Assembly: GCF_031085155.1 (NCBI RefSeq)
Contig: NZ_JAVHUL010000020.1
Location: 1-57,280, forward strand
Reading direction: 5' to 3'
DNA from: Mesonia profundi
GTDB lineage: Bacteria > Bacteroidota > Bacteroidia > Flavobacteriales > Flavobacteriaceae
DNA: 57,280 bases
Shown here: in pieces, positions 1 to 57,280 of the stretch
Layout of the letters: each line of letters opens with the position of its first letter
Numbering within the stretch: position 1 is the stretch's first letter
Position numbers and translations under genes: made by a program
Notes under the pieces: generated by a model
Seen by the model: only the letters and a program-made list of their open reading frames with translations
Told to the model about the DNA's origin: nothing
Databases searched by the model: none

Positions 1-232
1 TGATTTCAGGAATGAAATGGATTCTTTTTGGCTTGTTCTGATGCCGTTGCCTACACTTTTTCTCTGCAAGTTTGGGCTTGTATTCACCGCTTCTTCCATC
101 ACGGTTACGACGAAGTTCATTGCTGATTGTTCCTTTATGAAAACCCAAGAGATTACCTATATATTCTAAGGTGTTTCCTGCATTGCGAAGTGCGGCAATT
201 TCATATCTTTGTTCTAGAGTTATTTGGCTCAT
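1..232 (-). CDS. IS30-family transposase, N-terminal part (cut by window edge)
   Basis: Reading the minus strand from an ATG at 230-232 gives an open frame to the window edge (77 codons) beginning MSQITLEQRYEIAALRNAG and containing GNLLGFHKGTISNELRRN. This is the N-terminal helix-turn-helix (HTH_38 type) of IS30-family transposases, which bind the terminal repeats. The DDE catalytic core would lie outside the window, so intactness cannot be judged. Upstream of the start, 331-361 contains a sequence resembling an IS30-type terminal repeat, so the element probably ends there. Recognition rests on the HTH and the typical start; no catalytic residue is visible. Confidence 0.85.
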   Translation of the reverse strand, partial: MSQITLEQRYEIAALRNAGNTLEYIGNLLGFHKGTISNELRRNRDGRSGEYKPKLAEKKCRQRHQNKPKRIHFIPEI

Positions 233-330
233 GTTGCAATTTTTAGTCGGAGAACAATATAGTCAAATATCCATTCAGGGAGAGGAGGGAAACATTCCCT
301 TCTTTCTTCTGAAAAATAACTATATCATCA

Positions 331-362
331 TTCGCTAAAAGTTGCGTTTATGAGTTGAATTC
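331..362. mobile_element. Probable right terminus of the IS30-family element
   Basis: On the minus strand this stretch reads ATTCAACTCATAAACGCAAC followed by TTTTAGCG. It resembles the order of blocks in IS30-type ends (ATTCAA..., then CGCAAC). An 11-base stretch GCAATTTTTAG at 236-246 is repeated inverted with one mismatch at 335-345, between the transposase start and the proposed end. The exact boundary and any target duplication cannot be fixed because the other end is outside the window. Confidence 0.5.
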
Positions 363-491
363 AAGATTTTAATAGAACATGCGACTTTTAATTAGAAGAA
401 AAAGATTTTGTTTTTTGGTTTTGGCAAGCGTTGGATAATTGTGTTTTAAAAATTTAATGCGAGAGCATAACTATTTTAAAAAAGAAACGGC

Positions 492-546
492 TTTTACATA
501 GTTCCAGATATAAGCCTAAAGGCATTATATCTGGAACTATGTAAAA
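492..546. repeat. 55-nt hairpin with perfect 22-bp arms
   Basis: Positions 492-513 and 525-546 are exact reverse complements, and the loop itself can form a GCC/GGC mini-stem around TAAA. No gene lies within 340 bases on the right; the IS30 end is about 130 bases to the left. No T-tract suggests a classical terminator. The flank TATGTAAAATAGAA (538-551) recurs directly at 610-623. It may be a small non-autonomous element or the scar of one; function unknown. The rest of the gene-free stretch 363-891 shows nothing else clear apart from the weak hairpin at 786-824. Confidence 0.8.
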
Positions 547-596
547 TAGAACTGAAAAAGTTCTAGTCGCTGTTTTACTTAATATTGACAATTGTC

Positions 597-628
<32 letters not shown>

Positions 629-785
629 GTAAACCTACTCTCTATATTAGCATCATCCATTAAAATATTTTTTTTATAAGGCTTTAGTTATTCCATTATA
701 CCTTCCCTGTCATAAATACAAAGTAAAATAACTTCTTTACCTATAATTTCGGGTTATAAGAAATTTAACTCAATTCATTTATTTC

Positions 786-824
786 AGAATCTCACCAAAA
801 TGATATCAACCATGATGAGATTCT
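786..824 (-). terminator. Weak inverted repeat, possible terminator
   Basis: AGAATCTCA (786-794) pairs with TGAGATTCT (816-824) around a 21-base loop that contains TGATATCA. It lies about 70 bases downstream of the small charged-protein gene. No good T-run follows on the minus strand, so the terminator role is uncertain. Confidence 0.3.
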
Positions 825-891
825 AAAAATTAATTTATTCTTAAAACCTATTTTCTAAGAAAGTCTTCTTCTGTGTTTTTAAAAGTCACAT

Positions 892-1098
892 CTATTTTTC
901 GTCAGATAAAAGATCATCTAAGGTGTTATCTATTTTCTTCTTTTCAGCTTTCTTCTTCATTTCTTCATCTTTTTCTGCCTTAAGCTTGCCATCACCTTTT
1001 ATTTTAAGTTCGTCTTCTTTATCTGAAGTTGTTTTGCCAAGATTGGAATCTCTTCTATACTCATCTTGAAAATCGGCATGTTTCTTTTTATCACTCAT
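892..1098 (-). CDS. Small Lys/Asp/Glu-rich hypothetical protein
   Basis: A 68-residue protein with no signal peptide or membrane segment. About half of its residues are Lys, Asp or Glu, with a run of KKKAEKKK near the C-terminus, and it looks hydrophilic and probably disordered. I do not recognise a family. It starts 11 bases after the end of the nitroreductase gene on the same strand, so the two are probably co-transcribed. The composition resembles small stress-type proteins of Bacteroidota, but no function can be assigned from sequence. Confidence 0.6.
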   Translation of the reverse strand: MSDKKKHADFQDEYRRDSNLGKTTSDKEDELKIKGDGKLKAEKDEEMKKKAEKKKIDNTLDDLLSDEK

Positions 1099-1109
1099 CG
1101 TTTTATTTT

Positions 1110-1718
1110 TTATTTATTTTGAAAATTTCCGTTAAAAGCAAATTCCTCTTGAGATTTCCGCTCACGGGTTTCTTTTAATTCCTGTTCTTTTAAGTCGGCT
1201 GATAAATCATCTGGATCGCCACCAAAATAACCAAAAGCTACTGCGGTGGTCACGTGATAATCTTCTGTAAATTGGAATTCTCTTTGCGCTTTTTTAAAGT
1301 CTATCCCGGCCATTTGGTGCACCCCCATTTCCATACTGTTAGCTTGATGAACTACATTTCCCATAAACAAACCTAAATCGTGAAGCGCATGAAAATTCTC
1401 TTGCTCTCCTTTGTTCATCGTTTTCTTAAAGGCATTGAGCCATAACATTTGCGAATTTCCTGCCCAACTCTGATTAAATTCATCTAGGCAATTAAATATG
1501 CGGTCGTAAGTTTCAGAGCCTTTTAATCCCCAAATAACTCGCCAAGGTTGTAGGTTAGATGCGCTTGGTGCCCACCTACCCGCTTCTAATAATTTTTTAG
1601 CATCTTGTTCAGAGATTGGTGTATGCGCAAAAACTCTGGGACTCCATCTATTTTTAATGCTCTCTAAGATAGAATGATTTACTGGTGTGTCTTTATTAAG
1701 GTTTGATGTCTTTTCCAT
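1110..1718 (-). CDS. Nitroreductase family protein (FMN-dependent)
   Basis: A 202-residue cytoplasmic flavoprotein of the nitroreductase superfamily, which uses FMN to transfer hydride from NAD(P)H to nitro compounds, quinones or related acceptors. The FMN-binding signatures are visible: RWSPRVF near residue 24, the AGRWAPSASNLQPWR block around residues 46-60, and the C-terminal AVAFGYFGG segment around residue 160. Length is normal for the family. The small charged protein follows 11 bases downstream. The physiological substrate cannot be predicted. Confidence 0.88.
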   Translation of the reverse strand: MEKTSNLNKDTPVNHSILESIKNRWSPRVFAHTPISEQDAKKLLEAGRWAPSASNLQPWRVIWGLKGSETYDRIFNCLDEFNQSWAGNSQMLWLNAFKKTMNKGEQENFHALHDLGLFMGNVVHQANSMEMGVHQMAGIDFKKAQREFQFTEDYHVTTAVAFGYFGGDPDDLSADLKEQELKETRERKSQEEFAFNGNFQNK

Positions 1719-2171
1719 TTTTTATTTTAAAAGTAATGCGATTTAATTGCAACTAAAAATTCTAGAGCAATAAAAACTTTGAGTTTAGTTTTTCAGATAC
1801 ATTTCCTAATGCAAAAATTATTCACGGAATTAGATTTGATGAAGATCACATACTTTTCCGTTGAAATACCTTTACTATGCCTGGTTGAGCCTGCCTCAGT
1901 CAAAGAAAGACGCAGTCAAAACCTAATTTAAGCTGAAGATTAGTTCTCGACTGCGCTCGAACGGACCATAACATACCATAGGAATACCTCTATGTACATA
2001 AGGCAAAAATTCATGATGTGAATTTAACTACTGACCTCTACTATTTTAATTCCATTTGGGAATTTGCGCATGTTGATTAACGGATTTTGAAACTTAAGAT
2101 ATATGGAGCTTAGGAGTTAGAATGAAGAAAACATGATAAAAACTAAGAGCAAATCCGCTTTAGTGAAATAA
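1719..2171. other. Gene-free spacer with a dispersed-repeat fragment
   Basis: About 450 bases without a convincing gene. It contains TTCTCGACTGCGCTCGAA near 1944-1961, a TCGA...TCGA palindromic core of the sort seen in dispersed intergenic repeats of Flavobacteria; a related core lies in the element at 4736-4823. Nothing else stands out. Confidence 0.5.
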
Positions 2172-2735
2172 TTATTCTTTTAATTTTTGAACTTTCCCTT
2201 GGTAACTAATTCCGTCGCGTTGAGAACTGTTTACGCTAACTTGTGCTTTTTTGCTAGGGTAGATTTGGATTTGTATTTGAAAGGCTTCACTAGATTTTTT
2301 TTGAGGAATTTCAAAAGCGATATGATGTATCAGCGTTTTGGGATCTAAATGTTCGCTATAATTTTTTGGAAGGTCATGAAAATTAATACTTCCGTTTTCT
2401 CCTAATCTTCCAGCGGTTTGGCGGGTTCCATAATAAGGTAAATAGCCTTGAATACTATCTTGGTGAATCTTGATAAAACTTTTACTGCTGGAGAGATTAA
2501 TCACATTAGAGGTGTTTCCGGGAGCTAAAAGTCCGTTATTGGCTAATTGCTGTAAAGCGGAGCTACTTCTAGGGTATGCTGTGTTTAGATCTATATGTAC
2601 TTCTTGGTGGTCTAACCAGCGGCTAATCTCTTTTGCATTGCTCTCTTTTTGAGCGCTAGAAAGAGACGAACAACTCCATAGCCCTATACTTATAAGGCTC
2701 ACACATAAAATTTTATAGGCGAAATGCTTTCTCAC
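2172..2735 (-). CDS. DUF4251 family lipoprotein
   Basis: A 187-residue secreted protein. The N-terminus MRKHFAYKILCVSLISIGLW followed by SCSS is a lipoprotein signal with the acylated Cys about residue 22. The body carries the DUF4251 pattern: AYPRSSSALQQLANNGLL, then a YLPYYGTRQ motif, then NSSQRDGISYQGKV at the C-terminus. The function of DUF4251 is unknown; members are envelope proteins of Bacteroidota. Its ATG overlaps the stop codon of the upstream secreted-protein gene by four bases (2732-2735), so the two are translationally coupled and may act together. Confidence 0.8.
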   Translation of the reverse strand: MRKHFAYKILCVSLISIGLWSCSSLSSAQKESNAKEISRWLDHQEVHIDLNTAYPRSSSALQQLANNGLLAPGNTSNVINLSSSKSFIKIHQDSIQGYLPYYGTRQTAGRLGENGSINFHDLPKNYSEHLDPKTLIHHIAFEIPQKKSSEAFQIQIQIYPSKKAQVSVNSSQRDGISYQGKVQKLKE

Positions 2736-3397
2736 TCTTCTTCTTTTTCTTTCACGATAATCATAGAAGCTTTGAATCCTGTGGCCAGATTCCAGATATT
2801 TTTAGCGATTAAGCCTCCCATATCGTCATACACCTTAAATTCGGCAGTATTGGGACCAGACATCCCCTGGTTAAGCGCTAGGACTTCTATTTTATTAAAG
2901 CCTTCTTTCAAATTAATATATACATTGGTATAACTACCTTGCAGCGATATTTTTGATATTTGTACTTTTCCGTTTACAATAATCTGTACCATATCGCCAT
3001 CTACCGCCATATGGTCTCTGCAGAGAATCTTTACAAATTTTCCATTGCTTTTAAAGTCGCCGAAGTATTGATTCTTTTTAAATTCTTCGGGGGTCTTATC
3101 CCCTTCCTTCTTCGCTAAGTATTTGGGATCAAACTTTTTAGTAGGATCTAGAAATTCGTCATGATCGGTAATGTCTAGACTTTTTTTCTTAGGTTCTAAT
3201 AATCGTTCTTTCTTATTCCCAGCATAAAAAGAATTATTCGGCTTGCTAAGTCCGGGGGTAGATCTTGTAAACCCACCACTATTCATCGTGTTTCCGCCAA
3301 GACGACCTCCGGTAGTTGTGGTGGTAGGATTATCTAATTGGGCGTGAGAAATTCCGCAAACGGCAAAAATTCCGAAAAGACTTGCTATATATTTCAT
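2732..3397 (-). CDS. Secreted hypothetical protein, coupled to DUF4251 lipoprotein
   Basis: A 221-residue protein with a cleavable signal peptide (MKYIASLFGIFAVCGISHAQ). A low-complexity Gly/Thr/Asn/Ser-rich region (residues 25-60) follows, then a Lys-rich linker, and then a C-terminal beta-rich domain starting near KFVKILCRDHMAVDGDMVQI. I know similar C-terminal domains in uncharacterised secreted proteins of Flavobacteria but cannot give a function. It is first in a two-gene unit with the DUF4251 lipoprotein, overlapping by four bases. Confidence 0.7.
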   Translation of the reverse strand: MKYIASLFGIFAVCGISHAQLDNPTTTTTGGRLGGNTMNSGGFTRSTPGLSKPNNSFYAGNKKERLLEPKKKSLDITDHDEFLDPTKKFDPKYLAKKEGDKTPEEFKKNQYFGDFKSNGKFVKILCRDHMAVDGDMVQIIVNGKVQISKISLQGSYTNVYINLKEGFNKIEVLALNQGMSGPNTAEFKVYDDMGGLIAKNIWNLATGFKASMIIVKEKEEE

Positions 3398-3553
3398 ACT
3401 TTTTTTCTTCTTTTATATTTAGTCGTATCCGACTAGGATGTTAGACCGCTCCGCTTTTAGAACATAGAAATTAGATTTAATTCCAACTGTCTAAAATAAA
3501 AGTTTATACTTTTTTTAAATCTTATTTTCAATTTTAAATTCGTTTACTTTACT

Positions 3554-3690
3554 CACCTTGAGCCTTTCAACTAACCCTCAAAACAAGCTTAATTTAAAAT
3601 CTTAAACAAAAGCTTCTCAACTTTCTGACCGTTCCATTCAAGCGAGACTTTCAGAATGAATTCTTTCGGGCAGACAGCGTCGTAACATCT
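3554..3690. repeat. Decayed copy of the 4736-4823 dispersed repeat
   Basis: Three blocks occur in the same order and orientation as on the minus strand of the intact element at 4736-4823: CACCTTGAGC (3554-3563), AAACAAAAGCTTCTCAACT (3604-3622) and GAATGAATTCTTTCGGGC (3654-3671). Spacing between the first two is about 26 bases longer than in the intact copy. This fills most of the gene-free region 3398-3847; the rest shows nothing recognisable. Confidence 0.55.
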
Positions 3691-3847
3691 TCGTTCAATA
3701 CAAAGGTATTCTAAGTTATTGTGATACAACAATCAAACCAAAATATTAAGATTTTGTAAACTATTTTTAACAAAACAATAATAATTCAAATGAAACAAAA
3801 CCAAAAGCAAGGGGTTAGTATTGTCATAACCAAAACTAAATAAAACT

Positions 3848-4672
3848 ATGAAAAAGGTAGTATTGTTAAGTGTAATTTCTGCGACCCTATTTACTTCTTG
3901 TGTGTCTAAGAAAAAATACACCGAATTGCAAACGGAGTTGGATGGTACCAAAAGCGTGCTGATGAAAACTCGTGTTGACAAAGAAGATTGTGAAGAGAAA
4001 TACGCTAAAATTGAAGAACGCGTATCTAATTATTATGCGAAAATTAATAAGCTTCAGGACGAAAACGATGACAAGCTAGAGATGGTAGACAATATTGCTG
4101 CGATGTCTAATAAGAATAAAGAATCTATGCGTAGAACCCTTAAGAATGTGGATCCTGCTCTAGTTTCAAAAGCTAAAACCTTAGGAGATTCTATAGATTT
4201 AGCCGTATCTCATAACTTAACAAAGTCACTTTCTGGTGATGATGAAGGGATTGAAATTGATGTGAATCAAACCGTGGTACAAATTACCGTATCTGATAAA
4301 TTATTGTTTAAAAGTGGTAGCTATTGGGTAAGTCCGAGAGCGCACAAATTATTAGGTAGAATTGCCGAAGTAGTAAACTCTGAGTCTGCTATGGAAATCA
4401 TGGTAGAAGGACACACCGATAATCAAACCATTAAAGAAGAGTCTTATTTAGAAGACAACTGGGATTTAAGTGTGCGTAGGGCAACATCGATTGTTCGTTT
4501 ATTACAAGATAAATATAATGTAGATGGGAAACAGTTAATCGCTGCCGGAAGAAGTAGTTTTTCTCCCTTAGCCGAAAATGATTCTGCCGATGGTCGTGAA
4601 AGCAACCGTAGAACAAGAATTATTATCTTACCTAACTTAGATAAATTCTTAGCGATGCTAGAAGAGTCTTAG
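3848..4672 (+). CDS. OmpA-family peptidoglycan-binding lipoprotein
   Basis: A 274-residue outer-membrane lipoprotein. MKKVVLLSVISATLFTSC gives a lipobox with the acylated Cys at residue 18. A predicted coiled coil occupies about residues 25-95. The C-terminal OmpA-like domain (about 130-265) has the peptidoglycan-binding pattern MVEGHTDNQ, then LSVRRATSIV and an SNRRTRIII end. Such proteins tether the outer membrane to the cell wall. Coiled coil plus OmpA is a common Bacteroidota layout. It is monocistronic: repeat DNA lies upstream and a repeat plus a terminator lie downstream. Confidence 0.9.
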   Translation: MKKVVLLSVISATLFTSCVSKKKYTELQTELDGTKSVLMKTRVDKEDCEEKYAKIEERVSNYYAKINKLQDENDDKLEMVDNIAAMSNKNKESMRRTLKNVDPALVSKAKTLGDSIDLAVSHNLTKSLSGDDEGIEIDVNQTVVQITVSDKLLFKSGSYWVSPRAHKLLGRIAEVVNSESAMEIMVEGHTDNQTIKEESYLEDNWDLSVRRATSIVRLLQDKYNVDGKQLIAAGRSSFSPLAENDSADGRESNRRTRIIILPNLDKFLAMLEES

Positions 4673-4735
4673 AACTAGATTAAACATTATTGCATTTCCG
4701 TTTAGTATCCAGTCTAATCAAATAATAGTTTTAAT

Positions 4736-4823
4736 GTCACAACGAGCACCAGCCCGAAAGGAATTCATTTTGGAGGGGAGTCGAGATGCTTTTGTTTAGC
4801 CTTTCGACTCCGCTCAAGGTGAC
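4736..4823. repeat. Dispersed imperfect-palindromic intergenic repeat
   Basis: An 88-bp element bounded by GTCAC and GTGAC. Outer arms GTCACAACGAGC and GCTCAAGGTGAC pair imperfectly, and inner arms GGAGTCGA and TCGACTCC pair perfectly. It sits between the OmpA gene and its terminator. It belongs to the REP-like GTCAC...TCGACTCCGCTCA elements that I associate with intergenic regions of Flavobacteria; a decayed copy is present at 3554-3690. Confidence 0.7.
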
Positions 4824-4874
4824 AAAAACTAGTTTTGGGAATGAAAGCGGATATACAAAAACATTTAAATTATA

Positions 4875-4905
4875 AAAGGAGCTGAATGATCAGCTCCTTT
4901 TTTTT
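4875..4905 (+). terminator. Rho-independent terminator after the OmpA gene
   Basis: AAAGGAGCTGA (4875-4885) pairs perfectly with TCAGCTCCTTT (4890-4900) around loop ATGA, followed by a T-tract. It may also serve the small minus-strand gene that ends at 4928. Confidence 0.85.
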
Positions 4906-4927
4906 ATGCATATTTTTTAGTTTAAAA

Positions 4928-5056
4928 CTATTCAAAGTAAAGTCCAGATAAGATCACTCCTATAATTAAACCAGCTCCAGTTTTGGTTTTGGCATTGTCT
5001 TTAAGAATATACTCCTCGTTATTTTGATTTTTTTTAGGATCGTGAACCATGTGCAT
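4928..5056 (-). CDS. Small membrane peptide, 42 residues
   Basis: An ATG at 5054-5056 opens a 42-codon frame ending at TAG (4928-4930). The product starts MHMVHDPKKNQNNEEYILKD and ends with a short glycine-containing hydrophobic stretch, GAGLIIGVILSGLYF. A second Met at residue 3 is an alternative start. Upstream on the same strand a TTTG (5105-5108) and a near-consensus -7 box (5076-5083, TGTATTTG) are 21 bases apart, and a terminator follows. These support expression. No family is recognised, and the call rests on composition and context only. Confidence 0.45.
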   Translation of the reverse strand: MHMVHDPKKNQNNEEYILKDNAKTKTGAGLIIGVILSGLYFE

Positions 5057-5075
5057 AAGTGATTTGATGGATTGG

Positions 5076-5108
5076 CAAATACAATATAGTTAAAGATAAT
5101 TTAACAAA
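5076..5108 (-). promoter_or_regulatory. Putative promoter of the 42-residue peptide gene
   Basis: The minus strand reads TTTG (5108-5105), 21 bases, then TGTATTTG (5083-5076), one mismatch from TAnnTTTG. The start codon lies about 20 bases further on. Confidence 0.4.
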
Positions 5109-5163
5109 TTTCTTAAATTTTGTTAAGATTTATCTAAACAAGTGGGATTATTGGTCTAATCTC

Positions 5164-5193
5164 TTGGGATTCAATAGAATTCTCATAGCTTTG
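5164..5193 (+). promoter_or_regulatory. Bacteroidota-type promoter of the FKBP gene
   Basis: TTG (5164-5166) is 19 bases from TAGCTTTG (5186-5193), matching the TTG / TAnnTTTG pattern. The predicted leader is about 65 bases and contains no obvious structure. Confidence 0.65.
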
Positions 5194-5263
5194 CAAGCTC
5201 TAAGATGAAGGTGAATTTAAAAACTTCATTTTCAATAATCTATAAATTAGAAAAAATAATTTT

Positions 5264-5692
5264 ATGAGTCAAGTTAAAAAGAATGACACGGTAAAAGTAC
5301 ATTACACAGGAAAATTAGAAGACGGTCAGGTATTTGATAGTTCTTTAGAAAGAGAGCCTATCGAATTTACGTTAGGACAAGGTCAGATTATTCCTGGATT
5401 TGAAGATGGACTTATCGATATGAAAGTGAGCGATAAGAAAACGGTTCAAATTCCACATACAGAAGCTTACGGAGAAGTTCAAAAAGAACTTTTTCAAGAA
5501 GTACCTAAAAGCCAATTGCCTCAAGAAATTGAGCCACAAGTTGGAATGGGCTTAGTTTCTAAAAACCCTGATGGAACTGAAAGACAATTAAGAGTTGCAG
5601 AAGTAAAAGAAGAATCAATTATTATTGATGCTAACCATCCATTGGCTGGTAAAGACCTTACTTTTGAATTAGAAGTGATGGAGATTAAGTAA
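5264..5692 (+). CDS. FKBP-type peptidyl-prolyl isomerase, SlyD-like
   Basis: A 142-residue cytoplasmic protein-folding enzyme. The N-terminus NDTVKVHYTGKLEDGQVFDS and the segment FTLGQGQIIPGFEDGLIDM are the FKBP active-site strands. An insert-in-flap region (about residues 68-120) replaces the short FKBP flap, as in SlyD, which combines isomerase and chaperone activity. The His-rich metal-binding tail of E. coli SlyD is absent. It has its own promoter and is followed by a terminator, so it is monocistronic. Confidence 0.92.
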   Translation: MSQVKKNDTVKVHYTGKLEDGQVFDSSLEREPIEFTLGQGQIIPGFEDGLIDMKVSDKKTVQIPHTEAYGEVQKELFQEVPKSQLPQEIEPQVGMGLVSKNPDGTERQLRVAEVKEESIIIDANHPLAGKDLTFELEVMEIK

Positions 5693-5714
5693 TTTCCTTT
5701 GCAGTAATACGACT

Positions 5715-5753
5715 AAAACGCAGGTTATTGATATAATAGCCTGCGTTTTTTAT
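5715..5753 (+). terminator. Terminator after the FKBP gene
   Basis: AAAACGCAGG (5715-5724) pairs with CCTGCGTTTT (5740-5749), followed by more T residues. Confidence 0.8.
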
Positions 5754-5848
5754 GATTTATAGAAGGTTATATTCTAATTCACTTGTTTTATCGACTTAAT
5801 TGTCGTATAATAAAACTTATTACAAATCACAAACATAAGTAGAGATAT

Positions 5849-6715
5849 ATGAGGCAACTTAAAATTACCAAACAGGTCACTAACAGAGAGTCAAAATCGT
5901 TAGATAAGTATTTACAAGACATTAGTAAAGTAGATCTAATTACTGCTGAAGAAGAAGTAGAATTAGCCCAACGAATAAGAGAAGGTGACCAAGTCGCATT
6001 AGAAAAATTGGTGAATGCTAACTTGAGGTTTGTTGTTTCGGTAGCAAAACAATATCAAAATCAAGGTTTAAAACTTCCCGATTTAATTAATGAAGGAAAT
6101 GTTGGTTTAGTGAAAGCGGCCAAACGTTTTGATGAAACTCGTGGTTTTAAATTTATTTCTTATGCGGTGTGGTGGATTAGACAATCTATCTTACAAGCAT
6201 TAGCTGAACAATCTCGTGTGGTTCGTTTACCACTCAATAAGATTGGGGTGATTAACAAAATCAATAAAACCTTTTCTCACTTAGAGCAAGGTTTACAACG
6301 TCCCCCTTCTGCAGAAGAGATTGCGAAAGAATTAGATATGCCTGTGGGCCAAGTGAAAACAGCCTTAAAAAACTCTGGAAGACATTTGTCTATGGATGCT
6401 CCTTTTAAGGAAGGTGAAAATGATTCTAACTTATACGATGTTTTAAGTTCGGGCGAGTCCCCTACTCCAGATGATAATTTAATGAGAGATTCATTAAGCA
6501 TCGAGATCAATAGGGCGTTAGATACGCTTTCTACTAGAGAAGCAGATGTAATTCGTCTTAATTACGGGATAGGAAACCAACCCGCCATGACCTTACAAGA
6601 AATTGGTGATACGTTCGATTTAAGTAGAGAACGCGTGAGACAAATTAGAGAAAAAGGAATTAGAAGACTGAAACACCAATCTAAAAATAAAATTCTGAAA
6701 AAATATTTAGGTTAA
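5849..6715 (+). CDS. rpoD: Primary RNA polymerase sigma factor (sigma-70)
   Basis: A 288-residue principal sigma factor that directs RNA polymerase to housekeeping promoters. Region 1.2 is at [16 protein letters not shown], region 2 at [12 protein letters not shown] through [16 protein letters not shown], region 3 around residues 130-190, and region 4 with the DNA-binding helix [19 protein letters not shown] near the C-terminus. Region 1.1 is absent, as is usual for the short primary sigma of Bacteroidota. This fits the TTG / TAnnTTTG promoter boxes seen across the window. It is monocistronic with a strong terminator. No clear promoter of that type is visible upstream. Confidence 0.96.
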
Positions 6716-6734
6716 GATAACCTACTTATTGTGG

Positions 6735-6772
6735 AAAAAGGCTGCTTAGAATTATCTAGCAGCCTTTTTTTT
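6735..6772 (+). terminator. Terminator after rpoD
   Basis: AAAAAGGCTGCT (6735-6746) pairs with AGCAGCCTTTTT (6758-6769), followed by T residues. It may also serve the convergent aldo/keto reductase gene. Confidence 0.88.
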
Positions 6773-6791
6773 ATGCTTGTATGAAAATAAA

Positions 6792-7742
6792 CTAGAGCTT
6801 ACTTAGCTCGTCCAATTGGTTCATTTCTTTAGCGCTCAGCTCCATTTCTATGGCTTCGGTGAAACTTTCTAAATGCTTAGATTTTGTCGCACTGGCAATA
6901 GGCGCCGTGACGATATCTTTTTGCATCAACCAACGCAAGGCTACGGCCGCATTATCTACTTGGTGGTTTTCTGAGATTTCATCTAAAGCATTTAATACTT
7001 GCAATCCCGTTCTATTGAGGTATTTTTCTACAAAATCCTTTCTAGAAGAGTCTTGCATATCTTTCTCGCTTCGGTATTTTCCAGTTAAGAATCCGCTGGC
7101 AAGAGAAAAATACGGCGTCACTCCCAATTGATGTTTTTTACAAATGGGCCTTATTTTTTCTTCAAAATGCTTTCTAGACATCAAATTATACTCGGGTTGA
7201 AAAACTTGATACTTGGGTAAATCACTTTCCGCGGAAGCGTTTAAAGAATCTTTTAAACGTTTGGGGGATAAATTGGACGCGCCCACAACTCTCACCTTTC
7301 CTTGTTGGATAAGCTGTTGATAAGCCTCCAGAGTTTCATTTACCGGAGTTTTGTCGTCGTCCCAATGCGTAAAATACAAATCGATATAATCGGTGTGGAG
7401 TCTTTTTAAGGAGTCCTCTACCCTATCTAAAATGTATTTTTTAGAAATGTTTCTAGATCCTTTTCCCATATCGGCTCCTACTTTGGTCGCCAGGGTAATG
7501 TGATGTCTCGTTTTTCTTTCTTTCAACCACTTTCCTATGATCCGCTCAGATTCTCCGCCTTCATTCCCGTCCACCCATCTTGAGTAAACATCGGCGGTAT
7601 CAATCATCGTAATGCCGCGATCCAGCATTTCATCTAAGATTTGAAAGGATTCTCTTTCGTTGAGCGTCCATCCAAAAACGTTTCCCCCAAAAATAATGGG
7701 GGACGCCTTTAGCTTGGAAGTTCCTAATTGTAAAGATTTCAT
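6792..7742 (-). CDS. Aldo/keto reductase
   Basis: A 316-residue NADPH-dependent oxidoreductase with a TIM-barrel fold. The catalytic tetrad is visible as Asp and Tyr in MIDTADVYSRW, Lys in LATKVGAD and His in YIDLYFTHWDDD. The C-terminal cofactor-binding segment TAPIASATKSKHLESF is typical. Length is normal. The gene starts four bases after the stop of the SDR gene, so the two form an operon. The substrate is unknown; the sequence suggests the YajO/Tas branch. It contains one of the TTCCGCGGAA palindromes at 7227-7236. Confidence 0.93.
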   Translation of the reverse strand: MKSLQLGTSKLKASPIIFGGNVFGWTLNERESFQILDEMLDRGITMIDTADVYSRWVDGNEGGESERIIGKWLKERKTRHHITLATKVGADMGKGSRNISKKYILDRVEDSLKRLHTDYIDLYFTHWDDDKTPVNETLEAYQQLIQQGKVRVVGASNLSPKRLKDSLNASAESDLPKYQVFQPEYNLMSRKHFEEKIRPICKKHQLGVTPYFSLASGFLTGKYRSEKDMQDSSRKDFVEKYLNRTGLQVLNALDEISENHQVDNAAVALRWLMQKDIVTAPIASATKSKHLESFTEAIEMELSAKEMNQLDELSKL

Positions 7743-7746
7743 AAAC

Positions 7747-8475
7747 TTATTTTTTTGGAGGTTGTGAAGGTCTAATTTCGACTTTACTAGGCAAACTGCG
7801 TTTGTTCATTTTAAATAAATCAACGACTAGTTCTCCAAGGTCTTCTTTTTGAATCTTCCAAGCCTCCTTTTCTTCGTTTTGTTCTGGATCGTTACCATTA
7901 AAATGGGTTGAAACAGAACCTGGCATAATGGTAGAAACACTTATCCCATCATCTCTTAAATCGAGCATCATTGCTTGTGTAAAGCCGGTGACTCCAAATT
8001 TACTGGCATTATAAGCTGCGCCGCCTGCAAAGAAATTGGTTCCTGCTAAACTAGAGATGCTTATAAAATAGCCTTTAGATTTTTTTAAAGCTTCTATACT
8101 CGCTTTCGCGGAATAAAAAACACCGGTAAGGTTCGTGTCGATAGTTTCACGCCAATCGTGATCGGTAAGCTCGGTGATTTTACCATAATGTCCAATTCCT
8201 GCATTGGCAATCACAAAATCCAACTGTCCAAATTTCTCTAGAGTATGGCGCACGGCTTCTTCTTGATCTATTAAGTTTCTTACATCTGCTTTAATTCCCA
8301 AAGCCTTGCCCTTTGTCTTTTTTTCTAATTCTTCTGCAGCAGTTTCGGCATTGGTTAATGATCTACTGGTAATCGCCACATTTACACCAGCATTCATCAA
8401 TGCTTCGGCCACTCCATAGCCTATTCCTTTACTTCCGCCGGTAATAAGCGCTGTTTTATTGTTTAAATCTTTCAT
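7747..8475 (-). CDS. SDR family NAD(P)-dependent oxidoreductase
   Basis: A 242-residue short-chain dehydrogenase. The cofactor-binding TGGSKGIGYG is at residues 13-22, NAG in VIANAGIGHYG near residue 90, the catalytic Ser in FISISSLAGT, and the YNASK catalytic Tyr/Lys near residues 155-159. This is the classical SDR size and motif order. It is the first gene of a two-gene unit with the aldo/keto reductase. The substrate cannot be inferred. Confidence 0.93.
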   Translation of the reverse strand: MKDLNNKTALITGGSKGIGYGVAEALMNAGVNVAITSRSLTNAETAAEELEKKTKGKALGIKADVRNLIDQEEAVRHTLEKFGQLDFVIANAGIGHYGKITELTDHDWRETIDTNLTGVFYSAKASIEALKKSKGYFISISSLAGTNFFAGGAAYNASKFGVTGFTQAMMLDLRDDGISVSTIMPGSVSTHFNGNDPEQNEEKEAWKIQKEDLGELVVDLFKMNKRSLPSKVEIRPSQPPKK

Positions 8476-8635
8476 AGTTCTTTTATTTATGCTTTAAAGA
8501 TAGGTAGAAACAAGAGGTTTCTTTAACTATTCTTGAGGTTTTACAACACTTTAACGCCTAAATTCTTAACTTGTTAATCTTAGCATAAATATTATCCTCA
8601 TTAATTTTTTTGAGAATACTTTTATAAAAAAGCAG

Positions 8636-9403
8636 ATGGATAAAAAATACAAAACGATTGCAAAAATTGGGATCTTTTCTAAAGGAATTACCTATTTCTT
8701 GAGCGGAATTTTAACGCTCTTGGCTGCGCTTCATCTTGGCGGATCTACATCTGGAAAAAGTCAAGTGTTTGATTTTATCAACAAACAGCCTTTTGGGAAA
8801 GTTTTATTAATTGCAATTGCATTAGGATTAATTTGTTATGCCTGCTGGAGATTTATACTATGTTTTATTAATCCTGAAGAAATAAAAGACGATTGGAAAG
8901 GTAAAGCAAAACGTGTGGTTTTTTTCTTCGGTGGCATTATTTATTTAGGGATTGCATTTTTAGCAGCTAGAAATTTATGGAGCTCGTCTTCTAGTGGCGG
9001 CGGTGGTTTATCTAGTTTTTTAAGTCCGACGCTTATGAGCATTCTTTTCTTCATTATCGGAATTTTTTTAGTTCTTATTGCAGGATATTACATCAAGCAA
9101 GCTTATCAAAAAGAGTTTATGAAAAAGTTTAGTATAGATGATAGAAGTTGGCACAAAGCGGCTAAGAATGCGGGCTATTTCGGGTTTTATGCTCGCGCTT
9201 TTGTGATACTCATTTTAGCATATATTTTTATTAGAGCCGCCATGTATTCTGGAACCAATGAAGTGAAGGGAACCAAAGAAGCATTTTCCTTTTTACAAGA
9301 TTCTGCGTATGGAAGTATTTTAATGGGAGTTGCTGCAGCAGGATTAGCCGCTTACGGTTTATTTGTTATGCTATTGGCAAGATATAGAAGGTTTGATGGT
9401 TAA
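8636..9403 (+). CDS. DUF1206 domain-containing membrane protein
   Basis: A 255-residue integral membrane protein with about six predicted membrane segments, arranged as three repeats of two helices: KIGIFSKGITYFLSGILT, then KRVVFFFGGIIYLGIAFL, then GFYARAFVILILAYIFIRA. This repeated pattern is the DUF1206 architecture. Function is not known. A glycine/serine-rich loop lies near residues 119-126. A short spacer separates it from the divergent SDR gene, and the PBP gene follows 129 bases downstream. Confidence 0.82.
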   Translation: MDKKYKTIAKIGIFSKGITYFLSGILTLLAALHLGGSTSGKSQVFDFINKQPFGKVLLIAIALGLICYACWRFILCFINPEEIKDDWKGKAKRVVFFFGGIIYLGIAFLAARNLWSSSSSGGGGLSSFLSPTLMSILFFIIGIFLVLIAGYYIKQAYQKEFMKKFSIDDRSWHKAAKNAGYFGFYARAFVILILAYIFIRAAMYSGTNEVKGTKEAFSFLQDSAYGSILMGVAAAGLAAYGLFVMLLARYRRFDG

Positions 9404-9532
9404 AATACTTTTATTTCATTTACAAAACCATTCATACGCGTGATTAGAGTTGAAAACGTTATAAATAAATTAAAATCAGCGCTTCTCGCCCAACTTATTC
9501 GTTAATTTGTGCTCTTTATTTTTATATAATTT

Positions 9533-11851
9533 ATGAGTTACAGGGCCTTTTTAAACAAAAAGTGGGTGAAGTGGACGCTTTATACAGCTTCTACTCTATT
9601 GCTTCTACTATTTCTTTTTTATGGTAGTATTTATTTTGGGATGTGGGGAAAAGTCCCAAATAAAAAGCAGTTGGCTAGTCTTAAACAAAGTCAGGCGACT
9701 CAAGTATTGGACAAAAATGCCGATTTGATAGGTAAATTTTATATTTACGATAGACAATCTATTAAATTTGAAGGATTTCCGCAGCACCTTATCGACGCTT
9801 TAATCGCTACGGAAGATTCCAGATTTTATGAACATGATGGAGTAGATAATAAAAGTTTGTTACGTGTATTTTTTAAGACCATTTTAATGTCTGACGAATC
9901 TTCTGGTGGCGGAAGTACCATAACCCTTCAATTGGCTAAAAATCTTTACGGAAGAGAGGATTACGGCTATTTAAGTATCGTTGTAAATAAAGTACGTGAA
10001 AGTATTGTAGCAGAGCGTATTGAAGACATTTATTCTAAGCAAGATATTCTAACCCTTTACTTAAACACAGTTCCGTTTCCAGACAACACCTATGGTATTG
10101 AAAGTGCCTCTCAGAAATTCTTTAATTCAACTACACAGAAGCTAAGTTTAGCACAATCGGCTACCCTAATCGGTTCTTTAAAAGCGAATCATAGTTACAA
10201 TCCTAGGCTTTTTGCAGAGCGTTCTCAATTGCGACGCGATGTGGTGATTAATCAGATGTTAAAGTATGATTATATTAATTTGAAGCAGGCCAATAAAGCG
10301 AAGCAAGATAAAATTGAGTTAGATTATCAGTATTACGCTCCCAATCAAGGTCTAGCACCTTATTTTAGAGCGCATATCAAAAAACAATTGGATACTTTAC
10401 TTCAGCAAGAGAAATTTAAAAAACCAAACGGAGAAGTTTACGACATCTACCGAGACGGATTAAAAGTCTACACTACCTTAGACAATACGCTGCAAAAATA
10501 TGCAGAAGAGGCCATGCGAGAGCATATGACTAACTTGCAGAAACAATTTGAAAAAGCTTACGGAGAAAATGCACCTTGGTTAAAAAACAAAAAAACATTT
10601 CTTGCGGCAAAACAACGTTTAAAGATTTATAAAAAATATGTGTCTCAAGGTCTTTCCGCGGAAGCGATAGAAGATTCTTTAAACCAAAAAAAAGAAACCG
10701 AATTGTTCTCTTGGGATGCAACCGAAGTGAAATCTATGTCTGTATTGGATAGCTTAGAATACTACTCTAAATTTTTGAATGCAGGAATGGTGTCTTTAGA
10801 ACCGTCTAGCGGAGCAGTTTTAGCCTACGTAGGCGGAATTGATTATAGATACTTTCAATATGATCACGTATCGCAGAGTAAACGTCAGGTAGGTTCTACC
10901 TTTAAACCTTTCGTGTACACGGCAGCTTTAGAAAGTGGAATGGATCCTTGTACCTATTTTCCATTAGAAGCAGTCACCTACACCGATGTGGATAATTGGA
11001 GGCCCACCAATGCTTCTAAAATAGAAGATAGTGAGAATGTTAATTATTCCTTAGAGAAAGCTCTAAGCAACTCTGTAAATACCATTGCGGTAAAAGTGCT
11101 TTATGAAACGGGTGTAAATAGCGTGGTAGAGCAAGCGCACGCTATGGGAATTGAGAGTGATATTCCAAGGGTACCATCTATAGCTTTAGGATCTTCCAAC
11201 GTAAAACTGATAGAAATGGCTACAGCATACACCAGTTATGTGAATCACAGTGTTCCCTCCTCTCCTATTTTTATATCCAAAATAGAAGATAAAGATGGCA
11301 ATGTAGTGGCTTCATTTGAAGATTTGCATCCTTCCTTAAAAAATGATAGACAAAAAGCTTTTAGCGACGACACAAGACAAGTAATGTTAGAGTTTATGAA
11401 GGCTACCGTAAATGAAGGGACAGCAACGCGATTACGCTCTACCTATGGCTTATCTAATGAGATTGCAGGAAAAACGGGAACTACACAAGATAATAAAGAT
11501 GGCTGGTTTGTTGGCATTACGCCAAATCTAGTGACACTAACTTGGGTAGGAAACGACAATCAACAAATTGGTTTTAGCAGTACTGCAATAGGACAAGGCG
11601 CCAACTCAGCTCTCCCTATTTTTGCAAAATACTATCAAAAAATTAGCGCAGACGATGACTATAAAGATATTGCAAATGCACATTTTGAAAAAGCTTCTTC
11701 TGAAGTTTTATCATCTTTAGATTGTGAGGTCATTAAAAAAGACGGCTTTTTTAAACGTCTCTTTGGCAGCAATAAAACGGAAAAGAAATTCGATAAAAAA
11801 GAAAAGAAAAAGAAGAAAGGGATTTTTGGTTGGTTAAAAAAAGATAAATAA
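9533..11851 (+). CDS. Class A penicillin-binding protein 1A (transglycosylase/transpeptidase)
   Basis: A 772-residue bifunctional peptidoglycan synthase anchored by one N-terminal membrane helix (about residues 14-36). The GT51 transglycosylase domain has IATEDSRFYEHDGVD (catalytic Glu) and GGGSTITLQLAKN. The transpeptidase domain has the nucleophile motif STFK in KRQVGSTFKPF, SNSVNT as the SxN box, and KTGTT as the third motif. All catalytic motifs are present. The C-terminus ends in a Lys-rich tail. The gene converges with the SdiA-domain gene, leaving only eight bases between stops and no visible terminator. It contains a TTCCGCGGAA palindrome at 10654-10663. Confidence 0.96.
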   Translation: MSYRAFLNKKWVKWTLYTASTLLLLLFLFYGSIYFGMWGKVPNKKQLASLKQSQATQVLDKNADLIGKFYIYDRQSIKFEGFPQHLIDALIATEDSRFYEHDGVDNKSLLRVFFKTILMSDESSGGGSTITLQLAKNLYGREDYGYLSIVVNKVRESIVAERIEDIYSKQDILTLYLNTVPFPDNTYGIESASQKFFNSTTQKLSLAQSATLIGSLKANHSYNPRLFAERSQLRRDVVINQMLKYDYINLKQANKAKQDKIELDYQYYAPNQGLAPYFRAHIKKQLDTLLQQEKFKKPNGEVYDIYRDGLKVYTTLDNTLQKYAEEAMREHMTNLQKQFEKAYGENAPWLKNKKTFLAAKQRLKIYKKYVSQGLSAEAIEDSLNQKKETELFSWDATEVKSMSVLDSLEYYSKFLNAGMVSLEPSSGAVLAYVGGIDYRYFQYDHVSQSKRQVGSTFKPFVYTAALESGMDPCTYFPLEAVTYTDVDNWRPTNASKIEDSENVNYSLEKALSNSVNTIAVKVLYETGVNSVVEQAHAMGIESDIPRVPSIALGSSNVKLIEMATAYTSYVNHSVPSSPIFISKIEDKDGNVVASFEDLHPSLKNDRQKAFSDDTRQVMLEFMKATVNEGTATRLRSTYGLSNEIAGKTGTTQDNKDGWFVGITPNLVTLTWVGNDNQQIGFSSTAIGQGANSALPIFAKYYQKISADDDYKDIANAHFEKASSEVLSSLDCEVIKKDGFFKRLFGSNKTEKKFDKKEKKKKKGIFGWLKKDK

Positions 11852-11859
11852 TCCTACAC

Positions 11860-12813
11860 CTAAATTTGTGAGGAAGGGTCATCTATAAATTCATCTAAAT
11901 TACCGTTTTTATTACTGTTTTCGCTAGATTGCTTTTTACTAGTTTTCTTTTCCTCCAAGCTAACGTGTAAAATATTAGAAGATTTTAGATCTCCTTCGTT
12001 GGCAATAAACATATCTCCATTGGTATTGAAACTAAGTCCTTCAGGTTGCAAAAATATTTCGGGATCGAGTACCAAAAGCTCTTGTGCCTCCCAGTTTTTA
12101 TTCAGAATTAAGATTTTAGGAATAGCTCCATCGAGTAAATAGATATCTTTGGTTTTGGGATGAATAGCAATTTCTGAAGTTCTAAACAGCTTTTCATCCT
12201 TATCTTCCTCAAAATTATCAAAAATAGGATTATCATACGTTAGTTTATAAATAGGTTCTTTTCCAACTTGTTTCGTTTTTAAATCGAATGCATAAATAGA
12301 TTTAAAATTACCACGATGATCTGGGTTATCTTTGCAAGCCAATAACAATCTATTCTTGGTTTTATCCAAACATAAACCTTCTACATTGTGATCCTCTGTC
12401 AAAAAATTTTCATAAATGATCACTTCAAAATCTTCTTGTTTAAAATTTCTAATTTCAAAAAGTTTACCTGCACTATTCACAACATAAGCACTTTCACTAA
12501 CGATAGCAATGCCTTCGTAATCATCCTGTTCTCCAAAATTGATTTCTCTTTCTACCCCTTCATTTTCTAAATTGTAGAGAAAGATAATTCCCTCTTCATC
12601 TTGCACGCAAGCAATAATATTATCATTAACGTGAGAAATTCCCGAAACTTCTTCTAATGCACGCGGTAAAGGCCATTTCTTATTAACCACCACTTGTGAA
12701 GGATTGTCATAATCTAATACATACTTATCTTTAAAGTTAAAATACATAAAGGTGACAAACGCCATGATGATTAAAGTAATATAAAATGGCGGACTTTTAA
12801 AATACGAGGTCAT
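11860..12813 (-). CDS. SdiA-regulated domain protein, membrane-anchored (paralogue 1)
   Basis: A 317-residue protein with one N-terminal membrane helix (about residues 8-25) and a beta-propeller-like SdiA-regulated domain (PF06977 type) in the periplasm: EVSGISHVNDNIIACVQDEE, then a VEGLCLDKTKNRLLLACKD segment, then EIAIHPKTKDIYLLDG and PEGLSFNTNGDMFIANEGD. Its molecular role is unknown. The start overlaps the stop of the FUSC gene by four bases, so the pair is coupled. A close paralogue lies at 46521-47399 behind a two-component system. The C-terminal Lys/Ser/Asn tail is unlike that of the paralogue. Confidence 0.85.
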   Translation of the reverse strand: MTSYFKSPPFYITLIIMAFVTFMYFNFKDKYVLDYDNPSQVVVNKKWPLPRALEEVSGISHVNDNIIACVQDEEGIIFLYNLENEGVEREINFGEQDDYEGIAIVSESAYVVNSAGKLFEIRNFKQEDFEVIIYENFLTEDHNVEGLCLDKTKNRLLLACKDNPDHRGNFKSIYAFDLKTKQVGKEPIYKLTYDNPIFDNFEEDKDEKLFRTSEIAIHPKTKDIYLLDGAIPKILILNKNWEAQELLVLDPEIFLQPEGLSFNTNGDMFIANEGDLKSSNILHVSLEEKKTSKKQSSENSNKNGNLDEFIDDPSSQI

Positions 12814-15038
12814 ACTTTTCTACTTTTGGCTACATTTTTTAAATTTAAGGAAATCTCATAAAGCCATTTTAATTGCTCTGAAATAAGTTGCACTTCTTTG
12901 CGATGCGCCTGCAATTTCTCTTGTTGCTCTGGATTTTCCTTTTGTAAATATTGCAAATTTAATCGAATCGTTTCATTTTCTAAAAAAGTAGAAGCTCTTT
13001 TTAGATCTTCTTTAGAAACTGGATGCATCTCTACATTTTTCTTTTCTATCTTGTATATACATTCATATAGATTTGCTTCAATATGTTCCATATACGTATC
13101 AAACGCATTGGATGCTTGCGTGGTTGTGTTATTTCTAATAAAAGTTCCTAAACTAGCTAAGGAGGATAAAAACGTATAGTTAAGTGCATTATACTCGTAC
13201 AGTCTTCTATATGATTTTCGTTTAGATTTTGGCTCTTGTGCCATACGTTGAAAGGTTTCACTTAAATTCCCCATAGCGATAAAAGCCTTTTTTCTAGCTA
13301 CTTTATAACTGTTAGGTAAATTTCCTTTTTTCTGATAAAAACGATCTATCTCTTTTAGGTAATTGATATTTGCTTGTAAAGCGTCTACCACATTATTCTT
13401 ATAAAATGAAGACTCCCAAGAAGGCCAAAGAATAAAATTACCAAAAAAAGCCAAGCCAGAACCTATTATGGTATCAATTACGCGGTATTGAATTACATCT
13501 AAAATATTTGGCTGCATGAGCGCATAAATAAAAACGACGTTCAGCGTGATAAAAGCAGCGGCGCCCACATAGTTTTTTTGAATCATGGAGAAGGCAAGAA
13601 TCAAACATACAATTCCTAAAATCATAAACACCAATTGGCTTTGTACAAACAAAACGATGATAAAAGCCACCGCCCCACCAATAAAAGTCCCCAAAATTCT
13701 TTTTTTAGATCTTTCTTTAGTTAGGCCGTAACTAGGTCTAAGAATTACAATTAAGGTAAGTAAAATCCAATAGGCGTTTTGTACTTGAAAATAATGGCCT
13801 ATAAAAACGCCAATTACCATAAGGAAAGCCAGCCTTAACGCATGTCTAAAAGTGGGTGAACTTAAGCTAAGCTGTTGTGTTAGGTTTCTAAAACTATAGT
13901 CTATAGGCGTTAAAAACTGCTGAATCTCTTCTTTAGACTGAATTTTAAGCTTATTTCTTTTATTGATATTCTTTAAAACACGTTCTATAGAATTGATTTT
14001 TTCAATTTGCTTCAATTCAAAATCAAAAATATTTTGTAAGAATAAAAACTGAGGCTCATCCAATACCGCCGACTTCTCCTCCATCAATAAAGCTTCAATT
14101 TCTTTGAAAGATTTAGACATATTAAGGGAAGAACTCACTTTAGTGTTGTCTATAAATACTTCAGAAATATGAAACATCTGTTTGCTCATTTCAAAAATAA
14201 GCTCTTGGTATTTAGCAATAATTGAAGGCTCCTTCTCACCTATTTCGTCAATATATTTATAGTTGATAGGATGCGCCATAATAAGCTCTAAGAGATCTAC
14301 CAAATCAATAAAAATAAGTAGCTTTCTACGGGAAGAATTAGAAACTCCAGATGCTTTTCTAGAGCTCAATAAGGCCTCCCTTAAATCTTCGTGCTTCTCA
14401 TTCATACTTACTTGCAGCTTTAACTGTTGGTCTTGTAGAAGTTCACGATTGTTTTCTTTAAAAAGTAATTTTCCTCTTAAAATTAAAAAGTCTCCCGTAA
14501 GCTGAGCGGTTTCTCCTAGAAGTAATTCTGTATGTTTATTGGGTCTCAAGTAAAGAAATAGTGAACTTAAAAGAATATACCATAAACTTCCCAAAGCAAT
14601 ATAAACCGTGTGTAACCAAATCGCTATATCACCAAAATTTGCATAAGATAAAACGATAGCAATTAATCCTGTAAAAATAACCAAAGAAGCTCTAAAACCA
14701 TATACAGCGAGCAACGAAATCGTAAATACGAAGACAAAAACAACGATAAGATTGAGCCAGAAGATTTCTTGAGAATAACCTCCTAGTAGAGTTCCTAATA
14801 CCCCCAAAACTATAGCAGAAAGCATTCCTAATAGTCGGTGTTTTAAATTTCCAGGAACATCACTGGGAGCCACCATTAAAACTCCCAACGTCATAGCGAT
14901 TCCAATATCTAAAATATCGAATATGTTGGTGATATACAGCGGAAGTACCATCGCCAATGCCAATACATAGCCTTTGGCAAAATCTAAGCCTGTTATATAC
15001 CTAAGCGTATTCTTTTTTATGTTCTCTAAATTATTCAA
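12810..15038 (-). CDS. FUSC family (YccS/YhfK-like) inner-membrane protein
   Basis: A 742-residue membrane protein with two blocks of closely spaced helices (about residues 20-165 and 390-530), each followed by a cytoplasmic helical region. This is the duplicated fusaric-acid-resistance architecture (PF12805/PF13515). Family members are proposed efflux transporters; the substrate is unknown. The only plausible start is TTG at 15036-15038: no ATG precedes the first helix, and a -7 box at 15059-15066 puts the transcript start just upstream. It overlaps the SdiA-domain gene by four bases. Confidence 0.88.
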   Translation of the reverse strand: MNNLENIKKNTLRYITGLDFAKGYVLALAMVLPLYITNIFDILDIGIAMTLGVLMVAPSDVPGNLKHRLLGMLSAIVLGVLGTLLGGYSQEIFWLNLIVVFVFVFTISLLAVYGFRASLVIFTGLIAIVLSYANFGDIAIWLHTVYIALGSLWYILLSSLFLYLRPNKHTELLLGETAQLTGDFLILRGKLLFKENNRELLQDQQLKLQVSMNEKHEDLREALLSSRKASGVSNSSRRKLLIFIDLVDLLELIMAHPINYKYIDEIGEKEPSIIAKYQELIFEMSKQMFHISEVFIDNTKVSSSLNMSKSFKEIEALLMEEKSAVLDEPQFLFLQNIFDFELKQIEKINSIERVLKNINKRNKLKIQSKEEIQQFLTPIDYSFRNLTQQLSLSSPTFRHALRLAFLMVIGVFIGHYFQVQNAYWILLTLIVILRPSYGLTKERSKKRILGTFIGGAVAFIIVLFVQSQLVFMILGIVCLILAFSMIQKNYVGAAAFITLNVVFIYALMQPNILDVIQYRVIDTIIGSGLAFFGNFILWPSWESSFYKNNVVDALQANINYLKEIDRFYQKKGNLPNSYKVARKKAFIAMGNLSETFQRMAQEPKSKRKSYRRLYEYNALNYTFLSSLASLGTFIRNNTTTQASNAFDTYMEHIEANLYECIYKIEKKNVEMHPVSKEDLKRASTFLENETIRLNLQYLQKENPEQQEKLQAHRKEVQLISEQLKWLYEISLNLKNVAKSRKV

Positions 15039-15058
15039 TTGCTAGCTTAAATTTGAGA

Positions 15059-15066
15059 CAAAGATA
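15059..15066 (-). promoter_or_regulatory. -7 box upstream of the FUSC gene
   Basis: The minus strand reads TATCTTTG (15066-15059), matching TAnnTTTG, about 20 bases before the TTG start. No correctly spaced -33 triplet was found. Confidence 0.5.
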
Positions 15067-15137
15067 ATTTTTCTACAAAGTTTATGAGCAGCTTTAAGAA
15101 TAGTTTTGGGATTTAGAATCAAAAAGACAATTTAGAT

Positions 15138-15168
15138 TTTGTTTAAGCAACGAATCCCTGTACTTTTG
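15138..15168 (+). promoter_or_regulatory. Promoter of the MscS-type channel gene
   Basis: TTTG (15138-15141), 19 bases, then TACTTTTG (15161-15168). This is an exact match to the Bacteroidota -33/-7 pattern; the ATG follows 15 bases later. Confidence 0.75.
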
Positions 15169-15183
15169 CAGAAAACCTAAGGG

Positions 15184-16497
15184 ATGAGCACCACCAAAAT
15201 TACACATAGTTTTTATCGTCTTTTTAAAGATTGGGGATGGCAGAATAACCTGGCTGTATACGGGAATCTCATCGCTAATTTTATAATTCTTATCCTCTTG
15301 GTTTATATCTTTGATTTTATTCTTAGAAATACGCTAAGAGAGTTTATAAAACGACTTACAGAGAAAACAAAAACCGAGTTTGATGATCTTCTATTTAAAA
15401 ATAAAGGGATTTATCACTTTTCACATTTACTAACTTTATTTTTGGTGAGGTGGCTAACTCCTTTGGCCTTAGTAGATTTTAAAGGCTATAGCAATGATGC
15501 AGAAAACCTGATAGATGTTCTTAGCATTATCGTCATTATTCTATTCATTAGAAGTATTATTCGCACGTGCAGAGATTTTATTAGAACCCTAGATGGTTTT
15601 AAAGATAAGCCTATAGATAGCTACGTACAAGTATTTACAATCTTCACATGGTTTTTTGGCTTTATGATTATTTTCTCGCTACTTACCGGTAAAGATGTGT
15701 GGACCTTTTTAACCGCTTTAGGAGCACTTTCCGCAGTAATTTTGTTGATTTTTAAGGATACTATACTGGGTTTTGTTGCTAGCATACAAGTTTCTGTAAA
15801 CGATATGGTGCGCATTGGAGATTGGATTACGATGGAAAAATATGCAGCCGATGGGGATGTTTACGAGATTAATCTAGCCTCTGTAAAAGTTAGAAATTTT
15901 GATAATACCATCACTACCATTCCTACCTATTATTTAATTTCTGATTCCTTTAAAAACTGGCGAGGAATGAGTGCTTCTGGAGGTCGAAGAATTAAAAGAG
16001 CTATCTTGATTAAATCCTCCAGTATTCATTTTTTATCAGATACGGAATTCGAAGAACTTAAGAATGTTCAATTGATTAAAGAGTATTTAAATACCCGTCA
16101 AGCGGAAATAGATACGTATAACCAAAAAAATCAAGTGGATAAATCTACTTTGCTTAACGGAAGAAATCAAACTAATTTTGGCGTTTTTAGAAAATATATA
16201 GATGCTTACTTAAATCAACATTCGGCAATAAATAAAGAAATGATGATTATGACGCGTCAATTAGAGCCTACCTCTAAAGGAATTCCTTTAGAAATATATG
16301 CATTTTCGAAAGATAAAGTTTGGAAAAATTACGAACACATTATCGCCGATATTTTTGATCACGTTCTTGCTGCGGTTCCTTATTTTAATTTAGAAATTTT
16401 CGAAATTCCTTCAGGAGATAACTTTAATGTCTCTGTAGAAAATAGAGATATAAAGCTGAATGATACAGATAATACAAGTTCAAAAGCTAAGAATTAG
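15184..16497 (+). CDS. MscS-family mechanosensitive ion channel
   Basis: A 437-residue inner-membrane channel that opens on membrane tension. About five membrane helices lie in residues 20-190. The pore-lining helix and following beta domain are seen in FLTALGALSAVILLIFKDTI, then VNDMVRIGDWITMEKY. This matches the YbdG/MiniMscS-like branch with a long C-terminal cytoplasmic domain. It is transcribed from its own promoter; the VTT gene downstream has a separate promoter. Confidence 0.92.
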   Translation: MSTTKITHSFYRLFKDWGWQNNLAVYGNLIANFIILILLVYIFDFILRNTLREFIKRLTEKTKTEFDDLLFKNKGIYHFSHLLTLFLVRWLTPLALVDFKGYSNDAENLIDVLSIIVIILFIRSIIRTCRDFIRTLDGFKDKPIDSYVQVFTIFTWFFGFMIIFSLLTGKDVWTFLTALGALSAVILLIFKDTILGFVASIQVSVNDMVRIGDWITMEKYAADGDVYEINLASVKVRNFDNTITTIPTYYLISDSFKNWRGMSASGGRRIKRAILIKSSSIHFLSDTEFEELKNVQLIKEYLNTRQAEIDTYNQKNQVDKSTLLNGRNQTNFGVFRKYIDAYLNQHSAINKEMMIMTRQLEPTSKGIPLEIYAFSKDKVWKNYEHIIADIFDHVLAAVPYFNLEIFEIPSGDNFNVSVENRDIKLNDTDNTSSKAKN

Positions 16498-16545
16498 GCA
16501 TTTCTCATACTTTGAAAATATTAACTATATCTTACAGGAATAGAC

Positions 16546-16576
16546 TTGTACACCGTGTGAAAAGCACTTAAATTTG
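16546..16576 (+). promoter_or_regulatory. Promoter of the VTT-domain gene
   Basis: TTG (16546-16548), 20 bases, then TAAATTTG (16569-16576). The ATG is at 16594, 17 bases after the -7 box. Confidence 0.7.
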
Positions 16577-16593
16577 CAACTTTTAATACTAGG

Positions 16594-17214
16594 ATGGCAC
16601 AAAAAAATAAATCTAATAAAAAACCGAGGTGGAAATTGCTCCACCAATATTACTCGTATACAGGTTTTTATTCGTTTGTAGGTAAGAGTCTGATGAAAGC
16701 GGCTTTACCGATTCTCATTTTTATCATCGCATTGATTTGTGTTCACTTTTTTGTGATTGATATCAATGATATTTTAGCTTATATCACAGAGAACTTCCCT
16801 CCTATTGGTGTCTTAGCGGTCTTTTTTGCTTCAGAATCTATTTTGGGACTTATTCCCCCTGAGATTTTTATTGCATGGTCTGGCAAAACAGCGCATCCCA
16901 ATTTATACTTAACAGCCATTGCTTTTCTTTCTTATTTTGGAGGAATTGTTTCCTACTTTGCAGGCCGCGGAATTGCAAGTATTCCTTCGGTATTTGTTTA
17001 CCTAGAAGTAAAAATGGCTAAGCATATTAAAAATATGCGGAAATGGGGAGGTTTCTTAATTATTGTAGGAGCTATTCTTCCCGTTCCTTTTGCCGTTTCT
17101 AGTATTGCAGCAGGAGTTATTAAATTTCCTTTTAGGAGTTACTTGCTATTCGGACTTTTACGTTTTGTACGATTCTTCGTTTACGGAGTGATGATCTTTG
17201 AAGCTTTGAATTAA
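16594..17214 (+). CDS. VTT-domain (DedA/SNARE-associated type) membrane protein
   Basis: A 206-residue membrane protein with a basic N-terminus and about five hydrophobic segments. The central ESILGLIPPEIFIAWSG and the later GAILPVPFAVSSIAAGVIKF are the two re-entrant motifs of the VTT fold found in DedA/TMEM41-type proteins, which are implicated in lipid scrambling or transport. It is somewhat short for DedA but complete. It lies next to the MscS gene with its own promoter. Confidence 0.82.
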   Translation: MAQKNKSNKKPRWKLLHQYYSYTGFYSFVGKSLMKAALPILIFIIALICVHFFVIDINDILAYITENFPPIGVLAVFFASESILGLIPPEIFIAWSGKTAHPNLYLTAIAFLSYFGGIVSYFAGRGIASIPSVFVYLEVKMAKHIKNMRKWGGFLIIVGAILPVPFAVSSIAAGVIKFPFRSYLLFGLLRFVRFFVYGVMIFEALN

Positions 17215-17296
17215 TTCAACAGAATTTACAGAAAACCAATTCCACTTATTTTATAGGCAAATTAATAGTTGACCAGTTCTCTACGTAGAATAAAAA

Positions 17297-19950
17297 CTAA
17301 AGATTATAACCTACGCTAAACAATAATATTCTTGGCAAAATAAAGGTTCTTGAATCTGAGATGATATAAGATGTAAACGTGTTTTGACTTTTAAACTGAA
17401 CATCAAATAGGTTTTGAGCTTCTACTTTGAAACTCCAAGCACTACTTTCTTTTTGATAAAACAAAGAGGCATTGGCTATTTCGTAATTGTTTTTTTGATT
17501 TAAGCTTTTGTTTTTATAGGTATAAGAAGTGAAATCTGCTGAAACGATAAATCCATCTAAAAAATCATAATCTAGATTTACAAAGGGCTCTATAGTGGCA
17601 AAATTTGTAGTTGTGTTACTCAGTTTAAAATGACCAAAGCTTTGCCTCCAACCCACTTCTAAAATTGGCAAATTGTCGAAAAGTGTCTTTGCCGAAAAAT
17701 TATAGGAAGTGTTGATGTTTTGGTTTTCAAAAGGAAGATCATTAACAAGTTGTAAGTAAGTTGCATGATTATACCGTATTCCAGTTTGAAAATTAATTTC
17801 ACTTACTTTTTTACTCACTCGACCAATTAAACCCCAAGTTTCTGAAGCATTATTAACAAAAAGAGGAGAAATTACCTGATTAATGCCTTCATAATTTACC
17901 TGATTTACGATTCCTTCTATTTGTTTAGAATAATTTACGGTAGCATAAATTCCAAAACCGCGGTATCCCTTAGATTTTGTAAAACGTAAATTAAAATTAT
18001 GCTTTAAGGTATTTTCTAAAGTCGTATTTCCTCTAAAAATGCTATTATAACTTTGCAAATAAAACCTATTGGCAAATTGAGAAGCATCAGCGAAAGAAGA
18101 TTTTAATTCATAATTTAATCGCAACGTCTTACTTCTATTAAATTCTGCTTTTGCGATTAAGTTAGGTAAAACAACAAACTTGTTCTGAATTTTTGTGGAT
18201 TCTTGATTAGGATTCCATCGGTAATGGTGAACAAATGCCCCTTGATCAAAAGTAAAAATACCCGTTCTAAATTTATAGAATATTCCAGCGAAGGCGTCAT
18301 TCAGCCTAAAATTAAGATCATTATTAAAACCTGCTTCGCTAAAATTATTTACACTTCCGTCATTGAGTTTCTGTGATTCATTTGTAAAAAAAGATTGATT
18401 CAAATTAATATTTCCTACCGTAGAATAAATATGGTTATTTCTATTCAGCACCCAATAATGTTTAAAAATAGCTTTAATTTGATTTTTCTCTATTTCTTTA
18501 AATTGCTGTATTCTTAAGCTTGACTCTTCTACAACGGGAATAAGCCCTGCCAGAATAGCATCGTTCGTCTCCCAAATACTTTTGGGGGTTAATTTATTGT
18601 AAGTGTAATCTATAGCCGCAGAAAAAGAATGTTCTTTAGACTGTTTTCTATGCCATTCTATCGTTTGATTAAAAAAGGTTTGCTTACCATAACGATTGTT
18701 CAAAAAAGCGTTAGAAGCAGTATCAATTTCAGAATTAATTCTGTTATAGTAATTATCATTGGCTTTTTTAAATTGAGAATTAACAAACCATTGGTCGGTA
18801 TAATTTGGAAGATAAACCGCCTTGATGCTTCCCATTGCTAATTGGTTATTGGTCGCTGTACTTATAGCGTTTTCTTCTGTAAATGTGTTGTACGTATTCG
18901 TAGATTCTACCAAGGTGCTTTCTTTGGTTTTTGAAAAAATACCGTAGCCCGTAATGTTCAATTTAGTATTCACTTGTTGGGTAAAATTAAGTGCTCCAAA
19001 CTTGCGATCACTTTCAATAACATCTTCTTTCTCTAAAAAATCAGAAAAATCATCATAAGAGTCTTCAAAATTAGTGTTTCCCTTATCAAATATTGAATTT
19101 ATTCCCTCTTGGAAATTATAATATTGATCGTAAGTAAAAACGCGTTCTCTAATGTTATTGAGGTTTCCAATAACATTAAGTGTAGTTTTTGGGCTGTAAT
19201 AAAATAGGTTGGTATGTGCGTTGTAAAACTCATCATTGCCCAAGCCAGCAACGACATCTCCAAAAACAAAATCTTTTTTATCCTCTTCCAACTTAATGTT
19301 TATAGCCATGTCTTCACTTTCTTGGAAGTCTTTAAGCATCGCTATTTCGTTATAATTGTCTAGCACCACCACTTGTCTTACGGCATCGGCAGGGATATTA
19401 TCTACGGCTAATTTAGTGCCTCCACTAAAAATTTTTCATTTTCTACTAGCATCGTCGTTACCTTTTTGCCATTAACAGTAATACCACCGTTCTTATCTAC
19501 TTCAACACCAGGAAGTTTTTTAAGTACGTCTTTAAGCTTGCGTTCTTCCCCAGTAACAAGTTTGTTAACATTATAGATGATGGTATCTTTTTTAACTACC
19601 ATAGGCATTTCTAAAACAACTTCTTCAAGGCTTTCTGCTTGTTCTTGTAGAATTATATTTTTAGATTGATCTTCATCTAGTTTTATATCAAATTCTTTTT
19701 TTGTGTAACCCATATAATTAACCGTAACGGTATAGGGTATGGATTTTAAATTTAAGTGATAGCGTCCTTTATTATCTGTAATAGAAAATTTGACTTCTTG
19801 CAGAGAATCTTTAGGTACAGCTAAGAGATTTGCAGAAGAAAGCGGCTTATCTAGACTATCTGTTACAGTACCGCTTAAACTCTGTTGAGTATAAGATTGG
19901 AAGCTAAATAAAAGAAAAAATAGAATGAATGTTTGATGGAATCTATGCAT
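17297..19950 (-). pseudogene. TonB-dependent receptor-like protein, split by a frameshift
   Basis: Two adjacent frames are halves of one outer-membrane protein. The first (19408-19950, 180 residues) has a signal peptide ending SYTQ, a CarboxypepD_reg-like domain (LSGTVTDSLDKPLSSANLL) and the plug start (LPGVEVDKNGGITVNGKKV). The second (17297-19372) continues VVVLDNYNEIAMLKDFQ and is a beta-barrel ending in a C-terminal aromatic strand (FSVGYNL). Adding one T to the T5 run at 19427-19431 (minus strand) fuses them through FFSGGTKLAVDNIPADAV and yields about 884 residues. Outside this site the frame is intact. This is either a recent mutation, phase variation or a sequencing error. The GLPGLI gene lies immediately upstream. 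Confidence 0.88.
19427..19436 (-). other. Frameshift site (A5T5 run) in the receptor gene
   Basis: The minus strand reads GAA AAA TTT TTA GTG GAG..., which reaches TAG at 19408-19410. With a T6 run it would read TTT TTT AGT GGA GGC ACT AAA, restoring the plug sequence. It does not form an ideal X XXY YYZ slippery heptamer. Confidence 0.8.
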
Positions 19951-19958
19951 AAGAAAAA

Positions 19959-20684
19959 CTAGTTTTTCTTACGATATTCCATCATTTCAGCAATTTTTTG
20001 ATAGGTTTCTTTTTGAGAAGTTATTTTTTCATCTTTTCCTACAGGTTTTATTTTTAGTCTTTTTTTGTCCGGGTTTAAGTTGATTTTGGTAGCGGTAATC
20101 GTAAATTCTTTTCGTTCTACTTCAATCACCAAACCTGGAAGACCACTATACATTTTTGGACCAAATTTTACAGAATACTCCGGTGCAAACCAAGCCACTA
20201 CATCTCTATCATAAAAATGACCTTGCCGGCTGTATAAGATTTCTGTGCTCGTTGCTTTATAGCATTCAATACCGTTTATCTTAATCCGCTCATTGGTAAT
20301 CTTCCAGTCTAGCGGTTCCTGAGAAACAAAATTAAAGATGCTATTATCTTCAATAATAGCATTAGAGTTTGCATTGGTATAATACGGACTTTGACCAGCT
20401 TTACTACCCATCTTATAACCTTCTTCTTTTTTTAACGATTCATCTTTAAAGTAGTAAGATTCATTCGCATTAAAATGCAGCTCGTAATAATCTGGTTCTG
20501 CATTTTTATAAAGATTTATTATCTGTTGTTTAACGCTCATGGTTACAGTTTCATCTTTTTTAATCTCTTCTATAAATTCTTTTTGATGTTGCAGATTCAT
20601 TTGAGCCTTATAATGAATTATACCGCTTTGGGCATAAGAAAACAAAGAAGAGCCTATACATAGTAAAACAATAAAATTTTTCAT
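19959..20684 (-). CDS. GLPGLI family secreted protein
   Basis: A 241-residue protein with a signal peptide (MKNFIVLLCIGSSLFSYAQS). The hallmark segment is MYSGLPGLVIEVERKE near residue 180, preceded by VVAWFAPEYSVKFGP. The family (TIGR01200) is confined to Bacteroidota and usually sits beside a TonB-dependent receptor; the biochemical role is unknown. Here the gene is followed eight bases later by the receptor gene, so they form an operon. No clear -7 box was seen upstream. Loss of the receptor would leave this partner without its usual companion. Confidence 0.92.
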   Translation of the reverse strand: MKNFIVLLCIGSSLFSYAQSGIIHYKAQMNLQHQKEFIEEIKKDETVTMSVKQQIINLYKNAEPDYYELHFNANESYYFKDESLKKEEGYKMGSKAGQSPYYTNANSNAIIEDNSIFNFVSQEPLDWKITNERIKINGIECYKATSTEILYSRQGHFYDRDVVAWFAPEYSVKFGPKMYSGLPGLVIEVERKEFTITATKINLNPDKKRLKIKPVGKDEKITSQKETYQKIAEMMEYRKKN

Positions 20685-20832
20685 AATACAATAAATTGTT
20701 TATAACTAAGAATTTAGTTTATAGAAGTGAACTTAAAAATAAAGGAACAATTTTAGATAATATGTAAGCGAAATTAACATTTCATTAACATATTTAAATT
20801 TTTATATTATAGTTAGATGAAAGTTGATCATA

Positions 20833-20873
20833 AACAAAAAACCCCAATATTTAAAAATATTGGGGGGTTTTTA
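20833..20873 (-). terminator. Terminator after the helicase gene
   Basis: AACCCCAATATT and AATATTGGGGGGTT form a strong hairpin with a two-G bulge, flanked by A and T runs on both sides. It lies 17 bases downstream of the helicase stop. Confidence 0.8.
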
Positions 20874-20889
20874 TGAGTTTTACTTTTTC

Positions 20890-22389
20890 TTAATCTTGAA
20901 ACATTTCATTGATTTTAGATCGTAACTTTCTATTGTAATCTTCAAATAACCAGTCTCGGTAATTTTTAGTATTGTTAATAATGCAGTAAGAATATCTTTT
21001 TATTCGATCTCTTATGTCATCTTTTAGCTCTCTGGCTAAAATTCTCGCATCAAAAACATCTTCGCTATTTTCTACACACATCTGGGCATGTTGTGCGATT
21101 GATTCGTCTAAAACAGCTTTAGATTTTTGACCATTGTTCACCGTTTTGTTATAGGCTTCTTTCACATCAAAATATATACTTTCTGAATTTTTAAAGAGCT
21201 CTCTAACTTCTTCGGGCATTTTATATTTAAACTCGCGCTCAATATCTTCGTCTCCCGTAATATTCTCTAAGAAATAATCTGGATTTTTAAAGATTTGCTG
21301 CCAATCTACTGGGGCATCCCACAATCCAAAACGAGCCGCATTGTTTCCTAAATCGATTACCGTAAAAATATCTTTATGAGGCAGTTTCCTAGACCCCCTA
21401 CCAATCATTTGGTAATAAAGTGTCAAAGATTTAGTCGCTCGGTTAAGTATAATATTTTCTACCGTAGGTTCATCAAAACCGGTAGTTAAAATACTAACCG
21501 AAGTAAGAATAGCATCGGGTTTTTGTTTAAACCATTTTAAAATTTCTTTTCTTTCTTTCTTGCTATGCGTGTTGTCTAAGTGTCTAATCTCGTAACCAGC
21601 ATCTTTAAAGGTCTGGTAAACGTACCATGAGGTATTGATACCATTATTAAAGATAAGCGTCTTCTTACCTTTACATCGCTCTTCGTAGGCTTGTACCAAC
21701 TTCTCTTGCATCGACATATTGGTGTACAAATCTTCCGAAGATTTTACGGTGTAATCTCCGTTAATCCCTATCTGCAAGGATGTTAATCCCACATCATAAC
21801 TATAAGTTTCTGCTTTAGCGAGAAAACCTTTTCCTATCAATGACGGAATAGAGTTTCCTACAATAAGTTCTTTATAGTTATCCTTCATAGGTAACTTGAT
21901 GTTAGAACTTAGAGGCGTAGCGGTTACTCCAAGAATAAAGGAGTCTTCAAAATATTTAAACAATTTGGTAAACGAGTTGTAATGCGCTTCATCAATAATC
22001 ACTAAGCCTACATTATCTACTTCTAGCTTTTCATCATTAAGCCTATTGTTAAGCGTTTCTACCATGGCCACAAAACACTGGTATTCGTCTTGGTCTGGTA
22101 ATTCTTTTACTTTACTGTTTACAATTTTATTACGCACTCCAAAACCATCAAGCATTTTGGAAGTCTGCTTGCACAGTTCTATACGGTGCGTTAAAATGAC
22201 AACTTTCTTATTGGTTTGTTCGATGTATCTTCTTACAATTTCAGAAAAAACCACGGTTTTCCCTCCTCCTGTAGGCAATTGATACAACAAATTAAAATTA
22301 TCTGGAGCATCGTTTAAATAAGAAAAGATTTTTTCTAAATCTTTTTCTTGATAGTCATATAATTCTTTTTCAATTACTTTTTCACTCAT
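20890..22389 (-). CDS. DEAD/DEAH-type (superfamily 2) helicase
   Basis: A 499-residue ATP-dependent helicase or translocase. Motif I is QLPTGGGKTVVFSE, motif II DEAH within LVIIDEAHYN, motif III VTATP, and the C-terminal lobe has ILTTGFDEPTVENIIL and MIGRGSRK (motif VI). The layout resembles the RecQ-like/type III restriction helicase group used by SSL2-type proteins. The longer frame begins at 22437, but the ATG there overlaps the -7 box at 22435-22442, so I place the start at the ATG 22387-22389 (MSEKVIEKEL). It is monocistronic. No nuclease partner or defence neighbour is visible. Confidence 0.88.
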   Translation of the reverse strand: MSEKVIEKELYDYQEKDLEKIFSYLNDAPDNFNLLYQLPTGGGKTVVFSEIVRRYIEQTNKKVVILTHRIELCKQTSKMLDGFGVRNKIVNSKVKELPDQDEYQCFVAMVETLNNRLNDEKLEVDNVGLVIIDEAHYNSFTKLFKYFEDSFILGVTATPLSSNIKLPMKDNYKELIVGNSIPSLIGKGFLAKAETYSYDVGLTSLQIGINGDYTVKSSEDLYTNMSMQEKLVQAYEERCKGKKTLIFNNGINTSWYVYQTFKDAGYEIRHLDNTHSKKERKEILKWFKQKPDAILTSVSILTTGFDEPTVENIILNRATKSLTLYYQMIGRGSRKLPHKDIFTVIDLGNNAARFGLWDAPVDWQQIFKNPDYFLENITGDEDIEREFKYKMPEEVRELFKNSESIYFDVKEAYNKTVNNGQKSKAVLDESIAQHAQMCVENSEDVFDARILARELKDDIRDRIKRYSYCIINNTKNYRDWLFEDYNRKLRSKINEMFQD

Positions 22390-22434
22390 AAAGCTTGGTA
22401 TCCTCCTTCTAAAAATTTTCAACTCAAAACCCTG

Positions 22435-22442
22435 CAAAATTA
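22435..22442 (-). promoter_or_regulatory. -7 box of the helicase gene
   Basis: The minus strand reads TAATTTTG (22442-22435), matching TAnnTTTG. It decides the start in favour of the ATG at 22389. No well-spaced -33 triplet was found. Confidence 0.55.
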
Positions 22443-22447
22443 CGCAG

Positions 22448-22522
22448 TTTTAAAGGTTTATTGAAATTATTTGACATAAAATAATAATATATTTTATATT
22501 GTTGTAAGTCAAACCTTTAAAA
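22448..22522. repeat. 12-bp inverted repeat in a divergent promoter region
   Basis: TTTTAAAGGTTT (22448-22459) is perfectly repeated inverted as AAACCTTTAAAA (22511-22522), 51 bases apart. It lies between the helicase and the 22644 gene. It may be a pair of regulatory half-sites; this is unproven. Confidence 0.45.
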
Positions 22523-22606
22523 TGGGGAAACCAAGGGTTTTAAATTTAATGATCATCTTTAAGTGATTTTTTTTAAATAAGTAGGTATAGTTAGGATTGA
22601 AAAAAT

Positions 22607-22614
22607 TATTTTTG
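22607..22614 (+). promoter_or_regulatory. -7 box upstream of the 22644 gene
   Basis: TATTTTTG (22607-22614) matches TAnnTTTG and is followed 30 bases later by the TTG start. The expected -33 triplet is not evident. Confidence 0.5.
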
Positions 22615-22643
22615 CAGTGAACGTTAATTAAAAACTATCCATT

Positions 22644-23042
22644 TTGAATAACTCCAAAGCCCAAAAAATTATAAAAAAAATTCTTGAAGATTTAGAGCAT
22701 GCAGGAATTATCACCAATACCCTTGTAGCCGAATTAAAAGATTTAAGACCCTATGCGGTAGAAGAACAAAGACCTGTAATTGCGAAAGCGATTAGGCTTA
22801 CTTACCAACATATAGAAGAATATTACACTTTTGATATTCCTATCCCAGAAGATGATCCTCTTGAAGAGGAAAATGAGGAAGGAGAAATGGAAGTGGTTGA
22901 AAAAGAGGAAACCGAAAAGAAAGAATTTAATGCCGATGAAAGTTTGATCTACTTAATCAATTTGATTAAAGATGGTGACAACAAGCATAATATCGAAGAA
23001 ATAAGAGAATACAACAAAGCACTTAACGATTACGAGTTTTAA
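22644..23042 (+). CDS. Conserved-type hypothetical protein, acidic
   Basis: A 132-residue cytoplasmic protein. Residues 1-80 are helical with no recognised motif. A strongly acidic stretch (DDPLEEENEEGEMEVVEKEE) follows, then another helical region ending KALNDYEF. The start is TTG at 22644: no in-frame ATG precedes it, and the -7 box lies 30 bases upstream. I do not recognise a family. It is monocistronic, with a terminator immediately downstream, and divergent from the helicase. Confidence 0.65.
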   Translation: MNNSKAQKIIKKILEDLEHAGIITNTLVAELKDLRPYAVEEQRPVIAKAIRLTYQHIEEYYTFDIPIPEDDPLEEENEEGEMEVVEKEETEKKEFNADESLIYLINLIKDGDNKHNIEEIREYNKALNDYEF

Positions 23043-23061
23043 GTCATAAAGTGTTGAAGCA

Positions 23062-23098
23062 AAAAAAAGAGGGATTTTAAAAAAAACCCTCTTTTTTT
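23062..23098 (+). terminator. Terminator after the 22644 gene
   Basis: AAAAAAAGAGGG and CCCTCTTTTTTT pair around an AT-rich loop, ending in a T-tract. Confidence 0.85.
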
Positions 23099-23172
23099 AT
23101 TTTGAAACCACTACTGTTTATAGTTACGATTAAGTCCCTGCTTGTTGGCAAAGGCAGGTTGATTCTTCTATA

Positions 23173-24186
23173 TTACTCTTGTTTCAATTGCCATTCCCAG
23201 GCGCTTTTTAGAGAGTCTTCTATGCCTAGCTCTGCTTTCCAACCTAAATCGGTGTTGGCTTTAGTAGTATCAGCGTAAGCTGCGGTGATATCTCCTTCTC
23301 TTCGGTCTACAATTTTATAAGGCAGTTTTTGCTGACTCACTTTTTCAAATGCTTGAATGACTTCTAAGACACTATTTCCTTTTCCAGTTCCTAAATTAAA
23401 AACCTCGTAATTCTTTTTATTCTTAGCATTGATAAGTCGTTCTAAAGCCACAATATGCGCTTTGGCCAAATCTACTACGTGAATATAATCTCTTACTGCA
23501 GTTCCGTCTGGAGTAGGATAATCATTTCCAAAAACAGAAAGTTCTTTTCTTTTTCCTGCTGCCGTTTGCGTAATAAACGGAATTAAATTTTGAGGCACCC
23601 CAATCGGTAATTCTCCTATCTCGGTAGATTTATGAGCACCAATGGGGTTAAAATAACGCAATGAAATCGCATTAAACTGCGGATTTGTTTTCGCATATTC
23701 TTGAATAATCTCCTCTCCTATTTGTTTGGTGTTTCCGTAAGGAGATTCTGCTTTTTTTACGGGAGCTTCTTCAGTAATAGGCAATTCATCGGCTTGACCG
23801 TAAACCGTACACGAAGAGCTAAAAATAAAGTTACTCAACTCTTTTCTACGCATTTCTTGTAAGACTAAAACCAGCGTATTGATGTTGTTTTCATAATACA
23901 AAAGTGGTTTCTCTACACTTTCTCCCACCGCTTTTGAAGCTGCAAAATGAATAATTCCGTCGAGGTCATGGTGTTCTTCAAAAAATTCACTTAACCTAAG
24001 CTTATCTTTTAAATCTATTTTATGAAATTGAGGTGACTTTTGGGTGATGGAAGTAATCCCCTCCAATACAGAAATACTGGAATTGGAAAGATTGTCTATA
24101 ATAACAACTTCGTAATCTTTTTGAAGTAGTTCTACCACGGTATGAGAGCCAATAAAACCAAGCCCTCCCGTTACTAATATTTTCAT
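23173..24186 (-). CDS. galE: UDP-glucose 4-epimerase
   Basis: A 337-residue cytoplasmic enzyme interconverting UDP-glucose and UDP-galactose, using bound NAD, for sugar-nucleotide supply. GGLGFIGSHTVVEL is the Rossmann motif at the N-terminus, the catalytic Ser/Tyr/Lys appear in FSSSCTVYG and SPYGNTK, and the VRDYIHVVDLA motif is present. The longer frame starts at 24273, but a -7 box (24208-24215) makes the ATG at 24184-24186 (MKILVTGG) the start; this also gives the family's usual length. Confidence 0.95.
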   Translation of the reverse strand: MKILVTGGLGFIGSHTVVELLQKDYEVVIIDNLSNSSISVLEGITSITQKSPQFHKIDLKDKLRLSEFFEEHHDLDGIIHFAASKAVGESVEKPLLYYENNINTLVLVLQEMRRKELSNFIFSSSCTVYGQADELPITEEAPVKKAESPYGNTKQIGEEIIQEYAKTNPQFNAISLRYFNPIGAHKSTEIGELPIGVPQNLIPFITQTAAGKRKELSVFGNDYPTPDGTAVRDYIHVVDLAKAHIVALERLINAKNKKNYEVFNLGTGKGNSVLEVIQAFEKVSQQKLPYKIVDRREGDITAAYADTTKANTDLGWKAELGIEDSLKSAWEWQLKQE

Positions 24187-24207
24187 GATTGAGATATTGA
24201 TATCTAA

Positions 24208-24215
24208 CAAACTTA
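24208..24215 (-). promoter_or_regulatory. -7 box of galE
   Basis: The minus strand reads TAAGTTTG (24215-24208), matching TAnnTTTG, about 22 bases before the galE ATG. No clear -33 triplet. Confidence 0.5.
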
Positions 24216-24384
24216 GAAAATTATAATGAGAAATTAGTACTTTCACATTTAATTTTTCGAGGGTGTATTGCAATAAAACTGACGAAAATGCAATAGGAAA
24301 ATAAATTTTTCAGAAGTTAAAAACCTACTAAGAAGAACCCTAAATTTACGTCGCTAAGCTCTTCTTTTTTATTAAAGATTAAAG

Positions 24385-24392
24385 TATCTTTG
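24385..24392 (+). promoter_or_regulatory. -7 box of the DUF3817 gene
   Basis: TATCTTTG (24385-24392). Its TTG overlaps the apparent upstream TTG start of the longer frame, which excludes that start. Confidence 0.55.
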
Positions 24393-24407
24393 CAAAAACT
24401 TTATTTT

Positions 24408-24704
24408 ATGGACAATTCTATCAAAGCTTTTAGAATCATTAGTGTGTTGGAAGCTATTTCTTTCTTGGTTTTACTTCTTATTGCTATGCCCTTAAAATAC
24501 ATTTGGGATATGCCAGAAATGGTACAAATTGTAGGGATGGCACACGGTATTTTATTTGTTCTTTATGTAATTGGTGCGTATTGGATGTATGAAAAGTTGA
24601 ACTGGTCGTTTAAAACCTTAATAATCGTTGTGATTTGTTCTGTTCTTCCATTAGGACCTTTTTATGCCGACAATAAATATTTGCCAAAAAATAAAGCAGC
24701 TTAA
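24408..24704 (+). CDS. DUF3817 family membrane protein
   Basis: A 98-residue integral membrane protein with three hydrophobic segments: RIISVLEAISFLVLLLIAMP, then the conserved GMAHGILFVLYVIGAYW, then TLIIVVICSVLPLGPFYAD. This is the DUF3817 (YdzA-like) pattern; function unknown. The TTG at 24390 is part of the -7 box, so the ATG at 24408 is chosen. The stop codon lies within the left arm of the terminator hairpin that separates it from the convergent thioesterase. Confidence 0.85.
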   Translation: MDNSIKAFRIISVLEAISFLVLLLIAMPLKYIWDMPEMVQIVGMAHGILFVLYVIGAYWMYEKLNWSFKTLIIVVICSVLPLGPFYADNKYLPKNKAA

Positions 24705-24723
24705 ATTTTAAGCTGCTTTATTT
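24689..24723. terminator. Bidirectional terminator, 17-bp perfect stem
   Basis: Positions 24689-24705 and 24707-24723 are exact reverse complements around one base, with A and T runs at the ends. It contains the DUF3817 stop and also serves the convergent thioesterase gene (stop at 24735). Confidence 0.85.
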
Positions 24724-24734
24724 AGGAATCATAT

Positions 24735-25121
24735 TTATTTGAGTCTGTCTTTTACATACTCTATTTCGGTTTTCCCATGAGGTTTTACCTTGCCTTGCTC
24801 GTTTAAACTTACCATCACAATTTTTTCGATGCTAATAATGGTTTCGCGAGTCATTTTGTTTCTCACTTCACACTTTAAGGTAAGCGAAGCCGTTCCAAAT
24901 TTGGTAACCTCTAGTCCTATTTCTATAATATCTCCTTGTTTGGCCGAGCTTTTAAAGTCAATTTCACTCATAAACTTGGTGACTGTTTTAGGGTTTTCCA
25001 ACTGAATAATCGCATATAAAGCGGCTTCTTCGTCTATCCACTCCAATAATCTGCCTCCAAATAAAGTTCCGTTAGGGTTTAAATCTTGGGGTTTAATCCA
25101 TTTTCTAGTATGAAATCTCAT
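24735..25121 (-). CDS. Acyl-CoA thioesterase (hotdog fold)
   Basis: A 128-residue cytoplasmic enzyme that hydrolyses acyl-CoA esters. The NPNGTLFGGRLLEWIDEEAA segment is the hotdog central helix with the catalytic Asp, and the core strand TKFMSEIDFKSSAKQGDIIEIG follows the YciA/BFIT-type pattern. The longer frame begins at a TTG (25151); the ATG at 25119-25121 (MRFHTRKW) is preferred because homologues begin here. It is short but complete for a single hotdog domain. Confidence 0.87.
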   Translation of the reverse strand: MRFHTRKWIKPQDLNPNGTLFGGRLLEWIDEEAALYAIIQLENPKTVTKFMSEIDFKSSAKQGDIIEIGLEVTKFGTASLTLKCEVRNKMTRETIISIEKIVMVSLNEQGKVKPHGKTEIEYVKDRLK

Positions 25122-25185
25122 GGTCTTTTGTTTTACTGAAATATAACTCAATCAATTTAAAATTTTGCCAAAGAATCATCAGCCT

Positions 25186-25417
25186 TTATGATAGCGATAT
25201 TTGCAAAAGCTTTGCAGCATCTTTAATAATTAGCAGATGATCAAATGCTAATAGGAGTTACTATCAATAATTCGTCTTCTTCTAAAAATTCGCCAGACAA
25301 AGCCCATTCTCCTTTAAACGGTTCATTCTTTCTTTTGATAAGTAAGATTTTATACTTTTTTTCTTCCGACAGGAAAATAACAGCATCTGTGGTGATTGAA
25401 ATTTTGGGTTTCGACAT
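25186..25417 (-). pseudogene. Remnant of a Nudix hydrolase gene
   Basis: An ATG at 25415-25417 opens a 58-codon frame with the typical Nudix start: ITTDAVIFLSEEKK, then LLIKRKNEPFKGEWALSGEF, then EEDELLIVTP before a stop at 25241. Shifting the frame just before that stop gives LLAFDHLLIIKDAAKLL and a stop at 25186. This matches the C-terminal portion of Nudix proteins (a LAFDH...II.DA pattern). The Nudix box itself (GX5EX7REUXEEXGU) and the middle of the domain are missing. The gene therefore appears to have lost its core by deletion plus frameshift. The start overlaps the DUF72 stop by one base (TAATG), so it was once the last gene of that operon. Confidence 0.7.
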
Positions 25418-26286
25418 TATAAAGTTTTTGGAATCGCAATTTGCGTAGAAAAACGTTTGTTAAACTTTTCAATAAAATAAGCAGAAAGTAAAGGCGAAGA
25501 CTCTTCGATATTTTGATGAATAAAAAAGTATAGATTTTTTAAACCGTGTCCATACCATTCTTCAATGCGGTCCAGCCAATCATCCAAACGATCATAATCT
25601 GAGCTATGATTAGCTCCGTTATAACGAATAAAAGCCGTTTGGTTGGTAAGACGCATATGGAGTAAATCCCGTCTTCCCGCGCTATCAGTAATAAGATTGC
25701 AGACGTTATATTTTAATAAAATGGCATTAAAATCATCTTCTACCGCTTTATCCTTAAACCAGTTTTCATTTCTTACTTCTATAGATAACGGAATCTCGTC
25801 GGGCCATTTTTCAAAAAAAGGAGTCAATCGGTCCATATCTTTAGGAAGAAAATTATCTGGCATTTGTAGAAATACCATTCCTAATTTATGCTCCAAACCC
25901 GTAAGATTTGCGGTAAAATCGGTGACTAAATCATCAGAATCCTGCAAACGTTTTAAATGACTAATGAGCCGAGGCACTTTGGGAAAAAACTTAAAATTTT
26001 CAACGGTTTTTTCTTTCCACTTTTCAAACTGCTCAAAAGGCCACATTCTGTAAAATGAAGCGTTGAGCTCTATGCTATTAAATTGAGTAGAATAATAGGT
26101 AAGCTCTTCTTTGGCACCTTTGGGATAGAAGCCTTTTAAATCTTTCTTATTCCATTTGGCACAGCCTATTCTCACATCATTCCAAGAATTAGGTTCAAAC
26201 TTATGAAGGATGTTGTGCGTTTGCTCTTGATCTTTAGGTAAACTAAAATCAATAGCTTCGGGATGATCTACTCTTCCAAATTTCAT
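25417..26286 (-). CDS. DUF72 family protein (YecE-like)
   Basis: A 289-residue cytoplasmic protein with a TIM-barrel-like DUF72 fold. Diagnostic segments are VRIGCAKWNKKDLKGFYPKG, FNSIELNASFYRMW, FFPKVPRLISH and the LGMVFLQMPDNF strand. The biochemical role is unknown. It starts nine bases after the stop of the HDIG protein gene and overlaps the Nudix remnant, so it is the middle of a three-gene unit. Confidence 0.9.
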   Translation of the reverse strand: MKFGRVDHPEAIDFSLPKDQEQTHNILHKFEPNSWNDVRIGCAKWNKKDLKGFYPKGAKEELTYYSTQFNSIELNASFYRMWPFEQFEKWKEKTVENFKFFPKVPRLISHLKRLQDSDDLVTDFTANLTGLEHKLGMVFLQMPDNFLPKDMDRLTPFFEKWPDEIPLSIEVRNENWFKDKAVEDDFNAILLKYNVCNLITDSAGRRDLLHMRLTNQTAFIRYNGANHSSDYDRLDDWLDRIEEWYGHGLKNLYFFIHQNIEESSPLLSAYFIEKFNKRFSTQIAIPKTL

Positions 26287-26295
26287 AGCATAGGT

Positions 26296-28341
26296 TTATT
26301 CTGGATACTCAATTCTTAAGTGATAAATATTCTTCAGTTTTCGTTTTAAAATCTTTTTAATGGCTTGTATTTCTTTAAATGTAATGTTAGCATTTAAAAA
26401 CTGACCTTCATCCATTTGCTTATTGATAATCTTCTCCACAAAATCATCTATTAAAGAGGCCGTAGGTTCTTTTAAACTTTTACTGGCAGCTTCCACACTA
26501 TCACTCATCATCAAAATAGCGGTTTCTTTGCTAAAAGGAGTCGGACCAGGATATCTAAAGTTCTCTACATTTACATCTTCGTCGTTTTCTTGTGCTTTTT
26601 TATAAAAATAAAACACCAAACTCGTACCGTGATGGGTTCTAATAAAATCTATCAAACGATCTGGCAGATTATTTCGCTTGGCCATTTCAATCCCGTATAC
26701 CACGTGATTAATAATGATTTCGGCACTTTCTTTAGGATCCAACTCATCATGAGGATTTACCGAGGTCGTTTGATTCTCTGTAAAATAAGTAGGATTCGCC
26801 ATTTTTCCAATATCGTGATATAGCGCTCCTACCCTAACCAACATGGCATTACCTCCTATTTCATTAGCGGCAGCTTCAGCGAGATTCGCCACATTTAAAC
26901 TGTGGTGAAAAGTACCCGGTGCCTTATTAGAAAGTTCCTTTAGCAGCTTAGAATTGGTATCAGAAAGTTCTAGTAAAGACATATCAGACACTAAACCAAA
27001 TAGCTTTTCATAAGCGTAAATAAGCGGTTGTACAAAAAGTGTAGCAAATCCGCCAAGGAGAAACATCATCATCGTGGCATAATCAATCTTGCTGATATCA
27101 CCTTCCTGAATAATAGTAAATGAGAAATAAGCAAAAATATAAACCGCAGTAATTTGTCCTACCGAGATAAATAGGTTGGCGCGTTTATAAAGTTCAGAAA
27201 TGGTTAATATCGTTACAATCCCTGCAATGATTTGCAAAAACATGTACTCATAACTATTGGGAACAATAACTCCAAGAATAAGCACAGTTACGACATGAGT
27301 AAATAAGCCTAGTCTGGAATCAAAGAAAGCCTTCAGCGTAAGCGGAAGAATACAAAGCGGGACTACATATAAATAATCCACATTGATTTTCATCACGGTA
27401 GTAGTTAAGAAAACCGTGAGTAAAATGTTGAAAAAGATAAAAGTTACTTTGGTATTGTTCTCAAAAATATCATTTCTGTATTTATGAATAAACAAAAATA
27501 GCATGAGTAAGGCCAAAGAAACTAACAATAAATAACCCGTCACTACCACGTAGTAACTGGATTCTGTCCAAACTTTAGATTCGTATTCCGTTTTTAAAGA
27601 GATTAGAATTCGATACTTATTATTGTCGATGACCTCTCCTCTTTCAACAATTCGGCTTCCTTTAGAAATACTTCCGCGGGTATAGGAAATGGATCTAAGT
27701 TTAAGCTGCAAATCTTTTTCGGTTAACTCTTCATTGAGTTTAACATTGGGTTTAAGAATATTAAAGAAAAGTTCTTTTAATTGATTTTGATAGGCAGAAA
27801 CCCGCGACGAACTTATTTTTTTATCTAAGTAAGTTCCTAGATTATCTTGGGGAATAATATTGTTATACACCACCTCTTGAGCTTCATTTCCTTTTTTAAG
27901 ATAGACAATACTATTCTCGTTAAATCGGTTGACTTCTATTAAGATCCCGGTTTTATAGATATCATTTAGCGTTTTTTGAGAAAACTTAATCAATCTAACT
28001 CCGTGTAAAGCCATAATACTGTCCCCAAAAACAGCTCTAGCTTGCTTATCTAAATTGGCTTTAATCTGTTTTGGAATTGCTATATTATAGTCGTAATAAG
28101 GCGTATGGTTTTCCCTTATTTGCTCTTTTTCATCAGCAATTTCATCATTCGTTTTTAGAATTGCAAAATCAAACGGAGCGTATAGATTTTCATATTGCCA
28201 AGGCTTCCCTTTAGAAATATCATACTTGAATTTACTCCCCTTCGGAAAAAGGTAAACAATGATGGCCGTGGTTAGCAGATATAAAAATATCTTATAAATT
28301 AAGGCTTGGTTTTTATAAATTCCGTTTACAAATTTGCTCAT
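26296..28341 (-). CDS. 7TM-HD phosphohydrolase, PgpH-like (c-di-AMP type)
   Basis: A 681-residue inner-membrane protein. After a first helix (about residues 15-31) comes a periplasmic 7TMR-HDED domain (about 40-260), then a block of seven helices (about 265-455) and a cytoplasmic HD domain. Metal ligands are visible in PGTFHHSLNVANLAEAAA, GALYHDIGKMANP and FIRTHHGTSL. This architecture is that of PgpH-type enzymes, some of which degrade cyclic di-AMP. The substrate here is inferred from family only. It is first in an operon with DUF72 and the Nudix remnant. Confidence 0.92.
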   Translation of the reverse strand: MSKFVNGIYKNQALIYKIFLYLLTTAIIVYLFPKGSKFKYDISKGKPWQYENLYAPFDFAILKTNDEIADEKEQIRENHTPYYDYNIAIPKQIKANLDKQARAVFGDSIMALHGVRLIKFSQKTLNDIYKTGILIEVNRFNENSIVYLKKGNEAQEVVYNNIIPQDNLGTYLDKKISSSRVSAYQNQLKELFFNILKPNVKLNEELTEKDLQLKLRSISYTRGSISKGSRIVERGEVIDNNKYRILISLKTEYESKVWTESSYYVVVTGYLLLVSLALLMLFLFIHKYRNDIFENNTKVTFIFFNILLTVFLTTTVMKINVDYLYVVPLCILPLTLKAFFDSRLGLFTHVVTVLILGVIVPNSYEYMFLQIIAGIVTILTISELYKRANLFISVGQITAVYIFAYFSFTIIQEGDISKIDYATMMMFLLGGFATLFVQPLIYAYEKLFGLVSDMSLLELSDTNSKLLKELSNKAPGTFHHSLNVANLAEAAANEIGGNAMLVRVGALYHDIGKMANPTYFTENQTTSVNPHDELDPKESAEIIINHVVYGIEMAKRNNLPDRLIDFIRTHHGTSLVFYFYKKAQENDEDVNVENFRYPGPTPFSKETAILMMSDSVEAASKSLKEPTASLIDDFVEKIINKQMDEGQFLNANITFKEIQAIKKILKRKLKNIYHLRIEYPE

Positions 28342-28358
28342 ACGTATTACTTGACATT

Positions 28359-28366
28359 CAAATGTA
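28359..28366 (-). promoter_or_regulatory. -7 box of the PgpH-like gene
   Basis: The minus strand reads TACATTTG (28366-28359), about 17 bases before the ATG. No well-spaced -33 triplet. Confidence 0.5.
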
Positions 28367-28396
28367 CTAAAAAAACCATCGTAAGTTCATAAAGCG

Positions 28397-28428
28397 TTGG
28401 TCTGTTCTTTATAAATTAGTTAAATTCG
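28397..28428 (+). promoter_or_regulatory. Possible promoter of the thiolase gene
   Basis: TTG (28397-28399), 21 bases, then TAAATTCG (28421-28428), one mismatch from TAnnTTTG. The ATG follows at 28455. Confidence 0.4.
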
Positions 28429-28454
28429 CAGAAACTGATTTAAAATTAAAAACC

Positions 28455-29633
28455 ATGAGTAAAGAAGTAGTTATAGTTAGTGCGGCAAGAACGCCTATTG
28501 GAAGTTTTTTAGGAAGCTTATCAAATGTTCCTGCTCCAAAATTAGGTTCCATTGCAATTAAAGGCGCTTTAGATAAAATAAATTTAGATCCCAAATTAGT
28601 ACAAGAAGTATTAATGGGGAATGTAGTGCAAGCAGGTGTAGGACAAGCTCCAGCACGACAAGCTGCTTTAGGAGCAGGGATTTCAGATTCAGTTCCTTGT
28701 ACCACAATTAATAAAGTTTGTGCCAGCGGAATGAAAGCGGTTATGCAAGCTGCGCAATCTATTGCTTTAGGTGACGCCGATATTATTGTTGCCGGTGGAA
28801 TGGAGAACATGAGCTTAATCCCTCACTATATGCATTTGAGAAACGGACAAAAATTTGGTCCTAAACAAATGGAAGATGGCATGCAAAAAGACGGTTTAGT
28901 AGATGCTTACGACCATAATGCTATGGGAACTTGCGCAGATTTATGTGCAAATGAATATGAGTTTTCTAGAGAAGATCAAGATGCTTTTGCGGTAAAATCT
29001 TACGAGCGCTCTAAAAAAGCTTGGGCAGAAGGAAAATTTGATGAAGAAGTGATCCCTGTAGAAGTGCCACAACGAAGAGGAGAACCTGTAATCTTTAAAG
29101 AAGATGAGGAGTATAAAAATGTAAGAATGGATAAAATTTCTTCTTTACGTCCTGCATTTTCTAAAGATGGTACCGTAACAGCTGCCAATGCTTCTACCAT
29201 TAATGATGGCGCTGGTGCTGTCGTATTAATGAGTAAAGAAAAAGCAGAAGAATTAGGATTAACTCCTTTAGCGACTATAAAAGGTTTTGCAGATGCTGCA
29301 CAAGAGCCAAAATGGTTTACCACAGCTCCATCTAAAGCTTTACCAAAGGCACTAGCAAAAGCAGGAGTTACTCAAGATAAAATAGATTTTTTTGAATTTA
29401 ATGAAGCTTTCTCGGTCGTTGGTTTAGCAAATATGAAAATATTAGGCTTAACAGACGAGAATGTGAATGTAAACGGAGGAGCAGTTTCTTTAGGTCACCC
29501 CTTAGGATGTTCTGGAGTAAGAATTATTATCACTCTTTTAAACGTATTGAAGCAAAATGACGCCAAATTAGGTGCTGCTGCCATATGTAATGGAGGTGGC
29601 GGTGCTTCGGCAATGATCATTGAAAGAAATTAA
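28455..29633 (+). CDS. Acetyl-CoA C-acetyltransferase (thiolase)
   Basis: A 392-residue cytoplasmic enzyme that joins or cleaves acyl-CoA in fatty-acid or ketone-body metabolism. The nucleophile is the Cys in INKVCASGMKAVMQAAQ (about residue 89), the second His in FEFNEAFSV, and the proton-donor Cys and GHPLGCSG box are present, with AAICNGGGGASAMI at the end. Length is typical of AtoB/PhaA. The NlpC/P60 gene follows after 21 bases and may be co-transcribed. Confidence 0.95.
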   Translation: MSKEVVIVSAARTPIGSFLGSLSNVPAPKLGSIAIKGALDKINLDPKLVQEVLMGNVVQAGVGQAPARQAALGAGISDSVPCTTINKVCASGMKAVMQAAQSIALGDADIIVAGGMENMSLIPHYMHLRNGQKFGPKQMEDGMQKDGLVDAYDHNAMGTCADLCANEYEFSREDQDAFAVKSYERSKKAWAEGKFDEEVIPVEVPQRRGEPVIFKEDEEYKNVRMDKISSLRPAFSKDGTVTAANASTINDGAGAVVLMSKEKAEELGLTPLATIKGFADAAQEPKWFTTAPSKALPKALAKAGVTQDKIDFFEFNEAFSVVGLANMKILGLTDENVNVNGGAVSLGHPLGCSGVRIIITLLNVLKQNDAKLGAAAICNGGGGASAMIIERN

Positions 29634-29654
29634 TAGTATCCATATATAATTATA

Positions 29655-30404
29655 ATGCATTACGGATTTTGTAACCTTAATATAGTTCCTGTGCGATGGG
29701 AACCTGCTGATTCTAGTGAAATGGTCACTCAACTTTTGTTTGGTGATCATTTTAAAGTCATAGAAAAAAGAAAAAAATGGAGCAAAATCCGTATTGCTTT
29801 TGATCAATATGAAGGTTGGATTGATAATAAACAGTACCTAGATATTACTGAAGATCAATATACCGAAATAGAGCAAACCCCTAATCAATTGACGGGTGAT
29901 GTCATCGATTTTCTTCAAGATCAGCAAAATCAACTGATTCCCATTTCCCTAGGTGCCAATATTAATAAAGTTGAATTAGGTGGATATACCTATGAAGGTC
30001 GTAAGTTTCAAGGAAAAATACCTAAAGAGCAATTTTTGGAGACTGCCTTTCTTTATCTTCACGCGCCTTATCTTTGGGGAGGAAAAACTCCTTTTGGGAT
30101 TGATTGCAGCGGATTAACGCAAATGGTATATAAGCTCAACGGATATAGCTTACTTAGAGATGCCTCCCAACAAGCAAGACAAGGAGAAGCTCTAAGCTTT
30201 ATTGAAGAAAGTGAACCCGGAGATTTAGCTTTCTTTGACAATCAAGAAGGTGAAATTATTCATGTGGGCATTATAATGAGAGACAATTATGTTATTCATG
30301 CACACGGAAAAGTGAGAATAGACCGATTAGACCATAGCGGAATATTTAATGTAGACACTAAGCAATATTCACACAACCTGAGGGTGATAAAAAAGATCAT
30401 CTAA
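29655..30404 (+). CDS. C40 (NlpC/P60) peptidase with SH3-like N-terminus
   Basis: A 249-residue protein. Residues 1-75 resemble a bacterial SH3 fold (VPVRWEPADSSEMVTQLLFG), and the C-terminal NlpC/P60 domain carries the catalytic Cys in FGIDCSGLTQMVYKLNG and His in GEIIHVGIIM, with a further His in VIHAHGKVR. Members hydrolyse bonds in peptidoglycan stem peptides. No signal peptide is visible, as in many Bacteroidota relatives, so the site of action is unclear. It follows the thiolase closely and ends at a shared terminator. Confidence 0.88.
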   Translation: MHYGFCNLNIVPVRWEPADSSEMVTQLLFGDHFKVIEKRKKWSKIRIAFDQYEGWIDNKQYLDITEDQYTEIEQTPNQLTGDVIDFLQDQQNQLIPISLGANINKVELGGYTYEGRKFQGKIPKEQFLETAFLYLHAPYLWGGKTPFGIDCSGLTQMVYKLNGYSLLRDASQQARQGEALSFIEESEPGDLAFFDNQEGEIIHVGIIMRDNYVIHAHGKVRIDRLDHSGIFNVDTKQYSHNLRVIKKII

Positions 30405-30430
30405 TAAAATTAGTTTTGATTTAAATTTTC

Positions 30431-30472
30431 ATTCATAAAAAAAGCTTCCATTTTGGAAGCTTTTTTATGAAT
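30431..30472. terminator. Bidirectional terminator between NlpC/P60 and TPR genes
   Basis: ATTCAT, an A-run and GCTTCCA (from 30431) pair with TGGAAGC, a T-run and ATGAAT (to 30472), almost perfectly over 42 bases. It has A and T runs on both sides, so it can stop both convergent genes. Confidence 0.85.
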
Positions 30473-30488
30473 GGTATAAAGGGAGAAC

Positions 30489-31748
30489 TTATTCTTTTAA
30501 AGCTTTTGCTTTTTCAGTTTCTCCTAGCATACTGTAAATCTGTGAGAGAATTTGAGCAGACTGTTTGTATTCTGCAGACTCTTTTGGCTTGTTCTGAATT
30601 ACTTTCTCTAAATATGGAGTTGCTTCCGTATAAAGACTATTTCTTTCTTCTTGAAGCTCTTTATAGCGCTTATTATCTGCGTTTGACATTCCCAAACCGT
30701 TCATCTCTTCAATTATTCCTTTCTCTTTGTTTAAAATAGCAGAAGCAATATTAATGTTAGCATTCAACATTTCAGGATCAATTTTAATGGCTTTTTTATA
30801 ATATCCAATTGCTTTCTCTGGATCACCCATTTTACTGGCAGTTACTCCTAAATTGTAATAAAGAGTAGCATTGCCGGGATCTATCTCAATCACTTTTTCG
30901 ACTAACTGAGAATACTTATCCATTTTACCTAAGTTGTAGTAGATATCAGCTTCTGTCAACATAAGATTAGTGTCCTCTGGGCTTTCTTTTCTTGCCTGTT
31001 GAATTGCTTTTATGGCTTTTTCTTTTTCATCTTTTTGAAGATAAATCAAAGCTATGTTTTTAACTATATCTGGTCTTTTAGATTCTTCCTTAATGCTAGA
31101 AGGTTTAATATGACTTCCAGCTTTAATGTAGATATCTCTCTTATTCTTATCATTACCAAACTCTTCTACTTCTCCAGTCTCTTTATTCACCGCAGTGTAA
31201 ATAGTTCCTTTTCCGGTATAACCTACATCTCTTAATTTTTTAAAATAGTTTAGAGCATTATCAAAATCTTCTGCTCTACTAGCATCATATGCTGCATAAT
31301 AAAGATATAAAGTATCTTTATTACTTAAAGTATAAGCAGTATAAATTTTCTTTGAAGATTCCTTAAACTTTTCTTGTGTTTGATCTTCTGATGCTGCAGT
31401 AATCAAGACTCTTTTTACTTCTGCGATTCCTATTTTACCTTCCTCTTCTTCTCCTAAGACAATTGCTTTTTGAAAAGATTCTCCTGCGGTAATCAAATCC
31501 TCTGTTTTTAAAGTAGTCTCTTTTTTAGCCGCTAGAAACGCATTTCCTTTAGTAAGGTAAAAGTCTGCTTGTATTCTATCTTTTTCATTAGAAATAGCCC
31601 CCTCTACAGAGGTTAAAAGAGTTTTAGCCTCTGTATAATTTCCAGATTCTACTGCTTTTGCAGCTTTCCTAATTTCCTTCTTTTGTGCAATCGCCACAAT
31701 TCCAATAAGGGAAAGACCAATACTAAGTGCTTTAGTTTTCATAATCAT
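30489..31748 (-). CDS. TPR-repeat secreted protein
   Basis: A 419-residue protein with a signal-like N-terminus (KALSIGLSLIGIVAIAQK), followed by tetratricopeptide repeats. The clearest are ATLYYNLGVTASKMGDPEKA and the following MLNANINIASAILNKEKG, with earlier copies around residues 30-110 and 220-270. TPRs are protein-interaction scaffolds; the partner is unknown. It lies 14 bases downstream of gyrA on the same strand and is likely co-transcribed. Confidence 0.85.
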   Translation of the reverse strand: MIMKTKALSIGLSLIGIVAIAQKKEIRKAAKAVESGNYTEAKTLLTSVEGAISNEKDRIQADFYLTKGNAFLAAKKETTLKTEDLITAGESFQKAIVLGEEEEGKIGIAEVKRVLITAASEDQTQEKFKESSKKIYTAYTLSNKDTLYLYYAAYDASRAEDFDNALNYFKKLRDVGYTGKGTIYTAVNKETGEVEEFGNDKNKRDIYIKAGSHIKPSSIKEESKRPDIVKNIALIYLQKDEKEKAIKAIQQARKESPEDTNLMLTEADIYYNLGKMDKYSQLVEKVIEIDPGNATLYYNLGVTASKMGDPEKAIGYYKKAIKIDPEMLNANINIASAILNKEKGIIEEMNGLGMSNADNKRYKELQEERNSLYTEATPYLEKVIQNKPKESAEYKQSAQILSQIYSMLGETEKAKALKE

Positions 31749-31762
31749 TATTTTTTTATTTT

Positions 31763-34333
31763 TTATTCTTCCTCGTCGTTAGGCTCAATAGTTGTGCCAT
31801 TTTCACTTGTAGATGCGTCTAAAGAACCATTTTGGTTCTCTTCTAAACCTTCTTCATTCCCTTCCTCATCATCTTCGTTGGCAACTTTAGCTACTGCAGC
31901 AATCGAGTCATTACCTTTTAAATTAATTAAACGAACTCCCTGTGTGGCACGTCCCATAGTACGTAAACTTGATACAGCTATTCTAATGGCAATACCAGAT
32001 TTATTGATGATCATTAAGTCATCACTATCGGTTACACTTCTAATGGTTACCAATTCTCCCGTTTTCTCTGTAATAGAAATGGTTTTCACACCTTTTCCTC
32101 CACGGTTGGTAATTCTATAGATTTCCTCTCCTGTTTCAGGATCATCAATAAAGGTACGTTTACCGTATCCGTTTTCAGAAACAACCAGTACGGTTTCTTC
32201 TTTAGGATCTTCTACGGCAATCATTCCTACTACTTCATCCTTATCGTGAGCAAGTCTAATTCCTCTCACTCCCGAAGCATTTCTACCCATAGGTCTTGTT
32301 TTACTTTCTTCAAAACGAATACATTTTCCGCTTTTAAGCGCTAACATTACTTGGCTATCGCCTGTAGTAAGCTTAGCAGAAAGTAATTCATCTCCATCCT
32401 TAATGGTAATGGCATTAATACCGTTGGTTCTTGGTCTAGAATACTGCTCCAAAGAAGTTTTCTTCACCTGACCTTTTTTGGTTGCCATAATCACATAATG
32501 ACTATTGATGTACTCTTCGTTTTTCAAGTCTTGTGTACATATAAAAGCATTTACTCGGTCTTCAGGATCAATATTGATCAAGTTTTGAATGGCTCTACCT
32601 TTAGAAGATTTACTTCCTTCAGGGATTTCATAAACTCGCATCCAGAAACATTTTCCGTTTTGAGTAAAGAAAATCATATACTGGTGGTTGGTCCCTACAA
32701 ACAGGTATTCTAAGAAATCTTCATTTCTTGTAGTGGAAGCTTTAGAACCAACTCCTCCTCTATTTTGTTTTTTATATTCTGAAAGCGGAGTCCTTTTAAT
32801 ATATCCTGCGTGAGAAATAGAAATCACTACTTGCTCATCAGGAATCATATCTTCCATACTTAAATCCCCTCCTGCGTAGTTAATTTCTGAACGTCTCTCA
32901 TCACCATACTTATCTCTTATCTCTAAAAGCTCTTCTTTAATGATGGTCATTCTTCGTTCTTTGCTCGCAAGAATATCCTTTAAGTCTTCAATGGTTAACA
33001 TTAACTCATCGTATTCTGTACGTAGCTTATCTTGTTCAAGACCTGTTAATTGTCTTAAACGCATTTCTACGATGGCTTTCGCCTGAATTTCGCTTAACTC
33101 GAACCGCTCAATTAATTTATTACGCGCTTCTTCTGTATTGCTAGAAGAACGAATCAAGGCAATCACTTCATCAATATTATCTGAAGCTATGATTAATCCT
33201 TCTAAGATGTGTGCTCGATCTTCGGCTTTCTTTAATTCAAATTCGGTTCTTCTTACTACTACTTCGTGACGGTGTTCCACAAAATATTGAATCATATCTT
33301 TTAGATTCAACATTTGAGGTCTTCCTTTTACCAAAGCAATGTTATTCACACTAAAAGAAGATTGTAGTGCTGTATGCTTAAATAAGGTATTTAAAACGAT
33401 ATTAGGAACAGCATCTCTTTTTAAGATATACACGATACGCATACCGTTTCTATCAGATTCATCTCTGATCAACGAAATACCCTCAATTTTCTTATCATTA
33501 ACTAAGTCGGCGGTTTTCTTAATCATATCCGCCTTATTGACTTGATATGGAATCTCGGTCACCACGATGCATTCTTTGCCTTTCACTTCTTCATGAGTAG
33601 CTTTAGCTCTCATCACCACTCTACCTCTACCGGTTTTAAACGCTTCACGAACACCTTCGTATCCATAAATAACTCCTCCAGTAGGAAAATCGGGTGCTTT
33701 TATATATTCTATAAGCTGATCGATTTCAATATCGTGATCATCAATATAAGCAATGGTACCATCTATTACTTCCGTCAAGTTATGAGGAGGCATGTTGGTT
33801 GCCATACCTACAGCAATACCACTAGCTCCGTTCACCAAAAGATTAGGAACACGAGTAGGTAAAACCGTGGGTTCTTTTAAGGTATCATCAAAGTTAAGGG
33901 AATGATCTACCGTATCTTTATCGATATCGGCTAGCATATCCTCACTTATTTTACGCATTCTAGCCTCGGTATATCGCATTGCTGCAGGGCTATCGCCATC
34001 TACAGATCCAAAGTTACCTTGGCCATCTACCAACATATAACGAAGACTCCATTCTTGAGCCATTCTAACCATGGCATCATATACAGAGGTATCTCCGTGA
34101 GGGTGATACTTACCTAGTACCTCTCCTACGATTCTTGCTGATTTCTTATGTGCTCGGTTGGAAAATACACCTAATTCGTACATTCCAAATAATACTCTAC
34201 GGTGAACTGGTTTTAAACCGTCACGAACGTCTGGCAGTGCACGTGACACAATGACTGACATTGAGTAATCAATGTAAGCCGATTTCATTTCATCTTCAAT
34301 GTTGATAGGAATTAACTTCTCTCCTCCAGCCAT
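31763..34333 (-). CDS. gyrA: DNA gyrase subunit A
   Basis: An 856-residue breakage-reunion subunit of DNA gyrase, which introduces negative supercoils. The catalytic Tyr is residue 121 ([10 protein letters not shown]). The quinolone-binding region [20 protein letters not shown] has Thr82 at the E. coli Ser83 position and Asp86; Thr is usual in Flavobacteria, so it is not a resistance call. C-terminal pinwheel blades include the GyrA-box-like NRGGVGSK and NRGGKGVK. The acidic tail is long. The TPR gene follows directly. gyrB is not in the window. Confidence 0.97.
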
Positions 34334-34493
34334 AAAATTTTATTTAGTTAATAATCTTTATTCTAACGTGGCAATTTAATCATTTTCCCTATTATATAAA
34401 GCCTTTATGGAAGATTTTACACCTATTTTATTAACAAATATTTATTCGTTATTGGTTAATAATTAAATGCTACTATGCTTTGATTTTACACTA

Positions 34494-34501
34494 TATTTTT
34501 G
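34494..34501 (+). promoter_or_regulatory. -7 box upstream of clpC
   Basis: TATTTTTG (34494-34501) matches TAnnTTTG. The nearest TTTG upstream is only 11 bases away, so the -33 element is unclear. The leader to the ATG at 34578 would be about 70 bases. Confidence 0.4.
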
Positions 34502-34564
34502 TCTATTAGCGTAGTGACCTTTATTGAGGTATGGTTTTTGAATTTATGAGTTGAAATTAATAAG

Positions 34565-34570
34565 AGGAGA
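34565..34570 (+). promoter_or_regulatory. Shine-Dalgarno-like site of clpC
   Basis: GGAG within AGGAGA lies about eight bases before the ATG at 34578. A recognisable SD is unusual in Bacteroidota and favours this ATG over the upstream TTG (34551). Confidence 0.5.
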
Positions 34571-34577
34571 TAAGAAA

Positions 34578-37142
34578 ATGGACGATAATTTTTCACCCAG
34601 AGTAAAAGATGTTATAACATACAGTAAGGAAGAGGCTTTACGCTTAGGTCACGATTTTATTGGGACAGAGCATTTGGTCTTAGGCTTGCTGCGTGATGGT
34701 AATGGAAAAGCCATAGATATATTAGAATCCTTAAATGTAGATTTAGATCATTTAAGACGAAAAGTTGAGATTTTAAGTCCGCTTAACGCGGATAGCTCTA
34801 CCCTTTCTAATGAAAAGAAGAACCTTCATTTAACAAGACAAGCAGAAAGAGCTTTAAAAACTACCTTTTTGGAAGCTAAACTTTTTCAAAGTTCGTCTAT
34901 TAATACGGCGCATTTATTATTATGTATTTTAAGAAATGAGAATGATCCTACCACCAAGCTTATCAATAAGCTTAAAGTAGATTATGATAACGTTAAAGAC
35001 GAGTTTAAATCTATGATCACACAAGATAACGATTACGTAGAAGGTCCTACGTCTGAATCTTTTTCAGATGATGAGACCGCTTCAGATGATAATCCCAAGA
35101 ATAATCCCTTTGGATCAAGCAATCCAAAAACAGGAAAGGCCAATAAAAAGTCTAAAACCCCAGTGTTGGATAACTTCGGAAGAGATCTTACTGAAATGGC
35201 CGATGATGGGAAACTAGATCCCGTAGTAGGTCGTGAAAAGGAAATTGAGCGGGTTTCTCAAATCCTGAGTAGAAGAAAGAAAAACAACCCCCTCCTTATT
35301 GGAGAACCTGGGGTTGGTAAAAGTGCCATCGCAGAAGGTTTAGCTTTGCGAATTGTACAACGAAAAGTTTCTCGAATTTTATTTGACAAACGTGTTGTTA
35401 CTTTAGATTTGGCGAGCATCGTTGCAGGTACTAAATATAGAGGGCAGTTTGAAGAGCGTATGAAAGCCGTGATGAACGAACTCGAAAAGAATGATGACAT
35501 CATCTTATTTATTGATGAGATTCACACCATAGTAGGTGCTGGAGGTGCCACTGGAAGCTTAGATGCCAGTAATATGTTTAAACCTGCTTTAGCAAGAGGG
35601 GAATTACAATGTATTGGTGCCACTACCCTAGATGAGTACAGACAGCATATTGAAAAAGATGGTGCTTTAGAAAGAAGGTTCCAAAAGGTCATCATTGAGC
35701 CAACATCGGTAGATGAAACCATAGAAATTCTTGACAATATCAAGTCGAAGTACGAGTCTCACCACAATGTAAATTATACAGACGAAGCTATACGCGCTTG
35801 TGTAAAACTAACGAATAGGTATATGACCGATCGTTTTTTACCAGACAAGGCCATCGATGCTTTAGATGAAGCTGGTTCTCGTGTGCACATTACCAATATT
35901 GAGGTTCCTAAAAAGATTTTAGATCTAGAACGCCAATTAGATGAGGTTAGGGAGACTAAAAATACGGTAGTTAAAAAGCAGAAATATGAAGAGGCTGCCA
36001 AATTAAGAGATGACGAAAAGAAGATAGAAAAAGAACTGGAAATCGCTCAAGAACGTTGGGAAGAGGAATCTAAACAACATAAAGAAATCGTAACCGATGA
36101 ACATGTAGCCGATGTCGTTTCGATGATGACCGGGATTCCCGTGAATAGAATTGCACAGACTGAAAGCAATAAATTGGCCGAATTACCTAACCTGATAAAA
36201 GGAAAAGTAATTGGTCAAGATGAAGCGGTCAATAAAGTAGTAAAAGCGATTCAGCGAAATAGAGCCGGATTAAAAGATCCTAACAAACCCATTGGGTCGT
36301 TTATCTTTTTAGGACAAACTGGAGTAGGTAAAACGCAATTAGCAAAGGTGTTGGCGAAAGAATTATTCGACAATGAAGACACGCTTATCAGAATTGATAT
36401 GAGTGAATATATGGAGAAGTTTGCCGTTTCTAGACTAATTGGAGCTCCTCCAGGATACGTGGGATACGAAGAAGGCGGACAGTTAACCGAAAAAGTGAGA
36501 CGTAAGCCTTACGCGGTAGTTCTTTTAGATGAAGTAGAAAAAGCGCATCCAGATGTGTTTAATATGATGCTTCAGGTGTTAGATGATGGTTATTTAACCG
36601 ATAGTTTAGGCCGTAAAATTGACTTTAGAAATACCATTATCATTATGACTTCCAATATTGGAGCTCGTAAGTTGAAAGATTTTGGTCAAGGAGTTGGGTT
36701 TGGAACTCAGGCGAAAAAGAGTCAGACAGATGAGAATACCAGAGGAATTATAGAAAACGCGTTAAAGAAAGCCTTTGCCCCTGAATTCTTGAATAGAATT
36801 GATGATGTGGTTATTTTCAACTCTTTAGAAAGAGAAGACATCCATAAAATTATCGACATTGAATTGGCGAAACTATTTGATAGAATCGAAGATTTAGGAT
36901 ATAACTTAGAACTTTCTGATGCGGCAAAAGATTTTATTGCTGAAAAAGGATTCGATAAGCAGTACGGGGCTAGACCTTTAAACAGAGCTATCCAGAAATA
37001 TGTAGAAGATGCCTTAGCGGAAGAAATTATCACTTCCAAAATGGCGGAAGGAGATAAAGTAAAAATGGATCTCAACAAAGAAAAAACTGAATTGGTCATC
37101 GAAATAAAAAAAGCGAAAAAGAAAAAAGAAGAATCCGAATAA
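34578..37142 (+). CDS. clpC: ATP-dependent Clp protease ATPase subunit ClpC
   Basis: An 854-residue AAA+ unfoldase that feeds substrates to ClpP. The N-terminal Clp_N repeats are at residues 5-150, the first AAA module has Walker A GEPGVGKS near residue 242, and the second has GQTGVGKT near residue 579, with DEVEKAHPDV nearby. A UVR-like helical segment (EAAKLRDDEKKIEKELE) lies between the modules, which separates ClpC from ClpA. The loop GQGVGFGTQ carries the ClpP-binding position. The ATG with the SD-like site is chosen over the longer frame. It ends at a terminator shared with hutH. Confidence 0.95.
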   Translation: MDDNFSPRVKDVITYSKEEALRLGHDFIGTEHLVLGLLRDGNGKAIDILESLNVDLDHLRRKVEILSPLNADSSTLSNEKKNLHLTRQAERALKTTFLEAKLFQSSSINTAHLLLCILRNENDPTTKLINKLKVDYDNVKDEFKSMITQDNDYVEGPTSESFSDDETASDDNPKNNPFGSSNPKTGKANKKSKTPVLDNFGRDLTEMADDGKLDPVVGREKEIERVSQILSRRKKNNPLLIGEPGVGKSAIAEGLALRIVQRKVSRILFDKRVVTLDLASIVAGTKYRGQFEERMKAVMNELEKNDDIILFIDEIHTIVGAGGATGSLDASNMFKPALARGELQCIGATTLDEYRQHIEKDGALERRFQKVIIEPTSVDETIEILDNIKSKYESHHNVNYTDEAIRACVKLTNRYMTDRFLPDKAIDALDEAGSRVHITNIEVPKKILDLERQLDEVRETKNTVVKKQKYEEAAKLRDDEKKIEKELEIAQERWEEESKQHKEIVTDEHVADVVSMMTGIPVNRIAQTESNKLAELPNLIKGKVIGQDEAVNKVVKAIQRNRAGLKDPNKPIGSFIFLGQTGVGKTQLAKVLAKELFDNEDTLIRIDMSEYMEKFAVSRLIGAPPGYVGYEEGGQLTEKVRRKPYAVVLLDEVEKAHPDVFNMMLQVLDDGYLTDSLGRKIDFRNTIIIMTSNIGARKLKDFGQGVGFGTQAKKSQTDENTRGIIENALKKAFAPEFLNRIDDVVIFNSLEREDIHKIIDIELAKLFDRIEDLGYNLELSDAAKDFIAEKGFDKQYGARPLNRAIQKYVEDALAEEIITSKMAEGDKVKMDLNKEKTELVIEIKKAKKKKEESE

Positions 37143-37157
37143 ATGAAATCTAAATGC

Positions 37158-37195
37158 AAAAAAGCCTCATATCTTATTAGATATGAGGCTTTTTT
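37158..37195. terminator. Bidirectional terminator between clpC and hutH
   Basis: Positions 37158-37174 and 37179-37195 are perfectly complementary around loop TATT, with A and T runs at the ends. Confidence 0.88.
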
Positions 37196-37221
37196 TTGCT
37201 TTATATAAAAACTAGAACGTT

Positions 37222-38736
37222 TTAATTACAAAACATCAAGTCTTTATCAATATCAAATTGATGCAAGAAACGCTTAGCGTTGGCTATTTCTGTAGCCATG
37301 ACTTTATCTTGTTTTACAATTGGCACCTCTTCTCTAAACCCAGTTACCAATTGCTCTATAAATGCAGATGATTTTAAAGGCTCTCTATAATATAAAGCCT
37401 GTGAAGCATTAAACAATTCGATGGCTAACACAGAATTTAGGTTCTCTACCACTTTAATCAGTTTGGTGGCAGAATTTGCTCCCATACTTACGTGATCTTC
37501 CTGTCCGTTAGAAGAAACAATAGAATCAATACTCGCTGGAGTACAATATTGTTTATTCTGACTTACGATACTTGCCGCTGTATATTGCGGAATCATAAAC
37601 CCATTATTCAACCCTGGATCATCTACTAAAAACATAGGCAGTCCTCGTAATCCCGAAACCAACTGGTAAATTCTTCTTTCAGAGATATTACCTAATTCCG
37701 CGACAGCGATCGCCAAATAATCCATCCCTAAAGCTAAAGGCTGACCGTGAAAGTTTCCGCCAGAGATAATTTTATCTTGTTCTACAAAAAGATTAGGATT
37801 ATCGGTAACGCTATTAATTTCAGTTTTTACCGTTTGATGCACAAAACGAATGGTGTCTTTAGAAGCACCATGAACTTGTGGAATACATCTAAACGAATAA
37901 GGATCTTGAACGCTTTCCTTCGTTTTATGAGCGATTTCACTTCCTTCTAAGAAACTTAAGATTCGCTCGGCAGTTTTTACTTGTCCGCGATGGGGTCTTA
38001 CCTCGTGAACCAACGGATCAAAAGGGGATAAATTACAATCAAAACCTTCTACAGAAACAGCGCTAATCGCATCGGCTAAATACGAAAGCTTATAGACTTC
38101 AATTAAAGAAAATACGGCGTGAGCACTCATAAACTGAGTTCCGTTAAGCAAAGCCAAACCTTCTTTAGACCTTAACTCTAGTGCTTTTAACTTATTAGAC
38201 TTCAATACTTTTTCTGAAGGCTGTACTTTTCCTTTATAAACCACTTCTCCCTTTCCTAAAAGCGGTAAAGACATATGTGCCAAAGGCGATAAATCTCCCG
38301 AAGCTCCTAAGGATCCTTGTTCATAAATTACGGGAATAATATCCTTATTAAAAAACTCAATGAGACGCTCTACGGTTTCTAAAGCGATTCCTGAATGACC
38401 GTAACTTAACGACTGGATCTTAAGCAACATCATGATTTTCACAATCTTGTCACTTACGCGATCACCAGTTCCACAAGCGTGAGAAATCACTAGGTTTTCT
38501 TGCAGTTGAACCAAGTTATCTTTAGAAATTTTTACGTTGCATAAAGAACCAAATCCGGTATTGATTCCGTAGAAAGGCTCTACAGAATTATCTATTTTCT
38601 CATCCAGGTATTTTCTAGATTTCTGAATGTATAATTTAGCTTCCTCACTCAGTTCTAATTGAATGTTTTCATCAATTATTTTTTGAATATGATGGATATC
38701 TAAAATATCTCTACTTATATAATGTATTTCTTTCAT
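37222..38736 (-). CDS. hutH: Histidine ammonia-lyase
   Basis: A 504-residue enzyme that converts histidine to urocanate and ammonia. The self-catalytic MIO cofactor forms from Ala145-Ser146-Gly147 in GSLGASGDLSPLAH. Tyr56 in YGINTGFG is the usual catalytic Tyr, and LVISHACGTG (Ser-His at 85-86) is the histidine-type selectivity pair rather than that of Phe/Tyr lyases. Other hut genes are not adjacent. A good promoter overlaps the end of the upstream nnr gene, so it is expressed separately. Confidence 0.92.
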   Translation of the reverse strand: MKEIHYISRDILDIHHIQKIIDENIQLELSEEAKLYIQKSRKYLDEKIDNSVEPFYGINTGFGSLCNVKISKDNLVQLQENLVISHACGTGDRVSDKIVKIMMLLKIQSLSYGHSGIALETVERLIEFFNKDIIPVIYEQGSLGASGDLSPLAHMSLPLLGKGEVVYKGKVQPSEKVLKSNKLKALELRSKEGLALLNGTQFMSAHAVFSLIEVYKLSYLADAISAVSVEGFDCNLSPFDPLVHEVRPHRGQVKTAERILSFLEGSEIAHKTKESVQDPYSFRCIPQVHGASKDTIRFVHQTVKTEINSVTDNPNLFVEQDKIISGGNFHGQPLALGMDYLAIAVAELGNISERRIYQLVSGLRGLPMFLVDDPGLNNGFMIPQYTAASIVSQNKQYCTPASIDSIVSSNGQEDHVSMGANSATKLIKVVENLNSVLAIELFNASQALYYREPLKSSAFIEQLVTGFREEVPIVKQDKVMATEIANAKRFLHQFDIDKDLMFCN

Positions 38737-38768
38737 GGTAAATTTCAGTAAATAGGTTAGTCAATTCG

Positions 38769-38800
38769 CAAAATTAAGCTTTTGTTTCAGGTTTCTCAAA
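38769..38800 (-). promoter_or_regulatory. Promoter of hutH
   Basis: The minus strand reads TTTG (38800-38797), 20 bases, then TAATTTTG (38776-38769). The promoter lies inside the last codons of the nnr gene. Confidence 0.65.
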
Positions 38801-40300
38801 CAAACTCCTAATGGCTTTTCCTAAATAGGCGGTAATATCGCTAGCGATTAAGGCATCTGGCACAGTATCAGCTACTACCAAGTCTCCGGCTTTCGCGTGT
38901 ATAAAAACTCCAAATACTGCTGCAATCGCAGGATCATAACCTTGGGCCAATAAACCTGCTATCACTCCAGAGAGCACATCTCCGCTTCCAGCAGTTGCCA
39001 TCCCTGGATTTCCATTGGTGTTGATGTATATATTGTCGCTAGAAACCGTCATCGTATAAGCACCTTTAATTACCATGGTAACTTTATATTTATCAGAAAA
39101 TTTTTGAACTTTGTCTAATTTTTCAAAATCATTCTTCCAGCTTCCAATTAAGCGTTCTAATTCTTTGGGATGTGGCGTTAAAATTGATTTCTCCGGAATT
39201 AATTCCAACAACTCTGAATATTTACTCAACATATTAAGTCCGTCGGCGTCAATAAGCATCGGGGTCTTCACTTGATTTAGTAAGGTCGTTAGAAGTTCTA
39301 TAGATTTTTCGTTGGTTCCTGCTCCCATTCCAAAAGCCACAATATCTTCTTTTTTTAGTTCCAATTTCATGTCTGCTAAATGGATATCGTGGGGCACCAC
39401 TTCTACCATCGCTTCTGGTACACTAGTTTGTAAAATATCATAACCACATTGAGGAATCACCGCAGTTACTTTTCCTACACCTATTCTTAGCGCTGCTTTA
39501 CTCGACAAAGTCATACTTCCCATCATCCCATAGCTTCCCCCAACCATATAGGTATGACCGTAATTCCCTTTATGGGTAAATTTAGATCTGGGTTGGTATA
39601 GGCTTGCGGCTTGCTCCTCTCCTATTAATATCGCTTTCGCTGGATTTTCAGCAAGATACTGTCCATCAATTCCTATATCTATAATTTGAACATTTCCGGC
39701 AAACGGAGCTGTTTCTGGAAGGAAGAAGGCCAGTTTCGGAGCTTGAAACGTAAGGGTATAATTGGCTTCTACAATAGGCTGATCTGCAATAATCTCATCG
39801 GCCAACATTCCCGAAGGCATATCTATAGCTACTTTAAAAGCTTTAGATTCGTTGATGCGAACAATCAGTTTTTGCACCCATTCTACTAAAGGTCGATTGA
39901 GCCCTATTCCAAAAATAGCATCAATCACAAAATCATTAGATTTGATTTCGGGAAAATCGTCTTCAGACTTTAATAAAACAGGCCAATTTTTGGTGTCTTC
40001 TTTTAAGGTTCTATAATTTTCTAGAAAGCCTTCAGATCTTTTATCGCTGTAATTCACCACATAGACATCAACATGATAGCCTTCTCGCACCAATTTTCTA
40101 GCGACTACTAGCCCGTCACCACCATTGTTTCCAATTCCGCAGAAAACTTTAATCTTTATTTCGGCGCCATTAAGTCTATTGTTAATTTCCTCAAAAATCC
40201 TAGAAGAAGCCCTCTCCATAAGCTCTAAGGAGGTTATTTTTTGTTTTTCTTGGGTAATTTTATCAGCTTCGTGAAGTTGTTCAGCGCTAAATATTTTCAT
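38774..40300 (-). CDS. nnr: Bifunctional NAD(P)H-hydrate epimerase / ADP-dependent dehydratase
   Basis: A 508-residue metabolite-repair enzyme that restores damaged NADHX and NADPHX. The N-terminal YjeF_N epimerase has FCGIGNNGGDGLVVARKL near residues 54-71. The C-terminal dehydratase (from about residue 230) has ILTPHPKELERL and the conserved NGNPGMATAGSGDVLSG. The two domains are fused, as usual. The gene is followed by hutH on the same strand, whose promoter overlaps its end. Confidence 0.94.
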   Translation of the reverse strand: MKIFSAEQLHEADKITQEKQKITSLELMERASSRIFEEINNRLNGAEIKIKVFCGIGNNGGDGLVVARKLVREGYHVDVYVVNYSDKRSEGFLENYRTLKEDTKNWPVLLKSEDDFPEIKSNDFVIDAIFGIGLNRPLVEWVQKLIVRINESKAFKVAIDMPSGMLADEIIADQPIVEANYTLTFQAPKLAFFLPETAPFAGNVQIIDIGIDGQYLAENPAKAILIGEEQAASLYQPRSKFTHKGNYGHTYMVGGSYGMMGSMTLSSKAALRIGVGKVTAVIPQCGYDILQTSVPEAMVEVVPHDIHLADMKLELKKEDIVAFGMGAGTNEKSIELLTTLLNQVKTPMLIDADGLNMLSKYSELLELIPEKSILTPHPKELERLIGSWKNDFEKLDKVQKFSDKYKVTMVIKGAYTMTVSSDNIYINTNGNPGMATAGSGDVLSGVIAGLLAQGYDPAIAAVFGVFIHAKAGDLVVADTVPDALIASDITAYLGKAIRSLFEKPETKA

Positions 40301-40317
40301 GAGTTTTCTGTTTTACA

Positions 40318-40325
40318 CAAAGATA
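40318..40325 (-). promoter_or_regulatory. -7 box of nnr
   Basis: The minus strand reads TATCTTTG (40325-40318), about 18 bases before the ATG. Confidence 0.5.
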
Positions 40326-40368
40326 ACAATCTTTAAAAACTAGCTTGGAATAAACTATAATTTGATTG

Positions 40369-40399
40369 TTGCTAAAACACGTACAATACTTTACCTTTG
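40369..40399 (+). promoter_or_regulatory. Promoter of gcvT
   Basis: TTG (40369-40371), 20 bases, then TACCTTTG (40392-40399). The boxes overlap the first codons of the longer frame from 40366, which excludes that start. No glycine riboswitch is visible in the short leader. Confidence 0.7.
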
Positions 40400-40416
40400 C
40401 ACAAAATTTTTATACT

Positions 40417-41499
40417 ATGAAGACGACACAACTTACACATATACATGAAGCTTTAGGAGCCAAAATGGTTCCGTATGCAGGTTACAATATGCCTGTTTCC
40501 TATGAAGGCGTAAATGCCGAGCATGAAACCGTTCGTAAAGGAGTGGGTATTTTTGATGTTTCTCATATGGGAGAATTTTTGGTATCTGGTCCCAAAGCTT
40601 TAGATTTAATTCAGAAAATAACGACCAATGATGCTTCTAAATTAAAAGACGGAAAAGCGCAATATACCTGTATGCCCAATCTTACGGGGGGAATTGTAGA
40701 TGATTTGATCATTTACAGAATGAATGAAGAAAAATACCTTTTGGTGGTAAATGCTTCTAATATAGATAAGGATTGGAACTGGATTGCAGAGAATAATACG
40801 ATGGAAGCCGATGTAAAGGATCTTTCTGATGAATATTGTTTATTAGCCATTCAAGGTCCTAAAGCAATTGAAGCCATGCAGCCTCTAACTTCTACGGATT
40901 TATCAGCTATAAAGTTTTATAATTTTGAAGTCTCCGATTTTGCAGGAGAAGATCAAATTATTATTTCTGCAACTGGTTATACCGGAAGTGGCGGATTCGA
41001 AATTTACTGTAAAAATCACAATGCAGAAGCGATTTGGAATGCGGTTTTAAAAGCAGGAGAAGACTACGGAATTAAGCCTATAGGCCTTGCTGCTAGAGAT
41101 ACCTTAAGATTAGAAATGGGACTTTGTCTTTACGGAAACGATATCGACGAGACCACCTCTCCTATTGAAGCTGGTTTAGGCTGGATCACCAAATTCACCA
41201 AAGATTTTGTCAATTCAGAAAACCTGAAGAAAGAAAAAGAACAAGGCCCTAAAAGAAGGTTGATCGCTTTTGAAATGCTAGAAAGAGGAATTCCTAGAAA
41301 AGATTACCCTATTTTAGATGAAAACGGAAATGAAATAGGACACGTAACCTCGGGTACGCAATCTCCTTCTACAGGAAAAGCCATTGGAATGGGTTATGTA
41401 AAAACCGAATTTAAAGCGGTAGATACTCCTATTCAAATTCAAATAAGAAAGAAAACCATTCCAGCAATTATCGTAAAACCTCCTTTTTATAAAGGGTAG
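40417..41499 (+). CDS. gcvT: Aminomethyltransferase (glycine cleavage system T protein)
   Basis: A 360-residue enzyme that transfers the methylene group of glycine to tetrahydrofolate. The start [20 protein letters not shown], the [13 protein letters not shown] segment and [15 protein letters not shown]-like region ([20 protein letters not shown]) are characteristic, as is [10 protein letters not shown]. The start was moved from the TTG at 40366 to the ATG at 40417 because the promoter lies between them. Other gcv genes are not nearby. A terminator follows. Confidence 0.95.
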
Positions 41500-41520
41500 T
41501 TTTACTTTTTAGTCTATAAA

Positions 41521-41563
41521 AAACTAGTGTTCAAGAAAATTCAACTTTTCTGAACACTAGTTT
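41521..41563 (+). terminator. Terminator after gcvT
   Basis: AAACTAGTGTTCA (41521-41533) pairs with TGAACACTAGTTT (41551-41563), with an inner GAAAA/TTTTC stem after one bulged A. Confidence 0.8.
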
Positions 41564-41674
41564 CTTTTGGATGATTCGTGTTTCATATTCAGATCAAAGT
41601 TTAAAATTTGACTCTCTCTGCACGCTGCATCCAATATTCTTTATTTTACAACGTTTTTAAAAGAAAGATTTCAG

Positions 41675-42502
41675 ATTAAACATTCAAAAAAAATACTAAT
41701 TCTTGGCGGCAGCGGATTCTTAGGACAAGCGCTTTATAAAGAACTTCTGCCCTATTTTAACGTACACGCCACCTATAAAACTCCAAATAGTACTTGGGAT
41801 AACAACCATCAATTTCATTGGTGGGATGCCGAGACCGAGAGTGTGAGCTTTTTATTGGAATCTTTAAAACCAGATTTGGTGATTTGCGCTTTACGCGGAA
41901 ATTTTAATGCACAAATTTATGCTCATTTTGAAGCGATAGAATATGTGATGAGAACCCACACTAAAATTATTTTCCTCTCCTCTTCTAACGTGTTTGATGC
42001 CTTTACCAATTTTCCGTCTTACGAATATGACAAGACCCTTTCTATGAGTGTGTATGGGCGTTTTAAAATTAAAATAGAAAATGCGTTGCTGCGATTACCG
42101 GTAGAAAATTATGTGATTGCCCGAGTTCCTATGATTTATGGCGCCAACTCTCCGCGTTTAGAGGAGTTAAAAACCTTCCATAAAATAGAAGAATCCATAG
42201 AAGTATTTCCTAATGTGGTGATGAATGCTACAAGCGTTAATCGGCTAACACAGCAAATTCATTATATTATTAATCATGATTTGGGCGGTGTTTTTCATTT
42301 GGGAAGCAAAGATTTAATTCATCATAAAGATCTGGTGATGGAGATTTGCAAAAAAATGGAACTTAAAGATATTGTACTTAAGAATGTATACGACTCTAAC
42401 GACGATCGTTACATTGCAGTCTTACCAAAAAACAATTTACTTCCAGATAATTTGCAATTTACCGTTGAAGATGTCGTAGAAGATTCTGTTTCATTTCCGT
42501 AG
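41675..42502 (+). CDS. RmlD-like NAD(P)-binding reductase, non-standard start
   Basis: About 275 residues of a sugar-nucleotide-reductase-like Rossmann protein. KKILILGGSGFLGQALYKEL near the start is the cofactor GxxGxxG motif; then come FLSSSNVFDAF, a YGRFK catalytic-type Tyr/Lys pair and RVPMIYGANSPRL. The longest ATG/GTG/TTG frame begins at GTG 41843, which would drop the cofactor motif. The frame is open to 41612 upstream but offers no ATG, GTG or TTG. I place the start at ATT 41675, which precedes the motif; CTG 41618 is the alternative. Either a rare start codon is used or an ATG has mutated. Confidence 0.7.
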   Translation: MKHSKKILILGGSGFLGQALYKELLPYFNVHATYKTPNSTWDNNHQFHWWDAETESVSFLLESLKPDLVICALRGNFNAQIYAHFEAIEYVMRTHTKIIFLSSSNVFDAFTNFPSYEYDKTLSMSVYGRFKIKIENALLRLPVENYVIARVPMIYGANSPRLEELKTFHKIEESIEVFPNVVMNATSVNRLTQQIHYIINHDLGGVFHLGSKDLIHHKDLVMEICKKMELKDIVLKNVYDSNDDRYIAVLPKNNLLPDNLQFTVEDVVEDSVSFP

Positions 42503-42539
42503 ACTTTAGTATCTTTAAGCTGAACTAAAAAACTAGAAA

Positions 42540-42827
42540 ATGAAAAAGTTGAGCGAGAAAGAAATCAAGAATAAGTTAAAGGATTTTGAAGGTTGGGAAT
42601 TTCATGACGATAGCATTCAAACCAAATTTGAGTTTCAAGATTTTAAAGAAACCTTCTCCATTATGACCCGCATTGCTTTTGAAGCAGAAGCACAACAACA
42701 TCACCCTGAGTGGACCAATGTTTTTAATACTTTAAGCATTTCTCTTTCTACCCACGACGCTGGCGGAGTTACCGAAAAAGATTTTAAAATGGTAGAGGCG
42801 ATAGAAAATATTATCGAAGTAGATTAA
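42540..42827 (+). CDS. 4a-hydroxytetrahydrobiopterin dehydratase
   Basis: A 95-residue cytoplasmic enzyme that recycles the pterin cofactor. The active-site motif QQHHPEWTNVFNTLSISLST near residues 53-72 is diagnostic, and STHDAGGVTEKDF follows. Length is normal. In Bacteroidota it can serve aromatic-amino-acid hydroxylases; none is in this window. It sits 37 bases after the reductase gene and 50 before yebC, all on the plus strand. Confidence 0.93.
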   Translation: MKKLSEKEIKNKLKDFEGWEFHDDSIQTKFEFQDFKETFSIMTRIAFEAEAQQHHPEWTNVFNTLSISLSTHDAGGVTEKDFKMVEAIENIIEVD

Positions 42828-42842
42828 CATCAGTATTTTTAT

Positions 42843-42850
42843 TAAATTTG
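42843..42850 (+). promoter_or_regulatory. -7 box of yebC
   Basis: TAAATTTG (42843-42850) matches TAnnTTTG, 27 bases before the yebC ATG. No clear -33 triplet. Confidence 0.5.
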
Positions 42851-42877
42851 TTCATCTTGAAATCAATATAAAAAATT

Positions 42878-43597
42878 ATGGGAAGAGCTTTTGAGTTCCG
42901 TAAAGCGCGAAAAATGAAACGATGGTCAGCGATGTCCAAAGCCTTTACTCGTATTGGAAAAGATATCGTAATGGCCGTAAAAGAAGGCGGACCAGATCCT
43001 GATACTAATTCAAAATTACGGGCGGTAATTCAAAACGCGAAAAGTGTCAACATGCCTAAAGACAATATTGAGCGCGCCATTAAACGGGCGAGTGATAAAA
43101 GTCTGGGTGATTATAAAGAGGTCTTATTTGAAGGCTATGCGCCACACGGAATCGCTATTCTAGTAGAAACTGCCACCGATAATAATACGAGAACCGTAGC
43201 TAATATTCGTTCTTATTTTAATAAATGTGATGGTCACCTGGGAACTTCAGGATCGGTAGAATTTATGTTTGACCATACCTGTAACTTTAAAATTCCGGCA
43301 GAAGATCTTGATGCGGAAGAATTAGAATTAGAATTTATAGATTTTGGTGCCGAAGAAGTTTTTGAAGATGAAGACGGAATCTTAATTTACGCTCCCTTTG
43401 AGAGCTTTGGAGCGATACAAAAAGAATTAGAAGATCGAGAAATCGAAATTATCTCTTCTGGTTTTGAACGTATTCCCACCGTAACCAAAGAAATTTCTAA
43501 AGAAGATCAAGAAGATGTAGAGAAACTCCTCGAAAAAATTGAAGAAGATGATGATGTGCAAAATGTATATCACACCATGAAAGAAACAGAAGATTAA
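42878..43597 (+). CDS. YebC/PmpR family transcriptional or translational regulator
   Basis: A 239-residue protein with the family start MGRAFEFRKARKMKRW (the usual Bacteroidota variant) and KLRAVIQNAKSVNMPKDNIE, followed by RAIKRASD, a YAPHGIAILVE segment and a DFGAEEVFEDED region. Members bind DNA and some affect translation; the targets here are unknown. Length is typical. It has its own -7 box and a strong terminator shared with the convergent PepSY-like gene. Confidence 0.94.
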   Translation: MGRAFEFRKARKMKRWSAMSKAFTRIGKDIVMAVKEGGPDPDTNSKLRAVIQNAKSVNMPKDNIERAIKRASDKSLGDYKEVLFEGYAPHGIAILVETATDNNTRTVANIRSYFNKCDGHLGTSGSVEFMFDHTCNFKIPAEDLDAEELELEFIDFGAEEVFEDEDGILIYAPFESFGAIQKELEDREIEIISSGFERIPTVTKEISKEDQEDVEKLLEKIEEDDDVQNVYHTMKETED

Positions 43598-43615
43598 ACA
43601 TCTATTATCTCAAAA

Positions 43616-43662
43616 AAAAAGACCTTGAAAGAAGCTATTTTAACTTCTCTCAAGGTCTTTTT
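43616..43662. terminator. Bidirectional terminator between yebC and PepSY-like gene
   Basis: AAAAAGACCTTGA (43616-43628) pairs with TCAAGGTCTTTTT (43650-43662), with an inner AGAAG/CTTCT stem. Confidence 0.85.
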
Positions 43663-43691
43663 CAGTTTAAAACGAATTTAAAAGAAAAAAA

Positions 43692-44129
43692 TTAATCCTT
43701 TCTTTCACTTAATACTTTTCCATTCTTATCGATGGTAATTTCTAATTCTTTGGTAAAAGTTTCTAAGTCTATTTCATAAATAACCTTATTCCCAGTTTTA
43801 ATCATATCTACATCATCAATGCTAAAATCAGCATAATTCTTTTTTATGACATTACTCACCGCGCTTGGCAATTGAGAAGAAGAAATTTCTACTTTTCTTT
43901 TTACTTCTTGTCCAATAGAAGAATACCAAACATCATAATCCATTCGGTCTATTTCAAACTCCACTTTGTAGTTCTCCATATCCTTCTCCCACTCCACATC
44001 TGTTGCATTAGCGAACTCCTTATTAAAAGCAGTTGTTAAATTAGCGGGCACATCACTCATTCTCAAGTCTTGCGCTTGTACGGCGACACTTGCAAAAAGA
44101 AATACTAAACTCATTTTTAAAATTTTCAT
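43692..44129 (-). CDS. PepSY-like periplasmic protein
   Basis: A 145-residue protein with a signal peptide (MKILKMSLVFLFASVAVQAQ). The rest consists of two tandem beta-alpha-beta units: FANATDVEWEKDMENYKVEF, then VIYEIDLETFTKELEITID, the pattern of the PepSY_like family (PF11396). Function is unknown; such proteins are common envelope proteins in Bacteroidota. It is divergent from the two-component system that follows, so a shared promoter region is possible, including the palindrome at 44236-44249. Confidence 0.82.
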   Translation of the reverse strand: MKILKMSLVFLFASVAVQAQDLRMSDVPANLTTAFNKEFANATDVEWEKDMENYKVEFEIDRMDYDVWYSSIGQEVKRKVEISSSQLPSAVSNVIKKNYADFSIDDVDMIKTGNKVIYEIDLETFTKELEITIDKNGKVLSERKD

Positions 44130-44235
44130 AGCGTTTGTTTTTAAGATTTAAGACAAATTAAAGGGAGGAAACTGAAAACAATTAGGAATTTTTTTTCCGT
44201 CAAGCGGAATTATCCCAATTTATTATAGAATTCAA

Positions 44236-44249
44236 TTGTAAATTTACAA
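44236..44249. promoter_or_regulatory. 14-bp palindrome between PepSY-like and regulator genes
   Basis: TTGTAAATTTACAA is a perfect palindrome. It carries the same TTGTAAA half-site as the Xre operators (49158-49442) but in the opposite order. A regulator-binding role is possible but untested. Confidence 0.4.
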
Positions 44250-44301
44250 AACAAGCAATTAAGTACAAGATTTAAAATTATAATTAATTCTGAATCCGTC
44301 T

Positions 44302-44396
44302 TATACCAATTCTATTTTAAAATAAGGCATTGGATTTGAAAATGTATTTTTTTCAAATCCAAAACAAAAAGCGCAGTAATTGGTAAAATTGGTATT
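44302..44396. repeat. Fold-back element upstream of the response regulator
   Basis: An outer inverted repeat ATACCAATT (44303-44311) / AATTGGTAT (44387-44395) encloses an inner perfect 10-bp stem GGATTTGAAA (44332-44341) / TTTCAAATCC (44351-44360). It may be a MITE-like element or a regulatory structure. It occupies much of the 327-base gene-free stretch before the regulator. Confidence 0.55.
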
Positions 44397-44456
44397 AGTT
44401 AAACGAGATGCTAAAATATTCAGATTGTATTTCCGTAAAGGGTAAATAAAGAAACT

Positions 44457-45134
44457 ATGAAAATACTCATTATTGAAGATGAAATAGATATGCTTCAAAA
44501 TATGAAGCAAACCTTAGAGAAAGAAGGCTTTTTGATAGAAAGTGCAACCCATTATGAAAGTGCATTTCAAAAAATTGGCGTGTATGCTTACGACTGCATT
44601 TTGTTGGATATTGGTTTACCAGACGGCAACGGATTGGATATTTTAAAAATTCTTAAAGAAAAAGGAATTAATGACGGAGTGATAATTGTTTCTGCCAAAG
44701 ATTCTTTAGACGATAAATTAAAAGGACTTAATTTAGGAGCCGACGATTATTTGTCCAAGCCTTTTCATATGGCCGAACTCAACGCTCGCGTAAAAGCCTT
44801 ACTTAGAAGAAGCAATTTTGGAGGTACGCAAAATATAGAATTAGGAAACCTTAGCGTTAATCCAGAGGAAAGAAGCGTGTGGATCAACCAAACTGAAATT
44901 GAATTAAATCGCAAAGAGATGGATATACTCCTATATTTAATCGCCAATAAAAACCGATTAGTGAATAAAACCGCTTTAGCCGAGCATGTTTGGGGAGATC
45001 ACATTGATCAAGCCGATAATTTTGAGTTCATCTATTCCCAGATTAAGAACTTAAGAAAAAAGCTGACGGCGCATCAAGTAGATATCGAAATAAAATCTGT
45101 TTATGGAATAGGCTATAAATTAGATGTTTTATGA
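44457..45134 (+). CDS. OmpR-family response regulator
   Basis: A 225-residue two-component DNA-binding regulator. The receiver domain has Glu/Asp in IIEDEID, the phosphoacceptor Asp51 in CILLDIGLPDGNG and Lys in DDYLSKPFHMAEL. The C-terminal winged helix has ELNRKEMDILLYLIANKNR and ends with VYGIGYKL. It overlaps the kinase gene by four bases. The target genes are unknown; the downstream SdiA-domain gene (46521) is a candidate. Confidence 0.95.
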   Translation: MKILIIEDEIDMLQNMKQTLEKEGFLIESATHYESAFQKIGVYAYDCILLDIGLPDGNGLDILKILKEKGINDGVIIVSAKDSLDDKLKGLNLGADDYLSKPFHMAELNARVKALLRRSNFGGTQNIELGNLSVNPEERSVWINQTEIELNRKEMDILLYLIANKNRLVNKTALAEHVWGDHIDQADNFEFIYSQIKNLRKKLTAHQVDIEIKSVYGIGYKLDVL

Positions 45135-46405
45135 AGCTTTTAAATTACACAAGTAGGTATTTTGTCATCATTTTATTGTTTATCATCTTCATTTGGGCTG
45201 CTTTTTTCTATTACAATATGCTCGATGAAATTTATGACAGTATGGATGATAGTCTAGAAAATCAAAAAGGACTCGTTCTTCAAAAAGTGAAAGACAATCC
45301 AGAAATTCTACAAAAAAAACAATTTGAAGATGGTTATTATACCATTCAGAAACTAGCTGGTAAACCTAAAAAAATGGGTAAAGATAAGTATCGGGATACG
45401 TTAATGTTTATGGAAAATGAAAAAGAGTTTGAGCCCGTACGGCTTTTAGAAACCTCTTTCTCCCAAGCAGGAAACTATTACAAATTAAAGCTCATCACCT
45501 CTATGGTAGAGGAAGACGATTTGGTAGAAGAACTTTTGTACTCTATCATCGCTTTATATCTAGGCTTAATTTTGAGTATTTTAATCCTCAATAATTTTTT
45601 CCTCAAAAACACTTGGAAACCTTTCTACAGCTTGTTAGAAAAGCTAAAAAAATTCTCTATAGAATCTGAACATAAAATAACGTTTGAAGATACCAAGATT
45701 GAAGAGTTTGCTCTCTTAAATAAAAACATAGAAAACCTTCTTTACAAATCTCAAGAAAGCTATAAACAGCAAAAGCATTTTATAGAAAATGCCTCTCACG
45801 AACTTCAAACCCCTATCGCAATTAGCATCAATAAGCTAGAGCTTTTATTGGAAAAGAATAATATGAATGAAGATCAAATAGAAACCTTTAGCAGTGTTTT
45901 ACAAAATCTAGAACGGCTTAAACGCCTTAACAAATCGCTTTTACTCTTAACCAAAATTGAAAACAATCAGTTTATTGAGGAAGAAGACATCAATCTTAAT
46001 TTATTGCTGCAAGAGCTTTTAGAAGATTTTTTAGATTACTCTACGTATAAAAAGGTAGAGTTAGAATTAATTCAGCAAAAAAATCTTAGGGCTAGAATGA
46101 ATAAAGATTTAGCGATTATTTTGTTTACCAACCTTATTCAGAATGCCATTAAACACGGTAAAGTAGGTACACAAATTGAAATTATTATTCATAAAGAAAG
46201 TGTGATGATTAAAAATGAATCTGATCATACTATTCCGCTTGACGTGGATAAAATTTTCTCTCGATTTTATAAAGAAACGGCTTTACAGAATTCTACAGGC
46301 TTAGGACTTTCTATCGCCCAAGCCATTGCGAAAAAATATGGCTTTACAGTAACTTACACTTACAAAGACCTTCATTGTTTTAAAGTTAACTTTCAACAGA
46401 CTTAA
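45131..46405 (+). CDS. Sensor histidine kinase
   Basis: A 424-residue membrane kinase with two membrane helices (about residues 10-30 and 136-157) enclosing a periplasmic sensor region of about 105 residues. The HisKA phosphoacceptor is in FIENASHELQTPIAIS (about residue 220), and the ATPase domain has NLIQNAIKHG and STGLGLSIAQAIAKKYG. The ATG overlaps the regulator's stop. The signal is unknown. Confidence 0.94.
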   Translation: MKLLNYTSRYFVIILLFIIFIWAAFFYYNMLDEIYDSMDDSLENQKGLVLQKVKDNPEILQKKQFEDGYYTIQKLAGKPKKMGKDKYRDTLMFMENEKEFEPVRLLETSFSQAGNYYKLKLITSMVEEDDLVEELLYSIIALYLGLILSILILNNFFLKNTWKPFYSLLEKLKKFSIESEHKITFEDTKIEEFALLNKNIENLLYKSQESYKQQKHFIENASHELQTPIAISINKLELLLEKNNMNEDQIETFSSVLQNLERLKRLNKSLLLLTKIENNQFIEEEDINLNLLLQELLEDFLDYSTYKKVELELIQQKNLRARMNKDLAIILFTNLIQNAIKHGKVGTQIEIIIHKESVMIKNESDHTIPLDVDKIFSRFYKETALQNSTGLGLSIAQAIAKKYGFTVTYTYKDLHCFKVNFQQT

Positions 46406-46520
46406 AATCTTTATAAAAAGCCTAAAGAAAATGATAAATTTTATAGCAATAGGCTGGACTTCCAGATTTTTTTCAGATTCATGACTTAAATTTTACTATT
46501 ATTAAAAACACCTCAGAATT

Positions 46521-47399
46521 ATGAAGTTTAAAAAAGTTGAAATATCCATTATTTTAGTAGTTCTCATCGTTATTTCGGGAATTACTTTAGCATTTAACTA
46601 CTCCCCCACACAAAACGAATCGCTAAGTATTCATGAGAATAAAAGTGAAAAAAGTTATCAAATCCTACAACAATGGGAGTTACCAAAAGACTTGGTAGAA
46701 ATTTCTGGCATCAGTTGGTTGGGAAATCAAAAAATAGCGTGTGTTCAAGATGAAGAAGGTATTATTTACATCTACAACCTCAAAACAGCTAAGATTGAAA
46801 AAACCATTGAGTTTGGGGATAAAGATGATTTTGAAGCGATAACCATTTTTAATGAGAACGCCTATGCCTTACGTAGCGATGGGACTATTTTTGAAGTTAA
46901 AAACTACAACAACTCAGATTTTAAAACTCGCAAGTATGATACGTTTATGGAAGGGAAAAACAACACCGAAAGTCTTGCGTTAGATGTTAAAAATAACCGA
47001 TTATTAATGGCGGCAAAGGACAGAGATCCTTTCAGTAAAAAAAGTAAAGGGATTTATGCATTTAATTTAGAGACTAAAAAGCTACAAAAAAAACCCGTGT
47101 ATCATTTAAATTTTGAGGATGAGATTTTTGATAAAGTAAGAAAAAAGAAAATTAAAAAAACATTTAGTCCTTCAGAAATAGCGGTGCATCCACAAACTCA
47201 AGAGATTTATGTGTTGGAAGGGAAAAAACCCAAGTTGCTTATTTTAAACCCTGATGGAAGTCCTAAGCGACTTATAGAGCTTGATAAAGAAGAATTTAGG
47301 CAACCCGAAGGCATGACTTTTGCTCCCAACGGAGATTTATACATCTCTAACGAAGGGAAAAAAGAAAACGCTACTATTTTAAAAGTGGCGCTGAAATAG
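46521..47399 (+). CDS. SdiA-regulated domain protein, membrane-anchored (paralogue 2)
   Basis: A 292-residue protein with one N-terminal membrane helix (about residues 7-26) and a beta-propeller-like SdiA-regulated domain. It shares the exact run IACVQDEEGII with the paralogue at 11860-12813 and similar ISGISW, EIAVHPQTQEIYVLEG and PEGMTFAPNGDLYISNEG segments. It lies 115 bases behind the two-component kinase gene on the same strand, possibly as a target or part of the same unit. A strong terminator follows. Function unknown. Confidence 0.85.
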   Translation: MKFKKVEISIILVVLIVISGITLAFNYSPTQNESLSIHENKSEKSYQILQQWELPKDLVEISGISWLGNQKIACVQDEEGIIYIYNLKTAKIEKTIEFGDKDDFEAITIFNENAYALRSDGTIFEVKNYNNSDFKTRKYDTFMEGKNNTESLALDVKNNRLLMAAKDRDPFSKKSKGIYAFNLETKKLQKKPVYHLNFEDEIFDKVRKKKIKKTFSPSEIAVHPQTQEIYVLEGKKPKLLILNPDGSPKRLIELDKEEFRQPEGMTFAPNGDLYISNEGKKENATILKVALK

Positions 47400-47412
47400 G
47401 CTCTTAAAACAC

Positions 47413-47450
47413 AAAAAAAGGGAAGATTTTTTAAAATCTTCCCTTTTTTT
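47413..47450. terminator. Bidirectional terminator, 18-bp perfect stem
   Basis: Positions 47413-47430 and 47433-47450 are perfectly complementary around loop TT, between the SdiA-domain gene and the convergent Lrp gene (stop at 47465). Confidence 0.9.
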
Positions 47451-47464
47451 ATATGTGTTAACTT

Positions 47465-47944
47465 TTACAATTCTTTAAAGATAGAATGCATCAAACGTTT
47501 TTTATCGTTTAAGCTCTCTTCCAAAGAAATCATCGTTTCTGTTCTATACACCCCTTCAATATCATCCAATTCAAAGATAATTTGCTTAGCGTGCTCTGTG
47601 TCTTTTGCTCTAATTTTACAGAAAATGTTGAATTTCCCTGTAGTTACGTGTGCTACCGTAACAAATGGTATTTCATTTATACGTTCTAACACAAACTTGG
47701 TTTGCGATGTTTTTTGTAAAAACACCCCTACATAAGCGATAAAAGCGTATCCTAATTTTTTATAATCTATAGATAAGGAAGAACCTGTGATTATTCCCGC
47801 CTCTTCCATTTTCTTCACCCTAACGTGAACGGTACCAGCAGAAATTTGTAATTTTTTCGCTATATCGGTAAACGGAGTTCTCGTATTATCAATTAAGATA
47901 TCTAAAATTTGATGATCTACTTCATCTAATCTAAACTTTGCCAT
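47465..47944 (-). CDS. Lrp/AsnC family transcriptional regulator
   Basis: A 159-residue regulator. An N-terminal winged helix (DEVDHQILDILIDNTRTPFT, then KKLQISAGTVHVRVKKMEEA) is followed by an RAM/AsnC domain (VAHVTTGKFNIFCKIRAKD), which binds amino acids or other small ligands and forms the oligomer. Length is normal. It lies downstream of the M14 carboxypeptidase on the same strand, with its own -7 box in between. The target is unknown. Confidence 0.93.
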   Translation of the reverse strand: MAKFRLDEVDHQILDILIDNTRTPFTDIAKKLQISAGTVHVRVKKMEEAGIITGSSLSIDYKKLGYAFIAYVGVFLQKTSQTKFVLERINEIPFVTVAHVTTGKFNIFCKIRAKDTEHAKQIIFELDDIEGVYRTETMISLEESLNDKKRLMHSIFKEL

Positions 47945-47973
47945 TTATATTTTTTTTATTTTTAAAGATTATG

Positions 47974-47981
47974 CAAAAATA
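47974..47981 (-). promoter_or_regulatory. -7 box of the Lrp gene
   Basis: The minus strand reads TATTTTTG (47981-47974), 29 bases before the ATG. Confidence 0.45.
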
Positions 47982-48013
47982 ATACAATTATGCTGATATT
48001 TAATCAGTAATAT

Positions 48014-49156
48014 TTAAGCTTTTGTTAAATTTACTAAGCATTCCTTACCATCTAAACTTATTTCTTGAATCTCAGCAATTTCACTCAGGTTTTCCTGTCT
48101 GTTTAATAAGAGTTTTTTACCCGAAACATCCATTTCTTGGTGGCCCATGTAGGCCTCCAAGTTTCCTAACGTCTCTAGAAACGGTACAAAAGAGATTTTA
48201 TTGTCAATTAACGTCTCTTTATATTGTATCGCTAGGTCTGCATCACGCTTTTCTGCATTCCTTAGGATAACATCATAAAAGCACTTTTTATTTTCCGGAA
48301 TCTTAAAATATTCTTGATAATCTGTATTTTTATAGGTTTTAGTCGACAATCCCCAAGTACTTTTTATCAAAGCAATTAAAATGAGCTTCCTTGTTTCTTC
48401 TCGGTTATAATCGCCTTTAAAGTGCCCTGCTTCAAATAAAACTGTCGGAATTCCAAGATTTTGCAAAGTATCTCCTACACAATTAAGGTTAAACCCATCA
48501 TCATACCTCCCCACTTGATTGGGAATGATCTTTTGCAGACTCATATTCATATAAACGATAAGCTGCATCGCTGTGATCCTACTCTCATCAACATCCCTAT
48601 CTTCGTTAAATGCTGGCGCTAAAAAAGAAACTGTTGCTGGTTTCGCTGGCTCTCCCACTCCAAATAAAGTACGTTGATCGTGTAAATTAAAGCAATAATC
48701 GGGTTGAAACTCGGTATAAAGCTTTTTAAAGACTTTACTCTCGGGTTGTGAACATCGTTGAGCATCTCTATTTAAATCGACGTCATTTGCATTCTTACGG
48801 GTATATTTTTTTGCCCCATCTGGATTTAACATCAAAATAAATCTAAATGAGATCTTGCTTAAGATTTCTTTCGCTTCCGCGGAATCACTTTGCAAGAAAC
48901 CTATAAAGTCAATCAATGCTTTTGTAGTGGTCGTTTCGTTTCCATGCATTTGAGACCACATCAAAACTTTGATTGATCCTTCTCCAAAATTTAATTGATG
49001 AATAGGTAGACCTAAAACAGATTCTCCCAATACGCTTTTTTGAGTGCTAGGAAAATCAGCTATAAATTTCTCTACCTCTTCTAGCGGAATATACCTTCCA
49101 AAAAAGGATTCATTTTTATACTGCGCTGCTAAGTCTAATAATCTTTCTTCTTCCAT
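48014..49156 (-). CDS. M14-family zinc carboxypeptidase
   Basis: A 380-residue metallopeptidase. Zinc ligands His71 and Glu74 are in MWSQMHGNETTTTKALIDF, the third ligand His is in FNLHDQRTLFG, and the catalytic Glu is in LFEAGHFKGDYNREE. The Asn-Arg pair needed for the substrate carboxylate appears in DVDLNRDAQRCS. No signal peptide is visible, so it is probably cytoplasmic, which is unusual for M14 enzymes. Its promoter is overlapped by two of the Xre-type operators, and the -7 box ends seven bases before the ATG, implying a nearly leaderless transcript. It contains TTCCGCGGAA at 48875-48884. Confidence 0.9.
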   Translation of the reverse strand: MEEERLLDLAAQYKNESFFGRYIPLEEVEKFIADFPSTQKSVLGESVLGLPIHQLNFGEGSIKVLMWSQMHGNETTTTKALIDFIGFLQSDSAEAKEILSKISFRFILMLNPDGAKKYTRKNANDVDLNRDAQRCSQPESKVFKKLYTEFQPDYCFNLHDQRTLFGVGEPAKPATVSFLAPAFNEDRDVDESRITAMQLIVYMNMSLQKIIPNQVGRYDDGFNLNCVGDTLQNLGIPTVLFEAGHFKGDYNREETRKLILIALIKSTWGLSTKTYKNTDYQEYFKIPENKKCFYDVILRNAEKRDADLAIQYKETLIDNKISFVPFLETLGNLEAYMGHQEMDVSGKKLLLNRQENLSEIAEIQEISLDGKECLVNLTKA

Positions 49157-49157
49157 A

Positions 49158-49173
49158 GTTTACAAAAGTAAAC
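49158..49173. promoter_or_regulatory. Operator A, covering the M14 gene -7 box
   Basis: GTTTACAAAAGTAAAC, with palindromic arms GTTTAC/GTAAAC. The minus-strand -7 box TACTTTTG (49170-49163) is inside it, and the M14 ATG begins two bases beyond its edge. A repressor here would block transcription directly. Confidence 0.65.
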
Positions 49174-49181
49174 ATTCCTTT

Positions 49182-49197
49182 TTTTACAATTGTAAAC
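49182..49197. promoter_or_regulatory. Operator B, at the M14 gene -33 position
   Basis: TTTTACAATTGTAAAC; 14 central bases form a perfect palindrome. It contains a minus-strand TTG (49189-49187) located 16 bases from the -7 box, a plausible -33 triplet. Confidence 0.6.
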
Positions 49198-49215
49198 AAC
49201 AAAAATACGGTGACA

Positions 49216-49231
49216 CGTTACAATTGTAAAC
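49216..49231. promoter_or_regulatory. Operator C
   Basis: CGTTACAATTGTAAAC, one arm slightly degenerate. It lies 18 bases from operator B in the intergenic centre. Confidence 0.55.
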
Positions 49232-49370
49232 CAATTAGCTTTTAGACCTACCTAGGTGTGTGGAAAAACTCCTATTCTAAGTATTTTAGCAATTTAACTA
49301 CTGCACTTCAATAACTTAAATACGTTTTAGTAAAGTGTTAGTTAAAGTAAATAATTACTTATAAACAGGG

Positions 49371-49407
49371 TTTTGTTATTCTGAATTAATAGTTTACATT
49401 TGTAAAA
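49371..49407 (+). promoter_or_regulatory. Promoter of the Xre gene with operator D
   Basis: TTTG (49372-49375), 19 bases, then TACATTTG (49395-49402) is a good promoter. Operator D (49392-49407, GTTTACATTTGTAAAA) overlaps the whole -7 box. This predicts autoregulation. Confidence 0.65.
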
Positions 49408-49426
49408 CACAAAAACCTTTAATTTA

Positions 49427-49442
49427 GTTTACAATGGTAAAC
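49427..49442. promoter_or_regulatory. Operator E, overlapping the Xre start codon
   Basis: GTTTACAATGGTAAAC with perfect 6-bp arms; its central ATG (49434-49436) is the start codon of the Xre gene. A further half-site GTTTAC is at 49451-49456. Confidence 0.6.
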
Positions 49443-49820
49443 AGTCAAGAGTTTACAAATCGACTCGCCAAGATTATGGAGTATTACGAGCTAAGTGCAA
49501 CCTCCTTTGCCGATAAAATTCAGGTAGGTCGCTCCTCTATTTCTCATATTATTTCGGGAAGAAATAAGCCTAGTTTAGATTTTGTAATGAAAGTGGTTCA
49601 GACTTTTCCCGAGGTAGAACTGTATTGGTTTTTAAATGGCAAGGGAAGTTTCCCTCCTACTCCATCCTCTGAAATTTCTTCCGTAAAGGAAAAAACGACG
49701 GTTTCTCCTGTTTCAGAAGAAAAAGAGATTCCGAAGAAAGATCACAAAAACACTTCCAAAGCAATTGAAAAGGTGATTGTCTTTTACACCGATGGTACCT
49801 TTGATGCGTATAATTCCTAA
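49434..49820 (+). CDS. Xre-family helix-turn-helix regulator
   Basis: A 128-residue DNA-binding protein. Residues 5-62 are an Xre-type HTH: RLAKIMEYYELSATSFADKI, then VGRSSISHIISGRNKPSLDF, and ELYWFLNGKG. A Ser/Thr/Lys/Glu-rich linker follows, then a short conserved-looking C-terminus KVIVFYTDGTFDAY of unknown role. It is divergent from the M14 carboxypeptidase. The intergenic region holds five copies of one palindrome, one over each gene's -7 box and one over this start codon, so it is the likely binding protein and probably represses itself and the peptidase. The ligand is unknown. Confidence 0.85.
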   Translation: MVNSQEFTNRLAKIMEYYELSATSFADKIQVGRSSISHIISGRNKPSLDFVMKVVQTFPEVELYWFLNGKGSFPPTPSSEISSVKEKTTVSPVSEEKEIPKKDHKNTSKAIEKVIVFYTDGTFDAYNS

Positions 49821-49921
49821 TTCAAGAGCTGTAAAATAGTAGGACAGCTTGAATGTGCTCAATTCGCATTAAACTCTAAGGAATTAACCCCTCAGCAAGC
49901 GATTAATAGGCGTTTATTGTT

Positions 49922-49929
49922 TATTTTTG
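49922..49929 (+). promoter_or_regulatory. -7 box of the small lipoprotein gene
   Basis: TATTTTTG (49922-49929). Its TTG coincides with the start of the longer frame (49927), which is therefore not used; the ATG is at 49951. Confidence 0.5.
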
Positions 49930-49950
49930 CAGCTTAAAACTTCTTTATTG

Positions 49951-50322
49951 ATGAGAAATCTTATTCTGATTGCTTTTAGTTTATTGTTATGTAGTTGTTA
50001 CGCCCCCGAGAGAAACTGTAAAGACTTTAAAACGGGTACCTTTGAGTTTGAATCGTACTTAAACGGAGAACTGGAGAAAACTCGTTTTGTGAGAAATGAT
50101 TCGATAGAAGTAGATTATTATAAAAACAACGTAGATTCTTCCTCGGTTCGATGGATTAATGATTGTGAATACATTCTCACCAACCTTAATCCTAAGAATA
50201 TGGCCGAAGAAAAGCCTTTACATATGAAAATTCTTACCACCGAAAAAAATAGTTACACCTTTGAATTCTCTGTGGTAGGAGGAGATAAAAAACAAAAAGG
50301 GGTTGCTAAGCGAGTGGAGTAA
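49951..50322 (+). CDS. Small lipoprotein (family often mislabelled 'DNA topoisomerase IV')
   Basis: A 123-residue secreted protein. MRNLILIAFSLLLCSC provides a lipobox with the acylated Cys at 14 or 16. The mature part contains ERNCKDFKTGTFEFES, an SVRWINDCEYILTNLNPKN segment and PLHMKILTTEKNSYTFEF, which look like a small beta-sandwich. I recall close relatives in Flavobacteria databases carrying the label 'DNA topoisomerase IV', but nothing in this protein resembles a topoisomerase; the label probably arose from its position near parC/parE. Function unknown. Confidence 0.75.
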   Translation: MRNLILIAFSLLLCSCYAPERNCKDFKTGTFEFESYLNGELEKTRFVRNDSIEVDYYKNNVDSSSVRWINDCEYILTNLNPKNMAEEKPLHMKILTTEKNSYTFEFSVVGGDKKQKGVAKRVE

Positions 50323-50528
50323 GCTTTGATATTTCCACTTTTCCAAAGCTCAAACTGTATTTATCTTTTCTCTTACCAGCCTAAATCATTGTAGAAATAG
50401 ATTCTAATATTTATCTAAAGAATACGCATGTTTATTCATCTAGAGGGCTAATTAACACTTTGTATTGGCTTCTTTTAGATAAAGTGTTTGAATGTGAAGT
50501 TGATAAAGAATGAATAATCCAAAACGGC

Positions 50529-50978
50529 TTACTTCTTCTGATTTTTAAGCAATTGATTTTGCTCTTGCATAATCTCCTTTAAATCTGTTAGTAGCTGAAT
50601 GTCTTTAGGCGTAGTAACTTTCTTATTATTCGTGTCTTCTGCATTTGTTCTTAGTCTGTTGAACAGTCTTATAATAATAAAAACAGTGCAAGAAATGATA
50701 AGAAAATTAATCAAAACTGTGATTAACTCTCCATAACCAATAGCCACTTCTTCTTTTACAACCTTATCATTGACAGATAAGGCATGCCTAAGCACTATTT
50801 TCTTATTTTCAAAGTTAAAATCATCTGTCAGTAAGGACAAAGGAGGAGCGATTACCTTTTTTACGAGTACATCTACTACTTTATTAAAAGCAGCTCCTAC
50901 AATTACCCCAATGGCAATGTCAATCATGTTACCTTTAATAGCGAACTCCTTAAATTCTTTAAAGAAATTACTTTTCAT
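50529..50978 (-). CDS. mscL: Large-conductance mechanosensitive channel MscL
   Basis: A 149-residue channel that releases solutes on osmotic downshock. The N-terminal FFKEFKEFAIKGNMIDIAIGVIVGAAFNKV is the pore-lining helix with its cytoplasmic N-helix (two short motifs: EFKEFAIKGN and IGVIVGAAF). TM2 is at LITVLINFLIISCTVFIII, and the C-terminal helix has the LTDLKEIMQEQNQLL pattern. It starts two bases after the parC stop, so it is the last gene of the parE-parC operon. Confidence 0.93.
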   Translation of the reverse strand: MKSNFFKEFKEFAIKGNMIDIAIGVIVGAAFNKVVDVLVKKVIAPPLSLLTDDFNFENKKIVLRHALSVNDKVVKEEVAIGYGELITVLINFLIISCTVFIIIRLFNRLRTNAEDTNNKKVTTPKDIQLLTDLKEIMQEQNQLLKNQKK

Positions 50979-50980
50979 AA

Positions 50981-53614
50981 TTAATCATCAAATAATTTGG
51001 TTTGAGATTTATCTTCATCATCTCCCTTCTCAATATTTTGAGTAAAATCACCAGTTTCATTTTTTACTTCAGGAATTTCTTCTGTTTCTTCTTCCGCGGA
51101 AGCGATAGGTTCTAGAAGATTTAATTGGGTCACTGACTCGGTGGTAAGCTGATTCCCTTGAGCTTTAATCCCTTTAATACTAATAAACTCCTTTAAATTA
51201 ATCTCGTCATTAGGTCGTTGCTCTTTCCTTCTCGCCTTTCTATAAACGATTTCCAATACAGGAATATAGTCTGTAGAAATTAACTCTAATTGAGACTTAG
51301 GATGATCTGAAATGATATTCTCTTCTTTGTCTTGATTGTCTACAAAAAAACGTTTAACGTAATAACGTTCTTTCTCACCTTCCCAATAGACGGCCGTCAA
51401 TGGTTTTTTAGGTTGCCACTTTTCCATCACGATATAAGGCAAATCAAAACGCGTGGTAAGTTCTGGGACGATAGTAGTAAGCATACCGTCTTGAGTAATC
51501 AGTAAGATGCGGTCCTCTCCTCTAAACTCTCCTAGCAGCTCTCCTCTTTCATCTACATTTAAACGCTTAACAGTTTCATCAAACCAAATTTTTCTTGGCT
51601 TCAGAGTAGAAACGCCTTCTTCTTTTAGCTCTACTTTTTTAATAGGGTGCTTACTCGCTATATTTCCTTTAGAATTTCTTCCCTTAATCAGAATTTCGGC
51701 AAAATCAATTTCAAATTTCAACTTTTTAATGCTTCCTACTTGACGCAAGTAAACGGTTACCACCTCTGCTTCTCCATTGGGGTTAGCCGAAAAGTAATGT
51801 ATTTTAGTGCCAGGTTTTCCTTTCCCCACACTGTATTCCCTGTCTCTGGTAATGGAGGTTACCGCAAAACGTTTTACATGAGAATTACCATTTTTCCCAT
51901 CTCTATAAATTAAGTTATAGATGGTTCTCTTGTCTTTCTTTTTAAACACGGCCACATGGATGATATTCTTACCTATATAAGTTTTGTCATCTACTTTGGT
52001 GACTTTCATGGTTCCGTCTTCCGTAAAACAAATAATATCATCAATATCGCTACAATCGGTTACATATTCGTCTTTCTTTAAAGCGGTTCCCACAAAACCT
52101 TCTTTTCTATTTACGTAAAGCTTGGTGTTTCTTATAATTACTTTTGTAGCTTCAATATCTTCAAAAAGGCGTAATTCTGTCTTTCGTTCTCTGCCTTCTC
52201 CGTGATTTTTCTTCAGCTTTTTAAAATAATCTATAGCGTACTCAATAAGATGTTCTAGATGATGTTTTATTTGAGCAATTTCATCTTCTAAGGCCTCAAT
52301 CTTTTGCTGTGCTTTATCAATATCAAATTTGGAAATTCTTTTAATTCTGATTTCGGTTAACCGAACAATATCATTTTCGGTAATGGCTCTTTTAAGATGA
52401 CCTATATGGGGTTGTAAACCTTTATCTATTGCTTGAATAACACCGTCCCAAGTTTCTTCTTCTTCAATATCTCGATAAATTCTTTTTTCAATAAAAATTC
52501 TTTCCAAAGAAGCAAAATGCCATTGCTCTTGAAACTCTTCGAGCTTAATTTCTAATTCACTTTTGAGCAAGTTAACTGTGTGATCTGTACTTAACCTAAG
52601 TATTTCTGAAACCCCAATAAAATGAGGTTTATGCCCCATAATAATACAACTTAGCGGAGAGATAGAAATTTCGCAGTTGGTAAAAGCGTATAACGCATCT
52701 ATCGTACGGTCTGGAGAAATATTATTAGGCAGATGAATGAGTATCTCTACATTTTCTGCCGTGTTGTCTTCAATATGTTTAACCTTAATCTTACCTTTTT
52801 CATTGGCTTTAATAATAGATTCTATTAAAGTAGTTGTGGTGGTACTGTAAGGTATTTCATTTACAACCAACGTATTTTTATCACGCTGACTTATTTTTGC
52901 TCTTACTCTTAACTTTCCTCCTCTTAAGCCATCATTGTAATTGCTCACATCCATAATCCCCGATGTTGGAAAATCTGGATAAATAGTAAATTTTTTGCCT
53001 TGCAAGTGTTTTACAGTTGCATCTATAAGCTCTATAAAGTTATGCGGAAGAATTCTAGTACTCAATCCTACGGCAATCCCTTCTGCTCCCTGCGCCAATA
53101 ATAAAGGAAACATTACTGGTAAGTTAATGGGTTCTTTACGACGTCCATCATAAGAAGCCTGCCATTCAGTTATTTTAGGGTTATATACTACATCTAAAGC
53201 AAATTTAGAAATACGAGCTTCAATGTATCGAGAAGCTGCAGCTCTATCTCCCGTTAGGATATTCCCCCAGTTTCCTTGAGTATCAATTAACAATTCTTTT
53301 TGTCCCAATTGTACCATAGCATCCCCAATACTCGCATCTCCATGAGGGTGATATTGCATGGTGTGGCCCACAATATTGGCAACTTTATTGTATCGCCCAT
53401 CATCTAAATCTTTCATAGACTGCATAATACGACGATGAACAGGCTTAAAACCATCTTCTAATGCGGGTACTGCTCTTTCTAAAATTACATAAGACGCATA
53501 ATCCAAAAACCAATCTTTATACATCCCCGTGATTTTGGTAATCACTTCTTTGGGATGTTGTTCTCCTTCTGGTTGTTGGTTAGCGTCTAAGCTATTTTCA
53601 TTCTCTGTATCCAT
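50981..53614 (-). CDS. parC: DNA topoisomerase IV subunit A
   Basis: An 877-residue breakage-reunion subunit that decatenates chromosomes. The catalytic Tyr is residue 130 in AAASRYIEARISK. The quinolone region reads MQYHPHGDASIGDAMVQLGQ, with Ala and Ser at the positions of E. coli Ser80/Ala81. It differs from gyrA by lacking GyrA boxes and by its own long C-terminal domain, ending in an acidic tail. mscL follows directly. It contains TTCCGCGGAA at 51092-51101. Confidence 0.94.
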   Translation of the reverse strand: MDTENENSLDANQQPEGEQHPKEVITKITGMYKDWFLDYASYVILERAVPALEDGFKPVHRRIMQSMKDLDDGRYNKVANIVGHTMQYHPHGDASIGDAMVQLGQKELLIDTQGNWGNILTGDRAAASRYIEARISKFALDVVYNPKITEWQASYDGRRKEPINLPVMFPLLLAQGAEGIAVGLSTRILPHNFIELIDATVKHLQGKKFTIYPDFPTSGIMDVSNYNDGLRGGKLRVRAKISQRDKNTLVVNEIPYSTTTTTLIESIIKANEKGKIKVKHIEDNTAENVEILIHLPNNISPDRTIDALYAFTNCEISISPLSCIIMGHKPHFIGVSEILRLSTDHTVNLLKSELEIKLEEFQEQWHFASLERIFIEKRIYRDIEEEETWDGVIQAIDKGLQPHIGHLKRAITENDIVRLTEIRIKRISKFDIDKAQQKIEALEDEIAQIKHHLEHLIEYAIDYFKKLKKNHGEGRERKTELRLFEDIEATKVIIRNTKLYVNRKEGFVGTALKKDEYVTDCSDIDDIICFTEDGTMKVTKVDDKTYIGKNIIHVAVFKKKDKRTIYNLIYRDGKNGNSHVKRFAVTSITRDREYSVGKGKPGTKIHYFSANPNGEAEVVTVYLRQVGSIKKLKFEIDFAEILIKGRNSKGNIASKHPIKKVELKEEGVSTLKPRKIWFDETVKRLNVDERGELLGEFRGEDRILLITQDGMLTTIVPELTTRFDLPYIVMEKWQPKKPLTAVYWEGEKERYYVKRFFVDNQDKEENIISDHPKSQLELISTDYIPVLEIVYRKARRKEQRPNDEINLKEFISIKGIKAQGNQLTTESVTQLNLLEPIASAEEETEEIPEVKNETGDFTQNIEKGDDEDKSQTKLFDD

Positions 53615-53707
53615 GTCCTAAACGATGCTTATTGTGCTGCACTATTTTTTGCAATGATTTTTTTAAAATCTTAATCTTATTGTTACTGATAAAAGTAATA
53701 TTGAATT

Positions 53708-54088
53708 TTATAATTTTTGAGAATTTTTCGATCTTAATTTTATACTCAAACATTTAAAAAAATAATAATTAGAAACCTCAAAATTTTTTAATTTATATTT
53801 TGGAAACTCCGCTTTGTTTTCTCTGTAATTATATCTTTCAGAAACTAAGATCCCTTTATTGGTTAAGCAAAGTGTCTCCCCATCACTATCATATTCAAAA
53901 TATTTACCTGTTTTATAAATGTATAGGAACAAAGAGAGTAAAGGGATAATAAAATACAAAAATAGGTATTGATTTTTATAAATCTGCTTTAATTCTAGAC
54001 TTAAAAAAATGAATAAACCTATACTTACCAAAATATAAAAGTAAATCATAGGTATAAGTTTAATATTTTGAGAATCATTAAACCGCAT
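53708..54088 (-). CDS. Small membrane protein between parE and parC
   Basis: A 126-residue hypothetical protein. Two hydrophobic helices (MIYFYILVSIGLFIFLSLEL and LFLYFIIPLLSLFLYIYKTG) are followed by a C-terminal cytoplasmic part with an EYDSDGETLCLTNKG segment and a Tyr/Lys-rich end. No family is recognised. It starts three bases after the parE stop and is 93 bases before parC, so it is embedded in the topoisomerase operon. Confidence 0.75.
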   Translation of the reverse strand: MRFNDSQNIKLIPMIYFYILVSIGLFIFLSLELKQIYKNQYLFLYFIIPLLSLFLYIYKTGKYFEYDSDGETLCLTNKGILVSERYNYRENKAEFPKYKLKNFEVSNYYFFKCLSIKLRSKNSQKL

Positions 54089-54091
54089 AGC

Positions 54092-55948
54092 TTATTTTTC
54101 TTCCAGGATATCCAATTCTACTTTTAGATTTTCAATGATGAATTCTTGTCGGTCTGAAGTATTTTTCCCCATATAAAAACTTAGCATCTCTTCTATTCCA
54201 GTTTCCTTATCTAACATCACAGGATCCAACCGAATATTTTCTCCAATAAAATATTTAAACTCATCTGGAGAAATTTCTCCTAATCCTTTAAATCGTGTTA
54301 TTTCTGGTTTTCCGGTGAGTTTTTGTATGGCTTCTCTTTTTTCGGTTTCAGAGTAACAATAGATGGTTTCTTTTTTATTCCTAACTCTAAATAAGGGAGT
54401 TTGTAGAATATATAGATGTCCTTCTTTTATCAACTCCGGAAAAAACTGCAAGAAAAAAGTAATCAACAGTAATCTAATGTGCATCCCATCTACATCGGCA
54501 TCAGTAGCAATTACAATATTGTTGTAACGAAGTTCTTCCATAGAATCTTCTATGTTTAATGCCGACTGCAACAGGTTAAATTCTTCATTTTCATACACAA
54601 TTTTCTTAGTAAGGCCGTAACTGTTTAGCGGTTTTCCCTTAAGACTGAATACTGCTTGGGTGTTCACATCTCTAGATTTGGTAATGCTTCCACTCGCAGA
54701 ATCTCCCTCTGTAATAAACAAGGTACTTTCTAGGTTGCGTTCTTTCTTTACATCTCCTAAGTGAATTCTACAATCTCTTAATTTCTTATTGTGAAGACTT
54801 GCTTTTTTAGCCCTTTCTTTGGCTAGTTTTCTAATTCCAGATAAATCTTTTCGTTCCTTTTCTGCCTGTAAGATTTTTCGCTGAATTTTTTCTGCCGTTT
54901 CCGGATTTCTATGCAGATAATTATCCAACTGACGTTTTACAAAATCTAAAATGTAGGTACGTACTGTTGGTAATTTTCCGCCCATATCTGTAGAACCCAG
55001 TTTGGTTTTGGTTTGACTCTCAAAGACCGGCTCCATCACTTTTATGCTTATCGCAGAAACAATGGATTTTCTAATATCACTAGCTTCATAGTTTTTACCA
55101 AAAAACTCTCTTACCGTTTTAACAATCGATTCTCTAAAAGCAGCGTGATGGGTTCCTCCTTGCACAGTATGTTGACCGTTAACAAAAGAATGATATTCTT
55201 CACTATACTGCGCTTTGCTATAGGTAATAGCGACCTCTATATCTTCTCCTTTTAAGTGAATAATAGGAAATAAGCGGTCTTCTTCTGGAATACTTTCTGA
55301 AAGTAAATCTTTTAACCCGTCTTCTGAATAGAATTTCTCTCCATTAAAAATAATCGTAAGTCCAGGATTGAGGTAGACGTAGTTTTTCAACATTTTTTCT
55401 ACATACTCTGATCTGTACTTATAATTTTTAAAGATCGTTTCATCAGGAACAAAAGATACTTTAGTACCTTTTCTTCTGGAAGTTTCCTCTAGAAAATTTT
55501 CATCTTTTAGCTCTCCTTGCTCAAATTCCGCGGAAGCTGATTTATTATCTCTGGTAGACTCTACTCTAAAATAACCCGAAAGCGCATTCACGGCTTTTGT
55601 ACCTACACCATTAAGCCCCACCGATTTCTTAAAGGCTTTACTGTCGTATTTACCTCCGGTATTCATCTTGGAAACTACATCTACCACTTTCCCCAATGGA
55701 ATACCTCTCCCGTAATCTCTAACGATTACTTTTTGTCCTTGTATGGAGACATCTATGGTTTTACCAGCTCCCATAACGTACTCATCTATAGAGTTGTCGA
55801 GAACCTCTTTTAACAGGATGTAAATTCCGTCATCAGCACTAGAACCGTCACCCAATTTGCCAATATACATTCCGGGACGCATTCTAATGTGTTCTTTCCA
55901 GTCTAGAGAACGTATGTTATCCTCGGTATATTTTGTTTCTTCTGTCAT
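54092..55948 (-). CDS. parE: DNA topoisomerase IV subunit B
   Basis: A 618-residue ATPase subunit. The GHKL ATP-binding parts are [28 protein letters not shown] and [14 protein letters not shown]; the TOPRIM metal motifs are EGDSASGS and [13 protein letters not shown]. It pairs with parC downstream in the operon parE - small membrane protein - parC - mscL. The EGDSASG and length separate it from gyrB, which has a longer insertion in many bacteria. It contains TTCCGCGGAA at 55526-55535. Confidence 0.95.
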
Positions 55949-56062
55949 AGATAAGGTTGATGTGTAGCTAAGATAGCACGATTTAACAAAAAATAAAACC
56001 CGTAAGAGGGATTTTAATTAACAATAAAGGAAAAGTTATGATTATAGGTGTTTGTGAATAAT

Positions 56063-57217
56063 TTATAAGAGACTTTTTTTGTTAAAAGGTTTAATTAAAA
56101 TGTCGGTCATCCCAGCATTCATAGCTCTTTCTTTAATCTCACTCAATTCTGAAGCGGTTACTGCTATCATTGGTTTTTCAGGATGTATTTTTCTTATGGC
56201 ACTTACAATTTCATATCCATTTAAATTGGGTACATTAATATCTATTAAAGCAAGATCCCAATCTTCATTACTTAAAGCTTTTAAACCTTCTTTTCCATCT
56301 TCAAAGGTACTTAAACTTAGTTCGTAAGTAGACAGAAATTTCTCTACTACCAAACGGTTAATTAGATTGTCCTCTATGTGGATTATCTTTTTGCCTTTAA
56401 ACTGATTTGTTTTCAGGGACTCTTTTTCATTTACTGCTTCATTTATAGATTCTTTACAAGTAATTTCAAAAAAGAAAACAGAGCCTTTCCCTATTTCACT
56501 TTCTAACTTTATATCGCTATTCATAAGTAAGAGCAATTTCTTAACAATAGATAGACCTATTCCTATACCTTCCATAGTATTTTTACCCGCAGAGATTTGA
56601 GAAAACTCTTCAAATATCATCTCTTGTTTATCTAGAGGAATGCCTTCGCCATTATCTATAACTTTAAACTGTAAATTAAGCTTTTGATCCACCCCTTCTA
56701 GAAAATTTACTTCTACGCTAACCCAACCCCTGCTAAACTTAATGGCATTTTCGGTTAAATTAAGTAAGACTTCATACAAAATACTGCTGTCTGCTATGAT
56801 TTGTTGAGGAAGTTTAGGATCTTTTTTTAATATGACCTCGCATCGATATTTTTTTGCTGAAAATTGAACCGCCGAAAGAAGGTTATCCATAAAATAATCT
56901 AAATTTATTACTTCTGCTTTAGTTTTTATTTTATGTCTATCCATCTTATTTAAGAAGAGAATATTATTGATTAATTCGAGCAGGTAATTTCCTGAAAACT
57001 TTAAGGAATTTAGCAGTTTTTTGTTATCGGATGAAGTGTCATTATTATCCAACAACAAAGAGGTAATGCCTATCACTCCATGCAACGGAGTTCTAATTTC
57101 GTGACTAATATTAGAAATAAAGTCAGCTTTGATTTTTGCAGCGATTTCGGCTTCTTTTTTAGCTGCTTTCAAATCCTTGTTACTCTTATTTAAAGTATTA
57201 ATTAACCCGTTGTGCAT
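56063..57217 (-). CDS. Hybrid histidine kinase - receiver protein without sensor domain
   Basis: A 384-residue cytoplasmic protein. A short coiled coil (NKDLKAAKKEAEIAAKIKAD) leads into HisKA with the phosphoacceptor His39 in FISNISHEIRTPLHGV, then an ATPase domain (NLTENAIKFS, VIDNGEGIP, GIGIGLSIVKKLL), then a receiver domain with Asp in LALIDINVPNLNG and Lys in DILIKPF. An in-frame TAA lies seven codons upstream, so no sensor domain is attached in this frame. It may be a sensor-less kinase fed by another protein, or the 3' part of a gene broken near the window edge. Confidence 0.85.
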   Translation of the reverse strand: MHNGLINTLNKSNKDLKAAKKEAEIAAKIKADFISNISHEIRTPLHGVIGITSLLLDNNDTSSDNKKLLNSLKFSGNYLLELINNILFLNKMDRHKIKTKAEVINLDYFMDNLLSAVQFSAKKYRCEVILKKDPKLPQQIIADSSILYEVLLNLTENAIKFSRGWVSVEVNFLEGVDQKLNLQFKVIDNGEGIPLDKQEMIFEEFSQISAGKNTMEGIGIGLSIVKKLLLLMNSDIKLESEIGKGSVFFFEITCKESINEAVNEKESLKTNQFKGKKIIHIEDNLINRLVVEKFLSTYELSLSTFEDGKEGLKALSNEDWDLALIDINVPNLNGYEIVSAIRKIHPEKPMIAVTASELSEIKERAMNAGMTDILIKPFNKKSLL

Positions 57218-57280
57218 TTTAAATAATACTGATTTTTATGTTATTGATGTTTCTATTAAATATAAATCTATTGATATATT

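Follow-up and report, generated by a model that had tools for sequence, protein, structure and literature searches.

The locus described here lies in Mesonia profundi, within a stretch of 57,280 bp that was analysed as a whole and is called the window below. It consists of two diverging genes and five copies of a 16-bp palindrome. The gene order is an Lrp/AsnC-type regulator (47465..47944, minus strand), an M14 zinc carboxypeptidase-like protein (48014..49156, minus strand), the five sites, and xre (49434..49820, plus strand), followed by a small lipoprotein-like gene, MscL and ParC- and ParE-like genes, the names ParC, ParE and lipoprotein being assigned by reading. Xre, a 128-aa protein of the HTH_3/XRE type, is the proposed repressor, and the M14 peptidase (380 aa, with no signal peptide evident by reading) is its proposed target; Lrp, located behind M14, is strongly conserved. 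The ATG at 49434 is the earliest possible start of xre because an in-frame stop lies at 49425-49427. The closest named Xre locus is that of Mesonia algae, with 73% identity.

A preliminary description of this DNA had placed the palindromes at 49158, 49182, 49216, 49392 and 49427, and a check of the sequence found all five there. The peptidase-proximal operator 1 (GTTTACAAAAGTAAAC, 49158..49173) includes the peptidase -7 box TACTTTTG (49170-49163, minus strand). Operator 2 (TTTTACAATTGTAAAC, 49182..49197) is 24 bp from operator 1 and contains a -33-like TTG (49189-49187, minus strand), while operator 3 (CGTTACAATTGTAAAC, 49216..49231) is positioned 34 bp from operator 2. On the other side, operator 4 (GTTTACATTTGTAAAA, 49392..49407) holds the Xre -7 box TACATTTG (49395-49402, in the Xre direction), and operator 5 (GTTTACAATGGTAAAC, 49427..49442) has the Xre start codon (49434-49436) at its centre, with a right arm that codes for Met-Val-Asn. 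The five palindromes are not identical; the arms GTTTAC and GTAAAC are both intact only in those at 49158 and 49427, and exact GTTTACNNNNGTAAAC is found at just two places of the 3.08-Mb genome, operators 1 and 5. Allowing up to three mismatches, GTTTACAWTTGTAAAC has 10 matches in the window, which are the five sites on both strands, against a mean of 2.85 and a maximum of 9 in 100 shuffles; no further palindrome within three mismatches of the consensus occurs in the 57 kb.

Elsewhere in the genome these sites are not enriched as a global Xre regulon would have them, GTTTACNNNNGTAAAC with up to two mismatches occurring at 216 places versus 230 in a reversed control. Exact TTTACNNNNGTAAA is present at 19 places versus 12 in the control, and four of the 19 belong to the Xre-M14 locus. 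Eleven of the other 15 places were read (L001-L006, L011-L015): eight are inside open frames and three (L006, L011, L013) are intergenic. One of these regions carries a lone palindrome TTTACAATCGTAAA (L011:1501-1514) about 240 bp upstream of a gene that by reading is superoxide-dismutase-like, which may be due to chance. Exact site pairs with 8-24 bp between them are found in 18 of 149 family genomes (22 places), and in all 18 they are located where Xre and M14 are, compared with one genome in the reversed control. Because such pairs are confined to the Xre-M14 locus and there is no genome-wide excess, Xre looks like a regulator of one locus.

The Xre protein matches HTH_3 (PF01381) with 31.9 bits at a cut-off of 23, and a match at E <= 0.01 is obtained for 32 of 32 homologues. 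Its predicted model consists of a five-helix HTH, modelled with high confidence within residues 4-68, a disordered linker of low confidence (79-107) and a C-terminal beta-hairpin with strands at 113-117 and 123-127 (block means 88 and 86). A fold search covering residues 1-74 returned SinR, P2 C and the C proteins, including C.AhdI, C.BclI and C.Esp1396I, all tied. SinR has a helical oligomerisation part and an antagonist, SinI. Xre can be likened to the SinR-type and the phage CI/C2-type HTH_3 repressors, to which it adds the linker and the hairpin; since the model has a predicted hairpin at 113-127 and no helical oligomerisation part, it would not be a SinR, and nothing like SinI or that part was seen in the model. 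The C proteins of restriction-modification systems are small HTH autoregulators whose palindromes, several in number, lie next to the controlled gene. Xre is likewise a small HTH protein, but its neighbour is a peptidase, and by reading no restriction-modification genes were recognised among the open reading frames of the window. The score for the HigA antitoxin family (TIGR02607) was 21, below the cut-off of 47.7, and scans of defence and phage families gave only HTH-level matches.

The peptidase belongs to PF00246 (47.8 bits, cut-off 21.6), and H71, E74, N129, R130, H159 and E242 are invariant in 22 M14 sequences; H71, E74 and H159 (HxxE...H) are presumably the zinc ligands and E242 the catalytic Glu. 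MpaA was the sole solved structure matched at E <= 0.01 (E 0.0022, residues 26-131). The M14 motifs are common to the window protein and this murein tripeptide amidase, but the protein scores only 33.9 against the cut-off of 157 of the MpaA equivalog (NF007897). Defence and phage families gave only a weak match, to a phage zinc carboxypeptidase. Among the other genes of the window, the small lipoprotein-like gene downstream of xre (49951-50322) had no family match above cut-off; it is present in 119 of 137 family loci, and still near M14 in seven of nine loci that have no Xre. The predicted proteins at 11860-12813 and 46521-47399, which are far apart in the window, have a common stretch, VSGIS...ACVQDEEGII.YNL, and are apparent relatives.

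An Xre match is present in 186 of 199 genomes of the Flavobacteriaceae, mostly once per genome. We sampled 150 Xre loci by protein match, never by sites: 70 came from the first searches and 80 were picked, 60 of them nearly in score order (a few were skipped) and 20 from lower ranks. Removal of three duplicates and of ten loci without an ATG detected by script left 137, which are related loci, and hence the counts are not independent. Every one of the 137 carries one or more sites near the Xre start (up to one mismatch to TTTACNNNNGTAAA), with a mean of 3.56 sites per locus versus 0.10 in dinucleotide shuffles. The ten removed loci also have a site each at this threshold; by reading, the start codon within the same palindrome is GTG in two of them and TTG in two others, and four (Flagellimonas, Allomuricauda) retain mainly the peptidase-side site. 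M14 diverges from Xre in 127 of the 137 loci, and with up to one mismatch a site is found on the Xre side in 118 of these, on the M14 side in 121 and on both in 112, leaving one side without a site in 15. The ten others comprise six with Lrp near Xre and no M14 found, two whose sequence ends early (L060, L159), one with no M14 within 3.2 kb of Xre (L083) and one with an M14-like match 1.6 kb off (L131). L040, where the stretch examined has no M14, retains the start-codon site together with three sites on the M14 side. The comparison of related loci that had been proposed thus finds aligned palindromes and neighbouring Xre and M14 genes elsewhere, and the idea of a divergent switch survived it.

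The position of the sites relative to the promoters is also constant. The promoter consensus of Bacteroidetes is TTTG/TAnnTTTG, according to the accessible parts of two studies (PMC6847099, PMC9723704). As the preliminary description had it, the -7 boxes of both diverging genes fall inside palindromes, with TAnnTTTG in the site at 49392 for Xre and in that at 49158 for the peptidase, and the -33-like triplet of the peptidase falls inside the one at 49182. In the homologous loci, TAnnTTTG is directed toward Xre in 58 of 58 sites at Xre -41 (operator 4) and in the reverse direction in none, and it is directed toward M14 in 49 of 54 M14-proximal sites belonging to a 24-bp pair, with 0 of 54 in the opposite direction. 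In the next M14-side site, 43 of 54 homologues have a TTG positioned 16 nt ahead of the M14 -7 box; xre has a weaker -33 element, its TTG standing at a gap of 19-20 nt in 21 of 58. A reader of the palindrome would leave the inner bases freer than a promoter does, so the fixed orientation of TAnnTTTG indicates that the operators overlie promoters. This supports the proposal that regulation would act at the initiation of both genes. As far as the sites are concerned, the common operators over both promoters are those of an autorepressor with a divergent target. Neighbouring sites are mostly spaced by 24 bp (70 pairs) or 34-35 bp (95 pairs, 31 at 34 and 64 at 35 bp), and these repeated spacings suggest cooperative binding of dimers.

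The operator on the Xre start codon has the identical register in 107 of 137 deduplicated loci, as claimed for the window. The protein begins with Met-(Val/Ile)-Asn in 121 of 130 loci, and the codons behind these residues are constrained too. At codon 3, AAC accounts for 124 of 127 Asn versus 247 of 779 further along the same genes, and at codon 2 Val is GTA in 68 of 72 (versus 277 of 823) and Ile is ATA in 50 of 51 (versus 279 of 1145); Asn codons 4-12 of xre have 24 AAC and 31 AAT, a mild lean at most. We attribute both the Met-Val/Ile-Asn start and the preference for AAC, GTA and ATA to the operator that overlies the start codon and forces the protein to begin in this way. Bacteroidetes favour A at position -3, as seen in the same literature (PMC6847099/PMC9723704), which is compatible with the start-codon site without accounting for its other bases. 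A palindrome around a start codon could also be read as an RNA hairpin governing xre translation, and a stem of six pairs with AUG in the loop is indeed predicted; this fold, though, beats shuffled sequences by a mild margin only (z -1.72, 11 of 200 equally good), and a role in RNA leaves unexplained why the same palindrome covers the -7 boxes and recurs in the peptidase promoter. We therefore regard the hairpin as extremely improbable and take the start-codon palindrome as a DNA operator. The conserved Met-Val/Ile-Asn start could be misread as a matter of protein function, while the DNA site accounts for its conservation.

Since Lrp is encoded behind M14, it may be asked which gene is the target. 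Xre might bind the sites with the Lrp/AsnC regulator as the main controlled product, so that the locus would switch a global regulator. Among M14-divergent loci with more than 2.2 kb of upstream sequence, 98 of 98 have Lrp behind M14, the median gap being 75 nt, and this close linkage speaks for such a reading. On the other hand, a TAnnTTTG box precedes Lrp in 70 of 83 loci, and because Lrp is likely to have its own promoter, control by Xre is doubtful. Xre-M14 pairs also exist in other families of the order, where none of 18 loci showed an Lrp gene within the 6 kb examined, and the five M14-less family loci in which Lrp faces Xre (L071, L082, L084, L175, L181) keep one or two sites only. Lrp as the main target is thus unlikely in our judgement, and the peptidase is retained as the proposed target.

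Another question is which protein binds the palindromes. According to the accessible part of one report, the CopR sites before copB and yahC of Lactococcus lactis contain GTTTACAATTGTAAAC (PMC7253601), a 16-mer letter-identical to the palindrome consensus. A BlaI/MecI/CopY-type regulator (Penicillinase_R, PF03965) might thus be the binder instead of Xre; the operator of CopR/CopY and BlaI/MecI can be identical to the palindrome, but these proteins are of a family other than that of Xre. Two PF03965 proteins are encoded in the genome of the window, and matches were obtained in 81 of 100 genomes of the family. Nevertheless, 19 of the 100 are without PF03965, and 15 of the 16 of these with Xre carry a site near it (12 of 13 in one set, together with L118, L146 and L173; L248 has a two-mismatch site only), although several of the PF03965-less genomes are incomplete or have a single one-mismatch site. 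G036, G043 and G084, which are 99% complete, have three or more sites. Conversely, among the 12 genomes that have M14 and no Xre, nine contain PF03965 (G033, G050, G108, G150, G152, G184, G243, G369, G417), yet six of the nine are siteless (G033, G050, G108, G150, G152, G369). In addition, the TACANNTGTA core needed by the PF03965 family is absent from all 107 start-codon sites and occurs in 24 of 54 M14-proximal ones. The sites were thus not found to follow a PF03965 regulator, as they would in a BlaI/MecI/CopY system; their presence tracks Xre, which disfavours a binder of that type and makes it, in our view, extremely unlikely.

The loci that lost Xre point in the same direction. No Xre match at E <= 0.001 was obtained in 13 of 199 genomes, nine of which keep M14 with Lrp behind; with three more that have no match at E <= 1e-10, drawn from the matchless genomes listed (67 others exist besides), these make up a set of 12 Xre-less loci with M14. 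In nine of the 12 no site is found upstream of M14 (up to 544 bp). Eight of the first nine are without a site and L089 has one, with about 0.1 expected in each; among the siteless ones, the contig of L091 ends 294 bp upstream, so that Xre may merely be absent from the assembly, and L093 has a stop inside the M14 frame. L222 has zero sites in 544 bp. L223 has three sites and a 20-residue remnant of the Xre C-terminus (L223:1249-1308, E 7e-4), and L224 has one site and a weak remnant of the Xre tail (L224:2772-2819, E 0.012). By reading, the TAnnTTTG box persists before M14 in L089, L222 and L224, with a palindrome arm lost. Sites persist in three of these 12 loci, which speaks against Xre as the binder; the combination of remnants and sites reads as recent loss of Xre followed by operator decay. 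Sites being mostly absent where Xre is absent, the earlier suggestion that Xre is the binding protein gains support from this comparative evidence.

Eighteen loci in other families of the same order (L202-L219) were read as well. Seven of them (L202-L206, L210, L217) have a divergent M14 gene no more than 800 bp away; in L212-L214 and L216 M14 is 1.6 kb off, and in the remaining seven it was not found. A site is located within 500 bp of Xre in 15 of 18 (all except L208, L215 and L216), and a start codon at the operator centre in 0 of 18, which, for so small a set, suggests that the start-codon operator arose within the Flavobacteriaceae. In L213 and L216 a metallophosphatase-like gene, PhoD-like by reading, is placed between Xre and M14 (L213:1563-2885, L216:3387-4694), and in L213 three near-palindromes (1603, 1723, 1812) are inside the start of its frame. 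In other orders a site is found within 500 bp of Xre in six of nine loci (L228, L230-L233, L235) and none in L229, L234 and L236; by reading, an MntR/DtxR-like gene is near the Xre orthologue and palindromes in L228 and L230, being directly divergent in L230. From these few outside-family loci, autoregulation by Xre looks older than its link to M14.

The same nine orthologues from other orders bear on the C-terminus of Xre (VFYTDGTFDAY), which the preliminary description took for a sensor of a peptide or amino-acid signal linked to the peptidase. By eye this tail is kept in nine of nine, and no M14 was found near them within the 2-3.5 kb examined. Because the tail, a predicted beta-hairpin, is kept in orthologues with no M14 found in that range, the sensor reading is weak and finds no support here; a role of the hairpin in dimer contact or stability is our guess. 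A closed loop, in which action of the peptidase on the hairpin, or of a peptide set free by the enzyme, lifts both repressions, is considered very unlikely. If it were true, the start-codon operator would hold Xre at a low and steady level and fix its N-terminus throughout the family.

Taken together, Xre is very probably a local autorepressor that also represses the M14 peptidase by blocking RNA polymerase, forming a self-limiting switch. Xre, probably as a dimer, would bind the 16-bp palindrome, and neighbouring dimers would bind together. In the peptidase promoter the -7 element falls within operator 1 and the -33 element within operator 2; operator 4 includes the -7 box of xre, and operator 5 overlies the first translated bases of xre. 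Bound Xre would then keep RNA polymerase off both promoters and exert negative feedback on xre. We infer DNA binding, the sign of regulation, dimerisation and cooperativity from the sequences, and Xre could also be an activator or need a partner.

It is common for a repressor to silence both its own gene and a divergent neighbour. The claim that no system of this form is described holds apparently for this instance, and not for the kind as such. No earlier description of the Xre-M14 switch was found in the open-access literature, subscription journals being outside its scope, and the accessible part of PMC9769523 concerns Pseudomonas XRE work unrelated to it. The arrangement is real and deeply conserved, and the switch that it very probably forms is of a well-known kind, yet apparently undescribed as an instance. 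Operator 5 is a clean example of an operator written into coding sequence. The analysis provides a predicted repressor that is nearly family-wide (186 of 199 genomes), together with its predicted operator and target, which is relevant for the Flavobacteriaceae, where few characterised specific regulators were found.
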